Shown here piece by piece: positions 1-64,000 of a stretch of 64,000 nt of DNA. The DNA lies in contig NZ_VJZZ01000003.1 in the NCBI RefSeq assembly GCF_009659535.1, positions 186,001 through 250,000 on the forward strand, read 5' to 3'. The number at the start of each line of letters is the position of its first letter. Within the stretch, counting starts at the first letter, position 1. The position numbers and the translations under genes were made by a program. Under the pieces are notes generated by a model. The model did no database searches. It had not been told where the DNA came from and worked only from the letters and a program-made list of their open reading frames with translations. This DNA is from Aggregicoccus sp. 17bor-14. GTDB taxonomy: Bacteria; Myxococcota; Myxococcia; Myxococcales; Myxococcaceae.

Positions 1-965
1 GCCCTCGCGCGCGGGGTGCGCGCGGCCGCCGAGGACGTGCTCGTCACCAGCGGGGCGCAGGGGGCGCTGGACCTCATCGGCCGGGTGCTGCTCGAGCCAG
101 GCGCACGCGTGGCGGTGGAGGAGCCAGGCTATCCTCCCGCACGCCGCCTCTTCGAGTCCCTCGGCGCCCGCATCGCGCCCGTGCCGGTGGATGCGCAGGG
201 CCTGCGGGTTGACGCGCTGCCGGAGGACGCGCGGCTCGTCTACGTGACGCCCTCGCACCAGTTCCCGCTGGGCATGCCGCTCTCCCACGCGCGGCGGGTG
301 GCGCTGCTCGCGTGGGCGGAGCGGCGCAACGCGGTGCTCGTGGAGGACGACTACGACAGCGAGTTCCGCTTCGGGGGCCGTCCGCTCGAGAGTCTGCAGG
401 GCGCGGACCGCACCGGTCGCGTGCTCTACGTGGGCTCGCTCTCCAAGGTGATGCTGCCCTCCCTGCGCCTGGGCTTCCTCGTGGCGCCGGCCTCGCTGCA
501 GCCCGCGCTCCGGGCGGCGAGCGCGCTGGGCGTGGGGCACTGCCCCCTCCCCGAGCAGGCCGCGCTGGCGCGCTTCATCGAGGACGGACTGCTCGCACGC
601 CACGTGCGCCGCATGCGCCGCGCCTACGCCGCCCGCCACGCGCGCATCCTCGCGGCACTGCAGGGCGACTTCGGCGAGTGGCTCGAGCCCGTGGCGAGCG
701 AGACGGGGCTGCACCTCACGGCGCACCTGCGCGCAGGGGGCGTGGCGCGGGAGGCGGACATCGTGCGGCGCGCGCTGGAGGCAGGCGTTCGCGTGGGCCG
801 GCTCTCCGCGCTGTGCGCCGCGAAGGTGCCTGCGGCCGGCCTCGTGCTCGGCTACGGCGCCATCGCCCTGCCCCGCCTCGACGAGGGGCTGCGCCGCCTG
901 CGTGCGGCCTGTGCGGCGGCGGCAGTGTCGCGTCACCCGGCGCGTCCCGCGCGAGGCCCGCGTCG

Positions 966-969
<4 letters not shown>
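1..969 (+). CDS. MocR/PdxR-type regulator, aminotransferase domain (5' end missing)
   Basis: The reading frame is open at the left edge, so this is the C-terminal part (about 322 residues) of a longer protein. It is a fold-type I, PLP-dependent aminotransferase-like domain. VLVTSGAQGALDL is the cofactor-phosphate region, VEDDYDSEFRF carries the Asp that binds the pyridine nitrogen, and GSLSKVMLPSLRLGF holds the Schiff-base lysine. The DDYDSEFR and SLSK signatures are typical of MocR/PdxR/GabR proteins, where this domain follows an N-terminal GntR winged helix and senses an amine or PLP. That helix would lie before position 1 and cannot be seen. A plain class I/II aminotransferase is the alternative. 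The last four bases (CTAA) are shared with the stop of the convergent kinase gene. Confidence 0.85.
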
Positions 970-3704
<2,735 letters not shown>

Positions 3705-3746
3705 CGCGTCTGCCGACTGTACGCCCGCGCGCCGTGGGAGTGCGAG

Positions 3747-4757
3747 CTAGGGCAGCGCCACGCGGTAGGCGCGGAAGGGCAGCGAGGGGCGGCCCGGAGC
3801 GCCGAAGAGGTAGCTGAGCTGTCCCTCCAGCACCCACGCGCTGCCCTGGTACACCGCCGCCGCGGTGGGCTCGGTGTAGCCGTTGGCGAGCACCGCCTTC
3901 GCGCCCTTGCCGTCCGCGAGGCGCACGAGCGAGGCCTGTCCCGCCGGGTTCTCCACGGCGAGCAGCGTGTGCGTGTCCACGAGCTCGAGCCCGTCCGGCC
4001 CGTCGAGCGCGGGCGTCACCGGCACGTCCACCGCGGTGCCCGCGCTGCCGTCCGCCTGGATGGGCACGTGGATGAGCTTGTTCGTCGTGTAGTTCACCAC
4101 GTAGAGCCCCTGCGCCCCGTCGTACGCGATGCCGGTGAGGCTGAAGTTGCCGGGCTCGACCTCGTAGAGCGCGCTGGTGGACCAGGTCTGCAGCGCGCTG
4201 CCACCGAGCGGCAGGCGCACGATGGCGTTCGCGAAGGAGTCGGTGGCGTACACGTTGCCCGCGGGGTCCAGCGCCACGTCGTTGCAGCCGCCGTTGTCCC
4301 CCGGCAGCTTGAAGGAGGCCACCTGCATGCCCGTCGCGAGCGAGTAGCCGGTGAGGTAGGCGGGCTGCGCGGGCGCGAGGTTGTCGTCGTAGGTGCAGGC
4401 CCAGAGCGTGTTGTGCGCCGCGTCCACCTCCATGCCGTACACGCCGAAGGCGGCCTTGCCCTCGACAAAGGGCACGGCGCCCAGCGCGTGGGGCGGCACC
4501 CGCGCGATGGCCCCCGTGCCGACGCTGCCCACGTAGAAGGTGCCGTCGCTCGAGACCGCCATGCCCTCCGGGTAGAAGGTGGCGCCCGGCAGGTGGATGG
4601 CAATGCGTCCGTCCGGCGCGGGCGCACCCGCGGGGCCGGCCGCGCCCTGCGGACCCGCCGGGCCCTCGGGACCCGTGGGTCCGGCGGCGCCCGCCTCCCC
4701 GTCGCAGGCGATGAGATTGAGGATGAGCAGCAGGGACAGCGCAGAGGGGCTTCGCAT
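3747..4757 (-). CDS. Lipoprotein with collagen-like Gly-X-Y stretch and NHL/SMP-30-like propeller
   Basis: 336 residues. A short signal peptide ends in a lipobox-like LNLIAC, so the mature protein should be lipid-anchored. Residues about 22-45 are a run of Gly-X-Y triplets (GPTGPEGPAGPQG), a collagen-like spacer. The rest reads as a six-bladed NHL/SMP-30-type propeller: blades carry YPEGMAVSSDGTFYVGS, GVYGMEVDAAHNTLW, CNDVALDPAGNVYATDS, TGIAYDGAQGLYVV and PDGLELVDTHTLLAVEN. No catalytic residues of gluconolactonases can be assigned, so a binding or structural role is as likely as an enzyme. It sits 42 bp upstream of the kinase gene on the same strand and is probably co-transcribed with it. 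Confidence 0.8.
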   Translation of the reverse strand: MRSPSALSLLLILNLIACDGEAGAAGPTGPEGPAGPQGAAGPAGAPAPDGRIAIHLPGATFYPEGMAVSSDGTFYVGSVGTGAIARVPPHALGAVPFVEGKAAFGVYGMEVDAAHNTLWACTYDDNLAPAQPAYLTGYSLATGMQVASFKLPGDNGGCNDVALDPAGNVYATDSFANAIVRLPLGGSALQTWSTSALYEVEPGNFSLTGIAYDGAQGLYVVNYTTNKLIHVPIQADGSAGTAVDVPVTPALDGPDGLELVDTHTLLAVENPAGQASLVRLADGKGAKAVLANGYTEPTAAAVYQGSAWVLEGQLSYLFGAPGRPSLPFRAYRVALP

Positions 4758-4853
4758 CGGTTCTTCTCCCGGTGGTGGGTGGACCGCGGAGCGCCCCCGG
4801 CGGGGTGCTCCGTGTCTCTGACACCGGTCCGGAAAAACTTTGCAGCGCGCCCT

Positions 4854-5759
4854 TCAGTTTCCCCGGCCGAGCAGCTGCGCGAGGCTCAGGTCCAGCTGGC
4901 TGAGCACCAGCGCCGCGAGGCTGTCGGCCTCGGAGGGCTCCAGGTCCAGCCGCTCGCGCAGCGCCTGGGTGGTCTGCTCCGCCAGCCGTGCGCGCGCCCT
5001 GCCGAGCCAACGCGAGACCGTGGAGAGGTGGACAGCGTAGAGCGCCGCCAGCGCCTCCAGCGAGAGGCCCTCCAGGTGGTAGAGGCGCAGCAGCGCGCGC
5101 TCGCGGTCGCTGAGCTCGCCCACGGAGGCCCGCAGGGCCTCGGCGAAGTGCTCCCGGTAGTGCGCCTTGAGGAAGGCGCGCTCGGGGCCCGGCGTCACCC
5201 CGGCTTCCTCCAGCGTCGCGCGCCGCTCGCTGGCGTCCGCGCGCTGGGCGCCGCGGCGCAGGTTGAGCGCGATGCGCAGCGCCGCGACGCGCACCCATCC
5301 GCCCAGCGCACCGCTGCCGCCGTACTCCGAGATCCGCTTCTCCCCGGTGAAGAGCCGCTCGCGCAGCGCCTGCCGCACCTCGTCCGCAAAGGCCGGCGTG
5401 CGGTCCAGATGCGCGACGAAGGCGCCCACCTCGCGCAGGTGGGCGCGCTCGAAGGCGGCGAGCGCGCGTGGGTCGTCCCGCAGGCAGCCCAGGGCGAGAT
5501 AGAGGTCCTCGGCCGCGACTGCCTCGAGCGCTGCAGCATCGTCCGGCGAGTCGGAGGGAAGGCGCTCGGCGAGGTGCCGCACGAAGTCCACCGGGTCCAC
5601 CGAAAGCTCGGGCCAGCGCGCCTGGACGCCCGCCACGAGCCGCTCGAGGGCGCGCTCGTGAGAGGCGTCCAGCGCGACGGCCTCCATCGAGGCGCGCGCC
5701 GTCCCCCCGGCACGGGCCTGCAGGAAGGCACGGCTCAGCGGCAGGGTCGGCGCGCTCAA
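4854..5759 (-). CDS. Sigma-70 family (ECF-like) RNA polymerase sigma factor
   Basis: 301 residues. The C-terminal part is a clear sigma-4 helix-turn-helix: about residues 215-262, with ELSDRERALLRLYHLEGLS followed by LEALAALYAVHLSTVSRWLGRARARL. Residues about 60-150 correspond loosely to region 2 (EDLYLALGCLRDDPRALAAFE). This is the diverged class of sigma-like regulators common in myxobacteria, where the gene often sits beside a zinc-finger kinase, as it does here. The frame starts at TTG 5759; an internal ATG at 5687 (before EAVALDASHERAL) is a plausible alternative. It likely directs transcription of genes in this cluster, but no promoter motif was identified. Confidence 0.8.
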   Translation of the reverse strand: MSAPTLPLSRAFLQARAGGTARASMEAVALDASHERALERLVAGVQARWPELSVDPVDFVRHLAERLPSDSPDDAAALEAVAAEDLYLALGCLRDDPRALAAFERAHLREVGAFVAHLDRTPAFADEVRQALRERLFTGEKRISEYGGSGALGGWVRVAALRIALNLRRGAQRADASERRATLEEAGVTPGPERAFLKAHYREHFAEALRASVGELSDRERALLRLYHLEGLSLEALAALYAVHLSTVSRWLGRARARLAEQTTQALRERLDLEPSEADSLAALVLSQLDLSLAQLLGRGN

Positions 5760-5797
5760 GGTGGGCCGAGCCTAGCAGAGGCTCGCGGGCTGCGGCC

Positions 5798-7249
5798 TCA
5801 GCTGCCGGGCGCGCGGCAGACGTCGTCGTAGGTGGTGCGCTCGAGCAGCACGGCGGGCTCCGCGTCCAGGTTCCAGGTCGCGATCTCGAGGGGGCTTCCG
5901 GCAGCGTCGTAGCGGTAGCGCACCTCGCTGTGCAGCACGCTCTGCGGCTCGGGTCGGGAGAGCTGGCGGCGCCAGTCGATGAGCACGAGGCGCCCCGCCG
6001 CGTCGTAGCTTCGCTCCTCCACCACGGTGCTGCTGGGCCCGGAGCTCTCCCAGTGGCTCTCCTCGCGCAACAGCTCACCGCGGGGGCCGTAGCTGCGGTT
6101 TCCGTGGGTGAAGCTGGCCGCGACGTAGTCGGACGTGCTCCAGGCCACCTCGCGTCCCTCGGCGTCACGCGTGGAGCTCGCCTCCGGTCCCCAGCCGTAG
6201 TGGGTGTCGAGGGTCACGCTCCCATCCGCCGCGTAGCTCCAGGTGCGGTGCTGATCCGCAGGCAGCTCGAGCGTGCCGTTCTCGTGGCTGCCGGTGAAGT
6301 GCTCGGTCATGCGTCCCTGGGCGTCGTAGGTGTAGAGCTCGAGCCTGCCGACGGCACTTCCCTGCTGTGAGGTCTGCTCGCGCAGCAGGTGTCCTGCGGC
6401 GTCATAGGTGTACTCCACTGCGCTCAGGCGGCCATCGATGCTCACCTCCACGCGCTTGCGCCGTCCCGCAGCGTCGTAGGTGTAGCGGCGCGTCTCGCCC
6501 GGCTCCACCACGCCGTCGCGAGCGAAGGTGGAGGACTCCTCGAGCAGCTGGCCGCTCGCGTCGTAGCGGAGCATCTCGACCTGCTCCGAGCTGTGACCCG
6601 CGTGCTCCCACCGCGTGGTCCTGCGCACGAGGTGGCCCGCAGCGTCGTAGGCGAGCTGGATGCGCTGCACCATGTCCACGGCGTTCGACGCGTCACCGAC
6701 ACTGTTCACGGTGGAGCTCACGCGCCCCGCCTCGTCGTAGACGTACTCGGAGCGCTGCCAGCCCGAATCGTTCCACCGCTCCAGCAGCACCCGCCGGCCA
6801 CAGGCGTCGTAGGCGTACTGCTCGCGGCCATCGCGGTCCGTCTCCTTCGACGTGACGCGGCCGTTCGCGTCGTAGCCGAAGCGGTCGAAGGCAAGGACCT
6901 CGCCATGGGCGTCGTACTCCTGTCGCTCGAGCAGGCGCCCCGCGGCGTCGTAGCGGCGCACGGTGCGCCGGAGCTCCGTGCCGTCCGCGTCGAGCCGGGT
7001 CTCGGTGCAGGGCAGCGGGTCGGCCACGGCCGGCGTCGCAGCGACGATGGCGTCCCCAAGACACTGCTGCGCCGGCTCCCCCGGAGGTGCAGGCGGCGTC
7101 ACGGGCTCCGTGGGCGTCACGACCCCGGGCGTACCGGGCGCCGGGACGACGGGCGGCTCGGCCTCGGGACCCCGGGTGCGATCCTCACCACAGCCGAGCC
7201 CGCCGAGCGCGAGCACCACTCCGAGTCCCCACCCCAGTCCCCTGCCCAT
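5798..7249 (-). CDS. YD-repeat (RHS-type) lipoprotein
   Basis: 483 residues. I chose ATG 7249 because it has a GGGAGG ribosome site a few bases upstream and begins a lipoprotein signal peptide (GVVLALGGLGC lipobox). The open frame extends further upstream, but that part looks non-coding. A Pro/Thr/Glu-rich spacer is followed by about fifteen YD repeats (YDAAGRLLERQEYDAHGEV, YTYDAAGHLLREQ, YDASGQLLEE and so on), which in RHS/teneurin proteins wrap into a beta-shell. There is no RHS core motif and no C-terminal toxin-like domain; the protein ends shortly after the last repeat (TTYDDVCRAPGS). It is therefore a short, surface-anchored YD-repeat protein of unknown role. Confidence 0.85.
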   Translation of the reverse strand: MGRGLGWGLGVVLALGGLGCGEDRTRGPEAEPPVVPAPGTPGVVTPTEPVTPPAPPGEPAQQCLGDAIVAATPAVADPLPCTETRLDADGTELRRTVRRYDAAGRLLERQEYDAHGEVLAFDRFGYDANGRVTSKETDRDGREQYAYDACGRRVLLERWNDSGWQRSEYVYDEAGRVSSTVNSVGDASNAVDMVQRIQLAYDAAGHLVRRTTRWEHAGHSSEQVEMLRYDASGQLLEESSTFARDGVVEPGETRRYTYDAAGRRKRVEVSIDGRLSAVEYTYDAAGHLLREQTSQQGSAVGRLELYTYDAQGRMTEHFTGSHENGTLELPADQHRTWSYAADGSVTLDTHYGWGPEASSTRDAEGREVAWSTSDYVAASFTHGNRSYGPRGELLREESHWESSGPSSTVVEERSYDAAGRLVLIDWRRQLSRPEPQSVLHSEVRYRYDAAGSPLEIATWNLDAEPAVLLERTTYDDVCRAPGS

Positions 7250-7541
7250 GCCGACCTCCCTCGCCCCCGCCCACCCTGGAGATGACCCGCGAAACCGGCA
7301 AGCCCCGGCTTCCGCTTCAGCCCAGCCCCTGCTCACGGAGTGACGGAGCGCCTCAGCGCAGCAGTCCCCTCCACTCCTGCGCGCGCGGCACTCGCGCTGC
7401 TGCAGCACCGCTGCGCATGCCCCGGCGCCCTCGCGAACGAGCAGGCAGCCGTGAAGCGCGAGAGAGGGGACTCTCGAAGAGCGTCACGACGCGCGCGATG
7501 CCAGGGCGGACTTCGGGTAGGACCCCCTTGGAGGCCGCACC
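7250..7541. other. Divergent intergenic region
   Basis: 292 bases lie between the starts of the YD-repeat lipoprotein and the sulfurtransferase, so promoters for both should lie here. A short dyad (CGAGAG, six bases, CTCTCG) lies near 7459-7476. I see no convincing -35/-10 pair and no small ORF with a ribosome site. Confidence 0.4.
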
Positions 7542-8396
7542 ATGCCCTGGACGACACTCGTCGACGTGGACTCGCTTGCCCGTGCCCTGAATGCTCCGCA
7601 CGAGCGCCCGCTCGCGCTCGTCGATGCCCGCGTGAACCTCAAGGATCGCTCCGCCGGAGCGCGGCTCTTCGCCGAGGGTCACATTCCGGGCGCGGTACGC
7701 GTGGAGCTCGAGACGGACCTGTCCGGCCCCCACTTCCCCGGTGCGGGCCGCCATCCGTGGCCCGAGGGTGCGGCCTTCGCGGCCGTGCTCGGGCGCCTGG
7801 GCATCACGCCGCGCCATCAGGTGGTGGTCTACGATGATGCGCAGGGCGCGCTCGCCGCGGCGCGGCTGTGGTTCATGCTCCGGGCCTGGGGGCACCCGGC
7901 GGTGGCCGTGCTCGATGGCGGATGGTCCGCGTGGACGGCCAGCGGCGGCCCCGTCGAGAAGGGGGAGGCCCGCGTCCAGGACGTGGGCCCCTACTCCGGT
8001 GCCTTCGAGCCGGCGCGCCTGCTGCACACCGCCGAGCTCGAGCCCGCGCTGAGGCGCGGCGGGACCTTGATCGACGCGCGCGCCGCCGAGCGCTACCGCG
8101 GGGAGACCGAGCCGCTGGATCGCAAGGCCGGCCACATCCCCGGGGCGCTCAACCGTCCCTTCGCGCTCAACCTGGAGTCCGGGCGCTTCAAGCCGGCGGC
8201 GGCACTGCGCGCGGAGCTCGAGCTGCTGCTGAAGGGTCGCGCGCCGGAGAGTGTCATCGCCAGCTGCGGATCCGGCGTCACCGCGTGCCACCACCTGCTC
8301 GCGATGGAGCACGCGGGCCTGCACGGCGCGCGGCTGTACACCGGCTCGTGGAGCGGCTGGATCGAGGACGACGCACGGCCCATCGCCACCGGCTGA
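7542..8396 (+). CDS. sseA: Thiosulfate/3-mercaptopyruvate sulfurtransferase (two-domain rhodanese)
   Basis: 284 residues, the usual length for tandem rhodanese proteins. The N-terminal inactive rhodanese domain runs to about residue 140 (LVDARVNLKD, AEGHIPGAVRV, VVVYDDAQGALAAARLWFML, VLDGGW). The catalytic domain covers about 155-280, with LIDARAAERYRGE, KAGHIPGALNRPF and the active-site loop ASCGSGVTACHH, whose nucleophile is Cys242. The CGSGVTA loop is the type found in mercaptopyruvate sulfurtransferases, so the enzyme should move sulfane sulfur from 3-mercaptopyruvate or thiosulfate to thiol acceptors or cyanide in the cytoplasm. Upstream, TTGGAGGCC supplies a ribosome site for the ATG start. 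Confidence 0.92.
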   Translation: MPWTTLVDVDSLARALNAPHERPLALVDARVNLKDRSAGARLFAEGHIPGAVRVELETDLSGPHFPGAGRHPWPEGAAFAAVLGRLGITPRHQVVVYDDAQGALAAARLWFMLRAWGHPAVAVLDGGWSAWTASGGPVEKGEARVQDVGPYSGAFEPARLLHTAELEPALRRGGTLIDARAAERYRGETEPLDRKAGHIPGALNRPFALNLESGRFKPAAALRAELELLLKGRAPESVIASCGSGVTACHHLLAMEHAGLHGARLYTGSWSGWIEDDARPIATG

Positions 8397-8418
8397 GGCA
8401 CGCTTCCGCAAATGAAAA

Positions 8419-8444
8419 GGGCCCGGCGCGAGGTGCGCCGGCCC
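8419..8444. terminator. Bidirectional terminator hairpin
   Basis: A 10-bp GC-rich stem (GGGCC/GGCGC with one bulged C on the left arm, 8419-8429, pairing with 8435-8444) sits between the convergent sulfurtransferase and S9 peptidase stops. An AAAA run precedes it on the plus strand, giving a U-run for the minus-strand transcript, and TTCTC follows it. Confidence 0.75.
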
Positions 8445-8478
8445 GTTCTCTACGCAAGGCTGCAGTGCCCCCCGGGCG

Positions 8479-10725
8479 CTACTTCGCGGCGCTCACGCCG
8501 GGGCGCGGCCCGGTGAGGTGCTCCTTGAAGTAGCCCGCCATGCGCTCGTACTCGCGCTGGATGACCACGGGGTCCGGCACCATGTGGGTGAGGCCCGCGA
8601 GCGGCAGGAAGTCATAGGGCTTGCCGGCCTTGAACAGCGCGTCCGCGAGCTTGAGCGAGTGGAAGAAGTACACGTTGTCGTCCGCGGTGCCGTGGATGAG
8701 CAGCAGCGGGCGCTCGAGCTTGTTCGCGTACGTGAGCAGGCTGCTCTTCTCGTAGGCCTCGGGGTGGGCCTCGGGGGTGCCGAGGTAGCGCTCGGTGTAG
8801 TGCGTGTCGTAGTCGCGCCAGTCCACCACCGGCGCACCCGCCACGCCCGCCTTGAACACGTCCCCGCGGCTCAGCGTCGCGAGCGCCGCCATGTAGCCGC
8901 CGAAGCTCCAGCCGTTGATGCCCACGCGGTCGAGGTCCACCTCGGGCATCACGGCGGCGAGCGAGCGCAGCGCATCGACCTGGTCCGCCACGGTGGTGGT
9001 GGCGAAGTCGTACTTCACCACCCGCTCCCACGCGGCATCGCGGCCCGGCGTGCCGCGCCCGTCGAACTTCACGACGAGGAAGCCCTGGTCCGCGAGCCAC
9101 TGGTTGATGAGGTTCTCCCCCATGGTGTGCCGCACCACGGTCGTCGTGGGGCCGCCATACACGTAGACGATGACCGGCAGCTTCTGGCCGGGCTTGAAGT
9201 CACGCGGGCGGATGATCTGCGCCTGGTAGTGGCGCTGGCCCACCTCGCGCACCTCGCTGCTCACCTTGAGCGTGGGCTCCTTCGCCACGCTGGGCAGCTG
9301 GCCCACGCGGGTGCCGTCCGCGCGCAGCACCCAGGTCTGCGGCATCTGCGTGTCGCTCTGGGTGTTGAGCACGACGAGGTTGCCCGCCTTGGACACGCTG
9401 CCCATCTCGTACGCGGGCTCCTTCGTGCCGGTGTTCACGCGCTCAGGAGCGCCGCCTGCGCGCACGCGCCACAGGTAGCTCTGCGTGGGGTTCGCGCCGC
9501 CGTTGAAGTAGAGCGTGTCCGTGGCGTCCACGTAGCGCGCGAGGCTGCGGAAGCCCGCCTGCGGCTTGACCACGCTGCCCTTGAGGCTGCCGTCCGCGCC
9601 GCGCAGCTCCACCTCGGTGCCGCCGTTGCGCTCGGTGTACCAGAAGAAGCCGGAGCCATCCTCCTTCCACAGCGGGAAGTCCTGGTCCAGGTTGAGCCAG
9701 GCCTTGTCCTTCTCGGTGAGCAGCACGCGCGTCTTGCCGGTGGCCACGTCCGCGGCGAGCAGCACCTGCTCGGTCTGCTCGCGGTTCTGCACCAGCAGCG
9801 TGAGGGGGCCCTTCTTCGGCCACACCACCGTGGCGAGGTACGGGTAGGCCTTCTGGTCCCACGCCACCCAGGTCGTCTTGCCACCGGCCGCCGGCGTCAC
9901 GCCCAGGCGCACCACGGCGTTGGGGCGGCCCGCGCGCGGGTAGTGGAAGCTGTCGCCGCCCTTCTCCGGGTGCATGGGGTCCACGATGGTGAACTGCTCC
10001 ACCGGCGCGTTGTCGGCCTCGGCGTAGGCGACGAACTTGCCGTCCGGGCTCCACCAGTAGCCGGAGAAGCGGCTCATCTCCTCCTGGGCCACGAACTCGG
10101 CGAGCCCGTGCGTCTTGGTCTCGGTGCCGCCGCGGGTGACGGGCTGCTCCACGTTGCGCGCGAGCTCGATGCGCTGCAGGTCGTGGTTGCGCACGTAGGC
10201 CACCTGGCGGCCGTCCGGGCTGAACTTGGGGTCGATGACGGCGCCCTCGCCCGTCTTGAGCGCGGTGACCTTGCCGCTCGCGCGCTCCACCACGTAGAGC
10301 TTGCCGCTGAGCGTGACGAGGATGCGCTCGCCGTCCTCGGAGAGGCCGTAGGCGGTGAAGCCGCGCGCGCTGATGCGCATGCGCTCGAGCCGCGCCTTCT
10401 CCTCCACGGAGAGCTCCGCCTGCGCGCCCTTGAGCAGCGTGTCCGGGTTGAGCAGCTCCTTCGCCTGGCCGCTCGCCACGTCGAAGGCGAACAGCGTCTG
10501 CACGGGGCTGGTGGCCTGGCCGCGCAGGAAGAGCACGGTCTTCTCGTCCGGGGTGGCCTTGGCGCCCACCGGGCGGCCACTCATGTAGCGGCGGGTCTCG
10601 GCGAACTCGCGGAGGAAGGCGTTGTCCTGGGGGCTGTTCATGGCGGCGGCGGGGGCAGCAGGCTTCTGCTGGGCGAGGGCGACCGGGCCGGTGAGGACCG
10701 CGAGCGCGAGGAGGAGTCGACGCAT
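8479..10725 (-). CDS. Secreted S9 prolyl oligopeptidase-family peptidase (DPP IV-like)
   Basis: 748 residues with a signal peptide (MRRLLLALAVLTGPVALAQ). The N-terminal half (about 30-500) is a DPP IV-type eight-bladed propeller, with SPDGRQVAYVRNHDL and the substrate-amine segment FVAQEEMSRFSGYWWSPDGK. The Gln-Glu-Glu of that segment corresponds to the double-Glu motif of dipeptidyl peptidases. The C-terminal alpha/beta-hydrolase domain has the nucleophile Ser607 in GWSFGGY, Asp682 in HGTADDNVYF and His714 in LTHMVPD, with the same spacing as DPP IV. It should act in the periplasm or outside the cell, releasing N-terminal dipeptides with Pro or Ala in second position. It shares a terminator with the convergent sulfurtransferase gene. 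Confidence 0.95.
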   Translation of the reverse strand: MRRLLLALAVLTGPVALAQQKPAAPAAAMNSPQDNAFLREFAETRRYMSGRPVGAKATPDEKTVLFLRGQATSPVQTLFAFDVASGQAKELLNPDTLLKGAQAELSVEEKARLERMRISARGFTAYGLSEDGERILVTLSGKLYVVERASGKVTALKTGEGAVIDPKFSPDGRQVAYVRNHDLQRIELARNVEQPVTRGGTETKTHGLAEFVAQEEMSRFSGYWWSPDGKFVAYAEADNAPVEQFTIVDPMHPEKGGDSFHYPRAGRPNAVVRLGVTPAAGGKTTWVAWDQKAYPYLATVVWPKKGPLTLLVQNREQTEQVLLAADVATGKTRVLLTEKDKAWLNLDQDFPLWKEDGSGFFWYTERNGGTEVELRGADGSLKGSVVKPQAGFRSLARYVDATDTLYFNGGANPTQSYLWRVRAGGAPERVNTGTKEPAYEMGSVSKAGNLVVLNTQSDTQMPQTWVLRADGTRVGQLPSVAKEPTLKVSSEVREVGQRHYQAQIIRPRDFKPGQKLPVIVYVYGGPTTTVVRHTMGENLINQWLADQGFLVVKFDGRGTPGRDAAWERVVKYDFATTTVADQVDALRSLAAVMPEVDLDRVGINGWSFGGYMAALATLSRGDVFKAGVAGAPVVDWRDYDTHYTERYLGTPEAHPEAYEKSSLLTYANKLERPLLLIHGTADDNVYFFHSLKLADALFKAGKPYDFLPLAGLTHMVPDPVVIQREYERMAGYFKEHLTGPRPGVSAAK

Positions 10726-10831
10726 GCTGGGAGAGCTCCTGGTGCAGAGGGGGGCGTGGCGCGCCGGAGCCTAGCGTTCCGGGCGCCGCGGGCACTTGGG
10801 AAGATGCTCCCCGCGTGCCAGGGTGGCAGGG

Positions 10832-11605
10832 GTGAACACCTCGTCCGACCCCCTATTCCACCTGCGGCTCGCCGGCGTCATCCGCCTGCAGCTGGGTGGA
10901 GGCACCGGGCGCCCGGGCCCCCGGGACGCCTACGTCTTCGACCCGCACCGCCTCGCCCTGCCCTCCTGGGCCTGCGCGCTCGCGGACGGTCCTCCCGCCC
11001 TGCTCGTCACCCTGGACCGCCACCACGACCTGGTGGTGCCCGCGCACCCCGAGCGCGTGCCCGACCGCAGCGCGGGGCTGCAGGCGCTGGACGAGCACGC
11101 GCGCTGGGGCCTGGACGTGCGCAACTACGATCACGTGCTCGCCGCGATGGAGGCGGGGCTGGTGACGGACGCGCTGGTGCTCGCCCGCGGAAAGCCGCGC
11201 GGCACCTTCGAGGGCAGCCTCTACACGGACACGCGCGGGCGACCGCACCGCCTGCTCACCCTGCCCACCGTGGACCGCGCCGCGGAGGCCTTCTCGCTCG
11301 GCGAGCCGGTGCGCGCGCTGCTCGAGGACGCGCCGCGCGTGCTCCTGGACGTGGACCTGGACTGCTTCACCAGCCTCTCGGACGCGGACCCCACCACCGT
11401 GCTGCCCTGGCCGCGCGCCGTGGTACGCCAGTTCCTCCTGCCCGAGGGCTCCGGCCCCTTCTGGGACGCGGTGCTCGCGCGCTGCGTCGCCCTCACGCTC
11501 GCGCGCGAGCCGCACCACTGCGGCGGCCTGCTCGCCTCGCAGGCGCTCTTCGCGGACGTCGCAGAGGTGCTGTTTCGCGAGCTGCTCGGTGTCGAGCCTC
11601 CCTAG
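10832..11605 (+). CDS. UPF0489-family protein (arginase-like metal-site motifs)
   Basis: About 257 residues from GTG 10832, which follows an AGGG-type ribosome site; the frame opens earlier at TTG 10796. Two motifs stand out. LLVTLDRHHDLV occurs near residue 55 and VLLDVDLDCF near residue 170; together they resemble the Asp/His clusters that bind two metals in ureohydrolases (arginase and agmatinase). This pattern defines the UPF0489 group, whose function is not established. The protein lacks other arginase features, so I do not assign that activity. It is divergent from the S9 peptidase gene, from which it is separated by about 100 bp. Confidence 0.75.
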   Translation: MNTSSDPLFHLRLAGVIRLQLGGGTGRPGPRDAYVFDPHRLALPSWACALADGPPALLVTLDRHHDLVVPAHPERVPDRSAGLQALDEHARWGLDVRNYDHVLAAMEAGLVTDALVLARGKPRGTFEGSLYTDTRGRPHRLLTLPTVDRAAEAFSLGEPVRALLEDAPRVLLDVDLDCFTSLSDADPTTVLPWPRAVVRQFLLPEGSGPFWDAVLARCVALTLAREPHHCGGLLASQALFADVAEVLFRELLGVEPP

Positions 11606-11743
11606 CACCCGCCTGGCTGCTCGCCCGCCCTGCTCCCCGGTACCCCGGAGCTCTGGAGCACGCTAGGCTGCGCCCCCGTGTGACGCGCCGCCCCTCCCCC
11701 GGGGGAGCCGGCGCGCCTTCGAGCCCTAGAAGGACCGTTCTTG

Positions 11744-13564
11744 ATGAAGCTCCGGTTGACGAAGCCCCTCTCCCTGCTCGGCCTCCTCACTCTCGCCAGC
11801 TGCTCGCACTCCGCCAGCAACGGCCCCCTGTACGCCGGCGCGCCGGAGAAGCGGGAGGCAGAGCACCTCTACGCCTACTCCGTGGACGAGGCGCTGGAGG
11901 CCACGCGCGGCCTGCTCAAGGACCTGGGCTACTACGCGATGCCCTACCGTAGCTCCACCACCGAGCTGATCACCGCGTGGCGCTTCAACGGCCGCAGCGT
12001 CTCCTCGAGCTTCAACTCCACCACCGAGCAGGCCTACTACGTCCAGGCCAAGGCGCTGGGGCCCCGCCTCTCCGTGGTGCGCATCTTCCGCATCGTCAAC
12101 ACCGCCGAGGGCAACGCCCCCACCACGGTGGCCGACAGCACGGTGGACCTGGAGGGCCTCCCCTCGATGCTGCCCGGCGCGGGGCGCACCTCGCCGGACG
12201 GCCAGGAGCAGACGGAGCAGGAGCTGAACCAGGACCTCGCCACCTCCTCGGCGCGCGAGCGCAACTGGGCCACGGGTGACCGCAACGCGCTCGAGTACGA
12301 CTCGCGCCTGAGCGGCCAGCACCGCATGCCCAGCCAGGACGACCTGCGCGGGCGCAACGACCGCGGCGTGCGCGACGCCTCGGTGGAGCGGCTGCTGGTG
12401 CAGAAGCTCGAGCAGTTCGCCTCGCTCGAGTTCACCGGCGGCGCCTACGACCCGCCCGAGCCCAAGGGCACCCCCGAGAGCCCTCCGCTCACCCGCGAGT
12501 GGGAGCAGGAGTTCGGCGGCACGCCCTTCAGCGCGGGCGGCCCCTGCGGCACGCCGGTGCAGGGCGCCGAGGCGCTCGCCACCCCCGGCAGCGCGCTGCT
12601 CGTGGGCGAGCAGGTGGGAACGCGCGAGGTGCCCGCCGCGCTGGGCAACCTCGCCTGCCAGCTCGCGCGCGCCGGCCGCCCCGTGCTGCTCTCGCTCCCC
12701 ATGCCCCGCGACGAGCAGCAGGGCCTGGACGCGTACATGGCCAGCGCCGGCACCCGCGCGGACCAGGACTCGCTGCTCGCCGGCAACTTCTGGCGCCTCA
12801 CCCCGCGCGACGGCCGCAGCAGCCGGGCGCTCGCGGTGCTGCTCGAGCGCGTGCGCCGCTGGCGCGCCGAGGGGCTCGCCATCACCCCCGTCGCCTACGA
12901 CGTGAAGGACCTCAAGGGCGACGCGCGCGAGGAGGCCATGGCCCAGCTGATGGCCGAGCGCCTCAAGGCGCACCCGGACGCGGTGCTGCTCGCCAGCGGC
13001 GGCAACTACCACATGCGCGTGCAGGACGGCGCGCCGTGGAGCCGCCGCTTCCAGCCCACCGGCTCTCGCCTCGCCAAGGCGGGCCTCGCGGTGAAGAGCC
13101 TGGACGTGGCCTTCAGCCGCGGCACCCGCTGGGCCTGCGCGAACAACACCGCCCGCGGCCCCGACTGCCGCATCTACGCGGCGAGCCCCAGCGAGGCGAG
13201 CTACTCCGCGCCCACCACGCCGCTCTCCGTGACCCTCTTCCCGCAGCGCTCGCCCGAGGGCTTCGACGGCCTGCTGCACGTGGGCCGCATCACCACCGCG
13301 CTGCCCGCGCTCGCCCCGCGCGACGCCTTCTCCGACCCCGCCACGACCGCGAGCAGCAAGAGCCCCGCGGGCACGGACGCCCCCGTGACGCATCCCGAGG
13401 CCGGCTCAGCGCAGGGGCGCGTCCAGAAACGAGGGGCGAATCTCGGTAATCTGCTCCGCCCCACCCTGAATCCGTCCGGTGAAGGGGGGACGCGCCCCGT
13501 TCAGGACGTACCCCAGGTCGAACCGGAACGGAGCGATGTTGAACTGGGGAAAGAGCAGCCGTAG
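11744..13564 (+). CDS. Lipoprotein with EreA/ChaN-like domain
   Basis: 606 residues. ATG 11744 has an AAGGA ribosome site and begins a lipoprotein signal (LLTLASC). Residues about 30-130 form a separate alpha/beta module (AYSVDEALEATRGLLKDLGY, TELITAWRFNGR) reminiscent of small outer-membrane lipoprotein domains. Residues about 270-540 contain LLVGEQVGTREVPAALGNL, then LSLPMPRDEQ, DGRSSRALAVLLERVRRW and ASGGNYHMR. These are the hallmarks of the esterase-like EreA/ChaN fold, in which Glu and His residues line the active or haem site. The last 53 residues are encoded antisense to the end of the convergent BamA-type gene and look like read-through into non-homologous sequence, so the natural C-terminus may once have been shorter. 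Confidence 0.75.
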   Translation: MKLRLTKPLSLLGLLTLASCSHSASNGPLYAGAPEKREAEHLYAYSVDEALEATRGLLKDLGYYAMPYRSSTTELITAWRFNGRSVSSSFNSTTEQAYYVQAKALGPRLSVVRIFRIVNTAEGNAPTTVADSTVDLEGLPSMLPGAGRTSPDGQEQTEQELNQDLATSSARERNWATGDRNALEYDSRLSGQHRMPSQDDLRGRNDRGVRDASVERLLVQKLEQFASLEFTGGAYDPPEPKGTPESPPLTREWEQEFGGTPFSAGGPCGTPVQGAEALATPGSALLVGEQVGTREVPAALGNLACQLARAGRPVLLSLPMPRDEQQGLDAYMASAGTRADQDSLLAGNFWRLTPRDGRSSRALAVLLERVRRWRAEGLAITPVAYDVKDLKGDAREEAMAQLMAERLKAHPDAVLLASGGNYHMRVQDGAPWSRRFQPTGSRLAKAGLAVKSLDVAFSRGTRWACANNTARGPDCRIYAASPSEASYSAPTTPLSVTLFPQRSPEGFDGLLHVGRITTALPALAPRDAFSDPATTASSKSPAGTDAPVTHPEAGSAQGRVQKRGANLGNLLRPTLNPSGEGGTRPVQDVPQVEPERSDVELGKEQP

Positions 13565-15202
13565 CCCCACGCCCACGCTGTGCACCGGCGCGGGGGTGGT
13601 GTCGAAGGCGCTGCCCGCGTCCCAGAAGAGCACCCCGCCCGCGTGCACCGTGCGCACCACCACGGGCCGCGTGCGGTACTCCAGGTTGAGCAGCGCCACG
13701 CGCCTTCCCGCGTAGGCGTCCACCAGGGCGCCGCGCAGGCCGTTGCCGCCGCCCAGCAGGCTCACGCGCTGCTGCAGGTCGTCCACGTTGACGTCCAGCA
13801 GCGCGCGCGCCACGAAGCGCCCGCCCAGCACCTTGGGCGAGGCCTGCCAGGCCTCCACCGCCCAGCGCCCGTTCGTCCACCCCGCGTCGCCTCCCGGCTC
13901 CGGCTGGCCCTCGCGAAAGGAGCGGCGCACCGCGCCTGCCACGGTGAGCGAGGAGAGCCCGTCGCCCACCTGCACTCGGTAGCGCAGGCTCGCCCCCAGC
14001 TCCACGTAGTGCGTGGCCGTGGGCCCCCCGCCCAGCACGGGCGGTGCGTAGCGCGCCGTCACCAGTGCCGAGTGGCCGAGCTGGAAGTCCTCGGACAGCG
14101 CGTAGGTGTCCACGTCCCTGAGGGTGACGTAGCGGGCCTCGTAGGAGCGCACCGAGCCGGTGAGGTACACCGCGTCCTCGCTGCGCGGCAGGTAGTGCAC
14201 GCGGAAGTAGTCCGCGCGGGGCCCGTCCAGCCCTGCGTCCGGCGGGGGCAGGTAGCGGCCGTAGTAGCCGCCCACCCCGGCGCCCACGTCCGTCTTCAGC
14301 CGCTCGCCGTAGGAGGAGACGTGCAGCACGCGCGCCTCCACCTCGCGCGTGTCATAGGCGTAGGGGATGGGCTCTCCCTCAGGGTAGGGCAGCTGCCAGA
14401 GGCCCGCGCCGCGGAAGATGCGCGAGCGCAGGAAGCGCCAGCTCACATCCGCCTGGAAGCCGCGCGTGACGAGCACCGAGTACAGCGGGCGCGAGAGCGA
14501 CACCGAGCCGCGGCTGCCCTCGAGCGCCTGCGTGTGCCGGTCGAAGACCAGCAGCGCCTGCTCGCGCAGCTGTAGCCGGCTGCCGAAGAGGCGCCGGTCC
14601 ACGTAGGTCTGCCCCAGGCTGAGCGAGCCCTGGGTGAGGATGAAGTCCGCCGCGACGCTCTTGTTCAGCCCGAGGAAGTTCAGCTCCGTGGGCTGCAGCT
14701 GCAGCAACTGCACGAGCGAGCCCACCACGCTGAAGGTGCTGTTGAGGCGCAGGCTCCACAGGTCCTTGGTGACGATGAGCAGCGCCACCCCGCCGGGGCT
14801 GCGCCCGCGCACCGCCACCGCGCGCACCACCGCGAAGGCGCGCAAGCCGCGCAGGTTGCGCACGCTCTCCTCCACCCGTGCGTCGCTCCACGGTGCGCCC
14901 ACCTCCAGCAGCACCTCGCGCCGGATGACGTGCTCGCGGGTGCGCCAGTGGAAGGCGTTGAGGAAGTTCGGGTAGGGGTCCGACTGCGCCACCACGTCCT
15001 CGGCGGAGACGAGCACCTCCTCCAGCCGCTTGCCCTCGGGCGAGGGCTCGAGCTCGCGCCCGTGCTGCGCGAGCCCCCAGGCCACGAGCGCGTCCTCGTA
15101 GCCCTTGCCCCGCGGGGCCTCCGCGGCCTCGGCCTCGCCGGGCGCCTGCGCCGGGGCGGGGGGCGCGGCGGCGAGCAACGCGAGGAGCAGGAGGGCGGAC
15201 AC
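13406..15202 (-). CDS. BamA/TamA-family outer-membrane protein
   Basis: 598 residues. A Leu/Ala-rich signal peptide is followed by a POTRA-like segment (about 85-170: FLNAFHWRTREHVIRREVLLEVGAPW, a Tyr/Phe-type POTRA opening, then RVEESVRNLRGLRAF and LLIVTKDLW). The rest is a 16-strand-type barrel, rich in alternating aromatic strands, that ends with the conserved final strands LRLLFPQFNIAPFRFDLGYVL. It probably inserts or secretes outer-membrane components. Only one or two POTRA domains are visible, fewer than the five of BamA. The GTG start has no clear ribosome site. Its 3' end overlaps the convergent lipoprotein gene by 159 bp. Confidence 0.85.
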   Translation of the reverse strand: MSALLLLALLAAAPPAPAQAPGEAEAAEAPRGKGYEDALVAWGLAQHGRELEPSPEGKRLEEVLVSAEDVVAQSDPYPNFLNAFHWRTREHVIRREVLLEVGAPWSDARVEESVRNLRGLRAFAVVRAVAVRGRSPGGVALLIVTKDLWSLRLNSTFSVVGSLVQLLQLQPTELNFLGLNKSVAADFILTQGSLSLGQTYVDRRLFGSRLQLREQALLVFDRHTQALEGSRGSVSLSRPLYSVLVTRGFQADVSWRFLRSRIFRGAGLWQLPYPEGEPIPYAYDTREVEARVLHVSSYGERLKTDVGAGVGGYYGRYLPPPDAGLDGPRADYFRVHYLPRSEDAVYLTGSVRSYEARYVTLRDVDTYALSEDFQLGHSALVTARYAPPVLGGGPTATHYVELGASLRYRVQVGDGLSSLTVAGAVRRSFREGQPEPGGDAGWTNGRWAVEAWQASPKVLGGRFVARALLDVNVDDLQQRVSLLGGGNGLRGALVDAYAGRRVALLNLEYRTRPVVVRTVHAGGVLFWDAGSAFDTTPAPVHSVGVGLRLLFPQFNIAPFRFDLGYVLNGARPPFTGRIQGGAEQITEIRPSFLDAPLR

Positions 15203-15245
15203 GGGGGCGGCATCCTCGCACCGCCCTGCCCGCCCCCCAAGCCCG

Positions 15246-15989
15246 CTACCTCACCTGCAGCGGCCCCTCGTAGGCCACCTTGCCGGCAACCTTCGAGGAG
15301 GTGCTCTTCGCCCCCTCGCGGGTGACGACCTTCAGCGTGTACTGCCCCGGCTCGAGGCGCACCGCGGCGCGCACCGTGGAGCTGCACAGGCAGCGGCAGC
15401 TCTCCCCGGAGAGCGTCTCGGTGAGGGTGAGGGTGCGCCCCTCGATCGCCGAGCTCACGCGGCCCTGCAGGCAGCAGCCGTGGGTGAGCTGGTGCGTGAC
15501 GAGCGCGCCGGTGCCCAGCGCGCTCACCTGCACCGCGGGCTCCGCGGCGCCCCTGCGCGTGGGAGCAGCCGCGGGCGGCGGGAAGCGGCTGCCGGCCTCC
15601 GCCGAGGCCGTGGGCTCGGCGAGGCAGCCGGCGAAGGCCACGTTCGCCTTGCCCACGGTGGAGGGGGGCAGCAGCACCCCGGCGAACGCACCGGCCGGCA
15701 CCTGCGGCAGGTGCGGCGCGGAGGCGCCGTGCGGGGCCGCCGCCTCGGGACGAGCCGTGGGAGCCTCGCCTTCCGGGCGCGGCGCGCCGGCTTCCAGCCC
15801 GGCCAGCTCGGCGCTCGAGGGCGGCGTGCCCCCGTCCGCGAGCGTGCGGGTGAGCGCAGGCGCAGGCGCGCCCGAGCCGCCCTCGCTGCTCGAGGCGTCG
15901 CGCGCGTCGGTGTGCTGACGGGTGCCGCAGGCGCCCAGCAGCAGCGCGAGCGAGGCAACAAGAGAGGCGACGGACGTGCGCGCGCTCAC
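15246..15989 (-). CDS. Lipoprotein of unknown function, Cys-rich C-terminal half
   Basis: 247 residues beginning with a lipoprotein signal (LVASLALLLGAC). A long low-complexity Ala/Pro/Glu stretch (about 25-110) leads to a C-terminal domain of about 130 residues. That domain has an odd cluster of cysteines, THGCCLQGRV and ESCRCLCSSTVR, which could form disulfides or bind metal outside the cytoplasm. The terminal segment (RLEPGQYTLKVVTREG) resembles a beta-sandwich edge. I do not recognise the family. It starts at GTG inside the stop region of the upstream C11 peptidase gene (GTGA overlap), so the two are translationally coupled and probably work together. Confidence 0.7.
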   Translation of the reverse strand: MSARTSVASLVASLALLLGACGTRQHTDARDASSSEGGSGAPAPALTRTLADGGTPPSSAELAGLEAGAPRPEGEAPTARPEAAAPHGASAPHLPQVPAGAFAGVLLPPSTVGKANVAFAGCLAEPTASAEAGSRFPPPAAAPTRRGAAEPAVQVSALGTGALVTHQLTHGCCLQGRVSSAIEGRTLTLTETLSGESCRCLCSSTVRAAVRLEPGQYTLKVVTREGAKSTSSKVAGKVAYEGPLQVR

Positions 15990-17938
15990 GGGACCACCCG
16001 GCTGTCGTAGACGCTGTCGCCCTCGCCGGCGTAGTTCTCGGCCGTCACCACGCCGAAGGCCGTGTTGCCGCTGGGCAGCTTCGAGCTGAAGTCCAGGGCG
16101 ATGGCCTGGGTCGCGTCGAACGCGTCGCCCGAGGGTGCGAAGTCGACCGCGCCCGTGGTGGTGTCCAGCACCTGCACCAGGGGCTGCAGGGTGGAGCCCC
16201 CGGGGGCGTGCAGCTCACCGTAGCCGCCCTCGCTCTGCAGGTAGAAGGTGTCCTGCAGGCCGCCCGTCCCGCTCGCGGGCACCACGACGACGCGCAGCGC
16301 GAACTGCTGCGGCGCGCTGCTGCTCTCCTGGTAGACGAAGGGGAAGGTGAGCACGAACTCGCTCTGCGTCATGGACACGCTCATGTACACGAAGCCGCTC
16401 GCGGCGGTGGTGCCGCCGGCCGCGCGGCCCGAGAGGCGCGCGTAGGTCAGGTCCCAGACCTGCCCCACCGCTCCGGGCGCGGGGTTGGAGACCACCTGCG
16501 CGGGCTGGTCGCCGAGCACCACCAGCTGGTCCCCGCTCTGGAAGCCGAAGTACATCGTCGCGCGGGTGATGGCGTTGAACGAGGCGCTGTCCTTCAGCGT
16601 GCCGAGCACCGTGAGCCCGTCCGCGTCCATCGCGCTCTGCACGCCCGCGAAGGCGGGCACCGCGGCGGTGCTCGCGCCGCCCTGGTGGTAGGCCGCGAGG
16701 AAGTCGCGCCACGCGGGCGCGTCCGTGAGGGTGTTGTAGCTCGCGTCGAAGTACGCGGCGGACCTGGGGAAGTACACCGAAAGGCCCGTGGAGGCAGCCG
16801 TCACCGAGCCCGCGGTGTGGGCCTTGACCGCCTTGGCGAGCGCGGCCTGCACCGCGCTGCTCGCCTGGGCGAAGCGGCTGTCGCCCCCTTCCGCCGCGAG
16901 CTTCGCGGCGAAGTCGCCGAGGTCCACCATGTTGAGCGACTGGCGCGGGTCCGGCATCTCGCCGAACGCGAGCGCCTTCTCGCGCGCGCGGCCGAAGGCG
17001 GTGGCGTTGCTGCTGCCGTAGAGCTTGGCGAGCCCGTCCACCGCGGCCTTCAGGTCATCCAGCGCGTAGAGGTCCGTCACCGCGAGCGTCACGCTCTTGT
17101 CCGTCTTCATCTCCACGGCCTGCGCCTTGAAGCCGGTGACCAGCGCCTGGGCGAGCTCCAGCGGGCCCGCTTTGGGGTTGTCCTTCACCACCGAGAGCTT
17201 GCGCCAGTCCCAGCCGTGCCCCGGCTCCAGCTCCTCGGAGGCCACCAGGTACTCGCCGTAGGGGCGCAGGCCGAGCGCCACCTCGTAGGTGGACATGAGG
17301 CAGGCGTCGAAGCCGATGAGCGAGAACTGCTTCAGGTTCGCCGCCGCCATGCCGTCCTTCAGCCCGCGCTGCAGCTCCGCGATGCTGAGCACGTCCATCT
17401 GGCTCGTGGACTCGTCGCCGCCGAAGCCCGGCCACGAGCCGCCGTGGTCCCAGAACACGAGGGCGTAGCGGTCCGCGGGGTAGGCCTTCACGCCCCAGCG
17501 GATGAAGTCGCTGAGCGTGTCCGCACTGCCCATGTTCAGCTCGCCCAGGTCCGAGAGCTCCTGGATGGCGCCCGGCTTCACCAGGATGCGCTTGGTGCTG
17601 GTCCAGTTGGGGAGCGTGCCCCAGCCGCTCTCGTCGTAGCCCTCGGCGCGGTCGATCTGCACCGCGATCTTCACCTTGTCGCTGCTGCCCACCTGGGCCA
17701 TCTCCGCGAGGTCGTCGAACGCGAAGGGCTCCAGGTTGTTGTCGCCCACCATGTAGACGAGCACGGTCCAGCTCTCGCCCGTGGTGGGGTGCGTCTTGCC
17801 GCCGCCGACGACGACCGGCCCGCCTCCCCCCGTGTCCGGGTTGTCGGTGCCCTTGTCGTCGCCCGAGCAGCCCGCGAGCGCGCCCAGCAGCGCCAGCGCG
17901 AGCGCCGCCCGGCGCCATCCGAATCCCTGCAGTGCCAT
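15986..17938 (-). CDS. Clostripain-family (C11) cysteine peptidase lipoprotein
   Basis: 650 residues. A lipoprotein signal (LLGALAGC) is followed by a Gly/Asp-rich linker and a C11 caspase-like domain at about 56-400. It opens with WTVLVYMVGDNNLEP, has catalytic His165 in VFWDHGGSWPGFG, and Cys213 in LIGFDACLMSTYEVA. These are the His/Cys dyad positions of clostripain, which cleaves after Arg or Lys. Residues 410-650 form an extra beta-rich region of unknown role. The start is ATG 17938 behind a GGGGGAGC ribosome site. The stop overlaps the start of the downstream Cys-rich lipoprotein by four bases. Confidence 0.92.
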   Translation of the reverse strand: MALQGFGWRRAALALALLGALAGCSGDDKGTDNPDTGGGGPVVVGGGKTHPTTGESWTVLVYMVGDNNLEPFAFDDLAEMAQVGSSDKVKIAVQIDRAEGYDESGWGTLPNWTSTKRILVKPGAIQELSDLGELNMGSADTLSDFIRWGVKAYPADRYALVFWDHGGSWPGFGGDESTSQMDVLSIAELQRGLKDGMAAANLKQFSLIGFDACLMSTYEVALGLRPYGEYLVASEELEPGHGWDWRKLSVVKDNPKAGPLELAQALVTGFKAQAVEMKTDKSVTLAVTDLYALDDLKAAVDGLAKLYGSSNATAFGRAREKALAFGEMPDPRQSLNMVDLGDFAAKLAAEGGDSRFAQASSAVQAALAKAVKAHTAGSVTAASTGLSVYFPRSAAYFDASYNTLTDAPAWRDFLAAYHQGGASTAAVPAFAGVQSAMDADGLTVLGTLKDSASFNAITRATMYFGFQSGDQLVVLGDQPAQVVSNPAPGAVGQVWDLTYARLSGRAAGGTTAASGFVYMSVSMTQSEFVLTFPFVYQESSSAPQQFALRVVVVPASGTGGLQDTFYLQSEGGYGELHAPGGSTLQPLVQVLDTTTGAVDFAPSGDAFDATQAIALDFSSKLPSGNTAFGVVTAENYAGEGDSVYDSRVVP

Positions 17939-18059
17939 GTGCTCCCCCCTCGAAACGGCGAGCCCCGTCTAACGCGCGGGCCCCGCAAGTCGCGCAAAAT
18001 CAGCGACGGGAGCATCCTGCGTCAAGAGCCGTGACGGGGGCGTGACCGCAGGGGCCGCT

Positions 18060-18923
18060 TCAGGCCGTGCGCAGCTCTCCCTCGCGCGGAGGCGGGAGGC
18101 GCTCGCCGCGCGCGATGGCGCCCACGATGCGCGCGAGCTGCTCCACCCCGTCGCTCAGCGCCGCGGGGCCCGGCTGCAGGATGAGGCTGCTCTTCACCTC
18201 GTAGAGCTGGTCGTCCTTCACCGCCTGGACCTCGGCCCAGCCGGGGCGCTGGCGGATCTTCTCGCGCTTCGCCTTGCGCCCGCACCAGCTCGCGATGACG
18301 CCCTCGGGGTTGCGCCGCGCCACCTCCTCGGGCGCGTAGATGCGGCCCTTCGCGCCCTGCTGGCTGCGCGTCTCGGCGCACACGTCCTCGCCGCCCACCA
18401 GCTCCACCAGCTCCGAGCACCAGCGGATGCCGGAGATGAGCGGCTCGTGCCACTCCTCGAAGAAGATGCGCGGGCGGCGCGGCAGCGCCCGGGCCGCCTC
18501 CGCATGGCGGCGCAGGTTGCCCTCGAGCTCCTGCGCGAGCTGCTCGCTGCGCTCCGGCAGCCCCACCAGCGCGCCCACCACCCGCACGGTCTGGAGGATC
18601 TGCGCGAGCGAGCGCTGGTTGAAGAGGTAGACGGGCACCCCGCGCTTGGCCAGCTCGCGGCCCAGGTCCGCCTGCAGGTCGCTGAAGCCCAGCACCAGGT
18701 CGGGCGCCAGCTCGAGGATGCGCTCGAAGTTCGCATCCAGGAAGGAGCTCACCCGCGGCTTCTTGCGCGCCTCGGGCGGGCGCACCGTGAAGCCGCTCAC
18801 CCCCACCACCCGGTCCTCCGCCCCGATGCGGTAGAGGATCTCGGTGGTCTCCTCGGTCATGCAGACGATGCGCTGGGGGTAGCGCGGTGCGGAGGAGAGC
18901 AGCTGCTCGAGGCGGGCGTCCAT
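18060..18923 (-). CDS. BtuF-like (cobalamin/iron-type) substrate-binding protein without signal peptide
   Basis: 287 residues. The fold is that of class III ABC solute-binding proteins: RIVCMTEETTEILYRIGAEDRVVGVSG opens the first lobe, LELAPDLVLGFSDLQADLGREL and KRGVPVYLF follow, and the second lobe contains PRIFFEEWHEPLISG and RIYAPEEVARRNPEGVIASW. These are typical of cobalamin- and siderophore-binding proteins such as BtuF. The start at ATG 18923, with AGGGGCGGG upstream, gives no signal peptide or lipobox, and there is no permease or ATPase gene beside it. The protein may be cytoplasmic or an orphan, and its ligand is unproven. Confidence 0.82.
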   Translation of the reverse strand: MDARLEQLLSSAPRYPQRIVCMTEETTEILYRIGAEDRVVGVSGFTVRPPEARKKPRVSSFLDANFERILELAPDLVLGFSDLQADLGRELAKRGVPVYLFNQRSLAQILQTVRVVGALVGLPERSEQLAQELEGNLRRHAEAARALPRRPRIFFEEWHEPLISGIRWCSELVELVGGEDVCAETRSQQGAKGRIYAPEEVARRNPEGVIASWCGRKAKREKIRQRPGWAEVQAVKDDQLYEVKSSLILQPGPAALSDGVEQLARIVGAIARGERLPPPREGELRTA

Positions 18924-18951
18924 GCCCGCCCCTATGCCAGACCCGGGGCCG

Positions 18952-19191
18952 CTAGAACACCACGCCGGGGCACGCCGAGGCGCACTTCGCGCCCACCTCG
19001 TTGCAGGCGTTGTCCTCGTCGTTGATGCACTTGGCGCAGTCCTTCGCGTCGCACGACTCGTCGCAGCTGAAGCCGGAGGAGGACAGGTTGCACTCCTGCA
19101 GCCGCACGCAGGCGTCCTTGCAGCTGTCGTTGTCCCCCGAGCAGCCCGCGAGCGCCGCTCCCAGCACCACCACTGCCATCAGACGCTTCAT
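18952..19191 (-). CDS. Small Cys-rich lipoprotein
   Basis: 79 residues. I chose ATG 19191 because AAGGAG lies eight bases upstream and it begins a good lipoprotein signal (VVVLGAALAGC). The mature part of about 60 residues holds ten cysteines in pairs (SCKDACVRLQEC, CDESCDAKDCAKC, ACNEVGAKCASAC), indicating a disulfide-knotted surface peptide. Such mini-lipoproteins are common in myxobacteria. Function unknown. Confidence 0.7.
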   Translation of the reverse strand: MKRLMAVVVLGAALAGCSGDNDSCKDACVRLQECNLSSSGFSCDESCDAKDCAKCINDEDNACNEVGAKCASACPGVVF

Positions 19192-19471
19192 CACGTTGCT
19201 TCTCCTTGGAAAGCCCTGCCCCAGAGGTAGTGCGTGTGCGCCTGCGCGCACAGCGCTGCATCGGCCAGATGTTATGAGGTGCATGCTCCCGGGGGTAAGC
19301 TGCGCGCTCTGCCCCACGCACGTGTGCGCACCCGCCCCGACGCGGACGCACCGGACGGAGGTACAGGCGCATCCGGGGGGGCTTTCCGGCGCGTACCGTT
19401 GTGGTGGTAGATTTCAATTATTCGCGCGTGGACACTTTGGGTGGGGCCCACTGCGCGCCGGGGACTTCCAG
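19192..19471. other. Divergent regulatory region upstream of the kinase-TonB cassette
   Basis: 280 bases with no gene. From about 19400 there is an unusually AT-rich patch (GTAGATTTCAATTATTCG) in otherwise GC-rich DNA, about 50-70 bases before the kinase start. It is the best candidate for the cassette promoter, although no specific sigma-factor match can be claimed. Confidence 0.4.
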
Positions 19472-21133
19472 ATGATCGAGCGCAACACCATTCCCAAACT
19501 CGCTCCGACCGAGGTGGGTGACCCGTTGATCGGGCGCGTGCTCAACGACCGCTTCCGCATCATCGAGGTGCTGGGCTCGGGCGGCATGGGGCGCGTGTAC
19601 AAGGCGATGCAGGCGCCGCTCGACCGCCTCGTGGCGCTCAAGGTGCTCAACGCGAGCTACGCGGGCAGCACGGACCCGGGCTTCCAGAAGCGCTTCTTCC
19701 TCGAGGCCAGCGTCACCAGCAAGCTGCGCCACCCGAACACCATCACCGTCATCGACTACGGCAAGACGGACGACGGCATCTTCTTCATCGCGATGGAGTA
19801 CCTCGAGGGCAAGACGCTCGCGCAGGTGCTCACCCAGCTGGGGCCGCAGCCCTGGGGCCGGGCGCTGTCCATCGGCATGCAGATCGCGCGCTCGCTGCGC
19901 GAGGCGCACAAGGTCGGCCTCATCCACCGCGACCTCAAGCCCGCCAACGTGATGGTGATCAACCAGGAGGAGGCGGACACGGACCTGATCAAGGTCCTCG
20001 ACTTCGGCCTGGTGAAGAGCTTCACGCCGGACGCGGCGGTGAAGACCCCGAGCGACACCGAGCTCACGCAGAACGGCGTCATCCTGGGCTCCCCGCAGTA
20101 CATGGCGCCCGAGCAGGCGCGCAACATCTCGGACCCGCGCTCGGACGTGTACAGCCTGGGCGTGCTGCTCTACCAGACGCTCACCGGCCGCCCGCCCTTC
20201 CAGGCCGCGCAGAGCATCGACGTCATCATCAAGCACCTCAACGAGCCGCCCCCGCCCTTCAGCAGCGTGTGGCCCAACCACGCCATCCCCCAGGAGGTGG
20301 AGGCGCTGGTGATGAAGTGCCTGGAGAAGCGGCCCGACCAGCGCTTCCAGTCCATGGAGGAGGTGCTCGAGGGGATGAAGCGCGCGAGCACCAGCGCGGG
20401 GATGAGCGGCGCCTTCAACACCAGCCCGCAGATGATAGGCAGCGGCCCCCTGCAGGTGAACACGGGCGCCCTGCGCGTGAGCTCCACCGCGGCGTCGCGC
20501 CTGAGCCAGACCGGTGCGCAGCGCCTGCAGCAGGCGGCGGCCGCTGCGCAGGGCGGCACCGGCGCGCACACGCTCGCGCTGGACGTGTCGCTCGACGACG
20601 AGGCCCCCAAGCGCAAGCTGCTGCCGCTCGCGCTCTTCGGCGGCGCGGCCCTGCTGGGCGTGGGCGCGGCCGCCCTCTTCTTCCTGCGCTCGCCGGCCCC
20701 TGCGCCCGCGGCGCCTGCGCCGGTGGCCCAGGCGGCTGCCGCGCCCGCGACGCAGCCCGCCGCCCCCGCGCCGCAGCAGCCGGCGGTGGCCGCCGCGGCG
20801 CAGCCCGCGTCCACCGAGCCCGTGCAGCCCGCGAAGCCGGTGAAGCCTGAGGTGGTGCCGGTGCGCTTCCTGGTCGCGAGCGAGCCCTCGGGCGCGCGCG
20901 TCCTCTACCGCGGCCGCAGCCTGGGCGAGACGCCCGTGCAGCTCGAGGTGGAGCCGGGCGCGCGCGGCCGCGCCGAGGCGGAGCTCACCTTCGTGCTCTC
21001 CGGCTACGAGCGCACCGTGGCCACCGCCGAGGGGCGCGGCCCCGAGGTGCGCTTCACGCAGAAGCTGAAGAAGAAAAATGAGGCGAAGCCGAAGCCCGGC
21101 TCGCCTGGTTACAAGGACGACCCGTACCAGTGA
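19472..21133 (+). CDS. Hanks-type Ser/Thr kinase with transmembrane anchor and PEGA domain
   Basis: 553 residues from ATG 19472; the frame is open further upstream, but homology begins here. The kinase domain spans about 28-300: glycine loop GSGGMGRVYKA, VALK Lys57, HRDLKPAN at 152-159, DFG at 177-179 and YMAPEQA near 210. A Ser/Thr/Gln-rich juxtamembrane stretch leads to one transmembrane helix at about 383-405. An Ala/Pro-rich linker and a PEGA domain (about 463-530: RFLVASEPSGARVLYRGRSL) should lie in the periplasm. It is the first gene of a four-gene cassette. Its TGA stop lies within the GTGA that starts the TonB-dependent receptor gene, so the two products are made in coupled fashion. 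Confidence 0.93.
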   Translation: MIERNTIPKLAPTEVGDPLIGRVLNDRFRIIEVLGSGGMGRVYKAMQAPLDRLVALKVLNASYAGSTDPGFQKRFFLEASVTSKLRHPNTITVIDYGKTDDGIFFIAMEYLEGKTLAQVLTQLGPQPWGRALSIGMQIARSLREAHKVGLIHRDLKPANVMVINQEEADTDLIKVLDFGLVKSFTPDAAVKTPSDTELTQNGVILGSPQYMAPEQARNISDPRSDVYSLGVLLYQTLTGRPPFQAAQSIDVIIKHLNEPPPPFSSVWPNHAIPQEVEALVMKCLEKRPDQRFQSMEEVLEGMKRASTSAGMSGAFNTSPQMIGSGPLQVNTGALRVSSTAASRLSQTGAQRLQQAAAAAQGGTGAHTLALDVSLDDEAPKRKLLPLALFGGAALLGVGAAALFFLRSPAPAPAAPAPVAQAAAAPATQPAAPAPQQPAVAAAAQPASTEPVQPAKPVKPEVVPVRFLVASEPSGARVLYRGRSLGETPVQLEVEPGARGRAEAELTFVLSGYERTVATAEGRGPEVRFTQKLKKKNEAKPKPGSPGYKDDPYQ

Positions 21134-23769
21134 AACCCTCCCAGGTGGTGAAGAGAGCAGGTCTCGTCGCGCTGATCCTCGGCTCGACGCAGGCCCTGGC
21201 GGACGAGCGCCTCGAGGCGCGCCGTCACTTCCGCAACGGCATGGCCCTGGTCGCCCAGGGGCAGCTGGACAGCGGCGTGGCCGAGCTGCAGGAGGCGTAC
21301 GCCATCAAGCCGCACCCCAACGTCCTCTACAACATCGCGCGCGCCTACCACGACGCGGGCCGCATCCCCGAGGCGGTGGACTGGTACAAGCGCTACCTCA
21401 CGTACAACCCGGCCGACAGCGAGCCGGTGCGCGTGACGCTCGCGCAGCTGGAGAAGAGCCTGCAGCCGGCAGCGCCCGCTCCCGGTGAGCTCGCCGCCGC
21501 CGCCGTGCCGCAGCTGCAGCAGCCGCAGCAGGCCGCCGCTTCCGCAGCAGCGGGCTCGGCCGCGGGCTCCACCACGGGCAGCGCGAGCCTCAAGATGCCT
21601 CCGCCCCCGGCGGGCATGACGGCGCTGATGAGCGAGGAGCGCGCGAAGCAGCTCGCGAGCCTGCTCGAGCGCCTGGAGAAGGCCGTGGACCGCGCCGAGG
21701 CGACGCAGCAGGCCCAGGCCCAGGCGCAGGAGCCGGCCGCGCCGCTGTTCCCGGTGGTCACCGGCGCCGAGGTGGCGCTGAGCGGCGAGGAGGCGGCGAG
21801 CGCGGTGCCCTACGAGGAGCAGGTGGTGACGGCGAGCCGCCGCGCCCAGAGCTCGCTCGAGAGCCCCAACGCGATGACGGTCATCACGGCCGAGGACATC
21901 CGCCTGTCGGGCGCCACCAACCTGGTGGAGCTGATGCGGCGCGTGCCGGGCGCGGACGTGATGGCGCTGGGCGTGGGCAGCGCCAACGTGTCCTTCCGCG
22001 GCTTCAACCAGCGCATCGCCAACAAGGTGCTGGTGCTGGTGGACGGGCGCAGCGAGTACCAGGACTTCATGGGCACCATCCTCTGGGATGGCTTCACCAT
22101 CGGGCTCGAGGAGATCGAGCGCATCGAGGTGATCCGCGGCCCCGGCTCCGCGCTCTACGGCGCGAACGCGATGCTCGGCGTGGTGAACATCATCACCAAG
22201 GCGCCGGGCTCGGGCCCCCGCGGGCAGTTCAACCTCGCCGCCGGCGCCGGCAACACCGCCAAGGGCTCCTTCGTGAGCTTCGGCGGCGACGGCGCCATGC
22301 GCTACCGCGCCAGCGTGGGCTACGGCCAGGCCAACAAGTGGAGCCGCGACTACGCCTCGGACCGCCCGGACATGGAGGAGGTGGCCCCCAGCAGCTGGGC
22401 CCGCGACGCGGACATGGGCAGCCGCACCGCGCGCGCCAACGTGAGCAGCCGCATCGCGCTCAACAAGCAGTCCGCGGTGGACCTGAGCGCGGGCGTGAAC
22501 CGCTTCTACTCCGAGGTCTACCCGCTCGGCACGCTGCGCAACTACAACCTGGACGGCTACAGCATCAACGGCAAGGCTGACCTCTCGGTGGGCCCGGTCA
22601 AGCTCAAGACCTTCTGGAACCACCTGGAGACGGACGCGGGGCCCGAGTACGAGGCCATCGGCACGCGCTCGCTCGCCACGCGGCTCAACGCCAACGTCGT
22701 CAACACGGAGCTCGTCTACAGCGACGGCTTCCAGCTGGTGGGGGAGCACCAGGCCACGGTGGGCGTGGAGGGCCGCCTCAAGCGCGTGGACTGGGACTAC
22801 GTGGGCGGCAAGCACCAGGAGAACCACTTCGCGGCCTTCCTCCAGGACGAGTGGCAGCTCTCCAAGACCTTCCGGCTCGTGGGCAGCTACCGCGTGGACA
22901 GCCACCCGCTGCTGGACAACGGCAAGCGCGGCCTCGCGCACAGCCCGCGCGTCTCGGCGCTCATCTTCCCCTTCGAGGGGCAGGCCTTCCGCGTGAGCCT
23001 CGCGACCGCGTTCCGCGAGCCCACCTTCCTCGAGAGCTACACGGCGCTGCGCGTGCCGGCCCCGGGCGTGAACGGCGCGAGCGTGCAGACCGTGGGCAAC
23101 CCGGCGCTGCGCCCCGAGCGGCTCACCGCCTACGAGTTCGGCTACCGCGGCGAGGCTCCCACCCTGGGTATGGAGTGGGACGTGGCGCTGTACCAGAACA
23201 CGGTGAAGGACCTCATCGTGCTCTCGGCGGTGGAGCGGCTGCCGGCCGGTGACTCCTACGATCCGGTGAGCCAGAGCTTCCTCATCGGGCGCTCGGCCTT
23301 CACCAACGAGGACGACACGTACGTGGCGCGCGGCGGCGAGGTGAGCCTCTCGGCCGCGCCCCTGGACGGCCTCGGCGTGAAGCTGGGCACGGGCATCCAG
23401 AAGATCAGCTCGGACTTCCAGCGCGGGGACGCGTGCGTGCCTTGCCGCCAGGCCCCGGGCCTGAAGCTGTTCGGCGCGCTCACCTACCGCACCCGCCGCG
23501 GCCTGGAGCTGGGCACGGACGCCACCTACACCTCCTCCACCCGCTGGATCGAGCGCGAGCCGTCCGCCGCGGACCCCACGCAGATCAACCTCAACGCCAA
23601 CGCCCTGCCCTCCTACACGGTGATCAACGCGCGCGTGGGCTACGAGGCCATCAAGGACCGGCTCACCGTGGCCCTGGTGGGCACGCAGCTGGGCAACGAC
23701 CACTTCGAGCACCCGTTCGGCAATCGCATCGAGCGCCGCGTCCTCGGCCTCCTGACGGTGACCCCGTGA
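21130..23769 (+). CDS. TonB-dependent receptor with N-terminal TPR domain
   Basis: 879 residues. A signal peptide (about 1-24) is followed by TPR-like helices at 28-112 (RRHFRNGMALVAQGQLDSG, PNVLYNIARAYHDAGRIPEAVDWYKRYL) and a long Ala/Gln linker to about 220. Next comes a TonB plug (EEQVVTASRRAQSS, then LVELMRRVPGADVMALG, LVLVDGRSEYQDFMGT, IERIEVIRGPGSALYGANA) and a 22-strand-type barrel ending in RIERRVLGLLTVTP. The TPR addition is unusual for this family, which normally begins with the TonB box. The ligand is unknown. Being coupled to a kinase and a response regulator suggests regulated uptake or signalling rather than a standard siderophore system. It starts at GTG 21130, in a GTGA overlap. 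Confidence 0.92.
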   Translation: MKPSQVVKRAGLVALILGSTQALADERLEARRHFRNGMALVAQGQLDSGVAELQEAYAIKPHPNVLYNIARAYHDAGRIPEAVDWYKRYLTYNPADSEPVRVTLAQLEKSLQPAAPAPGELAAAAVPQLQQPQQAAASAAAGSAAGSTTGSASLKMPPPPAGMTALMSEERAKQLASLLERLEKAVDRAEATQQAQAQAQEPAAPLFPVVTGAEVALSGEEAASAVPYEEQVVTASRRAQSSLESPNAMTVITAEDIRLSGATNLVELMRRVPGADVMALGVGSANVSFRGFNQRIANKVLVLVDGRSEYQDFMGTILWDGFTIGLEEIERIEVIRGPGSALYGANAMLGVVNIITKAPGSGPRGQFNLAAGAGNTAKGSFVSFGGDGAMRYRASVGYGQANKWSRDYASDRPDMEEVAPSSWARDADMGSRTARANVSSRIALNKQSAVDLSAGVNRFYSEVYPLGTLRNYNLDGYSINGKADLSVGPVKLKTFWNHLETDAGPEYEAIGTRSLATRLNANVVNTELVYSDGFQLVGEHQATVGVEGRLKRVDWDYVGGKHQENHFAAFLQDEWQLSKTFRLVGSYRVDSHPLLDNGKRGLAHSPRVSALIFPFEGQAFRVSLATAFREPTFLESYTALRVPAPGVNGASVQTVGNPALRPERLTAYEFGYRGEAPTLGMEWDVALYQNTVKDLIVLSAVERLPAGDSYDPVSQSFLIGRSAFTNEDDTYVARGGEVSLSAAPLDGLGVKLGTGIQKISSDFQRGDACVPCRQAPGLKLFGALTYRTRRGLELGTDATYTSSTRWIEREPSAADPTQINLNANALPSYTVINARVGYEAIKDRLTVALVGTQLGNDHFEHPFGNRIERRVLGLLTVTP

Positions 23770-25061
23770 TGTACGCCATGTCCTCCTCCCGCAGCCTCGT
23801 CGCCTCCTCCCTCGCCGCGCTGCTGCTGGCCTCCGCCGGCTGCGACTCGCCCCCCGTGGTGCCCACGGCGGACCTGCGCCAGAACACCGAGACCGCCCGC
23901 ATCGAGGGGCAGGTGGTGGTGCAGAGCCAGGTGCGCGGCGACGTGATCGTGCTCCTGTACGCGAAGGACCGGCCGCCCCCTCCCGCGGGCAGCGGCCGCC
24001 CCATCTCCTTCACCATCGTCCCGATGGAGAAGGTGTTCGGCCAGGAGCTGGACAAGAAGGACGCGACCGGCAAGTACACCGCCGGCCCCTTCGTCGCGCC
24101 CTTCGCCTTCAGCCTCGTGCCCGAGGGCAAGTACCTGGTGCGCGGCTTCGTGGACGCGGACACCTGCCGCCGCGTGGCTGCGTCCGCGAGCTGCCACGGC
24201 GCGGACTTCAACCCCTTCTACGGCGTCACCGGTGAGCCCAACCAGTTCGACGTGGGCGGCGCCGCGGTGGACCTCAACGACCCCAAGCGCGGCATGCTGG
24301 TGGTCAGCGTGGAGCGCGGCTCGGACGGCAAGCTGGTGCCCGCGCTGGGCGTGAGCGTGAGCTTCTCGGACACGGCCACCGTGCCCTTCGACCGCCCGGC
24401 CTTCGAGGCCTCCGCGCCGGTGACGCTCGCCCCCGGCACGCAGGGCATCACGCTCAAGCCGCTCAAGGTGGCCGAGGGCGGCGTGAACGAGGCCCCGCCG
24501 GCCTTCTTCGTGCGCTACGTGGACGACAACGGCGACGGCGTCCCGGACGATGCCAACGGCGACGGCGCCCCGGACCTCTGGCCGCGGGTGGTGGTGCGCA
24601 AGCTGTCCTCGGACAAGAACGCCGTCCCGCTGCTCACGGACGAGAACGACCTGGACCGCAATGGCATCCTGGACGCCGAGGGGGCCTCGTACACCACGAC
24701 GGACGGCAGCCCGACCGGCCCCGCCCTGGTGGTGATGGCGGCGGGCCTGGTGCCCAACAGCCTGTACCCGCTGCTCAACAACGACGACGGCACGCCGAAG
24801 AAGAACCCGGACGGCAGCTTCTACGTCGCCGCGGTGCCCAGCCTCACGGTGGCCGTGCGCAACCTCGCGCTCAACGCCGCGAGCGGCGCGCCCAAGCCCC
24901 TGACGTCGGTGCCCGTGGGCAACTACAGCGTGCTGCTGATGAACTTCACCGGCCAGACGTGGAAGGTGCCCAACGAGCTGGCGCCCCCGCTCGCGCCGAA
25001 CATGGGCTTTCCCAGCGTGCAGACCCAGGCCTTCACCTACGCCGTCACCGCGGCCCCGTGA
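23769..25061 (+). CDS. Lipoprotein with DxDGD-type repeats, partner of the TonB receptor
   Basis: 430 residues from ATG 23769, which shares one base with the receptor stop (TGATG). A signal peptide ends in a lipobox-like LLASAGC. A beta-rich N-terminal domain (IEGQVVVQSQVRGDVIVLLYAK, SLVPEGKYLVRGFVDAD) resembles the carbohydrate-binding or prealbumin-like modules that describe lipoprotein cargo handling. Residues about 258-275 carry a calcium-type Asp repeat (DDNGDGVPDDANGDGAPD), and a second one follows (DENDLDRNGILDAEG). Its position after a TonB receptor suggests a surface or periplasmic accessory subunit, as with SusD-type partners, but there is no sequence link to SusD. I do not recognise the family. 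Confidence 0.75.
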   Translation: MYAMSSSRSLVASSLAALLLASAGCDSPPVVPTADLRQNTETARIEGQVVVQSQVRGDVIVLLYAKDRPPPPAGSGRPISFTIVPMEKVFGQELDKKDATGKYTAGPFVAPFAFSLVPEGKYLVRGFVDADTCRRVAASASCHGADFNPFYGVTGEPNQFDVGGAAVDLNDPKRGMLVVSVERGSDGKLVPALGVSVSFSDTATVPFDRPAFEASAPVTLAPGTQGITLKPLKVAEGGVNEAPPAFFVRYVDDNGDGVPDDANGDGAPDLWPRVVVRKLSSDKNAVPLLTDENDLDRNGILDAEGASYTTTDGSPTGPALVVMAAGLVPNSLYPLLNNDDGTPKKNPDGSFYVAAVPSLTVAVRNLALNAASGAPKPLTSVPVGNYSVLLMNFTGQTWKVPNELAPPLAPNMGFPSVQTQAFTYAVTAAP

Positions 25062-25513
25062 CGCAGCCTCCCCTGCCCCGCCCTCCCTCCGTCAGCCTGC
25101 CCGTGCCCGGCGCCCTGCGCGCCGGGCCGGGCGCCCAGCGGGTGCTCGTCGTGGACGACAGCCGCTCCATCCGCACGCTGCTGAAGATCTACCTCGCCGG
25201 CCGCGCCTTCGACTTCGTGGAGGCCGAGAGCGCGGAGGAGGCCCTGCAGCTCTTGCAGGCGCAGCCGGTGGACCTGGTGCTCACCGACCTCTACCTCGAG
25301 GGGATGAGCGGCGCGGACCTCGCGGCGCGCATCCGCGGGGACGCGCGGCTGCGCCGCACGCCGGTGCTGATGATCAGCGGCGAGCGCGACCCGCAGCGCC
25401 TCGCGGCGCTCGCCCGCAGCGCCGGCGTGGACGCCGTCCTGCCCAAGCCCATCAGCTGCAACCAGCTGATGGGGCTGGTGGACCGGCTGCTGCCCCCGCA
25501 GCGCCGCGTTTGA
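25058..25513 (+). CDS. Single-domain response regulator
   Basis: 151 residues from GTG 25058 (GTGA overlap with the lipoprotein stop). After a Pro-rich N-terminus of about 28 residues there is one receiver domain and nothing else. It contains the acidic pair VLVVDDSRSIRTLL, the phospho-acceptor Asp in LVLTDLYLEGMSG, the conserved hydroxyl residue in VLMISGE and the Lys in VLPKPI. With no output domain it probably works by protein-protein contact. As the last gene of the kinase/TonB cassette it may take its phosphate from a histidine kinase encoded elsewhere; no histidine kinase gene is in this window. Confidence 0.88.
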   Translation: MTQPPLPRPPSVSLPVPGALRAGPGAQRVLVVDDSRSIRTLLKIYLAGRAFDFVEAESAEEALQLLQAQPVDLVLTDLYLEGMSGADLAARIRGDARLRRTPVLMISGERDPQRLAALARSAGVDAVLPKPISCNQLMGLVDRLLPPQRRV

Positions 25514-25517
25514 AGAT

Positions 25518-25578
25518 CCGGCTCGGCGGAGAAGCCGGCTGTCCCCTCTCGCTCTGGGAGAGGCTCGGGGTGAGGGAC
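25518..25578. repeat. Dyad-containing intergenic element (possible dispersed repeat/terminator)
   Basis: Two hairpins lie back to back after the response-regulator stop. The first is CCGGCT (25518-25523) pairing with AGCCGG (25533-25538); the second is CCTCTC (25545-25550) pairing with GAGAGG (25558-25563). The second runs on into CTCGGGGTGAGGGA. The CCTCTC-GGGAGAGG-TCGGGGTGAGGG arrangement resembles a widely dispersed intergenic repeat known from many proteobacterial genomes. Only one copy occurs here, so the repeat status rests on memory of that motif. Confidence 0.45.
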
Positions 25579-25598
25579 GTGCGTTAGTCTGCGCGCCC

Positions 25599-26510
25599 GT
25601 GAGCACCGCCCCTCCCCTGCTGGACGACATGCTGCTGTTCACCGAGGTGGTGGCCGCGGGCATCACCGGCGCGGCCGCGCGCCTGGGCGTGCGCAAGAGC
25701 ACGGTGAGCCGAAGGCTCGCGGCGCTGGAGGCGCGCCTGGGCGTGCGGCTGCTGGAGCGCACCACGCGCCGGCTGAGGCTCACCGAGCCGGGGCGCGGCT
25801 ACCTCGCGCAGTGCACCCGCCTGGTGGCCGAGGCGCACGCGGTGAACGAGGCGCTCGCCGCGGCGCGCGGGACGCCCTCCGGCACACTGCGCGTGGCCAC
25901 GCTCTCGCTGCTGGGCGAGCTGCTCACCCCGCTCGTCTCCGAGTTCCTCCTGCGCTACCCCCAGGTGCAGGTGGAGCTCTCGCTCGCGCCCGGCGCAGTG
26001 GACCTGCTCGCCGGGGACTTCGACCTCGCGCTGCGCACCGGGCCCCTGCCGGACTCGTCCCTGGTGGCGCGCCGGCTGGGCAGCGTGCGCACCGGCTACT
26101 ACGCGAGCCCTGCCTACCTGAGCCGCCGCCCGCCCCCGCGCAGCCCGGACGCGCTGCGCGAGCACGAGTGCGTGCTGCTCGCGGAGGCCGGCACGGACGA
26201 GGTGTGGTTCTTCACCGGCCCCCGCCGCGCGCGCACCGTGCCCGTGCAGGGGCGGCTGCGAGTGCCCAGCGTGCGCGCGGGCCACGCGGCGGTGCGCGCG
26301 GGACTCGGCCTCGTGCAGCTGCCCACCTCCCTGGTAGCGGAGGACGTGCGCGCCGGGCGCCTCGTGCCCGTGCTCGAGCGCTACACACCGCCGGGCATCC
26401 CCGTCTTCGCCGTGTACCCGAGCAGCCGCCACCTGCCCTCCAAGGTGCGCGCCTTCCTGGACCTGCTCGCCGAGCGCCGCGCCGCGCTGCCCTGGGAGGA
26501 GACGGCGTAA
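25599..26510 (+). CDS. LysR-family transcriptional regulator
   Basis: 303 residues, the standard LysR length. The N-terminal winged helix (about 8-66) reads MLLFTEVVAAGITGAAARLGVR and KSTVSRRLAALEARLGVRLLERTTRRLRLTEPG. The effector domain (about 90-295) contains GTLRVATLSLLGELLTPLVSEFLLRYP and FDLALRTGPLPDSSLVARRLG. It matches the CrgA/AaeR-like subgroup. The target is unclear: the next gene downstream is a thioredoxin 130 bp away, and upstream lies the response regulator. GTG start at 25599. Confidence 0.92.
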   Translation: MSTAPPLLDDMLLFTEVVAAGITGAAARLGVRKSTVSRRLAALEARLGVRLLERTTRRLRLTEPGRGYLAQCTRLVAEAHAVNEALAAARGTPSGTLRVATLSLLGELLTPLVSEFLLRYPQVQVELSLAPGAVDLLAGDFDLALRTGPLPDSSLVARRLGSVRTGYYASPAYLSRRPPPRSPDALREHECVLLAEAGTDEVWFFTGPRRARTVPVQGRLRVPSVRAGHAAVRAGLGLVQLPTSLVAEDVRAGRLVPVLERYTPPGIPVFAVYPSSRHLPSKVRAFLDLLAERRAALPWEETA

Positions 26511-26640
26511 GGGTCCCTGGCGGAACAATCTGGTGCGCCCCGGCCTCTCGCGCCCGGGCGGGCCCCGCCCTACTCCTTGTGCTGTCCACGGGCCTCCAGC
26601 GCACTCCCGCGCCGGGCCCGCAGAGGACGCCGAGGAGCCC

Positions 26641-26967
26641 ATGAGCGACAACATCGTCACCCTGAGCGATGCCACCTTCCAGCAGGAGGTGCTGCAGGCC
26701 GAGGGGCCCGTCATCGTCGACTTCACCGCCCGCTGGTGCGCGCCCTGCCGCGTGCTCGGCGTGACGTTGGAGGCGCTCGCGCAGGAGCACGCCGGCAAGG
26801 TGAAGGTGACGAAGCTGGACGTGGACGACCACCAGCTCACCGCGCAGCAGTTCGGCATCCGCTCCATGCCCACGCTGCTCTTCTTCAAGAACGGCCAGGT
26901 GGTGAACCAGGTGGTAGGCGCCGTGCCGCGCGCGCGCCTGGAGGCGGCGCTGAGCCAGGTGCTCTGA
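26641..26967 (+). CDS. trxA: Thioredoxin with WCAPC active site
   Basis: 108 residues, typical for thioredoxin, from ATG 26641. The active site is W32-C33-A34-P35-C36 (ARWCAPCRVLG) rather than the usual WCGPC. The buried Asp (IVDF), the cis-Pro loop (IRSMPTLLFFKNGQ) and the final helix (ARLEAALSQVL) are intact. It has no signal peptide and should be a cytoplasmic disulfide reductase. The Ala in place of Gly is seen in some thioredoxins and usually shifts the redox potential only modestly. Confidence 0.93.
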   Translation: MSDNIVTLSDATFQQEVLQAEGPVIVDFTARWCAPCRVLGVTLEALAQEHAGKVKVTKLDVDDHQLTAQQFGIRSMPTLLFFKNGQVVNQVVGAVPRARLEAALSQVL

Positions 26968-27058
26968 GCCGCCGGGGGTGAGGGAGCAGGCGTGCGCGGC
27001 CTACATCCCGCAGCGCTCGCCCGTGCGGGCGGGGCCAGCTACCCTCGGCCCCCTGCCC

Positions 27059-28963
27059 ATGCGCCTCCACGCCCGCTCCCGCCTCGTCCTCGCGCTCGCC
27101 GTTCCCCTGCTCGCACTCGCTGGCTGCCGCACCGCCGCTCCGGAGGCCACGGCCTCGCAGCAGCCGCAGTCCCAGCCGCGCATCGCGCACGACCCGCACT
27201 CCTTTGCACGGCCCGAGGAGGCGCGCGTGACGCACGTGGCGCTGGACCTGGGCGTGGACTTCGCCGCGCGCACGCTGAAGGGCAGCGCCACGCTGGACCT
27301 TCAAGTACAGCCGGGCGCGAGCGAGGTGGTGCTGGACACGGACGGCCTGCGGCTGCGCAGCGTGACGGACGAGGGCGGCAAGGCGCTACCCTGGACGCTG
27401 GGCACCGCGCACCCGCGCCTCGGCCAGCCCCTCACCGTGACGCTGCGGCCGGGCACGCGGCGCATCGTGGTGCGCTACGAGACGCGGCCCGAGGCGGGCG
27501 CCCTGCAGTGGCTCACCCCCGCGCAGACGGCCGGCAAGCAGCACCCCTACCTCTTCTCCCAGGGCGAGGCGATCCTCACCCGCACGTGGGTGCCCACGCA
27601 GGACAGCCCCGGCATCCGGCAGACCTACAGCGCGCGCCTCACGGTGCCGCGCGGCCTGCGCGCGGTGATGAGCGCCGAGCAGCTCACCCCCGAGGGCGTG
27701 CCCGTGGACGGGGGCCACACCCGCTTCGACTTCCGCATGCCGCAGGCCATCCCGCCCTACCTGATGGCGGTGGCGGTGGGCGACATCGCGTTCCAGCAGC
27801 TGGGGCCGCGCTCGGGCGTGTACGCGGAGCCCTCGGTGCTCGCGCGCGCGGCGTACGAGTTCGGCGAGGTGGAGCAGATGATGGCGGCGGCCGAGCGGCT
27901 CTACGGCCCCTACCGCTGGGGCCGCTACGACATCCTCGTGCTCCCGCCCTCCTTCCCCTACGGCGGCATGGAGAACCCGCGCCTCACCTTCGCGACGCCC
28001 ACGGTGCTCTCCGGAGACCGCTCGCTGGTGAGCCTCATCGCGCACGAGCTCGCGCACTCCTGGTCCGGCAACCTCGTCACCAACGCCACCTGGTCCGACT
28101 CCTGGCTCAACGAGGGCGTCACCAGCTACTTCGAGCTGCGCATCATGGAGGCGCTCTACGGCCGCGAGGTGGGCGCCATGCTCTCGCGCCTGAGCCTTCA
28201 GGAGCTGGAGCGCACCGAGAAGGAGGTGGGTGAGCAGAGCCCCCAGACCCAGCTCTACGTGCAGCTGAAGGGCGACCCCGAGGAGGGCGGCAGCCGCGTC
28301 ATCTACGAGAAGGGCGCCGCCTTCCTGCAGACGATGGAGGAGACGGTGGGGCGCGAGCGCTTCGACGCCTTCCTGCGCAGCTACTTCGACCGCCACGCCT
28401 TCCAGTCCATGGATACCCGCGGCTTCCTCGCCGAGGTGCGCGAGCACCTGGTGAAGGGCGACGCCGCGCTGGAGCAGAAGCTGCAGCTCGACGAGTGGGT
28501 GTACCGCCCCGGCCTGCCCGCGAACGTGTACCGCCCGCAGACGGACCGCTTCGCGCACGTGGAGGCGCAGGTGAAGGCCTTCCTCGGCGGCGCACCCGCG
28601 AGCGCGCTGAAGACGCAGGGCTGGCTCACGCAGGAGTGGCAGTACTTCCTCGGCCTCCTGCCGCGCGAGCTCACGCCTGCGCAGCTCGCCTCGCTGGACG
28701 GCACCTTCCACTTCACCCAGACGGGCAACAGCGAGGTGCTCTTCGCGTGGCTCGAGAAGACCATCGCGAGCCGCTACGAGCCGGCGCTGCCCGCGCTCGA
28801 GCACTTCCTCACCTCCCAGGGCCGCGGCCGCTTCGTGCGCCCGCTCTACCGCGCCCTGATGGACCGCGACTGGGGCAAGCCGCTCGCGCAGCGCATCTAC
28901 GCCGAGGCGCGCACGGGCTACCACCCGGTGGTGATGGGCGCGCTGGACAAGATGATGAACTAG
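27059..28963 (+). CDS. M1-family metallopeptidase lipoprotein
   Basis: 634 residues from ATG 27059, which begins a lipoprotein signal (LAVPLLALAGC). The N-terminal beta-saddle runs to about residue 240. The catalytic domain then has YGGMENPRL (aminopeptidase exopeptidase motif), zinc ligands His329 and His333 in HELAHSWSGN with Glu330, and Glu352 in LNEGVTSYFE. The C-terminal helical repeat domain (about 500-634) matches the leukotriene-A4-hydrolase/aminopeptidase B branch. It should remove N-terminal amino acids from peptides at the cell surface or in the periplasm. Its stop shares the palindrome CTAG with the stop of the convergent DUF4139 gene. Confidence 0.94.
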   Translation: MRLHARSRLVLALAVPLLALAGCRTAAPEATASQQPQSQPRIAHDPHSFARPEEARVTHVALDLGVDFAARTLKGSATLDLQVQPGASEVVLDTDGLRLRSVTDEGGKALPWTLGTAHPRLGQPLTVTLRPGTRRIVVRYETRPEAGALQWLTPAQTAGKQHPYLFSQGEAILTRTWVPTQDSPGIRQTYSARLTVPRGLRAVMSAEQLTPEGVPVDGGHTRFDFRMPQAIPPYLMAVAVGDIAFQQLGPRSGVYAEPSVLARAAYEFGEVEQMMAAAERLYGPYRWGRYDILVLPPSFPYGGMENPRLTFATPTVLSGDRSLVSLIAHELAHSWSGNLVTNATWSDSWLNEGVTSYFELRIMEALYGREVGAMLSRLSLQELERTEKEVGEQSPQTQLYVQLKGDPEEGGSRVIYEKGAAFLQTMEETVGRERFDAFLRSYFDRHAFQSMDTRGFLAEVREHLVKGDAALEQKLQLDEWVYRPGLPANVYRPQTDRFAHVEAQVKAFLGGAPASALKTQGWLTQEWQYFLGLLPRELTPAQLASLDGTFHFTQTGNSEVLFAWLEKTIASRYEPALPALEHFLTSQGRGRFVRPLYRALMDRDWGKPLAQRIYAEARTGYHPVVMGALDKMMN

Positions 28964-30717
28964 GGCGCGCGCACGCCCAGCGTGCGCAGGCGCTCGGCGA
29001 AGTCCACCTCGGCCTCGTGCCGCGCGAGCTGCGCGCGCACCAGCGCATCGGCGGCCGCAGCATGTTGGCTCTCCAGGTCGGAGAGCCGTGCCTGCAGCCG
29101 TCCCTTGAGGTCTGCGGCGCGGCTCTTCGCGAGCGAGCGCAGGCTCTCGCGCGCCTCGTCCGCCTCCTCGGACAGGGTGTCGCCCTGCTCCGTCCACTTC
29201 GCCTCCTCCGAGCGCTCCCGGACGATGGCGTCGCGCACCTTCCACAGCGCCGCCAGCGCCTCCTTCGCGGTCCGGTCCGCGCGCGGGTCCTCGAGGTAGC
29301 CGTTCACCGCGACGTCCGCCGCCGGGTCGAACCAGTCCGCCTGCACGCGAGCGCTGGTCCGCTCCTCCACCTTCGCCTCGGCGCTCGCGTGGGCCGCCAC
29401 CTCGGCCGGGACGAGCGCGAAGCCGGCGCCCACCTGCTCCTCGGTCCCCTTGGGGCTCGCGGCGAGCCGCGCCTGCGCACTGCGGGCGTGGCGCAGCAGC
29501 ACCCGCGCCGGCTTCGCCTCGCCGTTCTGCACGCGGTAGGTGGTGCGCAGCACGGTGTCGCGCTCGAGCGTCAGCACCCCGGCCTCCACGAGCGCGAGGC
29601 GCGCGCCCTCCTGCACGCTCTCCGAGCGCGACTCCACGGCGACGCCGCGCTCGAGCGAGAAGGGCACGGTGGCCTGCGCCCCGGCCGGCAGTGACTCGAG
29701 CACGCCCTGGCCGAGGAAGGCTCCCTCCTCGAAGACTGCGATGGGACCGCGCTCGAGCAGGCCCGCGCTGTCATTGGTGAAGCGCGCCACGCGGAACGGG
29801 TGGCGCGCGGAGTCGGGCGCCCCGGGGTCCGGCGAGAAGAGCAGCACGGCCTCTCCCGGCACGGTGCGCGAGGCGAGCAGCACCATGGAGGCCGACGCGT
29901 CCGGGATGCTCACGGGGTGCGGCAGCTCGTAGCGGGTGGTGCCGCCGGCCGCGCTCGCACGGGCCACCGCCGCGAGGGCCTCGAACGAGCGCCCCGCGCC
30001 CGCCTTCCCCGTGGGGCGCACCACCGCGATGTTGCGAACGAAGTCCTTGCCGACGTTCACGCCGGTGCTGGTGCTGCCGACGTCCACGGTGGGAGCTTCT
30101 CCGGGAACGACGAGGGTCCCGGGCGCCTGGGCGAGCACGCTCTCGCCGCGGGGCACGCCCGCGAACACCTCGCCCGAGTCCTCGAGCAGGGGCCGCCCGG
30201 GCGTCACGGGTGCCTCCAGCGTCGCGCGGTAGGCGATGGGCGCTCCGGCCACCAGCGAGAGCTGCACGTCGCGCCAGTCCTCCCCGGAGAGGTTCTGCAC
30301 GATGCCCCAGGCCTGCAGCTCGAGCCCGCTCTTGCCCACGACCACCCTATACGTGGGGCGCCAGATGGGCTGCTCCACCACGTAGCCCACGGCCAGCTGG
30401 TGCGCGCGGCCATCGAGCGCGAGCTCCACCGTGCGCCGCTCGCCCTGGGCGGCGGTGGGAAAGGCCGCGGAGCGCACGGCGCTGCGGCCCTCCTCCATCA
30501 CGGCGAGCGTGGCGAGGAAGTCGCCCACGTGCTCGCGCTTCACCTGGAAGGCCACCCGCTCGGACTCCACGTGCCCCGCGCGTTCGAAGTAGCCCACGCC
30601 GTTGCGGTAGATGACCACGCGCCTCAGGGGCAGGCCCTGCTCGGAGCTCACGGCGGCGTGGTGGGCGCAGCCCGAGAGGAGCAGCAGCGCGGCGAGGGAG
30701 TTGAGGTGTCGGTTCAT
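28960..30717 (-). CDS. DUF4139-type lipoprotein
   Basis: 585 residues from ATG 30717, which starts a lipoprotein signal (LAALLLLSGC); the frame opens 13 codons earlier. RRVVIYRNGVGYFERAG, VGYVVEQPIWRPTYRVVV and VQNLSGEDWRDVQLSLVAGAP are characteristic of the DUF4139 family, which forms beta-sandwich repeats of unknown function. The C-terminal 100 residues are a coiled coil (KEALAALWKVRDAIVRERSEE and onwards). An insertion at 211-230 (STSTGVNVGKDFVRNI) resembles the link segment before the plug of myxobacterial TonB receptors. The role is unknown; a cell-envelope position is likely. Confidence 0.82.
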   Translation of the reverse strand: MNRHLNSLAALLLLSGCAHHAAVSSEQGLPLRRVVIYRNGVGYFERAGHVESERVAFQVKREHVGDFLATLAVMEEGRSAVRSAAFPTAAQGERRTVELALDGRAHQLAVGYVVEQPIWRPTYRVVVGKSGLELQAWGIVQNLSGEDWRDVQLSLVAGAPIAYRATLEAPVTPGRPLLEDSGEVFAGVPRGESVLAQAPGTLVVPGEAPTVDVGSTSTGVNVGKDFVRNIAVVRPTGKAGAGRSFEALAAVARASAAGGTTRYELPHPVSIPDASASMVLLASRTVPGEAVLLFSPDPGAPDSARHPFRVARFTNDSAGLLERGPIAVFEEGAFLGQGVLESLPAGAQATVPFSLERGVAVESRSESVQEGARLALVEAGVLTLERDTVLRTTYRVQNGEAKPARVLLRHARSAQARLAASPKGTEEQVGAGFALVPAEVAAHASAEAKVEERTSARVQADWFDPAADVAVNGYLEDPRADRTAKEALAALWKVRDAIVRERSEEAKWTEQGDTLSEEADEARESLRSLAKSRAADLKGRLQARLSDLESQHAAAADALVRAQLARHEAEVDFAERLRTLGVRAP

Positions 30718-30793
30718 GCGGCTCACGCTACGAACGCCTTGAGAGACGTTCGTCACGGAAGCCGCATGGTCTGCTCATCGTTCTGCGGGGATG

Positions 30794-30817
30794 CGCCCGG
30801 GCCCTGTCACCCGGGCG
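30794..30817 (-). terminator. Terminator hairpin after the beta-lactamase-fold gene start region
   Basis: An 8-bp perfect stem (CGCCCGGG at 30794-30801, CCCGGGCG at 30810-30817) with an 8-base loop lies 20 bp beyond the stop of the minus-strand gene. There is no U-run, so it may be a weak or Rho-assisted terminator. Confidence 0.5.
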
Positions 30818-30836
30818 GCGAAGACCGTCTCCTCCC

Positions 30837-32585
30837 CTACTCGGTGCGCTTGGCCGGCATCTCGCGGCCGCCCTGCTGCAGCACCAGCGAGGTCGCCTTG
30901 TGCGCCGCCTCGTCCACGGCGAACACGAGGCGCGCTGGCACGCCGACGGCCGCGAAGGCAGTGTCACCATCGGCCGCGAGTGGGAACTTCGGCTGCCCGG
31001 TGCCCTGCGCCGTGAGCTGGCCCTGCTCCACCGTGACCTTCAGGGCGAAGTTGGGCGCGAGCGCGTAGCTGCCCACGTAGGCCTCGAGCGGGTACTTGGA
31101 CTTCTTCGCGCTCTCGGGCCTCTGCAGCCGCTCGATGACGCTCTTCGCGTTGCTGTTCTTCGGGTCCAGCTCGAGCGAGCGCTGGTAGTTCTTCAGCGCG
31201 AGCTCCTTGTTCCCCGCCGCGAGGTACGCCTCACCGAGGCTGTCGTAGGGGTTTCCGTTCTTCGGGAACATCTCCACGTTGAGCTTGAAGATCTCGATGG
31301 CGTCCGGGACGCGCCCCTGCTGCAGCAGCGAGTAGCCCACGCCGTTCAGCGCGTTCTCCTCCTCGAAGTCGTAGGCGTTGGGCTGGCTCGCCTTGAGCGA
31401 GCGGTACTGCGCGATGGCCTGCGCGACGCTGCCCCTGGCGGCGGCAGCGCTCACCACCTCTCCGATGGAGCGGCGCGGGCCCTTGGGCTGCACTCCGTGC
31501 AGGATGCCGAGCAGGTCCGCGCCCAGGGCCTCCAGCTTGTCGCCGCGCGAGGTGTTGTCGAGCAGCACCACCAGCTCGTGTCGCTCGGGCACGCGCAGCA
31601 GCAGCGTGTTGAAGCCGTTGATGCCGCCGGTGTGGCTCACGGTGGCCACCTTCGTCTTGCCGTCCGCGAGCGTGACGTCCTGGATGAACCAGCCGTAGCC
31701 GTAGTTCGCGAGCCCCGGGGTGAACATCTTCTGCTTCAGCGCCGCGGGCAGCAGCTTCTCGCCGTAGAGCGCGCGGTCCCAGAGGAAGAGGTCGCCCACC
31801 GTGGAGTAGAGCGAGCCCGCGGCGTACGGGATGCTCATGTCGAGGTAGGGCGCGTTGACGTAGCCCTCGGGCTTGAGCACGTAGCCGCTCGCGCGCTTGG
31901 GGATGAGGGGCGCCGCGAGGTCGTAGCCCGAGTGCTTCATGCCCAGCGGCGCGAAGATGCGCTCCTGCACCACCTGAGCATAGGGCTTGCCCTCCACCTT
32001 TTCGATGATGGCGCCGAGCAGGAAGTAGCCCGAGTTGTTGTACTGGAACTTCGTCCCCGGCTCGAACTCGAGGTCCCCACTCGCGAACTTCTTCACGAAC
32101 TCGGCGACGGTGTACGGGTTGCGCGACTCGTTCTGGAAGAAGCCCGGCAGGCCCGTGTAGCTGGGGATGCCCGAGGTGTGGTTGAGCAGCTGGTGCAGCG
32201 TCACGCGGCTGCCGGTGTCCTTGCGGTAGTCGGGCAGGTAGGTGACGAGCTTCTCGTTCAGCTTCAGCTTGCCCTCGTTCACCAGCTGCATCACCACCAT
32301 CGCGGTGAACTGCTTGGTGATGGAGCCGAGGCGGAAGCGGGTGTCCAGCGTGTGGGGCAGCTGCCACTCGAAGTTCGCCGAGCCGTAGGGCTTCTGGAAG
32401 ACGATGCCCTTCTCGTCCGCGACGAGCACGGTGCCGTTGAACTGCTTGAGGGCGTGGTAGCGCGTCACCAGCTCATCGAGCTGCGCCTGGCGGCTCGTGG
32501 CCGCCGAGGCGGTCGATGCGGTCGATGCGAAGAGCAGCCCTGCGAGCAGCAGCGCGTGAAGCCCAAAACCCCGGTTGCGGTGCAT
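30837..32585 (-). CDS. Beta-lactamase-family serine hydrolase with C-terminal TPR repeats
   Basis: 582 residues from ATG 32585, preceded by GGGGGAA and starting a signal peptide ending in ASA. The frame is open much further upstream, but that part belongs to other genes. The class C beta-lactamase/esterase fold is shown by Ser88-x-x-Lys91 in LGSITKQF, the Tyr motif in FQYNNSGYFLLG and HTGGINGF in place of KTG. LHQLLNHTSGIPSY is also typical. Residues about 455-540 form TPR repeats (ALNGVGYSLLQQGRVPDAIEIF, YDSLGEAYLAAGNKELALKNY). Such proteins are often esterases or D-amino-peptidases and usually do not confer beta-lactam resistance. Confidence 0.9.
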   Translation of the reverse strand: MHRNRGFGLHALLLAGLLFASTASTASAATSRQAQLDELVTRYHALKQFNGTVLVADEKGIVFQKPYGSANFEWQLPHTLDTRFRLGSITKQFTAMVVMQLVNEGKLKLNEKLVTYLPDYRKDTGSRVTLHQLLNHTSGIPSYTGLPGFFQNESRNPYTVAEFVKKFASGDLEFEPGTKFQYNNSGYFLLGAIIEKVEGKPYAQVVQERIFAPLGMKHSGYDLAAPLIPKRASGYVLKPEGYVNAPYLDMSIPYAAGSLYSTVGDLFLWDRALYGEKLLPAALKQKMFTPGLANYGYGWFIQDVTLADGKTKVATVSHTGGINGFNTLLLRVPERHELVVLLDNTSRGDKLEALGADLLGILHGVQPKGPRRSIGEVVSAAAARGSVAQAIAQYRSLKASQPNAYDFEEENALNGVGYSLLQQGRVPDAIEIFKLNVEMFPKNGNPYDSLGEAYLAAGNKELALKNYQRSLELDPKNSNAKSVIERLQRPESAKKSKYPLEAYVGSYALAPNFALKVTVEQGQLTAQGTGQPKFPLAADGDTAFAAVGVPARLVFAVDEAAHKATSLVLQQGGREMPAKRTE

Positions 32586-32635
32586 CCGTGTTCCCCCAGT
32601 AGGTCGCCGGCGTGGCGCTCCCCCTGCAAGGAACC

Positions 32636-33294
32636 CTACTCCGCCTGCGCCGAACGATTGCCAACCTTCGGCGCTGCGGCGGCCCTGGCCGCGCGGGCCC
32701 TCGACGCGCGCCACTCCTTGCGCCAGCCGGGAACGCGCAGCGCGATCAGCACCAGCAGCACGAAGCCGTAGAGGAAGGGCTCGGTGTGGTCCTTCTTCAC
32801 GCGCCACACGAAGTGCACCACGCCCAGCGCGCCCGCCACGTACGCGAGCCGGTGCAGCCTCTGCCAGGCGGGAAAGCCGAGCCTGCGCACCGAGGCATTC
32901 GTGGAGGTGAGCGCGAGCGGCAGCATGAGGGCCCACGCGGCGAAGCCCACGGTGACGAACTTCCGCTTCGCCACGTCCTCGAGCAGCGTGCCCCACGCGA
33001 AGTGCTGGTCCAGCACCACGTAGGTGAGCAGGTGCAGGCTCGCGTATGCGAAGGCGAAGAGCCCCAGCATGCGCCGCAGCCGCACGGGCCAGGTCCAGCC
33101 GGAGAGCTTCTTGAGCGGCGTGACGGCGAGGCTCGCGACGAGGAAGACGAGCGCGAGCAGCCCCAGCTGGTTGAGGGCGCGCTCGACAGGGTTCGCGCCC
33201 AGGGTGCCCTGCTGCCAGTCGAGCAGCAGCATCCCGAGCGGGGCGAGCCCGCCCGCGAGCACAGCGGGCTTCAGCCACGGATGCGGAGCGGCCA

Positions 33295-33295
<1 letters not shown>
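32636..33295 (-). CDS. msrQ: MsrQ, haem-binding membrane subunit of the methionine sulfoxide reductase
   Basis: 219 residues with about six transmembrane helices in the ferric-reductase-like fold (LAVTPLKKLSGW, LGLFAFAYASLHLLTYVVLDQ, LQRLHRLAYVAGALGVVHFVW). Conserved His residues in ASLHLL, LHRLAY and VHFVW are the expected haem ligands. The protein passes electrons from the inner membrane to MsrP. Its ATG (33295) shares one base with the msrP stop, so the two are coupled. A basic Ala/Arg tail (about 195-219) is extra relative to the usual length. Confidence 0.92.
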
Positions 33296-34296
<1,001 letters not shown>

Positions 34297-34318
34297 GCGG
34301 CGCTTCCTCCGGAGGGTC

Positions 34319-35062
34319 TCAGGCAGTACGCGCGGGAGGCCCGGGAGGTTTCACCCGCGCCTCCTTCACCCGCCAGAGCGCCCACCAGGGCGTGCCCGGC
34401 GACTCGTGGTGCTCCCAGTGGTAGCCGAAGAAGTAGCAGGAGAGCATCGCCCACAGGTGGTTGGGCACGAGGCTGCGCGCGTGGTGCGGCGCCATCTGCG
34501 GGGCGTCCGGCCCGTGCGGCTCGCGGTGGGGCCGGTAGGTGCCGAAGTAGAAGAGCTGCAGCGTGGCGGCGAGGCTGGGGGCGACCCAGAAGGCCCACAC
34601 CCGCCACTGCGGGACGCCCAGCCACAGCATCACGTTGAAGCTGAGCGCCATCACCGCGAGCTGCAGGAGCGTGGTGTAGCGGCGCATGAAGGCGAAGAAC
34701 CACACGGGGAAGGAGCCGGGATGGAAGTCCGGGTCGCTCGCGTGCGTGGGGGCCGCGTGGTGGGCGCGGTGGTGCTGCACGAGGCGCCGGTAGGAGAGCC
34801 CCGCGAAGAGGAAGCAGGCCAGGGTGCCCACGAGCCGGTTCACCCCCGCGCGCGGACTCACGGTGCCGTGCATGGCGTCGTGGCCGGTGATGAAGAGCCC
34901 GGTGAAGAGCCAGGCCTGCAGGGCCGCGTGCAGCCACATGCCCGGGCCCCACGGCGCGAGGCGCGCGAAGCCGAGCAGGTACACGAGGTGCGCGGCCCAG
35001 GCGCCCATCACCCCGAGGGCGATGGGGACACCGTACGCGTTGGAGGCCGCGGGCCGCGTCAT
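34319..35062 (-). CDS. Membrane fatty-acid desaturase-fold oxygenase, CrtW (beta-carotene ketolase)-like
   Basis: 247 residues from ATG 35062. Hydrophobic segments and three His boxes identify a di-iron membrane oxygenase: HDAMHG near residue 60, [11 protein letters not shown] near 95, and YHWEHHESP near 215. The segment [12 protein letters not shown] is characteristic of the CrtW-type beta-carotene ketolases, which add the 4-keto groups of canthaxanthin and astaxanthin. No other carotenoid gene is nearby, so the substrate could also be another carotenoid or a lipid. It is followed by msrP. Confidence 0.8.
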
Positions 35063-35120
35063 GGACGTGCAGTAACCCTGGGGCAGGCCCCCCGCCGCGA
35101 GCGACGGGCGGCCAGGCAGG

Positions 35121-36845
35121 CTACGGCTTCGCTGCCACCGCGCCGCTGCCGTACTGCTGCACCAGCTGCTCGGCGGTGACGAAGCGCGGGTCGATGTCCA
35201 CCGGCACGCGGGTGAGCCTCTCGAGCACGCGCTGCACCTCGGGGCGCACCACGCCCATGCGCTCGAGCAGCGCCTCGGCGCCCGCGCGGTCACCCTTGGC
35301 CTGCAGCTGCATCAGGTCGCGGGTGAGGCCCTCGACCGAGGCCTTGATCTTCCCCGGCACCACGCTGAAGGTGCCGTCCTTCGCCACCACCACCGCGCCG
35401 TCGTCGAGGAAGCGGTTGAGCTGCAGCGCGATCCCCTTGCCGTGCGCCTCGCCGGTGCCGAAGCGGATGGAGCGGAACGCGCTCGCGAGGAAGGTCGTGT
35501 ACATGGTGCGCTCCATCTCCTTGCCCAGCACGCCCTTGTCCACCAGGTACTGCAGCGCCCAGAGGCCGGAGATGTCCGCCTTGGCCTCCTCGATGGCGCT
35601 GCTGGAGACCTGCAGCGCCTGACGCACGGTGGTCTGCTTGCCGCCCACGGTGATGTTGTGCGGCCCCAGCCCGTGCATCAGCTCGTGCATGAGGATGTGG
35701 GTGAAGAAGGCGTCGAAGGACACGTCCTTGCGGTCCTTCGCCGCGAGCGCCACCTGGGTGATGGGCAGCAGCACGCGCTCGAACTTGGCCTCCTGCACGT
35801 TCTTGAGCATCACGCGCTTGGTGCCCTTCTCCGCCGCCACGCGCTCGTCGTTGGGCAGGTTGTAGGCGGCCGTCTGCACGCCCTTGTTGCCGTCGCCCGC
35901 GCTGAAGAGGCTGTTCACCACGCGGATGGGGGCGAGCGCGCCGAGCTTCGGGTTGCGCAAGGAAGCCGCGATGGGCAGGTGGTTCTCGATGTCCTGCAGC
36001 TGGCCGCTGAACTTCTGCAGCTTCGCCGTCTCGGCGTCGTCGCGCACCGCGATGAAGGCCTCGAAGGCGGCCTTGTAGTTGAACCAGTTGTCCTCGTAGA
36101 CCTCGTAGGGCCCGAGCGTGGGCTCCACGCTCGCGTCCAGCTCCATCCACGCGACTTCGGACGCGTAGTAGTCGTTGCTGAGGAACGCGGCCGCGCGCGC
36201 CTCGAGGAAGCGCTTGAGGGTGGGCTGCTGGGTGAGCTCGGCGGCCTCGCGCAGGAGCTTCGCCGCGTGCCCCAGCTCCGCCTGGTACTCGAGGCTGTAC
36301 GGCACGGTGACGAACTTGCCGTCCGGCCCGCGGCGGAGGGTGGTGAAGAAGCCGGTGGCCTCCTTCGCCTGCGCCTCCGGGAGCCCCTTCACCCACGCCT
36401 CCACCTGCTCCTTCGTCGCGCCGGGAGGATAGAAGCTGCCCTCGGCGGGCTTCTCCGGGACGCCGGGGACGAAGGGCGTGTCGTGGTCCAGCCGGCTCCA
36501 CGGCCCCTTGTCGAGCAGGAACGCGTGCAGCCGCTCACGGCCGAGCGGGCTCTGGTCCGCCACGAGCTGCAGCAGGAGCGCCTCGTTGCCCGCCCACACC
36601 TGGCGCAGGAAGAGCGGGTCCATCACCTGCGCCGCCTCGAGGATGCGGGCGAGCGCGCGGCGCTCCACCTCGGGCAGCTTCGAGACATCCACCTTCAGGT
36701 CCACCGGCGCAAAGCGGGCGCTCGCCTGCTTCAGCTGGGCGGCCGAGGGGGCGCCCCGCGAGGCAGCAGGGGTGGAGGGTGGGGCCGCGCCGGCGAGCAG
36801 CGCCGCGGCCAGGGGCAGGAGGAGCAGTCGGGTCGTTCGCGTCAT
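35121..36845 (-). CDS. Secreted M49 (DPP III)-like zinc peptidase
   Basis: 574 residues with a signal peptide (LLLLPLAAALLAGAA). The metal site reads HELMHGLGPHN (His387, Glu388, His391) and SSAIEEAKADISGLWAL (Glu419-Glu420). The EExxAD second motif and the wide spacing are those of the dipeptidyl-peptidase III family, although classic family members have HExxGH rather than this plain HExxH. NDYYASEVAWMELD and YEDNWFNYKAAFEAFIAVRD also agree. It should be a periplasmic or exported peptidase; its substrate cannot be inferred. The gene diverges from the MarR regulator, 102 bp away. Confidence 0.82.
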   Translation of the reverse strand: MTRTTRLLLLPLAAALLAGAAPPSTPAASRGAPSAAQLKQASARFAPVDLKVDVSKLPEVERRALARILEAAQVMDPLFLRQVWAGNEALLLQLVADQSPLGRERLHAFLLDKGPWSRLDHDTPFVPGVPEKPAEGSFYPPGATKEQVEAWVKGLPEAQAKEATGFFTTLRRGPDGKFVTVPYSLEYQAELGHAAKLLREAAELTQQPTLKRFLEARAAAFLSNDYYASEVAWMELDASVEPTLGPYEVYEDNWFNYKAAFEAFIAVRDDAETAKLQKFSGQLQDIENHLPIAASLRNPKLGALAPIRVVNSLFSAGDGNKGVQTAAYNLPNDERVAAEKGTKRVMLKNVQEAKFERVLLPITQVALAAKDRKDVSFDAFFTHILMHELMHGLGPHNITVGGKQTTVRQALQVSSSAIEEAKADISGLWALQYLVDKGVLGKEMERTMYTTFLASAFRSIRFGTGEAHGKGIALQLNRFLDDGAVVVAKDGTFSVVPGKIKASVEGLTRDLMQLQAKGDRAGAEALLERMGVVRPEVQRVLERLTRVPVDIDPRFVTAEQLVQQYGSGAVAAKP

Positions 36846-36903
36846 GCCTCCGCTTGTAGCCCGCCGAAACCCACTTGGGGATTGCGCATCTCTGAGCCGG
36901 GAG

Positions 36904-36935
36904 TTAATTAGGCCGCTAAACAATTTACTTAGGCC
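36904..36935. promoter_or_regulatory. Candidate MarR operator in the divergent promoter region
   Basis: The 102-bp gap before marR holds an AT-rich stretch containing the palindrome TTAGGCCGCTAA (36908-36919). The 7-mer TTAGGCC occurs again at 36929-36935, exactly 21 bases further on, so both copies face the same side of the helix. The position 13-40 bases ahead of the MarR-family ATG fits autoregulation of the efflux operon. Confidence 0.5.
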
Positions 36936-36947
36936 CCGTACCAATTC

Positions 36948-37469
36948 ATGTCCGACGCTGCTTTCACCCTCCTGAACCTGCCGAAGTTCGAGACGCTGCA
37001 GGAGCACGCCCGGCGCTTCCCGATGCTGGACGCCAGCGCCATCCGCACCAGCCTCGCGCTGCGGCGGGTGGGCCAGGCGCTGGATGACGCCTACGACGCG
37101 CACTACGCGCGCCACGGCCTGAGCCCCGGGCGCTTCACGGTGCTGATGATGCTCGCCAAGGCGCCCGAGCACACGCTCACGGCCGGCGAGCTCGCCGAGT
37201 GCTCGAGCGTGACGCGCGCCTCGATGACGGGGCTGCTGGACACGCTGGAGGCGGCGGGCCTGGTGCAGCGAGAGTCCTCCTCGGAGGACCGGCGCCGCAC
37301 GCTGGTGCGCCTCACGCCGGCGGCGCTCGAGCAGCTGGAGCGCATGCTGCCGGACCACTTCCGGCGCACGGCCGCCCTGATGGCCGGCCTCAGCGAGAGC
37401 GAGCGCACCACGCTCGTCGAGCTGCTCACGAAGATCGCCGCGGCGGTGCCTGCGGTGCGCGACCCCTGA
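36948..37469 (+). CDS. MarR-family regulator of the efflux operon
   Basis: 173 residues. The winged helix is clear at about 60-130: LTAGELAECSSVTRASMTGLLDTLEAAGLVQR, then ESSSEDRRRTLVRLTPAA, the wing with its SxDRR signature. Flanking helices for dimerisation are present (LALRRVGQALDDAYDAHY and the C-terminal LSESERTTLVELLTK). It heads an operon with a HlyD-type adaptor and a DHA2 transporter, an arrangement in which MarR proteins such as EmrR repress the pump until a toxic small molecule binds. Expression probably responds to lipophilic drugs or phenolics. Confidence 0.93.
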   Translation: MSDAAFTLLNLPKFETLQEHARRFPMLDASAIRTSLALRRVGQALDDAYDAHYARHGLSPGRFTVLMMLAKAPEHTLTAGELAECSSVTRASMTGLLDTLEAAGLVQRESSSEDRRRTLVRLTPAALEQLERMLPDHFRRTAALMAGLSESERTTLVELLTKIAAAVPAVRDP

Positions 37470-37524
37470 ACGCCTTTCGCATCTCCATCACCTCTTCACC
37501 CCGACTCCCCGCTTGAGCCCTCCT

Positions 37525-38742
37525 ATGGATTCCGCTGCCACCCCGTCTCCCGTCTCCACCCCTACCGCTGCCCCTGCGCGCAAGGCGCGCGCGAAGGTGG
37601 TGCTCCCGGCGCTGATCGGCGTCGCACTGCTCGCCGGCCTCATCTTCTGGCTGGTGGGCCGCGGCAAGGAGTCCACCGATGACGCCTTCGTCGAGGGGCG
37701 CGTGGCCAACGTGTCCGCGCGCGTGGGCAGCCAGGTGGCGCGCGTGCTCGTGAAGGACAACCAGGTGGTCAAGGCCGGCGACGTGCTCGTCGAGCTGGAC
37801 CGCACCGAGCTGGACGCGCGCCTGCAGGCCGCCGAGGCCGACGCGCTCGCCGCCCAGGCGCAGCTGTCCACCGCCCAGGCGCAGCTCGCGCTCACCGAGC
37901 AGACGGCGAACGCCAACCTGCGCCAGGCGCGCGGCGGCGTGACCCAGGCCAACAGCGGCGTCTCCGGCGCGAAGGCGAGCCTCGACCAGGCCCGCGCGGA
38001 CGTGCAGGTGGCCCAGACGAAGCTCGCGCTCGCGGAGAAGGAGAACGCGCGCGCCGAGTCCCTGGTGGAGCAGAAGGTGATCAGCCAGGCCGAGCGCGAC
38101 GCGCGCCAGGCCGCCTACGACACGGCGAAGGCCGGGCTGCTGCAGGCCCAGGCGCGCCTGCAGGCCACCGAGGCCAGCGTGGGCGGCAGCTCCGGCGGGC
38201 TCGAGCTCGCCCAGGGCCGCCTCACCCAGGCGCAGACCGGCCCGCAGCAGGTGGCCGCGGCGCAGGCCGCGGTGAAGGCCGCCGAGGCGAAGGTGAAGCA
38301 GACCGAGGCCGCGCGCCAGCTCGCGCAGCTCAACGTGAGCTACGCGCTGGTGAAGGCCCCGGTCAACGGCACGGTGAGCCGCCGCACCGTGGAGCCCGGT
38401 CAGAACGTGAGCCCCGGCACCAACCTGATGGCCCTGGTGCCCACCGACGACGTGTGGGTGGTGGCCAACTTCAAGGAGGACCAGGTGGGCGAGATGCAGC
38501 CCGGCCAGAAGGCCAAGGTCGAGGTGGATGCGTTCGGCGGGCGCGAGTTCGAGGCGCACGTGGACAGCCTCGCGGGCGCAGCCGGCAGCCGCTTCAGCCT
38601 CCTGCCTCCGGACAACGCGAGCGGCAACTTCGTGAAGGTGGTGCAGCGCATCCCGGTGCTGCTGCGCTTCAACGATCTCCCCAAGGACGTGCAGCTGCGC
38701 CCCGGCATGAGCGTGGAAGCCACCGTCTACACGAGCAAGTAA
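37525..38742 (+). CDS. HlyD/EmrA-type membrane-fusion adaptor
   Basis: 405 residues from ATG 37525 (TTG 37513 gives four more). One transmembrane helix near residues 25-45 (VVLPALIGVALLAGLIFWLV) is followed by the lipoyl half-motif (GRVANVSARVGSQVARVLV, DNQVVKAGDVLVELD), a long coiled-coil hairpin rich in Ala/Gln (about 100-265), and the second half-motif with beta-barrel (YALVKAPVNGTVSRRTVEPGQNVSPGT, DDVWVVANFKEDQVG). It should bridge the inner-membrane DHA2 pump encoded next to an outer-membrane channel. No TolC gene is adjacent. Confidence 0.93.
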   Translation: MDSAATPSPVSTPTAAPARKARAKVVLPALIGVALLAGLIFWLVGRGKESTDDAFVEGRVANVSARVGSQVARVLVKDNQVVKAGDVLVELDRTELDARLQAAEADALAAQAQLSTAQAQLALTEQTANANLRQARGGVTQANSGVSGAKASLDQARADVQVAQTKLALAEKENARAESLVEQKVISQAERDARQAAYDTAKAGLLQAQARLQATEASVGGSSGGLELAQGRLTQAQTGPQQVAAAQAAVKAAEAKVKQTEAARQLAQLNVSYALVKAPVNGTVSRRTVEPGQNVSPGTNLMALVPTDDVWVVANFKEDQVGEMQPGQKAKVEVDAFGGREFEAHVDSLAGAAGSRFSLLPPDNASGNFVKVVQRIPVLLRFNDLPKDVQLRPGMSVEATVYTSK

Positions 38743-38755
38743 GGGCGGAACGACC

Positions 38756-40297
38756 TTGAGAAGCGAGCACATCGAAGGCAGCAAGGTGGGCATCACCATC
38801 GCGGTGATGCTCGCCGCCCTGATGTCCGTGTTGGACATCTCCATCGTCAACGTGGCGCTGAGCGACATCCGCGCGAGCTTCGGCACGCCGCTGGATCAGA
38901 TCGCCTGGGTGTCCACCGGCTACATGATGGCCAACGTGGTCGTCATCCCGATGACCGGCTGGCTGCAGCGCAAGTTCGGCTACCGCCGCTACTTCACCTT
39001 CAGCATCCTGCTGTTCACCGCAGCCTCGGTGCTGTGCGGGCTCTCGTGGAACCTGCCCTCGCTGGTGGCCTTCCGCATCCTGCAGGGCGTGGGCGGCGGC
39101 GCCATCATCCCGACCTCCCAGGCGATCCTCTTCGCCCGCTATCCGCAGGAGGAGCACGGCATGGCCGGCGCGCTCTTCGGCCTGGGCGCCATCACGGGTC
39201 CCCTGCTGGGGCCCACCCTGGGCGGGTACCTCATCGAGTGGGCGAGCTGGCACTGGATCTTCCTCATCAACGTGCCGGTGGGCTTGCTCGCCGCGTCCAT
39301 GGCGTGGAAGGAGATCAAGCAGCCCTACTTCGAGCCCACGCGCGAGAAGGTGGACACCTACGGCATCGGCCTGCTCGCGGTAGGCATGGCCACGCTGCAG
39401 TACACGCTCGAGGAGGGCAACCGCGAGGGCTGGTTCGACTCGGTGCTCATCACGGTGACGGCCGCCATCGCCGCCATCTCGCTCATCACCTTCATCGTGC
39501 ACGAGCTGGAGGCGCCCCACCCGGTGGTGGACCTGCGGGTCTTCGCGAACAGATCGTATTCCGCCGCCACGGGGCTCAACTTCCTCACCGGCACGGCGCT
39601 GTTCAGCGCGAGCTTCCTCTTCAGCCTCTACGCCGGCACGGTGATGCGCTACTCGGCGCTCGACATCGGCCTGCTCTTCCTCAAGGGCAGCGCCATCCAG
39701 GTCGCGATCATGCCGCTGGTGGGCCGCTTCGGGAACAAGGTGGACGGCCGCTACCTCATCGGCTTCGGCGTGCTGATGATGTGCTGGTCCCTGTGGACGA
39801 ACGCGCACCTCACCGCGCAGTCGAGCAACCTGCAGATGATGGCGCCCATCTTCATCCGCGCCTGCGGCCTGGGCTTCCTCTTCGTGCCGCTGAGCGTGTT
39901 CGCGCTCTCCGGGCTGCCCGCGCACCAGCGCGGCAACGGCGCAGGCCTCTACAACCTCACCCGCGAGCTCGGTGGCAGCATCGGCACCGCGTGGATGAGC
40001 AGCGCGCTGGACCGCCGCACCAAGCTCTACCACCTGAGCCTGGGCGAGCACGTGGACGCCTTCAACCAGTACGCGCAGGAGCAGCTGCGCATGCTGCAGG
40101 GCGCGTTCACCGGCCGCGTGGCGGACCCCTTCAGCGCGGCGCTGCAGGTGCTGAACCAGAAGGTGAGCGCGCAGTCGCTCATCCGCGCGTTCAACGACAA
40201 CTTCGAGGTGCTCACCTTCCTCTTCGCGCTCTCGCTCGTGCTGATCTTCATGCTGAAGAAGCCGGTGCCGGGTGTGAAGATCGAGGGCGCGCACTAG
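38756..40297 (+). CDS. DHA2-family (EmrB/QacA-type) drug:proton antiporter
   Basis: 513 residues with about 14 transmembrane helices. Helix 1 has MLAALMSVLDISIVNVAL with the conserved Asp. Motif A-like GWLQRKFGYRRYF, motif B RILQGVGGGAIIP and motif C GLGAITGPLLGPTLGG define the DHA2 multidrug group. With the HlyD adaptor 14 bp upstream it forms an EmrAB-type tripartite efflux pump. TTG start at 38756 with AAGGGCGGA upstream. Confidence 0.94.
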   Translation: MRSEHIEGSKVGITIAVMLAALMSVLDISIVNVALSDIRASFGTPLDQIAWVSTGYMMANVVVIPMTGWLQRKFGYRRYFTFSILLFTAASVLCGLSWNLPSLVAFRILQGVGGGAIIPTSQAILFARYPQEEHGMAGALFGLGAITGPLLGPTLGGYLIEWASWHWIFLINVPVGLLAASMAWKEIKQPYFEPTREKVDTYGIGLLAVGMATLQYTLEEGNREGWFDSVLITVTAAIAAISLITFIVHELEAPHPVVDLRVFANRSYSAATGLNFLTGTALFSASFLFSLYAGTVMRYSALDIGLLFLKGSAIQVAIMPLVGRFGNKVDGRYLIGFGVLMMCWSLWTNAHLTAQSSNLQMMAPIFIRACGLGFLFVPLSVFALSGLPAHQRGNGAGLYNLTRELGGSIGTAWMSSALDRRTKLYHLSLGEHVDAFNQYAQEQLRMLQGAFTGRVADPFSAALQVLNQKVSAQSLIRAFNDNFEVLTFLFALSLVLIFMLKKPVPGVKIEGAH

Positions 40298-40324
40298 CGA
40301 CTCTGCGCTTCCGTCCGTCGGCCG

Positions 40325-40366
40325 GGGCCCGTCCATCCGCGAGGTGGACGGGCCCTCTGCCTTTTC
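40325..40366 (+). terminator. Strong intrinsic terminator of the efflux operon
   Basis: A perfect 11-bp stem (GGGCCCGTCCA, 40325-40335; TGGACGGGCCC, 40345-40355) with a 9-base loop, followed by TCTGCCTTTTC. It lies 28 bp after the transporter stop and just before the stop of the convergent histone-like gene, so it may serve both directions. Confidence 0.85.
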
Positions 40367-41882
40367 AGGGGATGCTGAAGCGGTAGGTCTGCGAGCTGCC
40401 CGCGTACTCGAAGTCGCGCACGTTCTTCGTCGCGCCGCGCTCGTTGCGCTGCGCGAGCTTGAAGGAGCCGATGCCGTTGCGCACCTGGAAGCGGAACTCG
40501 TAGCTGCCGGGCTCGGTGGGCAGCGCGAGCTCGGACATGCGCGAGACCGCGAGGTTCTCGAAGCCCGCGAGCGGCTCGCCGGCTTCCGCGCGCCGCACGA
40601 AGCCCACCGCGCGCACGAACGGAGAGCCTCCCGTGAGCACCAGGAACTGCGGCTCCGCGGCGGGGCGCGCGGGGGCAGCGGGCTCGGAGGACGCCTCGGG
40701 CTCTGCCGCCCGTGCGCTCCCCTTCCCCGCGCGCCGGCCCTTCGACTCCTCCGCGCCGGTGTCGGCGGTCTCGTCGGGTGCGGCGGGCTCCGCCTTGCGC
40801 TTGGCGCCGCGGCCCGCGCGCGCAGGGGCCTCGGATGCCGCGGGAGCCTCTTCGGACGAGGGGCTGGCGGAGGCCTCCCCGGACGACGCCGCGGCCGCCG
40901 CGCTCGCGGAGGCAGCGCCTTCCTCCTCCGGAGCCACCGCACCTGCGGCCTGGGCATCGGAGGCCTCCGGGCCTGCAGGGGGCGCCTCTGCGTGCGATGC
41001 CGCGCCCTGGGCCTTGCGCGCCCGCTTCGTCGCCGTGCCCTCGGCAGGCTCCGCGGGAGACGCCGCGGGCCCGCCCTGCTCCGCCGGGGGCGCTTCCGGG
41101 GCGGGCGGGGACTCGGAAGCTGCGGGGCTGGCGGCGGACTTCCCCCGCTTCGAGGCCGGGGCCTTCTTCGCCGGTGCCGTCTGCTCCGGGGAGCGCGGCT
41201 CTGCGCGCTCGGAGGCCCCCGCCTCTCCGGCGGGCGCCTCCTTGGCCTTCGTGCCCTCCGCCGCCGCGGGAGTCTCCTGGGCCTTCACGCCCTCCGCCGC
41301 GGGAGTCTCCTCGACTGCCGCGCCCCGCTGCTCGAAGGTGGTGCCCGTGTCGGGTGCCGCGGCCTTCTTCGGGGCAGCGCCCTTCTTCGCGGCGGGGCTG
41401 CTCATGTCAGGGGTGGGAGCCTTCTCCGAAGCGGCGCCCTTCCCGGAGGGAGCCTTCGTCGCGGGTGCAGCCTTCTTCGCAGACGCTGCGTCCTTCGCCG
41501 CGGCGTTCCCCTTCTTCGCCGCCGGCGGCCTGCTCTCGGGTGCAGCCTTCTTTCCAGCGCTCGCCCTGCTCACGGGTGCAGCCTTCTTCGCAGCAGCCGG
41601 CACCTTCATCGCGGGCGCCGTCTTCTTTGCGGCGACAGCCTTGCCCGCAGGGGCAGCGTTCTTCGCAGCGGGAGCCCTCCCCACGGATGCGCCCTTCTTC
41701 GCAGCGGGCGCCTTCTTCGCAGGCGTGGCCTTCCCGGTGGGAGACTTCTTCGCAGCGGGCGTCTTGCCCGCGGGGGAGGCCTTCTTCGCGGTCGGAGGCG
41801 CCTTCTTCGCAGGCGCAGCCTTCTTCGCGGCGGGCGGGGCCTTGCGGGCGGTGGGTCGGGGGGTCGGACGACGCTGGGCCAC
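40365..41882 (-). CDS. Histone H1-like Lys/Ala-rich protein with globular C-terminal domain
   Basis: 505 residues from GTG 41882, chosen because GGAGGAG lies six bases upstream. The first 150 or so residues are tandem AAPAKKAP/PAAKKA units, as in the C-terminal tail of eukaryotic H1 and the bacterial Hc1/AlgP proteins, which bind DNA. Middle residues (about 170-410) are an acidic-leaning Ala/Glu/Pro/Ser low-complexity spacer. The last 100 residues (FLVLTGGSPFVRAVGFVRRAEAG, SYEFRFQVRNGIGSFKLAQRNERGATKNVRDFEY) look globular and beta-rich. A nucleoid or DNA-compacting role for the basic part is likely; the C-terminal domain is unrecognised. The long plus-strand frames here are shadows of the repeats. 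Confidence 0.78.
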   Translation of the reverse strand: MAQRRPTPRPTARKAPPAAKKAAPAKKAPPTAKKASPAGKTPAAKKSPTGKATPAKKAPAAKKGASVGRAPAAKNAAPAGKAVAAKKTAPAMKVPAAAKKAAPVSRASAGKKAAPESRPPAAKKGNAAAKDAASAKKAAPATKAPSGKGAASEKAPTPDMSSPAAKKGAAPKKAAAPDTGTTFEQRGAAVEETPAAEGVKAQETPAAAEGTKAKEAPAGEAGASERAEPRSPEQTAPAKKAPASKRGKSAASPAASESPPAPEAPPAEQGGPAASPAEPAEGTATKRARKAQGAASHAEAPPAGPEASDAQAAGAVAPEEEGAASASAAAAASSGEASASPSSEEAPAASEAPARAGRGAKRKAEPAAPDETADTGAEESKGRRAGKGSARAAEPEASSEPAAPARPAAEPQFLVLTGGSPFVRAVGFVRRAEAGEPLAGFENLAVSRMSELALPTEPGSYEFRFQVRNGIGSFKLAQRNERGATKNVRDFEYAGSSQTYRFSIP

Positions 41883-42007
41883 GGAGCTCCTCCTCGGGTG
41901 GGGCGGTGCGGGCGGCACCGTCCGCTGCTTCGAGGTGGGTAGTGCAGCGGCCCGGACGCCGCAAGGCGCACGTTCGGCCCGCGTCCGCCCGAGGGCCTTT
42001 CTGCCCC

Positions 42008-42958
42008 CTACTCGCCCGCCTCGCGGCCCGAGGTCGCCCGGCCGGCGTGCCAGGCGCGCAGCTTCTCCAGGTCCACCGCGATGCCGCCACACACGACGAG
42101 CAGCGGCCGCTGGAAGGGCGCGAGCACGTCCAGGCGCCCGTAGGCGACCGCGAGCGCCGCCCCGCACGCGGGCTCCACCAGGACGCGCAGGTCATCGGCA
42201 AAGCACAGGCAGGCCTCGGTGGCCTGGGCGTCCGTCACGGTGACGCTGTGCACGCGGTGGCGGCGCGTCCACTCGAGGGCGGCCGGCGCCACGCGCTTGG
42301 CGCCCAGGGTGGTGGCGATGGAGGTGATGGCCGGCAGGGTGACGAGCGCGCCCGCTTTCACCGAGGCGTGGAACGAGGCCGCGCCCTCGGTCTCCACCGC
42401 CACCACCGGCACGTTGGGAAGGCCGTTGCGGTGCAGGCCCTCGAGCACGCCGCACAGGAGGCCGCCTCCGCCCACGGAGCACACCACCGCGTCGAGGCCG
42501 CCCTCGGCCTGGCGCACGGCCTCGTCGATGAGCGTGGCATTGCCGTCCCAGATGTCCGGATGGTCGAAGGGCGGCACGTACACGCCGCCCTCGCGGCACA
42601 GGCGCAGCGCCTCCTCGTTGGCCTCGTCCCAGACGCTGCCGTGCACCTTCAGCGTGGCACCGATGGCCTGGATCTGCCGGCGCACGGACTCCGGGGTGGT
42701 GTGCGGCACCACGATGGTGGTGGGCACGCCGAGCGAGCGCCCCGCGACGGCCGCCGCGAAGCCCGCGTTGCCCCCCGAGGGGCACACCAGGTGGCGCGCG
42801 CCGGCCTGCACCGCGCGTTGGCACATGCGCCCGATGCCGCGCAGCTTGAAGGAGCCCGAGGGCTGCAGGCTGTCCATCTTGAGCAGCACCTGCTTGCCGA
42901 GGGCGGCGGAGAGCGGGTCGTGGCGCAGCAGCGGGGTCGTGATGTGCAGGTCGGCCAT
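42008..42958 (-). CDS. Serine/threonine dehydratase-like PLP enzyme
   Basis: 316 residues, fold-type II. Lys38 in GSFKLRG forms the Schiff base; PSGGNAG binds the carboxylate of substrate or cofactor; CSVGGGGLLCG is the phosphate loop. The length and motifs match mammalian-type L-serine dehydratase (SDS) and single-domain threonine dehydratases, which deaminate L-serine or L-threonine to pyruvate or 2-oxobutyrate. There is no regulatory ACT domain, so it is probably catabolic. The ATG at 42958 is good. It lies alone on its strand, 125 bp upstream of the histone-like gene. Confidence 0.9.
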   Translation of the reverse strand: MADLHITTPLLRHDPLSAALGKQVLLKMDSLQPSGSFKLRGIGRMCQRAVQAGARHLVCPSGGNAGFAAAVAGRSLGVPTTIVVPHTTPESVRRQIQAIGATLKVHGSVWDEANEEALRLCREGGVYVPPFDHPDIWDGNATLIDEAVRQAEGGLDAVVCSVGGGGLLCGVLEGLHRNGLPNVPVVAVETEGAASFHASVKAGALVTLPAITSIATTLGAKRVAPAALEWTRRHRVHSVTVTDAQATEACLCFADDLRVLVEPACGAALAVAYGRLDVLAPFQRPLLVVCGGIAVDLEKLRAWHAGRATSGREAGE

Positions 42959-43052
42959 GGGGGCTCACTCTATGTCCGAGGCGAGCCGGGCGCGGCTTCG
43001 GTTAGAGTGGGCTGCCCTCCGGCTCCTCTGGTCGGACGGCCGGGGACCCTCC

Positions 43053-43898
43053 ATGCATTCGTCAGCGTCCGGCGCCGCCTCGGTGACAGTCGGCGGCGCA
43101 GCCCGTCACTGCACCCAGTGCGAGGCCGAGCTCCACGGCTCCTACTGCGCGCAGTGCGGCCTCAAGCGCTTCGAGCGGCACGACCTCTCGCTCGAGCACT
43201 ACGCGCACGAGGCCTTCCACGAGATCTTCCACGTGGACGGGCGGCTGTGGCGCACCCTGCGGCTGCTGTTCACGCGGCCCGGTCAGCTCACGCAGGAGGC
43301 GGTGTCGGGGCGCCGCGCGCTGTCGGTCACGCCGATGCGGCTCTTCCTGCTCACCAGCGCCCTGTTCTTCTTCGTCGGGCACACCAGCTACTTCACGCTG
43401 GACACCATCGTCCGCTACGAGCCGGGCTCGACGCCCGAGGCCTCGATGGCGAAGGCAGAAGGGTTCTACGCCTGGAAGGGCAAGAAGCTCGGCCAGCCGC
43501 CGGAGCTCGTGAAGGAGCACCTCGAGGCGCAGTTCGCGAGCCGCAACAAGCTCGCGCAGATCGCGACCGTGGGGCTCTTCGTGCTGCTGCTCGCCGGGCT
43601 CTACCTGGGAAGCGGGCACTACTTCGTCGAGCACCTCATCTTCGGGCTGCACGTCTACAGCTTCCGCTTCATCTTCAGCACGCTCACAGAGCCCCTGATC
43701 GTGAAGCTGAAGGTGCCATGGCAGGTGAGCCTTCCCATCGGCACGCTCGTGATCGCGAGCTATCTGTTTCTCGCGCTGCGGCGCGTGTATGGCGGCCACC
43801 CGCTGGCGACCGCGCTGCGCACGCTGGTGCTGGTCGCTGCGTTCCAGGTGTTCACCTTCTTCGCCGTCTACCTCTCCATCACGAGCGTGATGCACTGA
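43053..43898 (+). CDS. DUF3667-type membrane protein with N-terminal zinc ribbon
   Basis: 281 residues from ATG 43053. The start is a zinc-ribbon motif, CTQCEAELHGSYCAQCGLK (two CxxC pairs), followed by LSLEHYAHEAFHEIFHVDGRLWRTLRLLFTRPG, which is diagnostic of the DUF3667 family. About four or five transmembrane helices follow (RLFLLTSALFFFVGH, LFVLLLAGLYLG, IGTLVIASYLFLALR, LVLVAAFQVFTFFAVYL). The function of the family is not known. It is convergent with nothing and is followed by 0.67 kb of non-coding sequence. Confidence 0.85.
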   Translation: MHSSASGAASVTVGGAARHCTQCEAELHGSYCAQCGLKRFERHDLSLEHYAHEAFHEIFHVDGRLWRTLRLLFTRPGQLTQEAVSGRRALSVTPMRLFLLTSALFFFVGHTSYFTLDTIVRYEPGSTPEASMAKAEGFYAWKGKKLGQPPELVKEHLEAQFASRNKLAQIATVGLFVLLLAGLYLGSGHYFVEHLIFGLHVYSFRFIFSTLTEPLIVKLKVPWQVSLPIGTLVIASYLFLALRRVYGGHPLATALRTLVLVAAFQVFTFFAVYLSITSVMH

Positions 43899-44565
43899 GA
43901 CGGGCGAGCGCGCTCGGAGGAACCTCGCGTCGTGACGGGTGCGCCTCGTGGATGCCGAGCGCGCTTGGGCGCCGGCCTGCGCGACGCTCCGGGGGTGCGG
44001 AGCCGTCGAACGAGCGACTCTCGCTGCGCCCAGGGGTGTTACGGCTTCTCAGCCAAGGGCTCCCGCACCCTGAGGCAGGACTCTCTCTCGCCTGCGAGGT
44101 ACCTCGCCTGCCACCTCCGCGCGCACCGAGGCCGCACCAGAATCTACATGCACCCTGGTGCGGACCTCATCCCGGAGGAGGGGCCTCGGGGCCCGTAAGA
44201 CGTACCGGAAAAGCCCCGACATCTCAGAACAGGTGCGCGCGACTCCGCGGCCGGAAGGGTGCCCCTCCCGGGCGCAGGTCGGTGTGGTGCTGAATACGAA
44301 CCTCGGGACTTTTGAAATCTCCCGAGGTTCGTACACAGGGGCGCGCACGACCGAGCCCGACACCCCTCTGGTGCATCCCCGGAGCGCCTCGAAGGGCAGC
44401 GCCCTCTCGCGCTCGGCGCATCCGAGGGGAGCCCGTCCCGTCGTGGCTTCCCCCTGAGCCGGTGCGTGAAGGGCACAGTGCTGCGGATCCACTCCTCTGC
44501 CGGGGACAGCTGCGCCCCATTGGCTCAGGGCCAACTCGAGCGAGCGACACAGAGCGACTCCGCGC
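43899..44565. other. Non-coding stretch rich in inverted repeats
   Basis: 667 bases with no convincing gene: the short frames on both strands have no homology features or ribosome sites. At least three strong dyads are present: 43907-43917 with 43955-43965 (11 bp, loop 37), 44132-44140 with 44155-44163 (9 bp, loop 14) and 44295-44308 with 44320-44333 (14 bp, loop 11). A possible longer pairing joins CGAGGCC (44127-44133) with GGCCTCG (44182-44188). The composition and the GC-poor loop of the third hairpin differ from neighbouring genes. Confidence 0.6.
44295..44333. repeat. Perfect 14-bp inverted repeat
   Basis: TACGAACCTCGGGA (44295-44308) and its exact complement TCCCGAGGTTCGTA (44320-44333) flank an 11-base loop, CTTTTGAAATC. 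It lies in the middle of the non-coding stretch, 230 bp from the nearest gene end. It could be a transcription terminator, a protein-binding dyad, an RNA hairpin or the remnant of a mobile element; nothing nearby decides which. Confidence 0.75.
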
Positions 44566-44982
44566 TCACGGCGTGACGCCCACGCACTTGCCCGCCTCGC
44601 AGCGCGCGGAGCCGGGGTTCGCGCAGCGCACCACCGCGCCGCCGCACTCCACGCGCGCCGCCGCGGCGTCCACCTCTGCGGCGCGCGACGCGTTCACCGG
44701 CTGCGCGCAGGTGCAGGTGCCCGCACCGGCGAGCGCACACGCCTCTCCCTCACGGCAGGCCTGCGCGGACTGGACGAGGTCCTGGAGCTGCTCGGAGCTC
44801 ATCGCCCCGCCGCCTGCGTCCTGCTGCACGGCCGCCGCAGGCGCGCTGGCGGGCGCGGCGGTAGGAGCCGGTGCGGTGGGCGCGCTGGCCTCGGGCGCAC
44901 GCGCCGAGCGCTCGCAGCCCGCGAGCCCTCCTCCGAGCAAGAGCAGCGTCGCGAGTGAAAGGGTGCGCAGAGAGGTCTTCAT
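44566..44982 (-). CDS. Small Cys-containing lipoprotein
   Basis: 138 residues from ATG 44982, with GAGGAG upstream and a lipoprotein signal (LLLLGGGLAGC). After an Ala/Pro-rich linker the C-terminal half carries paired cysteines (QACREGEACALAGAGTCTC, VECGGAVVRC, SARCEAGKCVGV). It resembles the many small disulfide-rich lipoproteins of myxobacteria. Function unknown. Confidence 0.7.
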   Translation of the reverse strand: MKTSLRTLSLATLLLLGGGLAGCERSARAPEASAPTAPAPTAAPASAPAAAVQQDAGGGAMSSEQLQDLVQSAQACREGEACALAGAGTCTCAQPVNASRAAEVDAAAARVECGGAVVRCANPGSARCEAGKCVGVTP

Positions 44983-45371
44983 GGCCGGGCTCCTCGAGCA
45001 TGCGAGATGGCAGCTGCGGAGGGCAGCTTGTCCCCTCGCTGCCCGGCAAGGAAGCACGCAGCGGCGCCCCGCCCCTTGCTTCGAGGCCCCGGGGCTGGGG
45101 CGCACCGTGACGTGGGAGGTGCTTCGGGTGAGGGCCACGGGCACCGAGCGCGGGATGGCACGAGAAACTCCGGGCAATTAGGTGCAGTGGCTTCACCCGC
45201 AGTGGGGCCCGCTTGCTCCCACCCGCAGCAACGGGGGAGACTCGCTCCCCTGGACTCAAGTTCCTCCCACGGAGGTCGAAACCAGTCACGGGGTGTTCCC
45301 CGTACTCGTAGCCCGCAGCACCTCGTCGCCGAATCCTCGGCGCGAGCCACTCATAGGACCAAGGCACTTCC
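44983..45371. other. Divergent intergenic region upstream of aroF
   Basis: 389 bases between the small lipoprotein and the DAHP synthase start. It holds a direct repeat CACCCGCAG (45194-45202 and 45220-45228) and a small hairpin ACGGGG/CCCCGT (45288-45303). No ATG-initiated leader ORF was found before aroF, in contrast to the trpD upstream region. Confidence 0.45.
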
Positions 45372-46415
45372 ATGTTGATCGTGATGCGACCCGACGCGAC
45401 GGCCCAGGACATCGAGCGTGTGAACGACGAGATCCGCCGCCGTGGTTGGCGTCCCCATCCGATCCCAGGAGGCAGCCGCACCGCGATCGGCATCACCGGC
45501 AACCCCGGTGCGGTGGAGCCCGAGCCCTTCCGGGTCCTTCCTGGCGTTGCGGACGCAGTGCCGATCAGCCAGCCCTTCAAGCTGGTGAGCCGCGAGGTGA
45601 AGCCGGACGACACCCGCTTCTCCATGGGCAACCTGGAGATCGGCGGCAACGCCCTGCACGTGCTCGCCGGGCCCTGCTCGGTGGAGAGCCGCGAGCAGAT
45701 CCTCTCCACCGCGCACGCGGTGAAGGCGAGCGGCGCCACCTTCCTGCGCGGCGGGGCGTTCAAGCCCCGCACCAGCCCCTACGAGTTCCAGGGCCTGAAG
45801 CTGGACGGCCTGGAGCTGCTCGCGGCGGCGCGCAAGGAGACGGGCCTGCGCGTGGTGACCGAGGTGAAGGACGTGGAGACGCTCGCGTCCGTCGCCGAGC
45901 ACACGGACATGCTGCAGATCGGCGCGCGCAACATGCAGAACTTCTCGCTGCTCGAGGCCGTGGGAGACCTGCGCAAGCCGGTGCTGCTCAAGCGCGGCAT
46001 GAGCGCCACCCTCAAGGAGCTCTTGATGGCGGCCGAGTACATCGTGGCGCGCGGCAACACCCAGGTCATCCTCTGCGAGCGCGGCATCCGCACCTTCGAG
46101 ACGATGACGCGCAACACGCTGGACCTCAACGCGGTGCCCATCCTCAAGAACCTCAGCCACCTGCCGGTGTTCGTGGATCCCTCCCACGGCATCGGCGTGC
46201 GCAAGGCGGTGCCGGCCATGTGCCGCGCCGCGGTGGCGGTGGGAGCGGACGGCCTCATCATCGAGGTCCACCCGAACCCGCCGATGGCGAAGAGCGACGG
46301 CTTCCAGTCGCTCGACTTCGCCGAGTTCGAGCGGACCATGGCCGAGGTGCGCGCGGTGGCGCAGGCCGTGGGCCGCACCGTCGCCCGGCTCGGCGAGCGG
46401 CCAGGCGCTGTCTGA
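45372..46415 (+). CDS. aroF: 3-Deoxy-7-phosphoheptulonate (DAHP) synthase
   Basis: 347 residues. The N-terminal 70 residues form the ferredoxin-like regulatory (FBD) domain of type I-beta DAHP synthases ([20 protein letters not shown]). The catalytic barrel contains [53 protein letters not shown] and FVDPSHGIG. The enzyme joins phosphoenolpyruvate and erythrose 4-phosphate in the first step of the shikimate pathway, which feeds tryptophan synthesis. It sits directly before the trp genes but is separated from them by a terminator-like hairpin and a leader ORF, so it may be regulated on its own as well. Confidence 0.96.
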
Positions 46416-46419
46416 CCCA

Positions 46420-46452
46420 TCCGGGGCCGGATGCGCTTGCACCGGCCCCGGA
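46420..46452 (+). terminator. Terminator-like hairpin after aroF
   Basis: A perfect 11-bp stem (TCCGGGGCCGG at 46420-46430, CCGGCCCCGGA at 46442-46452) with an 11-base loop begins four bases after the aroF stop. No U-run follows, so it may be Rho-assisted, a 3'-end stabiliser or a processing site. Confidence 0.65.
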
Positions 46453-46508
46453 ATCCGAAGGACACTGACGTCAACCTTCACCTCCTGAAGAGGGAACGAG
46501 GCAACTCC

Positions 46509-46595
46509 ATGTCGATCGTGAAGCAGACCCACCCGGCAGCCCAGGACTTCTCGCGTGCGAACGACGAGTTCCGCGGCTGGCGTTGGCGTCGCTAG
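46509..46595 (+). CDS. Putative trp operon leader peptide, derived from the aroF 5' end
   Basis: A 28-codon ORF, too short for usual gene finding. It begins MSIVKQTHPAAQDF and ends NDEFRGWRWRR, with two Trp codons (46578-46580 and 46584-46586) separated by one Arg just before the stop. It aligns with the first 27 residues of the DAHP synthase encoded 1.1 kb upstream, 14 of 25 positions identical with one two-codon gap. The bases just before both ATGs are also alike (GGCA..TCCATG). Two Trp codons in a Trp-biosynthesis leader are the classic signature of ribosome-mediated attenuation. Translation and function are inference; it could also be a remnant of a deleted aroF copy. Confidence 0.65.
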   Translation: MSIVKQTHPAAQDFSRANDEFRGWRWRR

Positions 46596-47676
46596 CCCAT
46601 CGACTGAGACCCCCGCAGCACCGGCCCGCGCGCCCAGCGCGGGCCTCCCCATCAAGGAAGCACTCGGCAAGGTCGTCTGCCGGCGAGACCTGACCCGCGA
46701 GGAGATGGCCCACGTCATGGGCCAGCTGCTCGCCGGCGAGGCCACGCCTGCGCAGGTGGCGTCGTTCGCCACGGCGCTGCGCATGAAGGGCGAGACCGAG
46801 GACGAGCTGCTCGGAGCGGCCGAGGCCATGCGCGCCTGCGCCGCGCGGCTCAGCCCCTCGGCCGAGATCGTGCTGGACACCTGCGGCACCGGGGGTGACG
46901 GCGCGCACACCTTCAACATCTCCACGGCCGTGGCCTTCGTGGCCGCGGGCGCGGGCGTCACCGTGGCGAAGCACGGCAACCGCGCGGTGAGCAGCCGCTG
47001 CGGCAGTGCGGACGTGCTCGCCGCGCTGGGGCTCACCCTGGAGCGTCCCCACGCGGACGTGACCCGGGACATCGACACGCACGGGCTGGGCTTCCTCTTC
47101 GCGCCCAGCCACCACTCCGCGCTGCGCCACGTGGCGCAGGCTCGGCGCGAGCTGGGCTTCCACTCGGTGTTCAACCTGCTCGGGCCGCTCACCAACCCCG
47201 CGGGCGCGCGCTACCAGCTGCTCGGCACCTTCGCCGGGGAGCGGGTGGAGCAGACGGCGCGCGTGCTGGGGCGGCTGGGCAGCCGGCGCGCCTGGGTGGT
47301 GCACGGGCACGACGGGCTGGACGAGCTGTCGCCCTGTGGGCCCAGCGACGTGGCGGAGCTCGGCGAGGACGGGCGCGTGCGGCTGTTCACGCTGCGCCCC
47401 GAGGACGCAGGGCTGCGCCCCGTGCCGCCCGAGAGCATCAAGGGCGGTGACGCGGCGGAGAACGCGCAGCGGCTGCGCGCCCTGCTGCGGGGCGAGGAGC
47501 GCGACAGCGGCGTGCGCACCGCGGTGCTGCTCAACGCGGCGGCGGCGCTCGTCGTCGTGTCCAAGGCGGTGGACCTGAAGGACGGCGTCGCCCGGGCGGC
47601 GCACGCCATCGACTCGGGCGCCGCGGCGGCGAAGCTGCAGGCGCTCGTCTCCGGAAGCGGAGGCCCCACCCCATGA
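46555..47676 (+). CDS. trpD: Anthranilate phosphoribosyltransferase
   Basis: 373 residues. DTCGTGGDGAHTFNIST, KHGNRAVSSRCGSADVL and FNLLGPLTNPA identify TrpD, which transfers phosphoribose from PRPP to anthranilate. The homologous part begins about residue 33 (IKEALGKVVCRRDL). The only ordinary start codon before it in frame is GTG 46555, which lies inside the leader ORF in another frame, with AGGA eight bases upstream. The resulting Ala/Pro-rich extension is encoded over a strong hairpin. It overlaps trpC by four bases (ATGA). Confidence 0.95.
   Translation: MRTTSSAAGVGVASPSTETPAAPARAPSAGLPIKEALGKVVCRRDLTREEMAHVMGQLLAGEATPAQVASFATALRMKGETEDELLGAAEAMRACAARLSPSAEIVLDTCGTGGDGAHTFNISTAVAFVAAGAGVTVAKHGNRAVSSRCGSADVLAALGLTLERPHADVTRDIDTHGLGFLFAPSHHSALRHVAQARRELGFHSVFNLLGPLTNPAGARYQLLGTFAGERVEQTARVLGRLGSRRAWVVHGHDGLDELSPCGPSDVAELGEDGRVRLFTLRPEDAGLRPVPPESIKGGDAAENAQRLRALLRGEERDSGVRTAVLLNAAAALVVVSKAVDLKDGVARAAHAIDSGAAAAKLQALVSGSGGPTP
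46575..46645 (+). promoter_or_regulatory. Candidate trp attenuator structures
   Basis: Two hairpins follow each other. The first pairs 46575-46582 (GGCTGGCG, containing the first Trp codon) with 46590-46597 (CGCTAGCC, containing the leader stop) through eight pairs, one of them G-U; the second Trp codon is in its loop. The second is a perfect 9-bp stem, GGCCCGCGC (46623-46631) with GCGCGGGCC (46637-46645), loop GCCCA. Ribosome stalling at the Trp codons would block the first. The second has no U-run and lies in trpD coding sequence, so it may act on translation or RNA stability instead of termination. Confidence 0.5.
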
Positions 47677-48464
47677 CCCCGTCGACCTCCCCCACCGTGG
47701 ACCTGCTCGCCGCCATCTTCGCCCGCAAGCGCGAGCAGCTGGCCCACCGCGCCCCGCTCCAGGCGCCGCGCGCCGTCCCCGCGCGCCGCCCCTTCCTCGA
47801 GGCCCTCACCTCCCCGCGCGCCCACGTGCACGTGATTGCGGAGGTGAAGCGCAAGAGCCCCAGCGGGGGCCTCTTCCCGCACCCGGACCTGGTGGCGGTG
47901 GCGCGCGCGTACGCGGCCGCGGGCGCGAGCGCGCTCAGCGTGCTCACGGACGCGGAGGACTTCGGGGGCAGCCCCGAGGACCTCCTGGCCATCCGCGAGG
48001 CCGTGGCGCTGCCCGTCCTGCGCAAGGACTTCCTCTGCGCCCCGCAGGAGGTGCAGGAGAGCGCGGCGCTCGGCGCGGACGCGGTGCTGCTCATCGCAGA
48101 CGCGCTCGAGGACGCGCTGCTGCAGGAGATGCTGCACGCGGCGCGCGAGGCGCGGGTGGATGCGCTCGTGGAGGCGCACACCCTGCAGCACGCCGAGCGC
48201 GCGCTCGCGGCCGGGGCGCTGCTCGTGGGCATCAACAACCGCAACCTCGCCACCCTGCGCACCGACACGGCCACGGCGCTGCAGGTGCTGCCGGGGCTGG
48301 TGGGCCGGGCGCGCGGGCTCGTGGCGGAGAGCGGGCTGCGCACGCGCGAGGACTTCGCGGCGGCGCGCGCCGCGGGCGCCCACGCGGTGCTGGTGGGCGA
48401 GTCGCTGCTGCGCGACGCGGACCCGGGCCGCGCGCTCTCGCGCCTGCTCGGAGGTGCATCTTGA
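47673..48464 (+). CDS. trpC: Indole-3-glycerol phosphate synthase
   Basis: 263 residues, the usual single-domain length. [13 protein letters not shown] carries the catalytic Lys, followed by [54 protein letters not shown] and [12 protein letters not shown]. It closes the indole ring from CdRP. The gene starts within the trpD stop (ATGA) and ends in the TTGA that starts trpF. Confidence 0.97.
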
Positions 48465-49123
48465 GTGGGCTCATCAGCGGGCCCACCCGGGTGCGCGTGA
48501 AGGTGTGCGGCGTCACCCGGCTCGAGGACGCGCAGGACGCGTGGGAGGCCGGCGCGGACGCGCTGGGGCTGAACTTCTGCGCGCGCTCGCCGCGCTGCGT
48601 GTCCCCCGAGGCCGCGGCGGCGCTCGCCCGCACGCGGCCTCCCTTCGGCAGCGTGGTGGGGGTGTTCGTGGACGAGGCCCCCGCGCGCATCCGCGCGCTC
48701 GTCGCGCAGTGCGGCCTCGGCGCCGTGCAGCTGCACGGGGAGGAGCCGCCGGAGCAGTGCCGGGGCTACGGCGTCCCCGTCATCAAGGCCGTGCGCGTGC
48801 GCGGCCCCGCGGACGTGGCGCGGGCGCGCGCGTACGTGGGGGCGGGCGACGTGCGCGCGCTGCTGCTGGACGGCGCCTCGCCCGGCCAGGGCGTGGGCTT
48901 CGACTGGGCGCTGCTCGAGCCCTTGCGCGGCTGCGGGCTGCCCCTGCTCGTGGCCGGCGGCCTCACCCCCCAGAACGTGGAAGCTGCCGTGAGGGCCACG
49001 CGCCCCTACGGCGTGGACGTGGCCAGCGGCGTGGAGCGTGCGCCCGGCCTCAAGGACCCCCGCGCGGTGCGCGCCTTCGTGCGCGCCGCCCAGACCCCCT
49101 TCATGCAGGAACCCCACCCATGA
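48461..49123 (+). CDS. trpF: Phosphoribosylanthranilate isomerase
   Basis: 220 residues. [13 protein letters not shown] contains the catalytic Cys, [45 protein letters not shown] and [14 protein letters not shown] follow. It converts PRA to CdRP. It is read from TTG 48461, coupled to the trpC stop, and overlaps trpB by four bases (ATGA). Confidence 0.96.
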
Positions 49124-50346
49124 GCACGCAGAACGACCCCCAGGCCACCCCCGGCCGCTTCGGCCCCTTCGGCGGCCGCTACGTCCCCGAGACCCTCGTC
49201 CCCGCGCTGCAGGAGCTGGAGCAGGCCTACGACGCGGCCCGCCAGGACCCGCAGTTCCAGGCCCACGTGGCGCAGGTGCTGCGCGAGTTCGTGGGGCGCG
49301 AGACGCCGCTCACCCCCGCGCGCCGGCTCACCGAGGCGTGGGGCGGTGCGCAGGTGTGGCTCAAGCGCGAGGACCTGGCGCACACCGGCGCGCACAAGAT
49401 CAACAACACCGTGGGCCAGGTGCTGCTGGCCCGGCGCATGGGCAAGCGGCGCATCATCGCGGAGACGGGCGCGGGCCAGCACGGCGTGGCCACGGCCACC
49501 GCGTGCGCGCTCTTCGGCCTGCCCTGCGAGGTGTTCATGGGCGCCTCGGACGTGGAGCGCCAGGCGCTCAACGTGTTCCGCATGCGCGCGCTGGGCGCCA
49601 CCGTGCACCCGGTGGAGAGCGGCAGCCGCACCCTCAAGGACGCGATGAACGAGGCGATGCGCATCTGGGTCGCGCGCGTGCACGACACCCACTACGTCAT
49701 CGGCAGCGCGGCCGGGCCCCACCCCTTCCCCACCCTGGTGCGCGACTTCCAGTCCGTCATCGGGCGCGAGGTGCGGCGCCAGGCGCAGGAGGCCTTCGGG
49801 CGGCTGCCGGACGCGGTCATCGCGTGCATCGGCGGCGGCTCCAACGCCATCGGCGCGCTGCACCCCTTCGTGGAGGACGCGGGCGTGCGGCTGGTGGGCG
49901 TGGAGGCCGGCGGCCGCGGCCTGCACACCCGCGAGCACGGCGCCTCGCTCACCCTGGGCAGCACGGGCGTGTTCCACGGCATGCGCTCGCTCGTGCTGCA
50001 GGACGAGCACGGGCAGATCCAGGAGGCCCACTCCATCAGCGCGGGCCTCGACTACCCGGGCGTGGGCCCCGAGCTCGCGCACCTGGCGAAGGCGGGCCGG
50101 CTCGAGGTGCGCTCCGCCACGGACGAGGAGGCGCTCGCCGCCTTCTACGAGGTGAGCCGCACCGAGGGCATCCTGCCTGCCCTGGAGACCAGCCACGCCT
50201 TCGCGCGCGCCGCCGAGCTCGCGCGCGAGCTGGGCAAGGGCAAGCACCTGGTGGTGAACCTCTCGGGCCGCGGGGACAAGGACATGGGCATCATCATGAA
50301 GCACCCCATGCCGCAGGCCCCCAGCGCCGAAGGGAGGGTGCACTGA
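49120..50346 (+). CDS. trpB: Tryptophan synthase beta chain
   Basis: 408 residues. The start [17 protein letters not shown] is typical of TrpB1. The PLP lysine is in [13 protein letters not shown], the catalytic Glu is in ETGAGQHG, and the phosphate loop is [10 protein letters not shown]. The C-terminal GRGDKDM is present. It condenses indole with serine to give tryptophan. It overlaps trpF and trpA by one to four bases, consistent with a tight alpha2-beta2 complex made from one transcript. Confidence 0.98.
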
Positions 50347-51161
50347 TGGCGCGCTCGGAGAAGGCGCTCGGACCCCTGCAGGCCGCGTTCGCGCAGGCCC
50401 GCGCGCGCGGCGAGTGCGCGCTGGTGGGCTACGCGATGGCTGGAGACCCGGACCTCGCCGCTTCGCTCGAGGTGTTCTGCGCCATGGTGGAGGGCGGCGC
50501 GGACGTGCTGGAGCTCGGCGTCGCCTTCAGCGACCCCATCGCGGACGGGCCGGTCATCCAGGCCGCGAGCGAGCGCGCGCTGAAGGCCGGCGCCACCCTG
50601 CCCCGCGTGCTCACCGAGCTGGTGCCCGCGCTGCGCAAGCGCTGCCCGCACACGCCGCTGGTCATCATGACCTACGCGAACGTGGTGCTCGCCTACGGTG
50701 AGCAGCGCTTCGCGGAGACCGCCGCGGCCGCGGGCGTGAGCGGCGCCATCCTGCCGGACCTCCCGCCCGAGGAGAGCGGCGCCGTGCGCGACCTCTTCGA
50801 CCGCGCGGGGCTGGACCTCGTGCCGCTGTGCGCCCCCACCACGCCGCCCGCGCGCGCGCAGGGCATCGCCCGCGAGGCGCGCGGCTTCCTGTACTGCGTC
50901 TCCGTGGCGGGCGTCACCGGCATGCGCGCGGAGCTCCCGCCGGAGCTGCGCGGGCGGCTGGACCTGGTGCGCGCGGCCTCGCGCGTGCCGGTGGTGGCCG
51001 GCTTCGGCATCTCCACGGCGGAGCAGGCCGCCTCGCTCGCCGCCCACGCGGACGGGGTGGTGGTGGGCAGCGCCATCGTGCGCGCGGCCCACGCCGGGGG
51101 CCCCGCCGCGGCGCGCCAGGTGTGCGCCGAGCTCAAGCGCGGGCTGCGCCGTGCGCCCTGA
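50346..51161 (+). CDS. trpA: Tryptophan synthase alpha chain
   Basis: 271 residues. LELGVAFSDPIADGPVIQAA contains the catalytic Glu and Asp, and GAILPDLPPEES, VPLCAPTTPPAR, YCVSVAGVTGMR and VVAGFGISTAEQA are all characteristic. It splits indole-3-glycerol phosphate to indole, which passes to TrpB. The ATG (50346) shares one base with the trpB stop (TGATG). It is the last recognisable trp gene; trpE and trpG are not present in the window. Confidence 0.97.
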   Translation: MARSEKALGPLQAAFAQARARGECALVGYAMAGDPDLAASLEVFCAMVEGGADVLELGVAFSDPIADGPVIQAASERALKAGATLPRVLTELVPALRKRCPHTPLVIMTYANVVLAYGEQRFAETAAAAGVSGAILPDLPPEESGAVRDLFDRAGLDLVPLCAPTTPPARAQGIAREARGFLYCVSVAGVTGMRAELPPELRGRLDLVRAASRVPVVAGFGISTAEQAASLAAHADGVVVGSAIVRAAHAGGPAAARQVCAELKRGLRRAP

Positions 51162-51198
51162 GCGCCCGGGCCGGCCGATTGCAGTGGAGGAGCAGCGT

Positions 51199-51669
51199 AT
51201 GTCCGATTACCACGTCCCCAAGCGCCGCCTCCCGGTGCAGCTCACCCTGGTGGGCGGCAGCCGCGTGCACGTGCAGCTGTTCCTCTCCGCGCGCGCCAGC
51301 GGGCACGGCGGCGAGGAGCGGCTGGAGGACCTGCTCAACGGCCCGCACGACTTCCTGCCCGCGCAGGAGGTGGGCAGTGGTGAGACCCTCCTGATCAACC
51401 GCGCGGCGCTGGTGGTGGCGCGCGTGACCCACGGTGAGGTCACCGACCCACCGGAGGAGGTGGGCGCGGGTGCGGAGCACGCGGTGCAGGTGCACCTCCT
51501 GGACGGCAGCGTGCTCGCGGGGCGCATCTGTTACGCTCGCCCCGAATCCAGCGCCCGTCTGAGCGACTTCCTCAACGAGCCGGCCCCCTTCCTCGAGCTG
51601 CAGACTTCGGAGGGGACGGTGTTCGTGAGCAAGCGGCACGTGGCTCGCATCACCGAGGAAGCACGCTAG
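51199..51669 (+). CDS. Protein of unknown function with tandem internal repeat, upstream of the PilT-like gene
   Basis: 156 residues from ATG 51199 behind GGAGGAG. The sequence is two similar halves: VQLTLVGGSRVHVQLFL, LEDLLNGPHDFLPAQ and LLINRAALVVARV are echoed by VQVHLLDGSVLAGRICY, LSDFLNEPAPFLELQ and VFVSKRHVARITE. Each half is a small beta-rich unit of about 70 residues. The family is not known to me. It lies 9 bp before the PilT-like ATPase gene, so the two are co-transcribed and may act together. Confidence 0.75.
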   Translation: MSDYHVPKRRLPVQLTLVGGSRVHVQLFLSARASGHGGEERLEDLLNGPHDFLPAQEVGSGETLLINRAALVVARVTHGEVTDPPEEVGAGAEHAVQVHLLDGSVLAGRICYARPESSARLSDFLNEPAPFLELQTSEGTVFVSKRHVARITEEAR

Positions 51670-51678
51670 TCCCGACCC

Positions 51679-53220
51679 ATGCCCAAGCTCGACGCTGCCA
51701 TCGAAAAACTCTTCCGCCAGGGCGCCACGGAGTTCGTACTGCGCACCGGTGAGCTCCCCCAGATGCTCTCGCCCTCGGGTGCGCAGCCCGTGCTCAAGCA
51801 GAGCCTCAACAGCGCGCAGGTGATCGCGCTCATCGCCGAGCTCGCGCCGTACCCGCTGCAGGAGGCGCTGGCGCGTGAGGGGACGCAGGTGTTCAGCTAC
51901 GCGAGCACCCCGGGCCGCGTGCGCGTGCAGGTGGAGCTGGTGGGAGGCCACGTCATCGCCTCCGTGCGGCCCGAGGCCATGGCCATGGCCCCGCCGCCGA
52001 GCCCCGCGCCTGCGGCCGCGCCCGCGCCTGCGCCTGCGCCCCGGGCAGCCGCCGAGCCGGTGGCGCCGCTGCCGAACGTCGTCGTGCCGGTGGGCGAGCA
52101 GTCCCAGCGCAAGCTCCCGCCTGCCGACGCGCGCGGCGCGATGGAGTTCCTGCTCAAGGAGATGGTGAGCCGGCGCGCGAGCGACCTGCACCTCTCGAGC
52201 GATACCGGCCCCATGTTCCGCATCGACGGGGACATCTGCGCGGACCCGGCGCTGCGCCCGATGACGCCCGAGCGCCTCAAGGAGCTGCTCTGGAGCATCG
52301 CCCCGGAGCGCAACCGCGAGGAGTGGGAGCGGACCAAGGACACCGACTTCGCCCACGAGACGGCGGACGCGCGCTTCCGCGTCAACGTGTTCGCGGACCG
52401 CCGGGGCATCGGCGCGGTGCTGCGGCAGATCCCCACCAAGATCAAGAGCGCCGAGGAGCTGGGCCTGAGCTCGCACCTGCTCGAGCTCTGCCACCTCACC
52501 AAGGGCCTGGTGCTCGTCACCGGCCCCACCGGCAGCGGCAAGAGCACCACGCTCGCCGCGATGCTCGACTACGTCAACACGCACCGCTCGGACCACATCA
52601 TCACCATCGAGGACCCGATCGAGTTCGTGCACCCGAACAAGAAGTGCCTCGTGAACCAGCGCGAGATCGGCGTGCACACCCAGGGCTTCAAGAACGCGCT
52701 GCGCGCCGCGCTGCGCGAGGACCCGGACGTGGTGCTGGTGGGCGAGCTGCGCGACCTGGAGACCATCTCCATCGCCATCGAGACGGCGGAGACCGGCCAC
52801 CTGGTCTTCGGCACCCTGCACACCAACACCGCTCCCTCCACGGTGGACCGCATCATCGACCAGTTCCCCACCGACCGGCAGGCGCAGGTGCGCACCATGC
52901 TCTCCGAGAGCCTCAAGGGCGTGGTCTCGCAGACGCTGTGCAAGCGCATCGGCGGCGGGCGCGCCGCGGCGCTCGAGGTGCTGCTGGGCACCGGCAGCGT
53001 GGCGAACCTCATCCGCGAGGGGAAGACCTTCCAGCTGCCCTCCATCATGCAGACCGGCAAGGCGGCCGGCATGGTCACGCTCAACGACGCGCTCTTCGAC
53101 CTGGTGAAGCGCGGCGTGGTCGCGCCGGCGGACGCGCTGTCCAAGGCCGTGGCCAAGACCGAGTTCAAGGCCATGCTCGAGCGCGGCGGCTTCAAGCTGG
53201 AGCAGGCCGCCGCGGCCTAG
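51679..53220 (+). CDS. PilT-like type IV pilus retraction ATPase with duplicated N-terminal domain
   Basis: 513 residues, about 150 more than typical PilT. Residues about 150-513 are a complete PilT/secretion ATPase: ASDLHLSSDTGPMFRIDG, Walker A GPTGSGKST (282-290), Asp box TIEDPIEFVH, Walker B EDPDVVLVGELRD and His box TGHLVFGTLHT. The first 100 residues resemble a degenerate copy of the same N-terminal domain (EFVLRTGELPQMLSPSG, LIAELAPYPLQEAL, VRVQVELVGGHVIASV), joined through an Ala/Pro linker. It should power pilus retraction or act as a paralogous regulator of twitching. No other pil gene is adjacent. Confidence 0.92.
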   Translation: MPKLDAAIEKLFRQGATEFVLRTGELPQMLSPSGAQPVLKQSLNSAQVIALIAELAPYPLQEALAREGTQVFSYASTPGRVRVQVELVGGHVIASVRPEAMAMAPPPSPAPAAAPAPAPAPRAAAEPVAPLPNVVVPVGEQSQRKLPPADARGAMEFLLKEMVSRRASDLHLSSDTGPMFRIDGDICADPALRPMTPERLKELLWSIAPERNREEWERTKDTDFAHETADARFRVNVFADRRGIGAVLRQIPTKIKSAEELGLSSHLLELCHLTKGLVLVTGPTGSGKSTTLAAMLDYVNTHRSDHIITIEDPIEFVHPNKKCLVNQREIGVHTQGFKNALRAALREDPDVVLVGELRDLETISIAIETAETGHLVFGTLHTNTAPSTVDRIIDQFPTDRQAQVRTMLSESLKGVVSQTLCKRIGGGRAAALEVLLGTGSVANLIREGKTFQLPSIMQTGKAAGMVTLNDALFDLVKRGVVAPADALSKAVAKTEFKAMLERGGFKLEQAAAA

Positions 53221-53238
53221 CGTCCTCGAGGGTCCCGG

Positions 53239-53262
53239 GGCCCGCGCGCTCAGCGCCGGGCC
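53239..53262. terminator. Bidirectional terminator between convergent genes
   Basis: GGCCCG-C-GCGC (53239-53249, one bulged C) pairs with GCGCCGGGCC (53253-53262) around a TCA loop. It overlaps the stop codon of the convergent DUF6321-like gene and lies 18 bp after the PilT-like stop. No U-run on either side. Confidence 0.5.
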
Positions 53263-53777
53263 GTGGAGCGCTTGCGCGCCGGGGCCTTGCGCGCCGTCGT
53301 CTTGCGTCCCGGGGAGGCCGCGCGGCGCTTGCCCGCGGCGGCGCTGGCCGCGCGGCGCTTGCCGCCCGCGGCGCCCTTCCCCTTCGACTTCGTGCGCGCG
53401 TAGCGCTCGAGCAGCTGGTGGCCCTTCTGGGCGAGCTTGCGCGCGGCGGCGAGCGTGCGCGGCACGGGCTCGCCCCACGCGTGCGCGGAGAGGGCGAGCC
53501 GGGTGGGCTGCCCCTTCGCATCCAGCATGGGGCCGCGCGGGTGGGCGAAGTGGCGGCGCAGGAAGCTGCCCTTGCGCCGCAGCTTCTCCGGCGTGTCCGC
53601 CCGGCCCTGCACGCCGGGCTTGAGGTGGGCCCCCTCGGTGCGCCGGAAGTGCGCGCGCCCCGCGGCGGTGAGGCCTCCCTTGGGGTTCTTCAGCGCGCTC
53701 CCCGCGCGCTTCGTGCGGGTCTTCGCCCTGCTGCTGCTGCTCGTGCTCCGGCTCCGGCTCGCTCGACGGCTGGCCAC
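53250..53777 (-). CDS. Basic DUF6321-like protein with Lys/Arg/Ala-rich tail
   Basis: 175 residues from GTG 53777, selected because AGGAGGAG lies just upstream. The core (about 30-115) reads NPKGGLTAAGRAHFRRTEGAHL, KPGVQGRADTPEKLRRKGSFL, RRHFAHPRGPMLDAKGQPTRLA and SAHAWGEPVPRTLAAARKLAQKG, which I recognise as the DUF6321 family of small basic proteins. The tail (about 125-175) is a histone-like KRRAASAAAGKRRAA repeat that could bind nucleic acid. Function unknown. Confidence 0.72.
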   Translation of the reverse strand: MASRRASRSRSTSSSSRAKTRTKRAGSALKNPKGGLTAAGRAHFRRTEGAHLKPGVQGRADTPEKLRRKGSFLRRHFAHPRGPMLDAKGQPTRLALSAHAWGEPVPRTLAAARKLAQKGHQLLERYARTKSKGKGAAGGKRRAASAAAGKRRAASPGRKTTARKAPARKRSTARR

Positions 53778-53955
53778 GGCGCTCTCCTCCTGAAGGGGTG
53801 GGCTCGCACACCAAGGTGGCGGTGCGGGCGGCCTTCGGCAGCGAGGAGGCGTGCGAGCGCGTGCGGGTCTGGCCCTGCGCCAGCGCGAGGAGGAGCCGCG
53901 GCGCACGGCGCGCAGATCCGCGCGGCGGGGCAGCTCCGTAGCGGGGGGCCCTGCG

Positions 53956-54300
53956 CTAGTCCTCGTGCACGAGCACGGCCTCGAGCCGGTGGCCCGCGTC
54001 CGCGGGCACGTCCGTGAAGGCGAGGCCCACCTCGTAGCGCGCGGGCGCATCGGCGGGCAGCGTGACGGTCCACACCACGCGCGCCTTGCACTCCATGGAG
54101 GTTCCGTCCGGCAGGAAGAGGTCCAGCACCAGCTCGGCGCCGTCGCTCTGCTTCTCGTCCGAGTAGATGCGGGCGCCGCCGAGGCTCACGTCCAGCACCT
54201 TGTTCTTCGCCGCGAAGGACAGCCGCGCGGGGCGCGAGTACACGGGCGCCTGCAGGCGGGGGAAGCGGCGACGATCCGGGGGCGTGTCGGAGGGGCTCAC
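53956..54300 (-). CDS. PilZ-domain protein
   Basis: 114 residues from GTG 54300. The c-di-GMP-binding motifs are present: the Arg motif RRRFPRLQAPV near residue 10 and DVSLGGARIY (D/NxSxxG) near residue 38. The domain ends with a hydrophobic strand pattern (RYEVGLAFTDV). Proteins of this size often pass c-di-GMP signals to motility or polysaccharide systems. It is close to, but oriented opposite, the PilT-like gene. Confidence 0.88.
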   Translation of the reverse strand: MSPSDTPPDRRRFPRLQAPVYSRPARLSFAAKNKVLDVSLGGARIYSDEKQSDGAELVLDLFLPDGTSMECKARVVWTVTLPADAPARYEVGLAFTDVPADAGHRLEAVLVHED

Positions 54301-54417
54301 GCGCGCGATGCTACGCGAGGAGCGCGCCCCCTGTATCTCCCCCTGCCCGGCGCGGCTTCGACTGCTCGACGGAAGACGCGCCGGGTGGGAGCGAGCCCTA
54401 CTCCGGGCACTCCTCGA

Positions 54418-54449
54418 CGGCCCTGGCGGGGCTCACCCCGCCAGGGCCG
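54418..54449 (-). terminator. Terminator of the M13 peptidase gene
   Basis: A perfect 14-bp stem, CGGCCCTGGCGGGG (54418-54431) with CCCCGCCAGGGCCG (54436-54449), loop CTCA. It begins seven bases beyond the peptidase stop on the minus strand. No U-run follows. Confidence 0.75.
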
Positions 54450-54456
54450 CGGGGCA

Positions 54457-56646
54457 CTACCACATGTGCACGCGCTGCTCGGGCGTCAGGTACAGCGCGG
54501 TGCCCGGCTTCACGTCGAAGGCCTTGTACCAGGCGTCCACGTTGCGCACCGTGGAGGCGCGCTGCTCGCCGGGGGAGTGCCCGTCGGTGAGCAGGAGGCG
54601 GCGCAGCAGGGGCTCGCGGTACTTGGTGCGCCACACCTGGGCGAAGCCGAGGAAGAAGCGCTGGTCGCCCGTGAAGCCGTCCAGCACCGGGGCCTCCTTG
54701 CCGCCCAGCGACATGTGGTAGCCGCCGAACGAGGCCGCGATGCCGCCCAGGTCCGCGATGTTCTCGCCGAGGGTGAGGTTGCCGTTGATCGCCAGGTCCG
54801 GCAGCGGGTGGTAGCTGCTGTACTGGTCCGCCAGCTCCTTGCCGGCCGCCTTGAACTTCTCCCCGTCCTCCTTCGTCCACCAGTTGGCCAGCTTGCCCTG
54901 CGCGTCGAACTGGGCGCCGGTGTCGTCGAAGCTGTGGACGATCTCGTGGCCGATGACCGTGCCGATGCCGCCGTAGTTCACCGCGGGGTCCGCGTTGGGG
55001 TCGAAGAAGGGGGGCTGCAGGATGGCGGCCGGGAAGATGATGGCGTTGAGCTGCGGCGCGTTCAGCGCGTTCACCTCCTGCGGCACCATGAACCACTCGC
55101 TGCGGTCGATGGGCTGCCCCAGCTTCGCGAGCTGGCGCTTCGTCTCGAAGCGGCTGTAGCGCTCCAGGTTGCCGTACGCGTCGCCCGGCTTCACCTCGAG
55201 GCTCGAGTAGTCGATCCACTTGTCCGGGTGGCCGATGCCCACCTTGAGCGTGGTCAGCTTCTCCTTCGCCTTCACCTTGGTCTCGGGCGTCATCCACTCC
55301 AGCCCGTCGATGCGGGCGGCGAGCGCCGCGATCACGTTCTTCACCATCGCGTCCGCCTGGGCCTTGGCCTCGGGCGGGAAGTACTTCTGCACGTAGAGCT
55401 TGCCGATGGCCTCACCGAGCGCCTCGTTGGTCAGGTCCACGCCGCGCTTCCAGCGCGCGCGCTGCTCCTTCGCGCCGGAGAGGGTCTGGCCGAAGAAGGC
55501 GAAGCTCTCGTCCACGAAGGCCTTGGGCATCACCGCCGCGGCGCGCTCGACCGCGTGGTAGGCGAGGTAGTCCTTCCAGCTCTGCATCGGCTCCGCGCCC
55601 ACCAGCTTCGCGAGGCCGGTGATGGCGCTGGGCTGCCAGACGATGAAGTGCTGCTGGTCCCCGAGCCCGCCCGCCGTGAGGTACGCGTTCCAGTCCAGCC
55701 CGGGGGCGCGGCGCGCGAACTCGCTGCGCTTCCACGGGTTGTTGGTGTGGGCCACGTCCTGCGTGTCCTCCTGCTTCCAGTGCACGCGGGCGATCTTCGT
55801 CTCCAGCGCCATCACGCGCTTGGCCGCGGCCTCCGGGTTCTTCACGCCGGCCAGGCCGAGCATCTTCGCCACGTGCTGCACGTACTGCTGGCGCACCTCC
55901 TGGAACTTGGGGTTGTTCTCCAGGTAGTAGCTGCGGTCCGGCAGCATGAGGCCGCCCTGCATCAGCACCGGCGCGTAGCGGCTGGGATCGTTGAGGTCCA
56001 GGGTCACCCACACGCCCATGAGGCGCTCGGTGTTGACGTCGCCGGTGTTGAGCGCGTCCACGTCCGCGCGCAGCGTGTCACCCAGGTACTGCGAGAGCGC
56101 CTTGCGATCCTTGAGCCCCTGGATGCGCGCGAGCTCGGGCTGGAGCGGCTTCGTGCCCTGCTGCTCGATGCCCTGCTCGTCCATGTACGTGTTGAAGTAG
56201 TCGCCGATCTTGCGCGTCTCGCTGCCCTCGGGCGCGTCCGCCTTGGCCGCTCCCTCGATGAGCGCGCGGTTCACCTTGGCCGCGTCGTCCGCGAGCTTCG
56301 TGAACATCCCGTACGACGAGCGGTCCGCGGGGATCTCCGTGTTCTTGTCCCAGGTGCCGTTCACGAACTTGTAGAAGCTGTCGCCCGGGGGCACCGAGCG
56401 GTCCATGCCGGCGGTGTCCACGCCGAAGGTGCCGTAGGTGGGCTTGGGGCTCGCCGCGGGCGGCGGCGGCGCGGGCGTGGCCGGCGCGGCCGCGGGCGCG
56501 GTGGAGGCGGTTGCGGCCGAAGCCTTGTCGGCCGAGGCCTTCTCGGCCGGGGCCGAGCTGGCGCACGCGGCGACGAGCGCCGTGGCGGAACCGGCCAGCA
56601 GCGCGCGCAGGGCGGCCGTGGCCAGGGGGTTCTTGCGGAGGATCAT
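54457..56646 (-). CDS. M13-family (neprilysin-like) zinc metallopeptidase lipoprotein
   Basis: 729 residues from ATG 56646, which starts a signal peptide with a lipobox-like TALVAAC. An Ala/Pro linker follows. The M13 N-terminal domain (GDSFYKFVNGTWDKNTEIPADRSSYG) is typical. Zinc ligands are His567 and His571 in GHEIVHSFDD with Glu568, and Glu628 in GENIADLGG; NALNAPQLNAIIFPAAILQPPFF binds substrate. The protein should act as an oligopeptidase on the outside of the cytoplasmic membrane. Upstream on the same strand is the RHS gene, separated by a strong terminator, so it is likely expressed on its own. Confidence 0.95.
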   Translation of the reverse strand: MILRKNPLATAALRALLAGSATALVAACASSAPAEKASADKASAATASTAPAAAPATPAPPPPAASPKPTYGTFGVDTAGMDRSVPPGDSFYKFVNGTWDKNTEIPADRSSYGMFTKLADDAAKVNRALIEGAAKADAPEGSETRKIGDYFNTYMDEQGIEQQGTKPLQPELARIQGLKDRKALSQYLGDTLRADVDALNTGDVNTERLMGVWVTLDLNDPSRYAPVLMQGGLMLPDRSYYLENNPKFQEVRQQYVQHVAKMLGLAGVKNPEAAAKRVMALETKIARVHWKQEDTQDVAHTNNPWKRSEFARRAPGLDWNAYLTAGGLGDQQHFIVWQPSAITGLAKLVGAEPMQSWKDYLAYHAVERAAAVMPKAFVDESFAFFGQTLSGAKEQRARWKRGVDLTNEALGEAIGKLYVQKYFPPEAKAQADAMVKNVIAALAARIDGLEWMTPETKVKAKEKLTTLKVGIGHPDKWIDYSSLEVKPGDAYGNLERYSRFETKRQLAKLGQPIDRSEWFMVPQEVNALNAPQLNAIIFPAAILQPPFFDPNADPAVNYGGIGTVIGHEIVHSFDDTGAQFDAQGKLANWWTKEDGEKFKAAGKELADQYSSYHPLPDLAINGNLTLGENIADLGGIAASFGGYHMSLGGKEAPVLDGFTGDQRFFLGFAQVWRTKYREPLLRRLLLTDGHSPGEQRASTVRNVDAWYKAFDVKPGTALYLTPEQRVHMW

Positions 56647-56746
56647 GTGTCGGGCTCCTGAGGGGAAACGGGACGGCGGGCAGAACAAAGCGCGCCGCGA
56701 ACAAAGTGCCCAGAGCCTTGTTCCCGCCCTGCTCGCCAGAAAGCAC

Positions 56747-56780
56747 GGCGCCCCGGTCCCATTCGTGGGACCGGGGCGCC
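56747..56780 (-). terminator. Terminator of the RHS gene with UUCG-type tetraloop
   Basis: A perfect 15-bp stem, GGCGCCCCGGTCCCA (56747-56761) with TGGGACCGGGGCGCC (56766-56780), closed by TTCG on the plus strand (CGAA on the minus-strand transcript). It lies 28 bp after the RHS stop. On the minus strand the sequence then runs through GTGCTTTCTGG, a weak U-run. Confidence 0.85.
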
Positions 56781-56807
56781 ATGGCCCGGTGCGTCAGGGC
56801 CCGCGGC

Positions 56808-59800
56808 CTAGAACAGGAGGTAGGGGTCTCCGGCGCTCCAGAAGTAGCCGCCGCTGATCACGTCCGTCAGGTACATCTGCACGCTCTGCACGAGGCCGAT
56901 CTCGAACTCGCGCTGCGGGTAGTAGGTGCTGCCGATGACGAAGGGCTGGCCCTGGATCCACGACTCCACGTCGTTGGGGTGCACGTCGTACCAGGGCAGC
57001 TTCTCGCTCAGGCCCGCGCGGTAGAGGCTGCGGCTCGCGATCTGCCCGCAGTTGCGCGTGATGAGGTTGTACACACCGAAGATGGCGTCCGGCTCGTTGA
57101 AGTCGGTGCTCTCGAGCAGCGTGTACTCCAGCTGCGACTCTTGCAGCGGGGTGAAGTCCAGGATGTAGCCGTTGCCCTCGCGGTACTTCTGCGCCTCCAG
57201 GTACTCGGAGAAGGGGATGGGCTTCTTCATGCCGCCCGTCTCCCAGGAGTAGGACATGTCGTTGATGCGCATGGAGACGTGGCCGCCCGCGGACTTGTAG
57301 TGCTCGATGGCGTAGACGGGCTGCCAGATGATCATCTCCGTGTCGAAGCCGAAGGGGTCGCGGCCGGAGACGGGGTTGCCGCGCGCGAACGCGTAGAGGT
57401 TGAAGCCGTCCGCCATGCCGCGCCGGTCCGGCTGGGTCCAGCGGCCCAGGGCCGGGCTCGCGTAGCGGTCGCGGTGGTAGCGCAGGCCGCTCGCGTCGTG
57501 CTCGCGGCCCATGAAGCCCAGCGCCAGCTGCGGGCCCCCGCTCGTGCTGCTCGTGCGCTCGCCGAAGGCGTCGTAGCCGTAGCTCTTCACCACGCGGCCG
57601 CTCGCGTCCGTGACGGCGTAGATGCTGCCCAGCGCGTCCGCGAGCGGGAAGTAGACGCTGCCCGCCTGCTCGAAGGAGAGCAGCTCGTCGATGGCCTGCG
57701 GGTGGCTGAGGTAGCGGGTGCGCGTGGCGCCCGCCCCGTCCAGCTCCGCGAGCACGCTCACGCCGTCGGTGAGGTAGCGCTGGGTGGCCTGCGGGGACTG
57801 CTGCGAGACGCGCTGGCCGTTCGCATCGTAGGTGTACTGGTACTTCGTGCCGTCCGGCAGCTGCAGCTCGCGCAGGCGGTCCTCGCGGTCGTACACGTGG
57901 CGGCGCACCTGGGTGCCGGTGGTCTCGGTGCTCAGGTTGCCGTCCGGGTCGTAGGCGAAGGCGGTGCTGCTGGTGGCGCCGCCCGCTCCGGAGCTGGTCA
58001 GCGCGGTGACCTGGTTGAAGGTGTTGTTCGTGTACGTGGTGGTGCGGGTCTGGGGCGCGCCGTTGAGCACGCCGCTCATGTCCGCCATGGCCTGCCGCGT
58101 GCCTTGCGCGGTGAGGGTGTAGCTCACCTTGCGGCCGTTGCCGTAGGACACCGAGGTGAGGCGCAGCGCCTCGTCGTAGCCGTAGGTCTCGAGGCTGCCG
58201 TCCACGCTGCGCTTGCTCGCGAGCGTGCCGTCCGCGTTGTAGGTGTACGCGAAGCCCGCGAGCGCCGCGTCCCCGCGGGTGTGCACCAGCGAGAGCAGCT
58301 GGCCTGCGGCGTCGTAGGTGTATACCGAGCGCACGCCGTTGGGGCGGCTCACCCAGGCGCGGCGGCCCAGGGCGTCGTAGCCGAAGGTGGTGGCGCGGCC
58401 GGCCGCGTCCGTCATGCGCACCAGGCGGTTGTCCGCGTCGTACGCGTAGGTCGTGGCCACGCCGTCCACCGTCATCTTCGTGCGGTTGCCCGCGGCGTCG
58501 TACGCGTACTCGATGACGCTGCCCAGGGTGACGTCCTCCACGCGGGTGAGGCGGTCCACCGCGTCGTACTTCAGGTGGCGCTCGTGGCTGGGGGTGCGCT
58601 CGAGGGTGCGGTTGCCGTGCGCGTCGTAGTCGAAGGTGTAGACGGTGCCGTCGTCGAAGCGGCGCTCCTTCAGGCGGCCCGCGGCGTCGTACACGCGGGT
58701 GTGCACCTGGCCGCTCGCATCCGTGCGCGTCTGGGGGCGGCCCGCGTCGTCGTAGCCGTAGCGGGTCTCGCGGCCCAGCGGGTTCACGTCACTGACCACG
58801 CGGTTGGCGAGATCGTACACGCGATGGGTGTTCTGGCCGCCCGCGCGCACGTCCGAGCGGTTGCCGCGCGCGTCGTAGCCGTAGCTCACGCTGAGCAGCG
58901 GGCTCGCGGCGGACTCGATGCGCCCCCAGGTATCGTAGCCGTAGGTGACCTGGGCCATGCCCGGGCCGCTCTCACTGGTGAGGCGGCCGCCCGCGTCGAA
59001 GGTGCGGGCGGTGAGCCGGCCGAGCGGGTCCACCACGCGGGTGATGCGGCCCGCTGCGTCCAGCTCCGCCTGGGTCACGTTGCCCAGCGCATCCACGCTG
59101 GCGCAGGGCTGCGCGCCGACGCTCGCGTTCGCGCAGTACAGCTGCGTGTTGCGCGCGCCGTCCGGCTCCACCGTCTCCACCACGCGGCCCAGCGGGTCGC
59201 GCGTCCAGACGGTGCGCCCGCCGCGCGGGTCCACCTGCGCCCGCATGCGGCCCTCGCCGTCGTACTCGTAGCGGGTGACGGCGCCCGTGGGCTCGGTGCG
59301 CTTCACCATGCGCCCGCCGGCGTCGAACTCGAAGGTGGTGCGCGCCGTGCCCTGCACCATCGCGGTGCGGTGGCCCGCGGCGTCGTACTCGTACTCGGTG
59401 CGCACGCCCGCCGGGTCCACGTGGGCCTTGATGCGGCCCAGCGCGTCCGGCTCGAAGCGCTCCACGCCCTGCAGCGGGTCCGTGCGGGAGGTGAGGAAGC
59501 CCGCGGGGTCGTAGGCCATGCGGGTGACCTTGCTGTCCGGGCTGGTGTACGTCTCCACGCGCCCCTCGGGCGTGTACGTGAAGCGCTCCACCGCGTTGCC
59601 CGGCGCGGTCACGGTCTCCAGCATCCCGCGCGCGTCATAGGTGTAGCTCGTGGTCTGGCCCGCCTCGGCGCGGGTCTTCAGTCGCCCCGCGCTGTCGTAG
59701 GTGAGGAACACCGCGCTCTGGCCCGCGAGCGTCTGGGTGCGCACCACGCTGAAGGTGGAGTCGTAGCTCCAGGTGGAGAGTGCGCCGGTGGGGTCCTTGA

Positions 59801-62800
59801 TGCTCAGCACGTTGCCGCGCGCGTCGTACGTGGTCTGGGTGAGGCCGCCGCGCGCGTCCTTCTGGGTACGCAGCAGGCCCCCCTGCCAGGTGTTCTCGGT
59901 GCGGTTGCCCAGCGGGTCCACCACCGCGACGGGGTTGCCGTCCGCGTTGTGGTAGCGCACCCACTGCCCGCCGTTGCGGTCCGTGTACACGCTGGCGCGC
60001 TTCACGGCGTCGTAGGTCGCGCTGGTCTGCTCGCCCAGCGGGTTGCGGCTGCCGATCCACCGGTCCTGGAAGTCGTAGAAGTTCTGGTAGCGCTTGCCGC
60101 GCTTGTCCACGCGCGCGGTGAGGTTCAGGTCCCCGTCGTACTCGTAGCGCTCGGTCTCGCCGGTGGCGTCCGTGGCGGCCACCAGCGCGTCGCCCTCGTA
60201 CGCGTAGCGCACGCTGCGGCCCGCGCGGTCCTTCACCTCGGTGAGCTTGCTGCCCACGTGCGTGAAGGTGAGGGCCGGCTGGCCGTGGGTGTCCAGCACC
60301 TGCGCGAGCAGGCCGCCCGCATACACGAGCGTGGCCTTGTGGCCGCTCGCGTTCTGCATGCGGGTGAGGCGGCCCGCCGCATCGAAGTCGAACTGCACGC
60401 CGTCCGTGGAGCGCAGGTTCCAGCCGCCGCCCGCCACTGCGGCGAGCGCGAAGAACTGGCCCGCGGGGGTGACGAAGGTGCCGTTCGCCTGGCGGTCGAA
60501 GCGGATCTCCCGCCAGTCGTCCTGCACGTAGGTGACGTCGCCGTCGGCCTCGGGGCGCAGGAAGACGCCGTAGGTGGAGATCCACCCGTAGCCCAGGTCC
60601 GTCAGGCCGCGCGCGCGGCTCGCGTAGGTGCGCTGCAGCAGGAGGGGCAGGCGCAGGTTGGGCAGCTTCAGGTCCACGAAGTACTCGCGCCAGTTGCCGC
60701 TCGCCATGTCCACGCGGGAGTTGTCCACCTCCTCCGAGGAGCCGCAGGCGTTGCAGCCGGACTCCGGCGTGGGGCTGGGGCCGGTGGACGCGCCGCCGTT
60801 GAGCAGCTGCCCGATGCGGTAGCCGCCCTCCCCCGTCACCGGGTTCTCCAGGATGTAGCCGATCTGCTGCGTGTACTGCAGGTAGTTCACCGGGCGCTCG
60901 GGGATGGTGACGCGCCAGCCGGCGGCCAGCGCCTCGTCCACGTGCGAGAGCGTGTCCTGCGGGTAGCCCGTGAGCGCATCGCGCCCGGCGGGGTGCGCGC
61001 CGCTCAGGTGGTACACCTTCACGCCCTGGCTCGCGGCGGCCTGCAGCGTGCGCACCGCGGACACGCTGGGGGTGCTCAGCGTCTCCTCCCACGTCTTGTG
61101 CTCGAGCGCGCTGCCCTGGTGCCCGATGAGGCGCAGCAGCGCGGGGATGCCCGAGCTGTCCGCGTCACGGCTGAGCAGCGCCTGGTAGAAGTTCACGTCC
61201 AGCACGTAGAGGCCGCGCGCGAGCGCCACCGGCGTGCCGTTGCTGCTGCCGCCCGTGGCCACCTTGAGGTCGCGCCCCGCCATGCCCTCCACCGCGAGCG
61301 GCACCACCACGTGGCCCTGCATGCCGGTGATGCGGCGGCTCGCAGTGTTGAGCGACTGCGCGTAGCGCGCGAGCGCGAGCTGCGCCTGCGCGTCCTCGCG
61401 CTCCTCGCCCTTCGCGTCCGTCGCCTGCTGGCGCAGCTGGGTGATGCGCTCGGCCGTGGGCGTGCCACCCACCGAGCCCAGCGCGTACACCGAGCCCGCG
61501 ATGGGCTGGTGCGCGGAGAGCGCGGGGCTGGTGCCGGGCAGCGTGGTGCGCACGGTGAGGCTCTGGGTGATGCCGGGCATCACGGGGGCGAAGCGGCGCA
61601 CCTCCACGCCGTCCACGCGCAGGGAGGGCGCCACCTTCACCTGGTAGGGAGCCACGTTCTCGAGGCCCCCGGCCTGGCTGATGCGCGCCTCGTCCGCCGG
61701 GGTCGCACCGGGGTAGCGCAGGGAGAGCGAGCGCCCCTCGAGCTCCGCCATCTCGAAGCGCTGCGCCTGCCCGTCCAGGGTGAGGTCCACGAAGTGGCGC
61801 ATGTTCTCGGGGGGCCGGGAGAAGAGCAGCAGGCTCTGCTCCACCTTCGCCGGGTGCTCCGCGGGCAGGAGGCGCAAGGGCTCCTGCACCATCTGCGCGT
61901 GCAGCAGGGCGTCATCCAGCGTGTTGCACAGGTTCTTCGCCTGCGCGGCCGCGAGCAGCTGCGCTTCGAACACGTCCAGGGGCGTCTCGGCCTTCGTGCC
62001 GGAGAGGTAGGCGTCGAAGTCGAAGGTCACCAGGCCGCGCAGGTTCACCCGCTGGGTGTAGGCCATGCGCTTGAGGCCGGGGTCGAGGCGCACCCACAGC
62101 CTCTCCGCGCCGCTGCCGCCGCCCGTGCCTCCGCCGCGGTACTGGCCGTAGGAGACGAAGGCGCGCACCCACGCGCGCTCCGCGAGCACGCCCTTGCCGT
62201 CCTCCGTCACCTGCGCGGGGATGCCCGCGCGGCTCATCAGCGAGGCGGCGAGCGCGGGGGCCTCCAGGCCCGTGAGCGACTGGGCCTGCGCCGCGGAGAG
62301 GCGCACCGCGCCGTACTCGTAGCGCGCCGGCACGCCCGAGGCGCGCAGGAGCGCGATGAGCAGCGAGGCCTGGTCGAAGTCGTTGCCGCGCGCCTCCGCC
62401 AGCGTCGCCGCGGCGCCCTTCTTGCTGCCGTAGTACAGCTCCGGCTCCACGCGGGTGTGCACCCAGTTGTAGAGCGCGAGCGGCGTGCCGCCGAGCTTCG
62501 CGGCCAGGGCCTTCACCTCCTCCGTCTGCAGCGTCTCGGGCGTCTGGGCGAGGTCCTCGTCCGCCGGGGTGGGCAGCGCGGCCATCACACCCGCGAGCGC
62601 ACCGGCCCCGTACGAGGCCACCTGCACGCGCGGCGCGCCGTGGCCCTGCAGCACGTCCTGCACCGGCACCAGCGCGCCGTTCCACTGCTCCACCCAGGTC
62701 TGCCCGCCCTGTGCCTCGGCGTAGAGCTCGCGCAGCTGCGGGGTGAGCGCGCCGTGGCGCGGGGCGAGCCGCGGCGTGCGCTGCTGCACCTTGAGCTGCT

Positions 62801-63293
62801 GGGCGCGCGAGGGCGCAAACGAGCGCTCCGGCGGGCGCGGGGCGCCGCGGCGCAGGGCCTCGCCGAGCCCGGGGGCATTGAGCGCCGCGAGCTTCGCCTG
62901 CGTCTGCGCGTCGCTCAGGCGCTGCGCGCGCGCCTCGGCGAGGGCGCGCAGCACGGGCGCGTCGGGGTCGGCGGCGCCCACGCGCTGGGCCTCGGCCTTC
63001 GCGCGGGCGAGCCGCTGCTGCTGCACCTGCGCCTGGGCGTAGGTGCGCGCCTCGTCCAGCGCCGCCTTGCGCCGCGCGGTGGCCTCGCTGCGCTGCTGGG
63101 CGAAGTAGGCCTCGGGGTCCGCGAGCTGCGCGGGCGAGAGGCCCAGCTGCTGCGCCGCCTCGGCCAGGGACTGGCGCTGGGCGCGCTCGGCGGCGAGCGC
63201 CTGCGAGAGGGGCTGGCCGCTGAGGAAGAGGGTGGTGAGGACTGCGAGGGTGGACGTCAGGGCCCGGAAGCTGGCCGTCTTGCGATTGAACAT
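56808..63293 (-). CDS. Large RHS-repeat protein with degenerate transglutaminase-like domain and C-terminal papain-like module
   Basis: 2161 residues from ATG 63293 with a signal peptide (TSTLAVLTTLFLSGQPLSQALA). An Ala/Gln/Arg coiled-coil region (about 35-190) precedes a transglutaminase-like fold (about 255-410: LYNWVHTRVEPELYYG, RGNDFDQASLLIALLRASG). An RHS opening (NSRVDMASGNWREYFVDL, about 850) leads into more than thirty YD repeats and the core motif (LRYHRDRYASPALGRWTQPD, near 1930) followed by NPVSGRDPFGFD. The last 180 residues are a distinct tip domain with His2005 (GGHVSM) and Cys2082 (NCGQIAS), an order typical of permuted NlpC/P60-LRAT enzymes. This is polymorphic-toxin architecture, but no immunity gene follows. 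Confidence 0.88.
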   Translation of the reverse strand: MFNRKTASFRALTSTLAVLTTLFLSGQPLSQALAAERAQRQSLAEAAQQLGLSPAQLADPEAYFAQQRSEATARRKAALDEARTYAQAQVQQQRLARAKAEAQRVGAADPDAPVLRALAEARAQRLSDAQTQAKLAALNAPGLGEALRRGAPRPPERSFAPSRAQQLKVQQRTPRLAPRHGALTPQLRELYAEAQGGQTWVEQWNGALVPVQDVLQGHGAPRVQVASYGAGALAGVMAALPTPADEDLAQTPETLQTEEVKALAAKLGGTPLALYNWVHTRVEPELYYGSKKGAAATLAEARGNDFDQASLLIALLRASGVPARYEYGAVRLSAAQAQSLTGLEAPALAASLMSRAGIPAQVTEDGKGVLAERAWVRAFVSYGQYRGGGTGGGSGAERLWVRLDPGLKRMAYTQRVNLRGLVTFDFDAYLSGTKAETPLDVFEAQLLAAAQAKNLCNTLDDALLHAQMVQEPLRLLPAEHPAKVEQSLLLFSRPPENMRHFVDLTLDGQAQRFEMAELEGRSLSLRYPGATPADEARISQAGGLENVAPYQVKVAPSLRVDGVEVRRFAPVMPGITQSLTVRTTLPGTSPALSAHQPIAGSVYALGSVGGTPTAERITQLRQQATDAKGEEREDAQAQLALARYAQSLNTASRRITGMQGHVVVPLAVEGMAGRDLKVATGGSSNGTPVALARGLYVLDVNFYQALLSRDADSSGIPALLRLIGHQGSALEHKTWEETLSTPSVSAVRTLQAAASQGVKVYHLSGAHPAGRDALTGYPQDTLSHVDEALAAGWRVTIPERPVNYLQYTQQIGYILENPVTGEGGYRIGQLLNGGASTGPSPTPESGCNACGSSEEVDNSRVDMASGNWREYFVDLKLPNLRLPLLLQRTYASRARGLTDLGYGWISTYGVFLRPEADGDVTYVQDDWREIRFDRQANGTFVTPAGQFFALAAVAGGGWNLRSTDGVQFDFDAAGRLTRMQNASGHKATLVYAGGLLAQVLDTHGQPALTFTHVGSKLTEVKDRAGRSVRYAYEGDALVAATDATGETERYEYDGDLNLTARVDKRGKRYQNFYDFQDRWIGSRNPLGEQTSATYDAVKRASVYTDRNGGQWVRYHNADGNPVAVVDPLGNRTENTWQGGLLRTQKDARGGLTQTTYDARGNVLSIKDPTGALSTWSYDSTFSVVRTQTLAGQSAVFLTYDSAGRLKTRAEAGQTTSYTYDARGMLETVTAPGNAVERFTYTPEGRVETYTSPDSKVTRMAYDPAGFLTSRTDPLQGVERFEPDALGRIKAHVDPAGVRTEYEYDAAGHRTAMVQGTARTTFEFDAGGRMVKRTEPTGAVTRYEYDGEGRMRAQVDPRGGRTVWTRDPLGRVVETVEPDGARNTQLYCANASVGAQPCASVDALGNVTQAELDAAGRITRVVDPLGRLTARTFDAGGRLTSESGPGMAQVTYGYDTWGRIESAASPLLSVSYGYDARGNRSDVRAGGQNTHRVYDLANRVVSDVNPLGRETRYGYDDAGRPQTRTDASGQVHTRVYDAAGRLKERRFDDGTVYTFDYDAHGNRTLERTPSHERHLKYDAVDRLTRVEDVTLGSVIEYAYDAAGNRTKMTVDGVATTYAYDADNRLVRMTDAAGRATTFGYDALGRRAWVSRPNGVRSVYTYDAAGQLLSLVHTRGDAALAGFAYTYNADGTLASKRSVDGSLETYGYDEALRLTSVSYGNGRKVSYTLTAQGTRQAMADMSGVLNGAPQTRTTTYTNNTFNQVTALTSSGAGGATSSTAFAYDPDGNLSTETTGTQVRRHVYDREDRLRELQLPDGTKYQYTYDANGQRVSQQSPQATQRYLTDGVSVLAELDGAGATRTRYLSHPQAIDELLSFEQAGSVYFPLADALGSIYAVTDASGRVVKSYGYDAFGERTSSTSGGPQLALGFMGREHDASGLRYHRDRYASPALGRWTQPDRRGMADGFNLYAFARGNPVSGRDPFGFDTEMIIWQPVYAIEHYKSAGGHVSMRINDMSYSWETGGMKKPIPFSEYLEAQKYREGNGYILDFTPLQESQLEYTLLESTDFNEPDAIFGVYNLITRNCGQIASRSLYRAGLSEKLPWYDVHPNDVESWIQGQPFVIGSTYYPQREFEIGLVQSVQMYLTDVISGGYFWSAGDPYLLF

Positions 63294-63318
63294 GGCGCTG
63301 CCTCTGTGTGGGGAGCTG

Positions 63319-63352
63319 GGGCGCCCCCGCCCGCTCGGGAGCGGGGGCGCCC
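63319..63352 (-). terminator. Terminator after the DUF7305-like gene
   Basis: A perfect 12-bp stem, GGGCGCCCCCGC (63319-63330) with GCGGGGGCGCCC (63341-63352), loop of 10. It lies between the minus-strand DUF7305-like stop (63380) and the RHS start (63293), so it separates their transcription. Confidence 0.75.
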
Positions 63353-63379
63353 ACAGGAAGGTGGGAGAAGGGAGGGGAG

Positions 63380-64000
63380 CTACTCGCAGCGCAGCCGCGG
63401 GGCGCCTGCGGGCGCTGCGGGCGTCTGCACCAGGGCCTGGCTGCCGCGCACGGCCACCTCGTTGGCGACCACCGCGCCGAAGATGCGGCCGTTGCTCGCG
63501 AGGTCGAGGTTGGCGGTGGGCGCGTAGACCTGCAGCGCGATGTCGCCTGCGTGGGGCACGGTGACGTAGTCGCCATTGCGCTCGAGGTCTGCCGCGGACA
63601 CCAGCACCAGGCTGCTGCCCTCGGCGGGACGCGCCTGCAGCCGCGAGTCTCCGCTGACGGCGAAGCTGCCCTCCACGTAGAGCTCCACGTGCGCGCCCGG
63701 TGCGGCGCCGAGGGTGGAAGTGCCGTCCACCCACACGTAGGGCAGGAAGTAGCGCCCCGAGGGCAGCAGCAGCGTGCGCTTGCCGCGCACCACGAGGCCG
63801 CCGTCCCACCACAGCCACTTGCTGCTCTCGGGCAGGGTCTGCAGCTTCGCGTTGTCGTTGCTCTCGCGCACGCGCAGCATCGCCGCCTGCACGTCGTAGC
63901 CGCAGCCGCAGGGGCTGGGCGCCGGCGTCACCCGCTCGGAGCCCAGCGCCAGCTTCGCGGTGCGCGCCACGGCGAGCTGGTTGCCGTAGTAGGCGCGCCC
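63380..64000 (-). CDS. DUF7305-like surface/pilus-type protein (N-terminus beyond window)
   Basis: The frame is open at the right edge, so about 206 C-terminal residues are visible. They read as a beta-helix-like solenoid: KRTLLLPSGRYFLPYVWVDG, HVELYVEGSFAVSGD, LVLVSAADLERNG and ALQVYAPTANLDLASNGRIFGAVVANEV. The YAPxAxxxLxxNGxxxGAVVA pattern matches the DUF7305 domain that follows the PilX-type or filament-like part of many surface proteins. The protein ends in LRCE. The visible part has no catalytic residues. The N-terminal signal or prepilin portion would lie past position 64000. Confidence 0.65.
   Translation of the reverse strand, partial: GRAYYGNQLAVARTAKLALGSERVTPAPSPCGCGYDVQAAMLRVRESNDNAKLQTLPESSKWLWWDGGLVVRGKRTLLLPSGRYFLPYVWVDGTSTLGAAPGAHVELYVEGSFAVSGDSRLQARPAEGSSLVLVSAADLERNGDYVTVPHAGDIALQVYAPTANLDLASNGRIFGAVVANEVAVRGSQALVQTPAAPAGAPRLRCE

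Follow-up and report, generated by a model that had tools for sequence, protein, structure and literature searches.

Whether a Ser/Thr protein kinase, an outer membrane receptor, a lipoprotein and a response regulator that are encoded by successive, overlapping genes act together as one unit, and what such a unit might do, is the question raised by the locus considered here. The locus lies within a stretch of 64,000 nucleotides, all of which was available for analysis and which is referred to below as the window. The genes concerned, together with one divergent neighbor, are as follows:

19472..21133, + strand, Ser/Thr protein kinase gene (ATG 19472, TGA 21133; 553 aa)
21130..23769, + strand, TPR-TonB-dependent receptor gene (GTG 21130, TGA 23769; 879 aa)
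23769..25061, + strand, lipoprotein gene (ATG 23769, TGA 25061; 430 aa)
25058..25513, + strand, single-domain response regulator gene (GTG 25058, TGA 25513), outside the conserved unit
18060-18923, - strand, Peripla_BP_2 (BtuF/FhuD-like) gene, divergent from the kinase gene, apparently encoding a protein without a signal peptide

Gene Junctions and the Response Regulator

Direct reading of the window confirmed the four genes and the junctions described in an earlier sequence-only reading, namely, GTGA between the kinase and receptor genes, TGATG between the receptor and lipoprotein genes and GTGA between the lipoprotein and regulator genes, with the domains of the encoded proteins being confirmed by Pfam. 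An alternative lipoprotein start, a GTG at 23766, would yield a GTGA overlap, with relatives carrying ATGA at the same junction. Short gene overlaps are of a common kind in bacterial operons. As they are so frequent, a single window reveals little in this respect, and conservation in relatives offers the useful test. When the junctions of relatives were tabulated, the receptor-lipoprotein overlap was present in 37 of 38 loci and the kinase-receptor overlap in 21 of 34, while the lipoprotein-regulator overlap was found in one of 19, this being the window itself.

The regulator (Pfam Response_reg, 5e-22) is limited to one Myxococcaceae subclade, where its gene lies 150-400 bp downstream of the lipoprotein gene (once about 1.9 kb), and is absent from beside the other three genes elsewhere. 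No convincing terminator or promoter was detected on the coding strand between the lipoprotein and regulator genes in two relatives. A four-gene unit was rejected given this presence in one subclade, the spacing and an overlap unique to the window, and the regulator was excluded from the unit; it is a local neighbor, incidental to the unit. That all four genes comprise a single functional relay, as the GTGA overlap in the window had invited one to think, is thus highly improbable, the more so as the unit includes no histidine kinase.

Conservation of the Kinase, Receptor and Lipoprotein Genes

The lipoprotein, which matched no Pfam or NCBIfam family, SusD included, was used as a marker of conservation. 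Of the 145 genomes of the order, 99 contained a homologue, and genomes of the family mostly had a single strong match each; a profile search revealed homologues in further families and classes. The kinase-receptor-lipoprotein order was the same in 37 loci examined, wherever the contig was long enough, and was shared by all sampled Myxococcaceae genera in which the locus is intact, as well as being seen in other families and classes of Myxococcota. In a set of five loci from other families or classes, receptor and lipoprotein genes were present in L138-L141, three of which also contained the kinase gene, while in L137 the lipoprotein alone was recognized.

A receptor profile was also compared with 84,980 species genomes, and the best 80 matches listed corresponded to 79 loci, such that further relatives may exist beyond the phylum. 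These were titled mainly Myxococcota or Deltaproteobacteria, with many being metagenome bins; the few titled Pseudomonadota or 'Comamonas' may be mislabelled or contaminated records. Among the matches listed, 55 loci offered enough upstream DNA, and 44 of these showed both the TPR domain and an adjacent kinase. The remaining 11 comprised seven with the TPR domain and no adjacent kinase, two with the kinase only and two with neither, and in all four of the latter loci the TPR domain was located in another frame. The receptor-lipoprotein pair persisted in loci without an adjacent kinase. Other candidate neighbors were rejected, since only the kinase and the lipoprotein recur phylum-wide, the remaining listed clusters seeming for the most part to be high-GC antisense artefacts or flanks shared by close relatives.

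The trio is, therefore, conserved as a unit far beyond Myxococcaceae and its order is not peculiar to this strain. The idea of a multi-compartment unit linking the surface and the cytoplasm is accordingly well supported for the kinase, receptor and lipoprotein, and abandoned for the response regulator. No description of this combination was found in the open-licence literature searched. The three-gene module, presumed to act in signaling, is thus real and conserved and, apparently, undescribed.

The Kinase and Its C-Terminal Tail

The following features were assigned to the kinase:

19556..20365, + strand, cytoplasmic Hanks kinase domain (aa 29-298; Pfam)
20618..20686, + strand, one transmembrane helix following KRK, predicted from hydrophobicity (about aa 383-405)
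20873..21076, + strand, PEGA domain, predicted to be periplasmic (aa 468-535; Pfam 6.7e-6)
21107..21130, + strand, C-terminal tail GYKDDPYQ (aa 546-553), the proposed docking peptide

Pfam recognized both Pkinase (3e-46) and PEGA, the latter clearing its cut-off (26.4 vs. 20.8 bits), making this a Hanks kinase with a PEGA domain. PASTA repeats were absent according to Pfam, and the score against the NCBIfam PASTA-kinase equivalog (305 bits) fell below the cut-off of 450 bits. Alignment of 20 kinase orthologues revealed the GxGGMG loop, K57, HRDLKPAN, DFG and APE to be invariant; with its catalytic Lys, HRD, DFG and APE so preserved, the kinase is probably active. Hydrophobicity and the positive-inside rule point to a protein oriented from cytoplasm to periplasm, with a Pro/Ala-rich linker between the transmembrane helix and the PEGA domain. 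A structure model of an orthologue presents the latter as a compact beta domain (pLDDT 95+). The tail would likewise be periplasmic, judging by the topology (KRK, one transmembrane helix and PEGA).

In the same alignment, K548, D550, P551 and Y552 of the tail were invariant, rendering the tail as invariant as the catalytic motifs, whereas the linker preceding it was hypervariable. The near-invariant consensus at this end of the kinase is G[YF][KR]xxP[YF], a form kept in distant orthologues (GYRDDPY, GYKTDPY, FKDNPY, FKENPY, NYKENPY and GYKSNPF). A DNA pattern for YK[DE]DPY matched in 83 of the 145 genomes of the order, about once per genome, while the reversed control was near-empty; the pattern is rare beyond the order. 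At every locus examined, the match corresponded to the end of this kinase, apart from a second YKDDPY match in three genomes, which was rejected as a further tail, being internal to an unrelated protein rather than C-terminal. When all PEGA proteins of this genome were compared, the tail was absent from the others. An extra YKEDPY-coding match was noted in a distant genome of the same phylum (G167:C71:29844-29861). Paralogous PEGA-type kinases from Polyangia-type genomes (L247, L248, L249, L250 and L277) share a different tail (DIRLHR, DIRLKR or SIRLER), which may represent a second docking-tail class.

In 10 genomes in which no orthologous kinase adjoins the receptor, the kinase is encoded elsewhere and retains a tail of the type G[YF][KR]..[PV]Y (unlinked-kinase tails being GFKDQPY, GFKGLPY, GFKEAPY, GYKPEVPY, GYKVDIPY, FKDDPY, GYRDNVY and GYRVDVY). 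As such, gene linkage of the kinase to the receptor is dispensable, which counts against the relay proposed below. At the same time, the association of the two is more than an effect of operon linkage.

The Receptor and the Lipoprotein

Following a signal peptide (aa 1-24), the receptor presents these features:

21235..21441, + strand, predicted periplasmic TPR domain (aa 36-104) in which IKPHPNVLYNIARAY is invariant; codon of His62 at 21313-21315
21814..21834, + strand, TonB-box-like EEQVVTA (aa 229-235; E229, E230, V232, V233 and A235 conserved)
21859..23676, + strand, plug and beta-barrel (plug aa 244-351, barrel aa 421-849; Pfam)

Pfam identified the TPR domain, the plug (6e-23) and the TonB barrel (2e-29). 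EEQVVTA is a candidate TonB box, in which case the receptor is probably TonB-driven. The TPR domain was retained in essentially all receptor homologues examined and is duplicated in tandem in one receptor (L200, the same as L139, in G162). The same genome encodes another receptor-like protein (992 aa; L301 3159-6134, G000:C6), a single chain that unites a TPR domain with three PEGA repeats and the TonB receptor; VPNRSVLFNIARCY occurs in this TPR domain, with Asn at the position of His62.

The lipoprotein contains a lipobox (..AGC) with Cys25 (codon 23841-23843), which is invariant in the lipoprotein alignment, as are P28, V30 and D35 in the stretch that follows. The remainder is predicted to consist of beta-sandwich domains and DxNxDG-type acidic repeats. 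As Foldseek returned but weak matches of the model (pLDDT 72) to pilin and Ig-like beta domains, with query TM-scores below 0.2, the fold was left unassigned. In one related family (L055, L071 and L072), repetition of these beta domains has enlarged the lipoprotein to about 1000-1400 aa.

Association Between the Kinase Tail and the TPR Domain

The sequence-only reading had looked to the PEGA domain as the part of the kinase contacting the TPR domain. Conservation instead favors the extreme C-terminal tail in this role. His62, in the TPR motif PHPNVLYN, was present in all 54 loci in which the kinase tail ends in PY or PF and in three of 11 loci with other tails; its place is taken by Arg in three loci with GYREW and by Asn in five loci with GYRDNVY or GYRVDVY. 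A second TPR column showed an equally strong association with the tail. A quick tree places the clade with Arg as sister to that with Asn; the joint change of His62 and the tail thus reflects only one or two evolutionary events, and the association is suggestive, not proof, of docking. Asn68 of the TPR domain lies at the presumed position of the carboxylate-clamp Asn43 of Hop.

A fused model was also considered, in which the kinase tail and TPR domain of an orthologue were read through in one frame, with the stop codon rendered as Gly, such that the tail carboxylate is not free. In this artificial fusion (pTM 0.52), the PEGA and TPR domains were confident and the tail block reached a pLDDT of 78, as compared to 54 and 63 on its flanks. 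Foldseek and VIA-align returned TPR matches only, some being peptide-bound, with matched ranges that do not place the tail. Binding of an acidic, Tyr-bearing C-terminal peptide by a TPR domain has been described for kinesin light chain, in the KLC1-JIP1 Y-acidic interaction (PMC6214655).

A Proposed Relay and Its Alternatives

Taken on sequence evidence, it is somewhat probable that the trio forms a trans-envelope signaling module in which the TPR domain of the receptor grips the kinase tail and so relays a surface signal to the kinase. The receptor would bind a ligand at the surface and import it with TonB energy, while its N-terminal TPR domain would grip, in the periplasm, the GYKDDPY tail of the single-pass inner membrane kinase. 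The ligand or transport state would alter this grip, and the change would pass via the PEGA domain and the transmembrane helix to alter the dimerization or activity of the cytoplasmic kinase and, presumably, the phosphorylation of its targets. The lipoprotein, as the constant partner of the receptor, might capture ligand or hold the complex together. The Peripla_BP_2 gene, linked to the locus in many Myxococcaceae, weakly hints at cobalamin or a siderophore as ligand; no cobalamin riboswitch or other Rfam element was detected between 17500 and 27200 up to E=1.

The locus could instead serve uptake alone, with the receptor and lipoprotein importing a nutrient, the kinase regulating import or the envelope without contacting the receptor and the TPR domain binding another periplasmic partner. 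Such an operon would fit with the receptor and lipoprotein genes being the tightest pair, kept together even where no kinase adjoins, and with the linked Peripla_BP_2 gene. It is nonetheless rather unlikely, given that the kinase adjoins the receptor in most loci phylum-wide and keeps its special tail when unlinked, and that the TPR domain is a near-constant part of the receptor. It might also be that all three proteins form one complex in which the tail docks to the lipoprotein or another envelope protein, with the TPR domain holding the lipoprotein or the TonB side. Here, the invariant P28, V30 and D35 just beyond Cys25 would provide a possible TPR ligand, yet the change at His62 tracks the change in the tail and, as weaker evidence, the tail block is modeled with greater confidence next to the TPR domain, making this arrangement improbable. 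Peptidoglycan could be an alternative binding partner of the tail.

Comparison With Known Systems

The proposed relay, with the TPR domain gripping the kinase tail, recalls cell-surface signaling by TonB-dependent transducers, such as FecA-FecR-FecI, FoxA-FoxR, PupB-PupR and HasR-HasS (PMC9249621, PMC11637429). In both, a TonB receptor with plug and barrel bears an additional N-terminal periplasmic domain and a single-pass inner membrane partner offers a periplasmic C-terminal region, with the signal passing, in the trio by inference, from surface to cytoplasm. The systems differ in that the receptor of the trio carries a TPR rather than an STN domain, in that its partner is a Ser/Thr kinase with PEGA and a short tail rather than a FecR-type anti-sigma factor and in that a conserved lipoprotein is included. 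Indeed, Pfam detected no STN or secretin-type domain on the receptor at E<=0.1 and no FecR-type anti-sigma partner, the inner membrane partner being Pkinase plus PEGA, and no ECF sigma factor was found among the neighbors scanned (response regulator, LysR, thioredoxin, Peripla_BP_2, C11 peptidase and Omp85). Lacking the STN domain and FecR partner, the trio falls outside this group; with an anatomy matching part for part, it is proposed to work in like manner with other building blocks.

It is possible, if still doubtful, that the trio defines a new class of Gram-negative cell-surface signaling, ancestral in Myxococcota and present in about one copy per genome, in which the TPR domain of a TonB receptor directly controls a transmembrane Ser/Thr kinase and uptake is read out as phosphorylation. 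Were this so, a phosphorylation branch would be added to the known route from TonB receptor to sigma factor. The Ser/Thr kinase sets of myxobacteria are among the largest, with inputs that are mostly unknown; for one of these kinases, a defined upstream input would follow from its conserved association with an uptake receptor, which it probably contacts through a short tail.

The kinase itself resembles PknB/Stk1-type enzymes in having a cytoplasmic Hanks kinase, one transmembrane helix and an extracytoplasmic sensor part, with PEGA and a fixed C-terminal tail in place of PASTA repeats. TPR domains also bind C-terminal peptides in Hop-Hsp90 and Sec72-Ssa1. As in these pairs and KLC1-JIP1, the TPR domain of the trio is small and would bind a C-terminal peptide of acidic and aromatic character; unlike them, it is predicted to be periplasmic and is fused to a TonB receptor. 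TonB receptors are paired with lipoproteins in SusC-SusD, HpuB-HpuA and TbpA-TbpB, and in the trio, too, the receptor gene adjoins the lipoprotein gene, although the lipoprotein here is predicted to be a beta-sandwich protein, whereas SusD is helical.

Follow-up and report, generated by a model that had tools for sequence, protein, structure and literature searches.

A gene-free stretch of Aggregicoccus sp. 17bor-14 as a member of a dispersed, palindrome-rich intergenic repeat family

REPs are short, a few tens of bp, and REP/BIME-type repeats are marked by a GTAG motif and a REP-associated tyrosine transposase. REP/BIME are described as extragenic palindromic repeats that often lie between convergent genes and are targets of site-selective insertion sequences (Tobes and Pareja, 2006; PMC1525189). 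The same source reports that all nine copies of ISRm22, a member of the IS4 family, are located in REPs of Sinorhizobium meliloti (PMC1525189).

The window, which is the whole 64,000-nucleotide stretch of DNA that was analysed, belongs to the 6.92 Mb, 38-contig genome of Aggregicoccus sp. 17bor-14. Positions 43899-44565 span the gap between the stop codons of two convergent genes, a DUF3667 gene on the + strand upstream (stop codon 43896-43898) and an ORF on the - strand downstream (stop codon 44566-44568). Both stop codons abut this region, so that its coordinates are exact, and the preliminary description was correct in calling it gene-free. A repeat element of subfamily F1, to which no strand is assigned, occupies 43899-44497. 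It is defined by blastn to sister copies and by arm-model matches at both ends. Its left end (43899) abuts the stop codon of the upstream gene, and its right end is the limit of blastn similarity to sister copies (query 593-599, equal to 44491-44497).

The preliminary description proposed a search for second copies elsewhere in the genome, and these were found in number, including about 40 related loci that it had overlooked. With the stretch as query, the source genome gave 111 matches at E up to 1. A sequence-only arm model built from 53 arms gave 84 arm matches, which clustered into 61 loci. Forty of these belong to F1 and 21 to a related subfamily F2, assigned by the absence (F1) or presence (F2) of the F2 palindrome near the arm. 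This AT-rich palindrome, CGTAAAATAGGATTTTAC, is found at 24 places (for example C5:162079 and C12:15155), is exact at 22 of them and is absent from 57 other genomes of the family. Both arms are present in inverted order at 22 of the 40 F1 loci. Eight further F1 loci are contig-end halves of four elements split by an insertion sequence, and the 40 loci correspond to about 36 elements. One arm only is seen at 18 of the 40 at the threshold used, two of them marginal (E about 1e-3 and 7e-3). The copies are extragenic, with no predicted gene inside the 41 loci examined. Judged from its sequence, the stretch belongs to a dispersed, non-coding, palindrome-rich intergenic repeat family. A description of this family was not found in the literature searched, where coverage of subscription journals is thin.

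The preliminary description also overlooked two 87-nt arms at 43912-43998 and 44373-44459, which are 70% complementary and frame most of the stretch. The arm model places an outer arm of type T2, about 105 nt long, at 43896-44000 on the + strand (C3:229896-230000, E 1.3e-14), and an outer arm of type T1, inverted relative to T2, at 44371-44477 on the - strand (C3:230371-230477, E 8.6e-20). A complete element consists of one T2 arm and one T1 arm, inverted around a modular interior. Over 20 elements, identity at variable columns is 0.54 and 0.49 within the two arm types, compared to 0.45 across types. The two arms of an element do not resemble each other more than shuffled partners do (0.415 vs 0.449, 20 elements), and no compensatory pair is found. 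For these reasons the arms look like two DNA-level ends rather than one hairpin kept by selection. A single long functional hairpin was rejected, since arms within one element are not mutually matched. The arms resemble the terminal inverted repeats of MITEs; their identity is 0.55 to 0.76 over 84 columns in 20 elements.

The interior is built from palindromic modules whose combinations vary from locus to locus, a mosaic build as in REP/BIME. It includes a small palindrome with a 21-mer and the M4 palindrome; sister copies carry the 20-mer palindromes M1 and M2. The window copy is 89% identical to its best sister copy, over query 274-593 only. Elements in the family are composites of 0.3-1 kb, and their ends are not sharp. 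The longest element (L011) measures 1043 bp between arms 1505 and 2547 and has a possible small reading frame inside.

Three strong inverted repeats had been described in the stretch, and only the 14-bp one exceeds chance. It is perfect, with arms within 44295-44333 and an 11-nt loop. In 300 dinucleotide shuffles the longest arm was 12 and was reached once, and the dyad folded as DNA has a z of -6.7. It forms the core of module M4, a long AT-centred palindrome at 44290-44338 without an assigned strand, whose exact pattern is found at 14 places in the source genome. M4 is often symmetric through its loop, and the loop is symmetric in most copies. The 9-bp dyad is real (44132-44140 and 44155-44163, with a 14-nt loop; no strand assigned), but it is not unusual by itself, as an arm of 9 or longer appeared in 37 of the 300 shuffles. 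No perfect local 11-bp hairpin with a loop of up to 20 nt is present in the stretch. The 11-nt pairs that are present are 91% complementary and separated by 38 to 408 nt, so that the claimed 11-bp dyad does not stand as a local hairpin.

The best conserved part of the interior is a nearly invariant 21-mer at 44213-44233 on the + strand, the first base of which departs from the consensus in the window copy. Its 16-mer core is found at 20 places in the genome exactly and at 26 with up to two mismatches. From these 26 we aligned 24 rows, leaving out an unrelated sequence (L074) and one 80-nt duplicate. The mean column identity of the 21-mer is 0.984, compared to 0.739 before it and 0.774 behind it, and the 21-mer is exact in 18 of the 24 rows. 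It is absent from several F1 copies. Directly 5' of it is a small imperfect palindrome (44193-44207, no strand assigned; alignment A2 columns 8-22). Among its five pairs, two are invariant in the 24 rows and two have changes on both sides along with many unpaired rows; at one pair, 13 of the 24 rows are unpaired. The small stem and a second helix together have 14 doubly changed cells, compared to 8.3 in shuffles. The evidence on pairing is therefore mixed, with an excess of doubly changed pairs, yet many unpaired rows. The 21-mer may have a function. It resists drift and is one unusual detail of an otherwise ordinary new repeat family.

Sister elements are also hit by an insertion sequence. 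At least eight contig ends end in it inside an F1 element, four per end of the insertion sequence (contigs C29-C38 read N). All eight recognized junctions are located within the near-palindromic 20-mer TGGACGGAACnnTTCGTCCA, module M1. The 10-bp target duplications match across the two sides in sets of one, one and two. Four sister elements carry the insertion sequence, and the genome has its readable C-terminus at these four places and no others. In sister copies, the M1 palindrome serves as the landing site for this insertion sequence with its 10-bp duplication. The 20-mer was not seen in the window copy. The inserted sequence probably belongs to the IS4 family, judging from a homologue in a relative. 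Its 38 readable C-terminal residues have no Pfam match; the homologue is 55% identical over 33 residues and matches the IS4 family at E 8.7e-84. Separately, the ends of contigs C4, C12, C13, C16, C17, C18, C21, C26 and C27 carry other insertion sequences or repeats that start within a second repeat, CCCTCTCCC...GGGAGAGGG, and several different ones seem to share this target.

The elements prefer convergent intergenic gaps. The flanking genes at 41 loci were scored as 18 convergent, 17 tandem and 6 divergent. The gene finder missed a small gene to the right of the window copy, and correction by hand gives 19, 16 and 6, respectively. With the corrected count, the excess of 19 convergent over 6 divergent has a two-sided binomial p of 0.015. 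The baseline within the window is 6 convergent and 5 divergent among 44 gene pairs. Many copies start within a few bases of a stop codon.

Matches in other genomes are sparse. When the stretch itself was the DNA query, 16 of 39 relatives gave matches within an E cutoff of 0.01; every one of these is short, and the lowest E is 5.9e-5. The arm model matches 11 of 57 other genomes of the family within the same cutoff of 0.01, with no E below 5.1e-4. Across 144 other genomes of the order it gives a single match at E up to 1e-4 (2.3e-6), and no clear copy was found in them apart from this one arm relic. The relic, a partial arm in a genome from a different genus of the family (L277/L278, G131:C1, about 415960), lies within or directly after a truncated reading frame that may resemble the C-terminus of an IS91-type transposase. 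Among 145 genomes, the M4 pattern is found at its 14 places in the source genome and at one unrelated place elsewhere. A 20-mer of the core and M4 are both without an exact match in a collection of 84,980 species, which possibly does not include the source genome. The 16-mer core has seven single matches in viral contigs. The upstream neighbour gene was matched in only 3 of 57 other genomes of the family. It is too poorly conserved for the empty-site approach to be productive, and no empty site was shown through it among these genomes.

A second genus of the family has, in four of its genomes, a 20-bp palindrome, TGGAnnGAAnnTTCnnTCCA, of the same class as the one in the sister elements. One of the four has partly tandem arrays. 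In genome G022 it is found at 30 places, with a tandem array with similar spacers at L245 (G022:C1:8937000-8942500). These genomes differ from the family described here in their tandem arrangement, and none of the four has a strong arm match.

We consider it fairly probable that the stretch is a copy of a dispersed, mosaic, palindromic DNA-level repeat, REP/BIME- or MITE-like, that is spread in trans. The arms, and perhaps the 21-mer, would be recognized by an enzyme supplied in trans, which would allow copies to spread. Recombination between copies would reshuffle the modules, and tolerance of insertions in the gaps behind stop codons may explain why copies persist. The elements may be mobile. 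In 22 elements the longest word shared by the flanks is 6.2 within elements and 6.5 between different elements, so that no target-site duplication was detected, in a test that is weak as the ends are uncertain. We did not classify the element as a MITE because of this result. No autonomous copy bearing a transposase was found in the loci read; one could lie in contigs C29-C38, which read N. The preliminary description suggested the scar of a mobile element. A mobile-element origin agrees with the dispersed repeat, but the locus belongs to a whole repeat family rather than being a scar.

Alternatively, a host DNA-binding protein could recognize the copies, which would be kept for a function in chromosome organisation, supercoiling control or recombination, with the 21-mer and M4 as candidate sites. 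The suggestion of binding sites in the preliminary description is retained because the 21-mer is nearly invariant and the loop of the 14-bp dyad is symmetric in most copies. The F2 palindrome, exact at 22 of 24 places, points in the same direction. However, the 144 other genomes of the order yielded neither M4 nor strong arm matches, and the 21-mer is not needed for every copy, as it is missing from several F1 copies. We regard this alternative as unlikely. A bolder proposal is that the copies represent a new composite class of intergenic element in which a sequence-specific trans-acting factor, such as a recombinase, an organiser protein or a guide RNA, actively keeps the 21-mer. This is in our judgment unlikely. 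If true, the copies would constitute a genome-wide set of addressable sites, also exploited by insertion sequences.

The copies might instead function in RNA, as structured small RNAs or as mRNA 3' structures such as terminators or stabilisers. The stretch folds strongly on the two strands (z -7.6 and -8.5), copies are often located directly behind stop codons, and the doubly changed cells in the small stem and second helix are in excess. The strong fold carries little weight, since any long inverted repeat would be expected to fold in this way. In addition, the window has no Rfam match at gathering score, RNAalifold of 53 arms and 24 cores revealed no compensatory pair changes, the two arms of an element resemble each other less than shuffled partners do, and no terminator-like T-run hairpin or sigma-70-like promoter is present. 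The absence of Rfam matches, covariation and a T-run led us to reject a small RNA or terminator, and with no arm coevolution in 20 elements the structured small RNA of the preliminary description was not supported. RNA-level functions in general appear quite improbable.

It is highly improbable that the copies are decayed relics of one autonomous transposon with the arms as its ends. The two distinct, consistently inverted end types are consistent with it, as is the arm-like relic in the truncated frame with its possible likeness to a transposase C-terminus. However, no transposase lies between the arms in the loci read, and the interiors are shared modules, not gene remnants. A plasmid or phage origin was rejected, as the stretch has no match in plasmids or phages, and so was a protein-coding role, as the single open frame of several elements is likely by chance at high G+C.

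The finding is a new repeat family of a real but ordinary kind. An unexplained gap has become part of a countable repeat family that may shape genome plasticity, as an insertion sequence lands there rather than in genes. The factor by which repeats of this kind are kept or mobilised is seldom known, and the drift-resistant 21-mer could serve as a concrete bait for it. Bacterial MITEs, as described in a review (PMC10969869), are similarly short, without their own transposase, with inverted ends and in many copies. They differ from the elements here, for which no target-site duplication, sharp ends or parent insertion sequence were found. Compared to REPs, the units here are composites of 0.3-1 kb that combine inverted arms of 105 nt with several palindromes unrelated to one another. 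Like the REP/BIME covered by Tobes and Pareja (PMC1525189), they are extragenic palindromic repeats, often in convergent gaps, that are also struck by a site-selective insertion sequence. The ISRm22 insertions in S. meliloti REPs (PMC1525189) parallel the probable IS4-family insertions in the F1 elements. By analogy, the repeat appears to work like the known REP/BIME landing pads.
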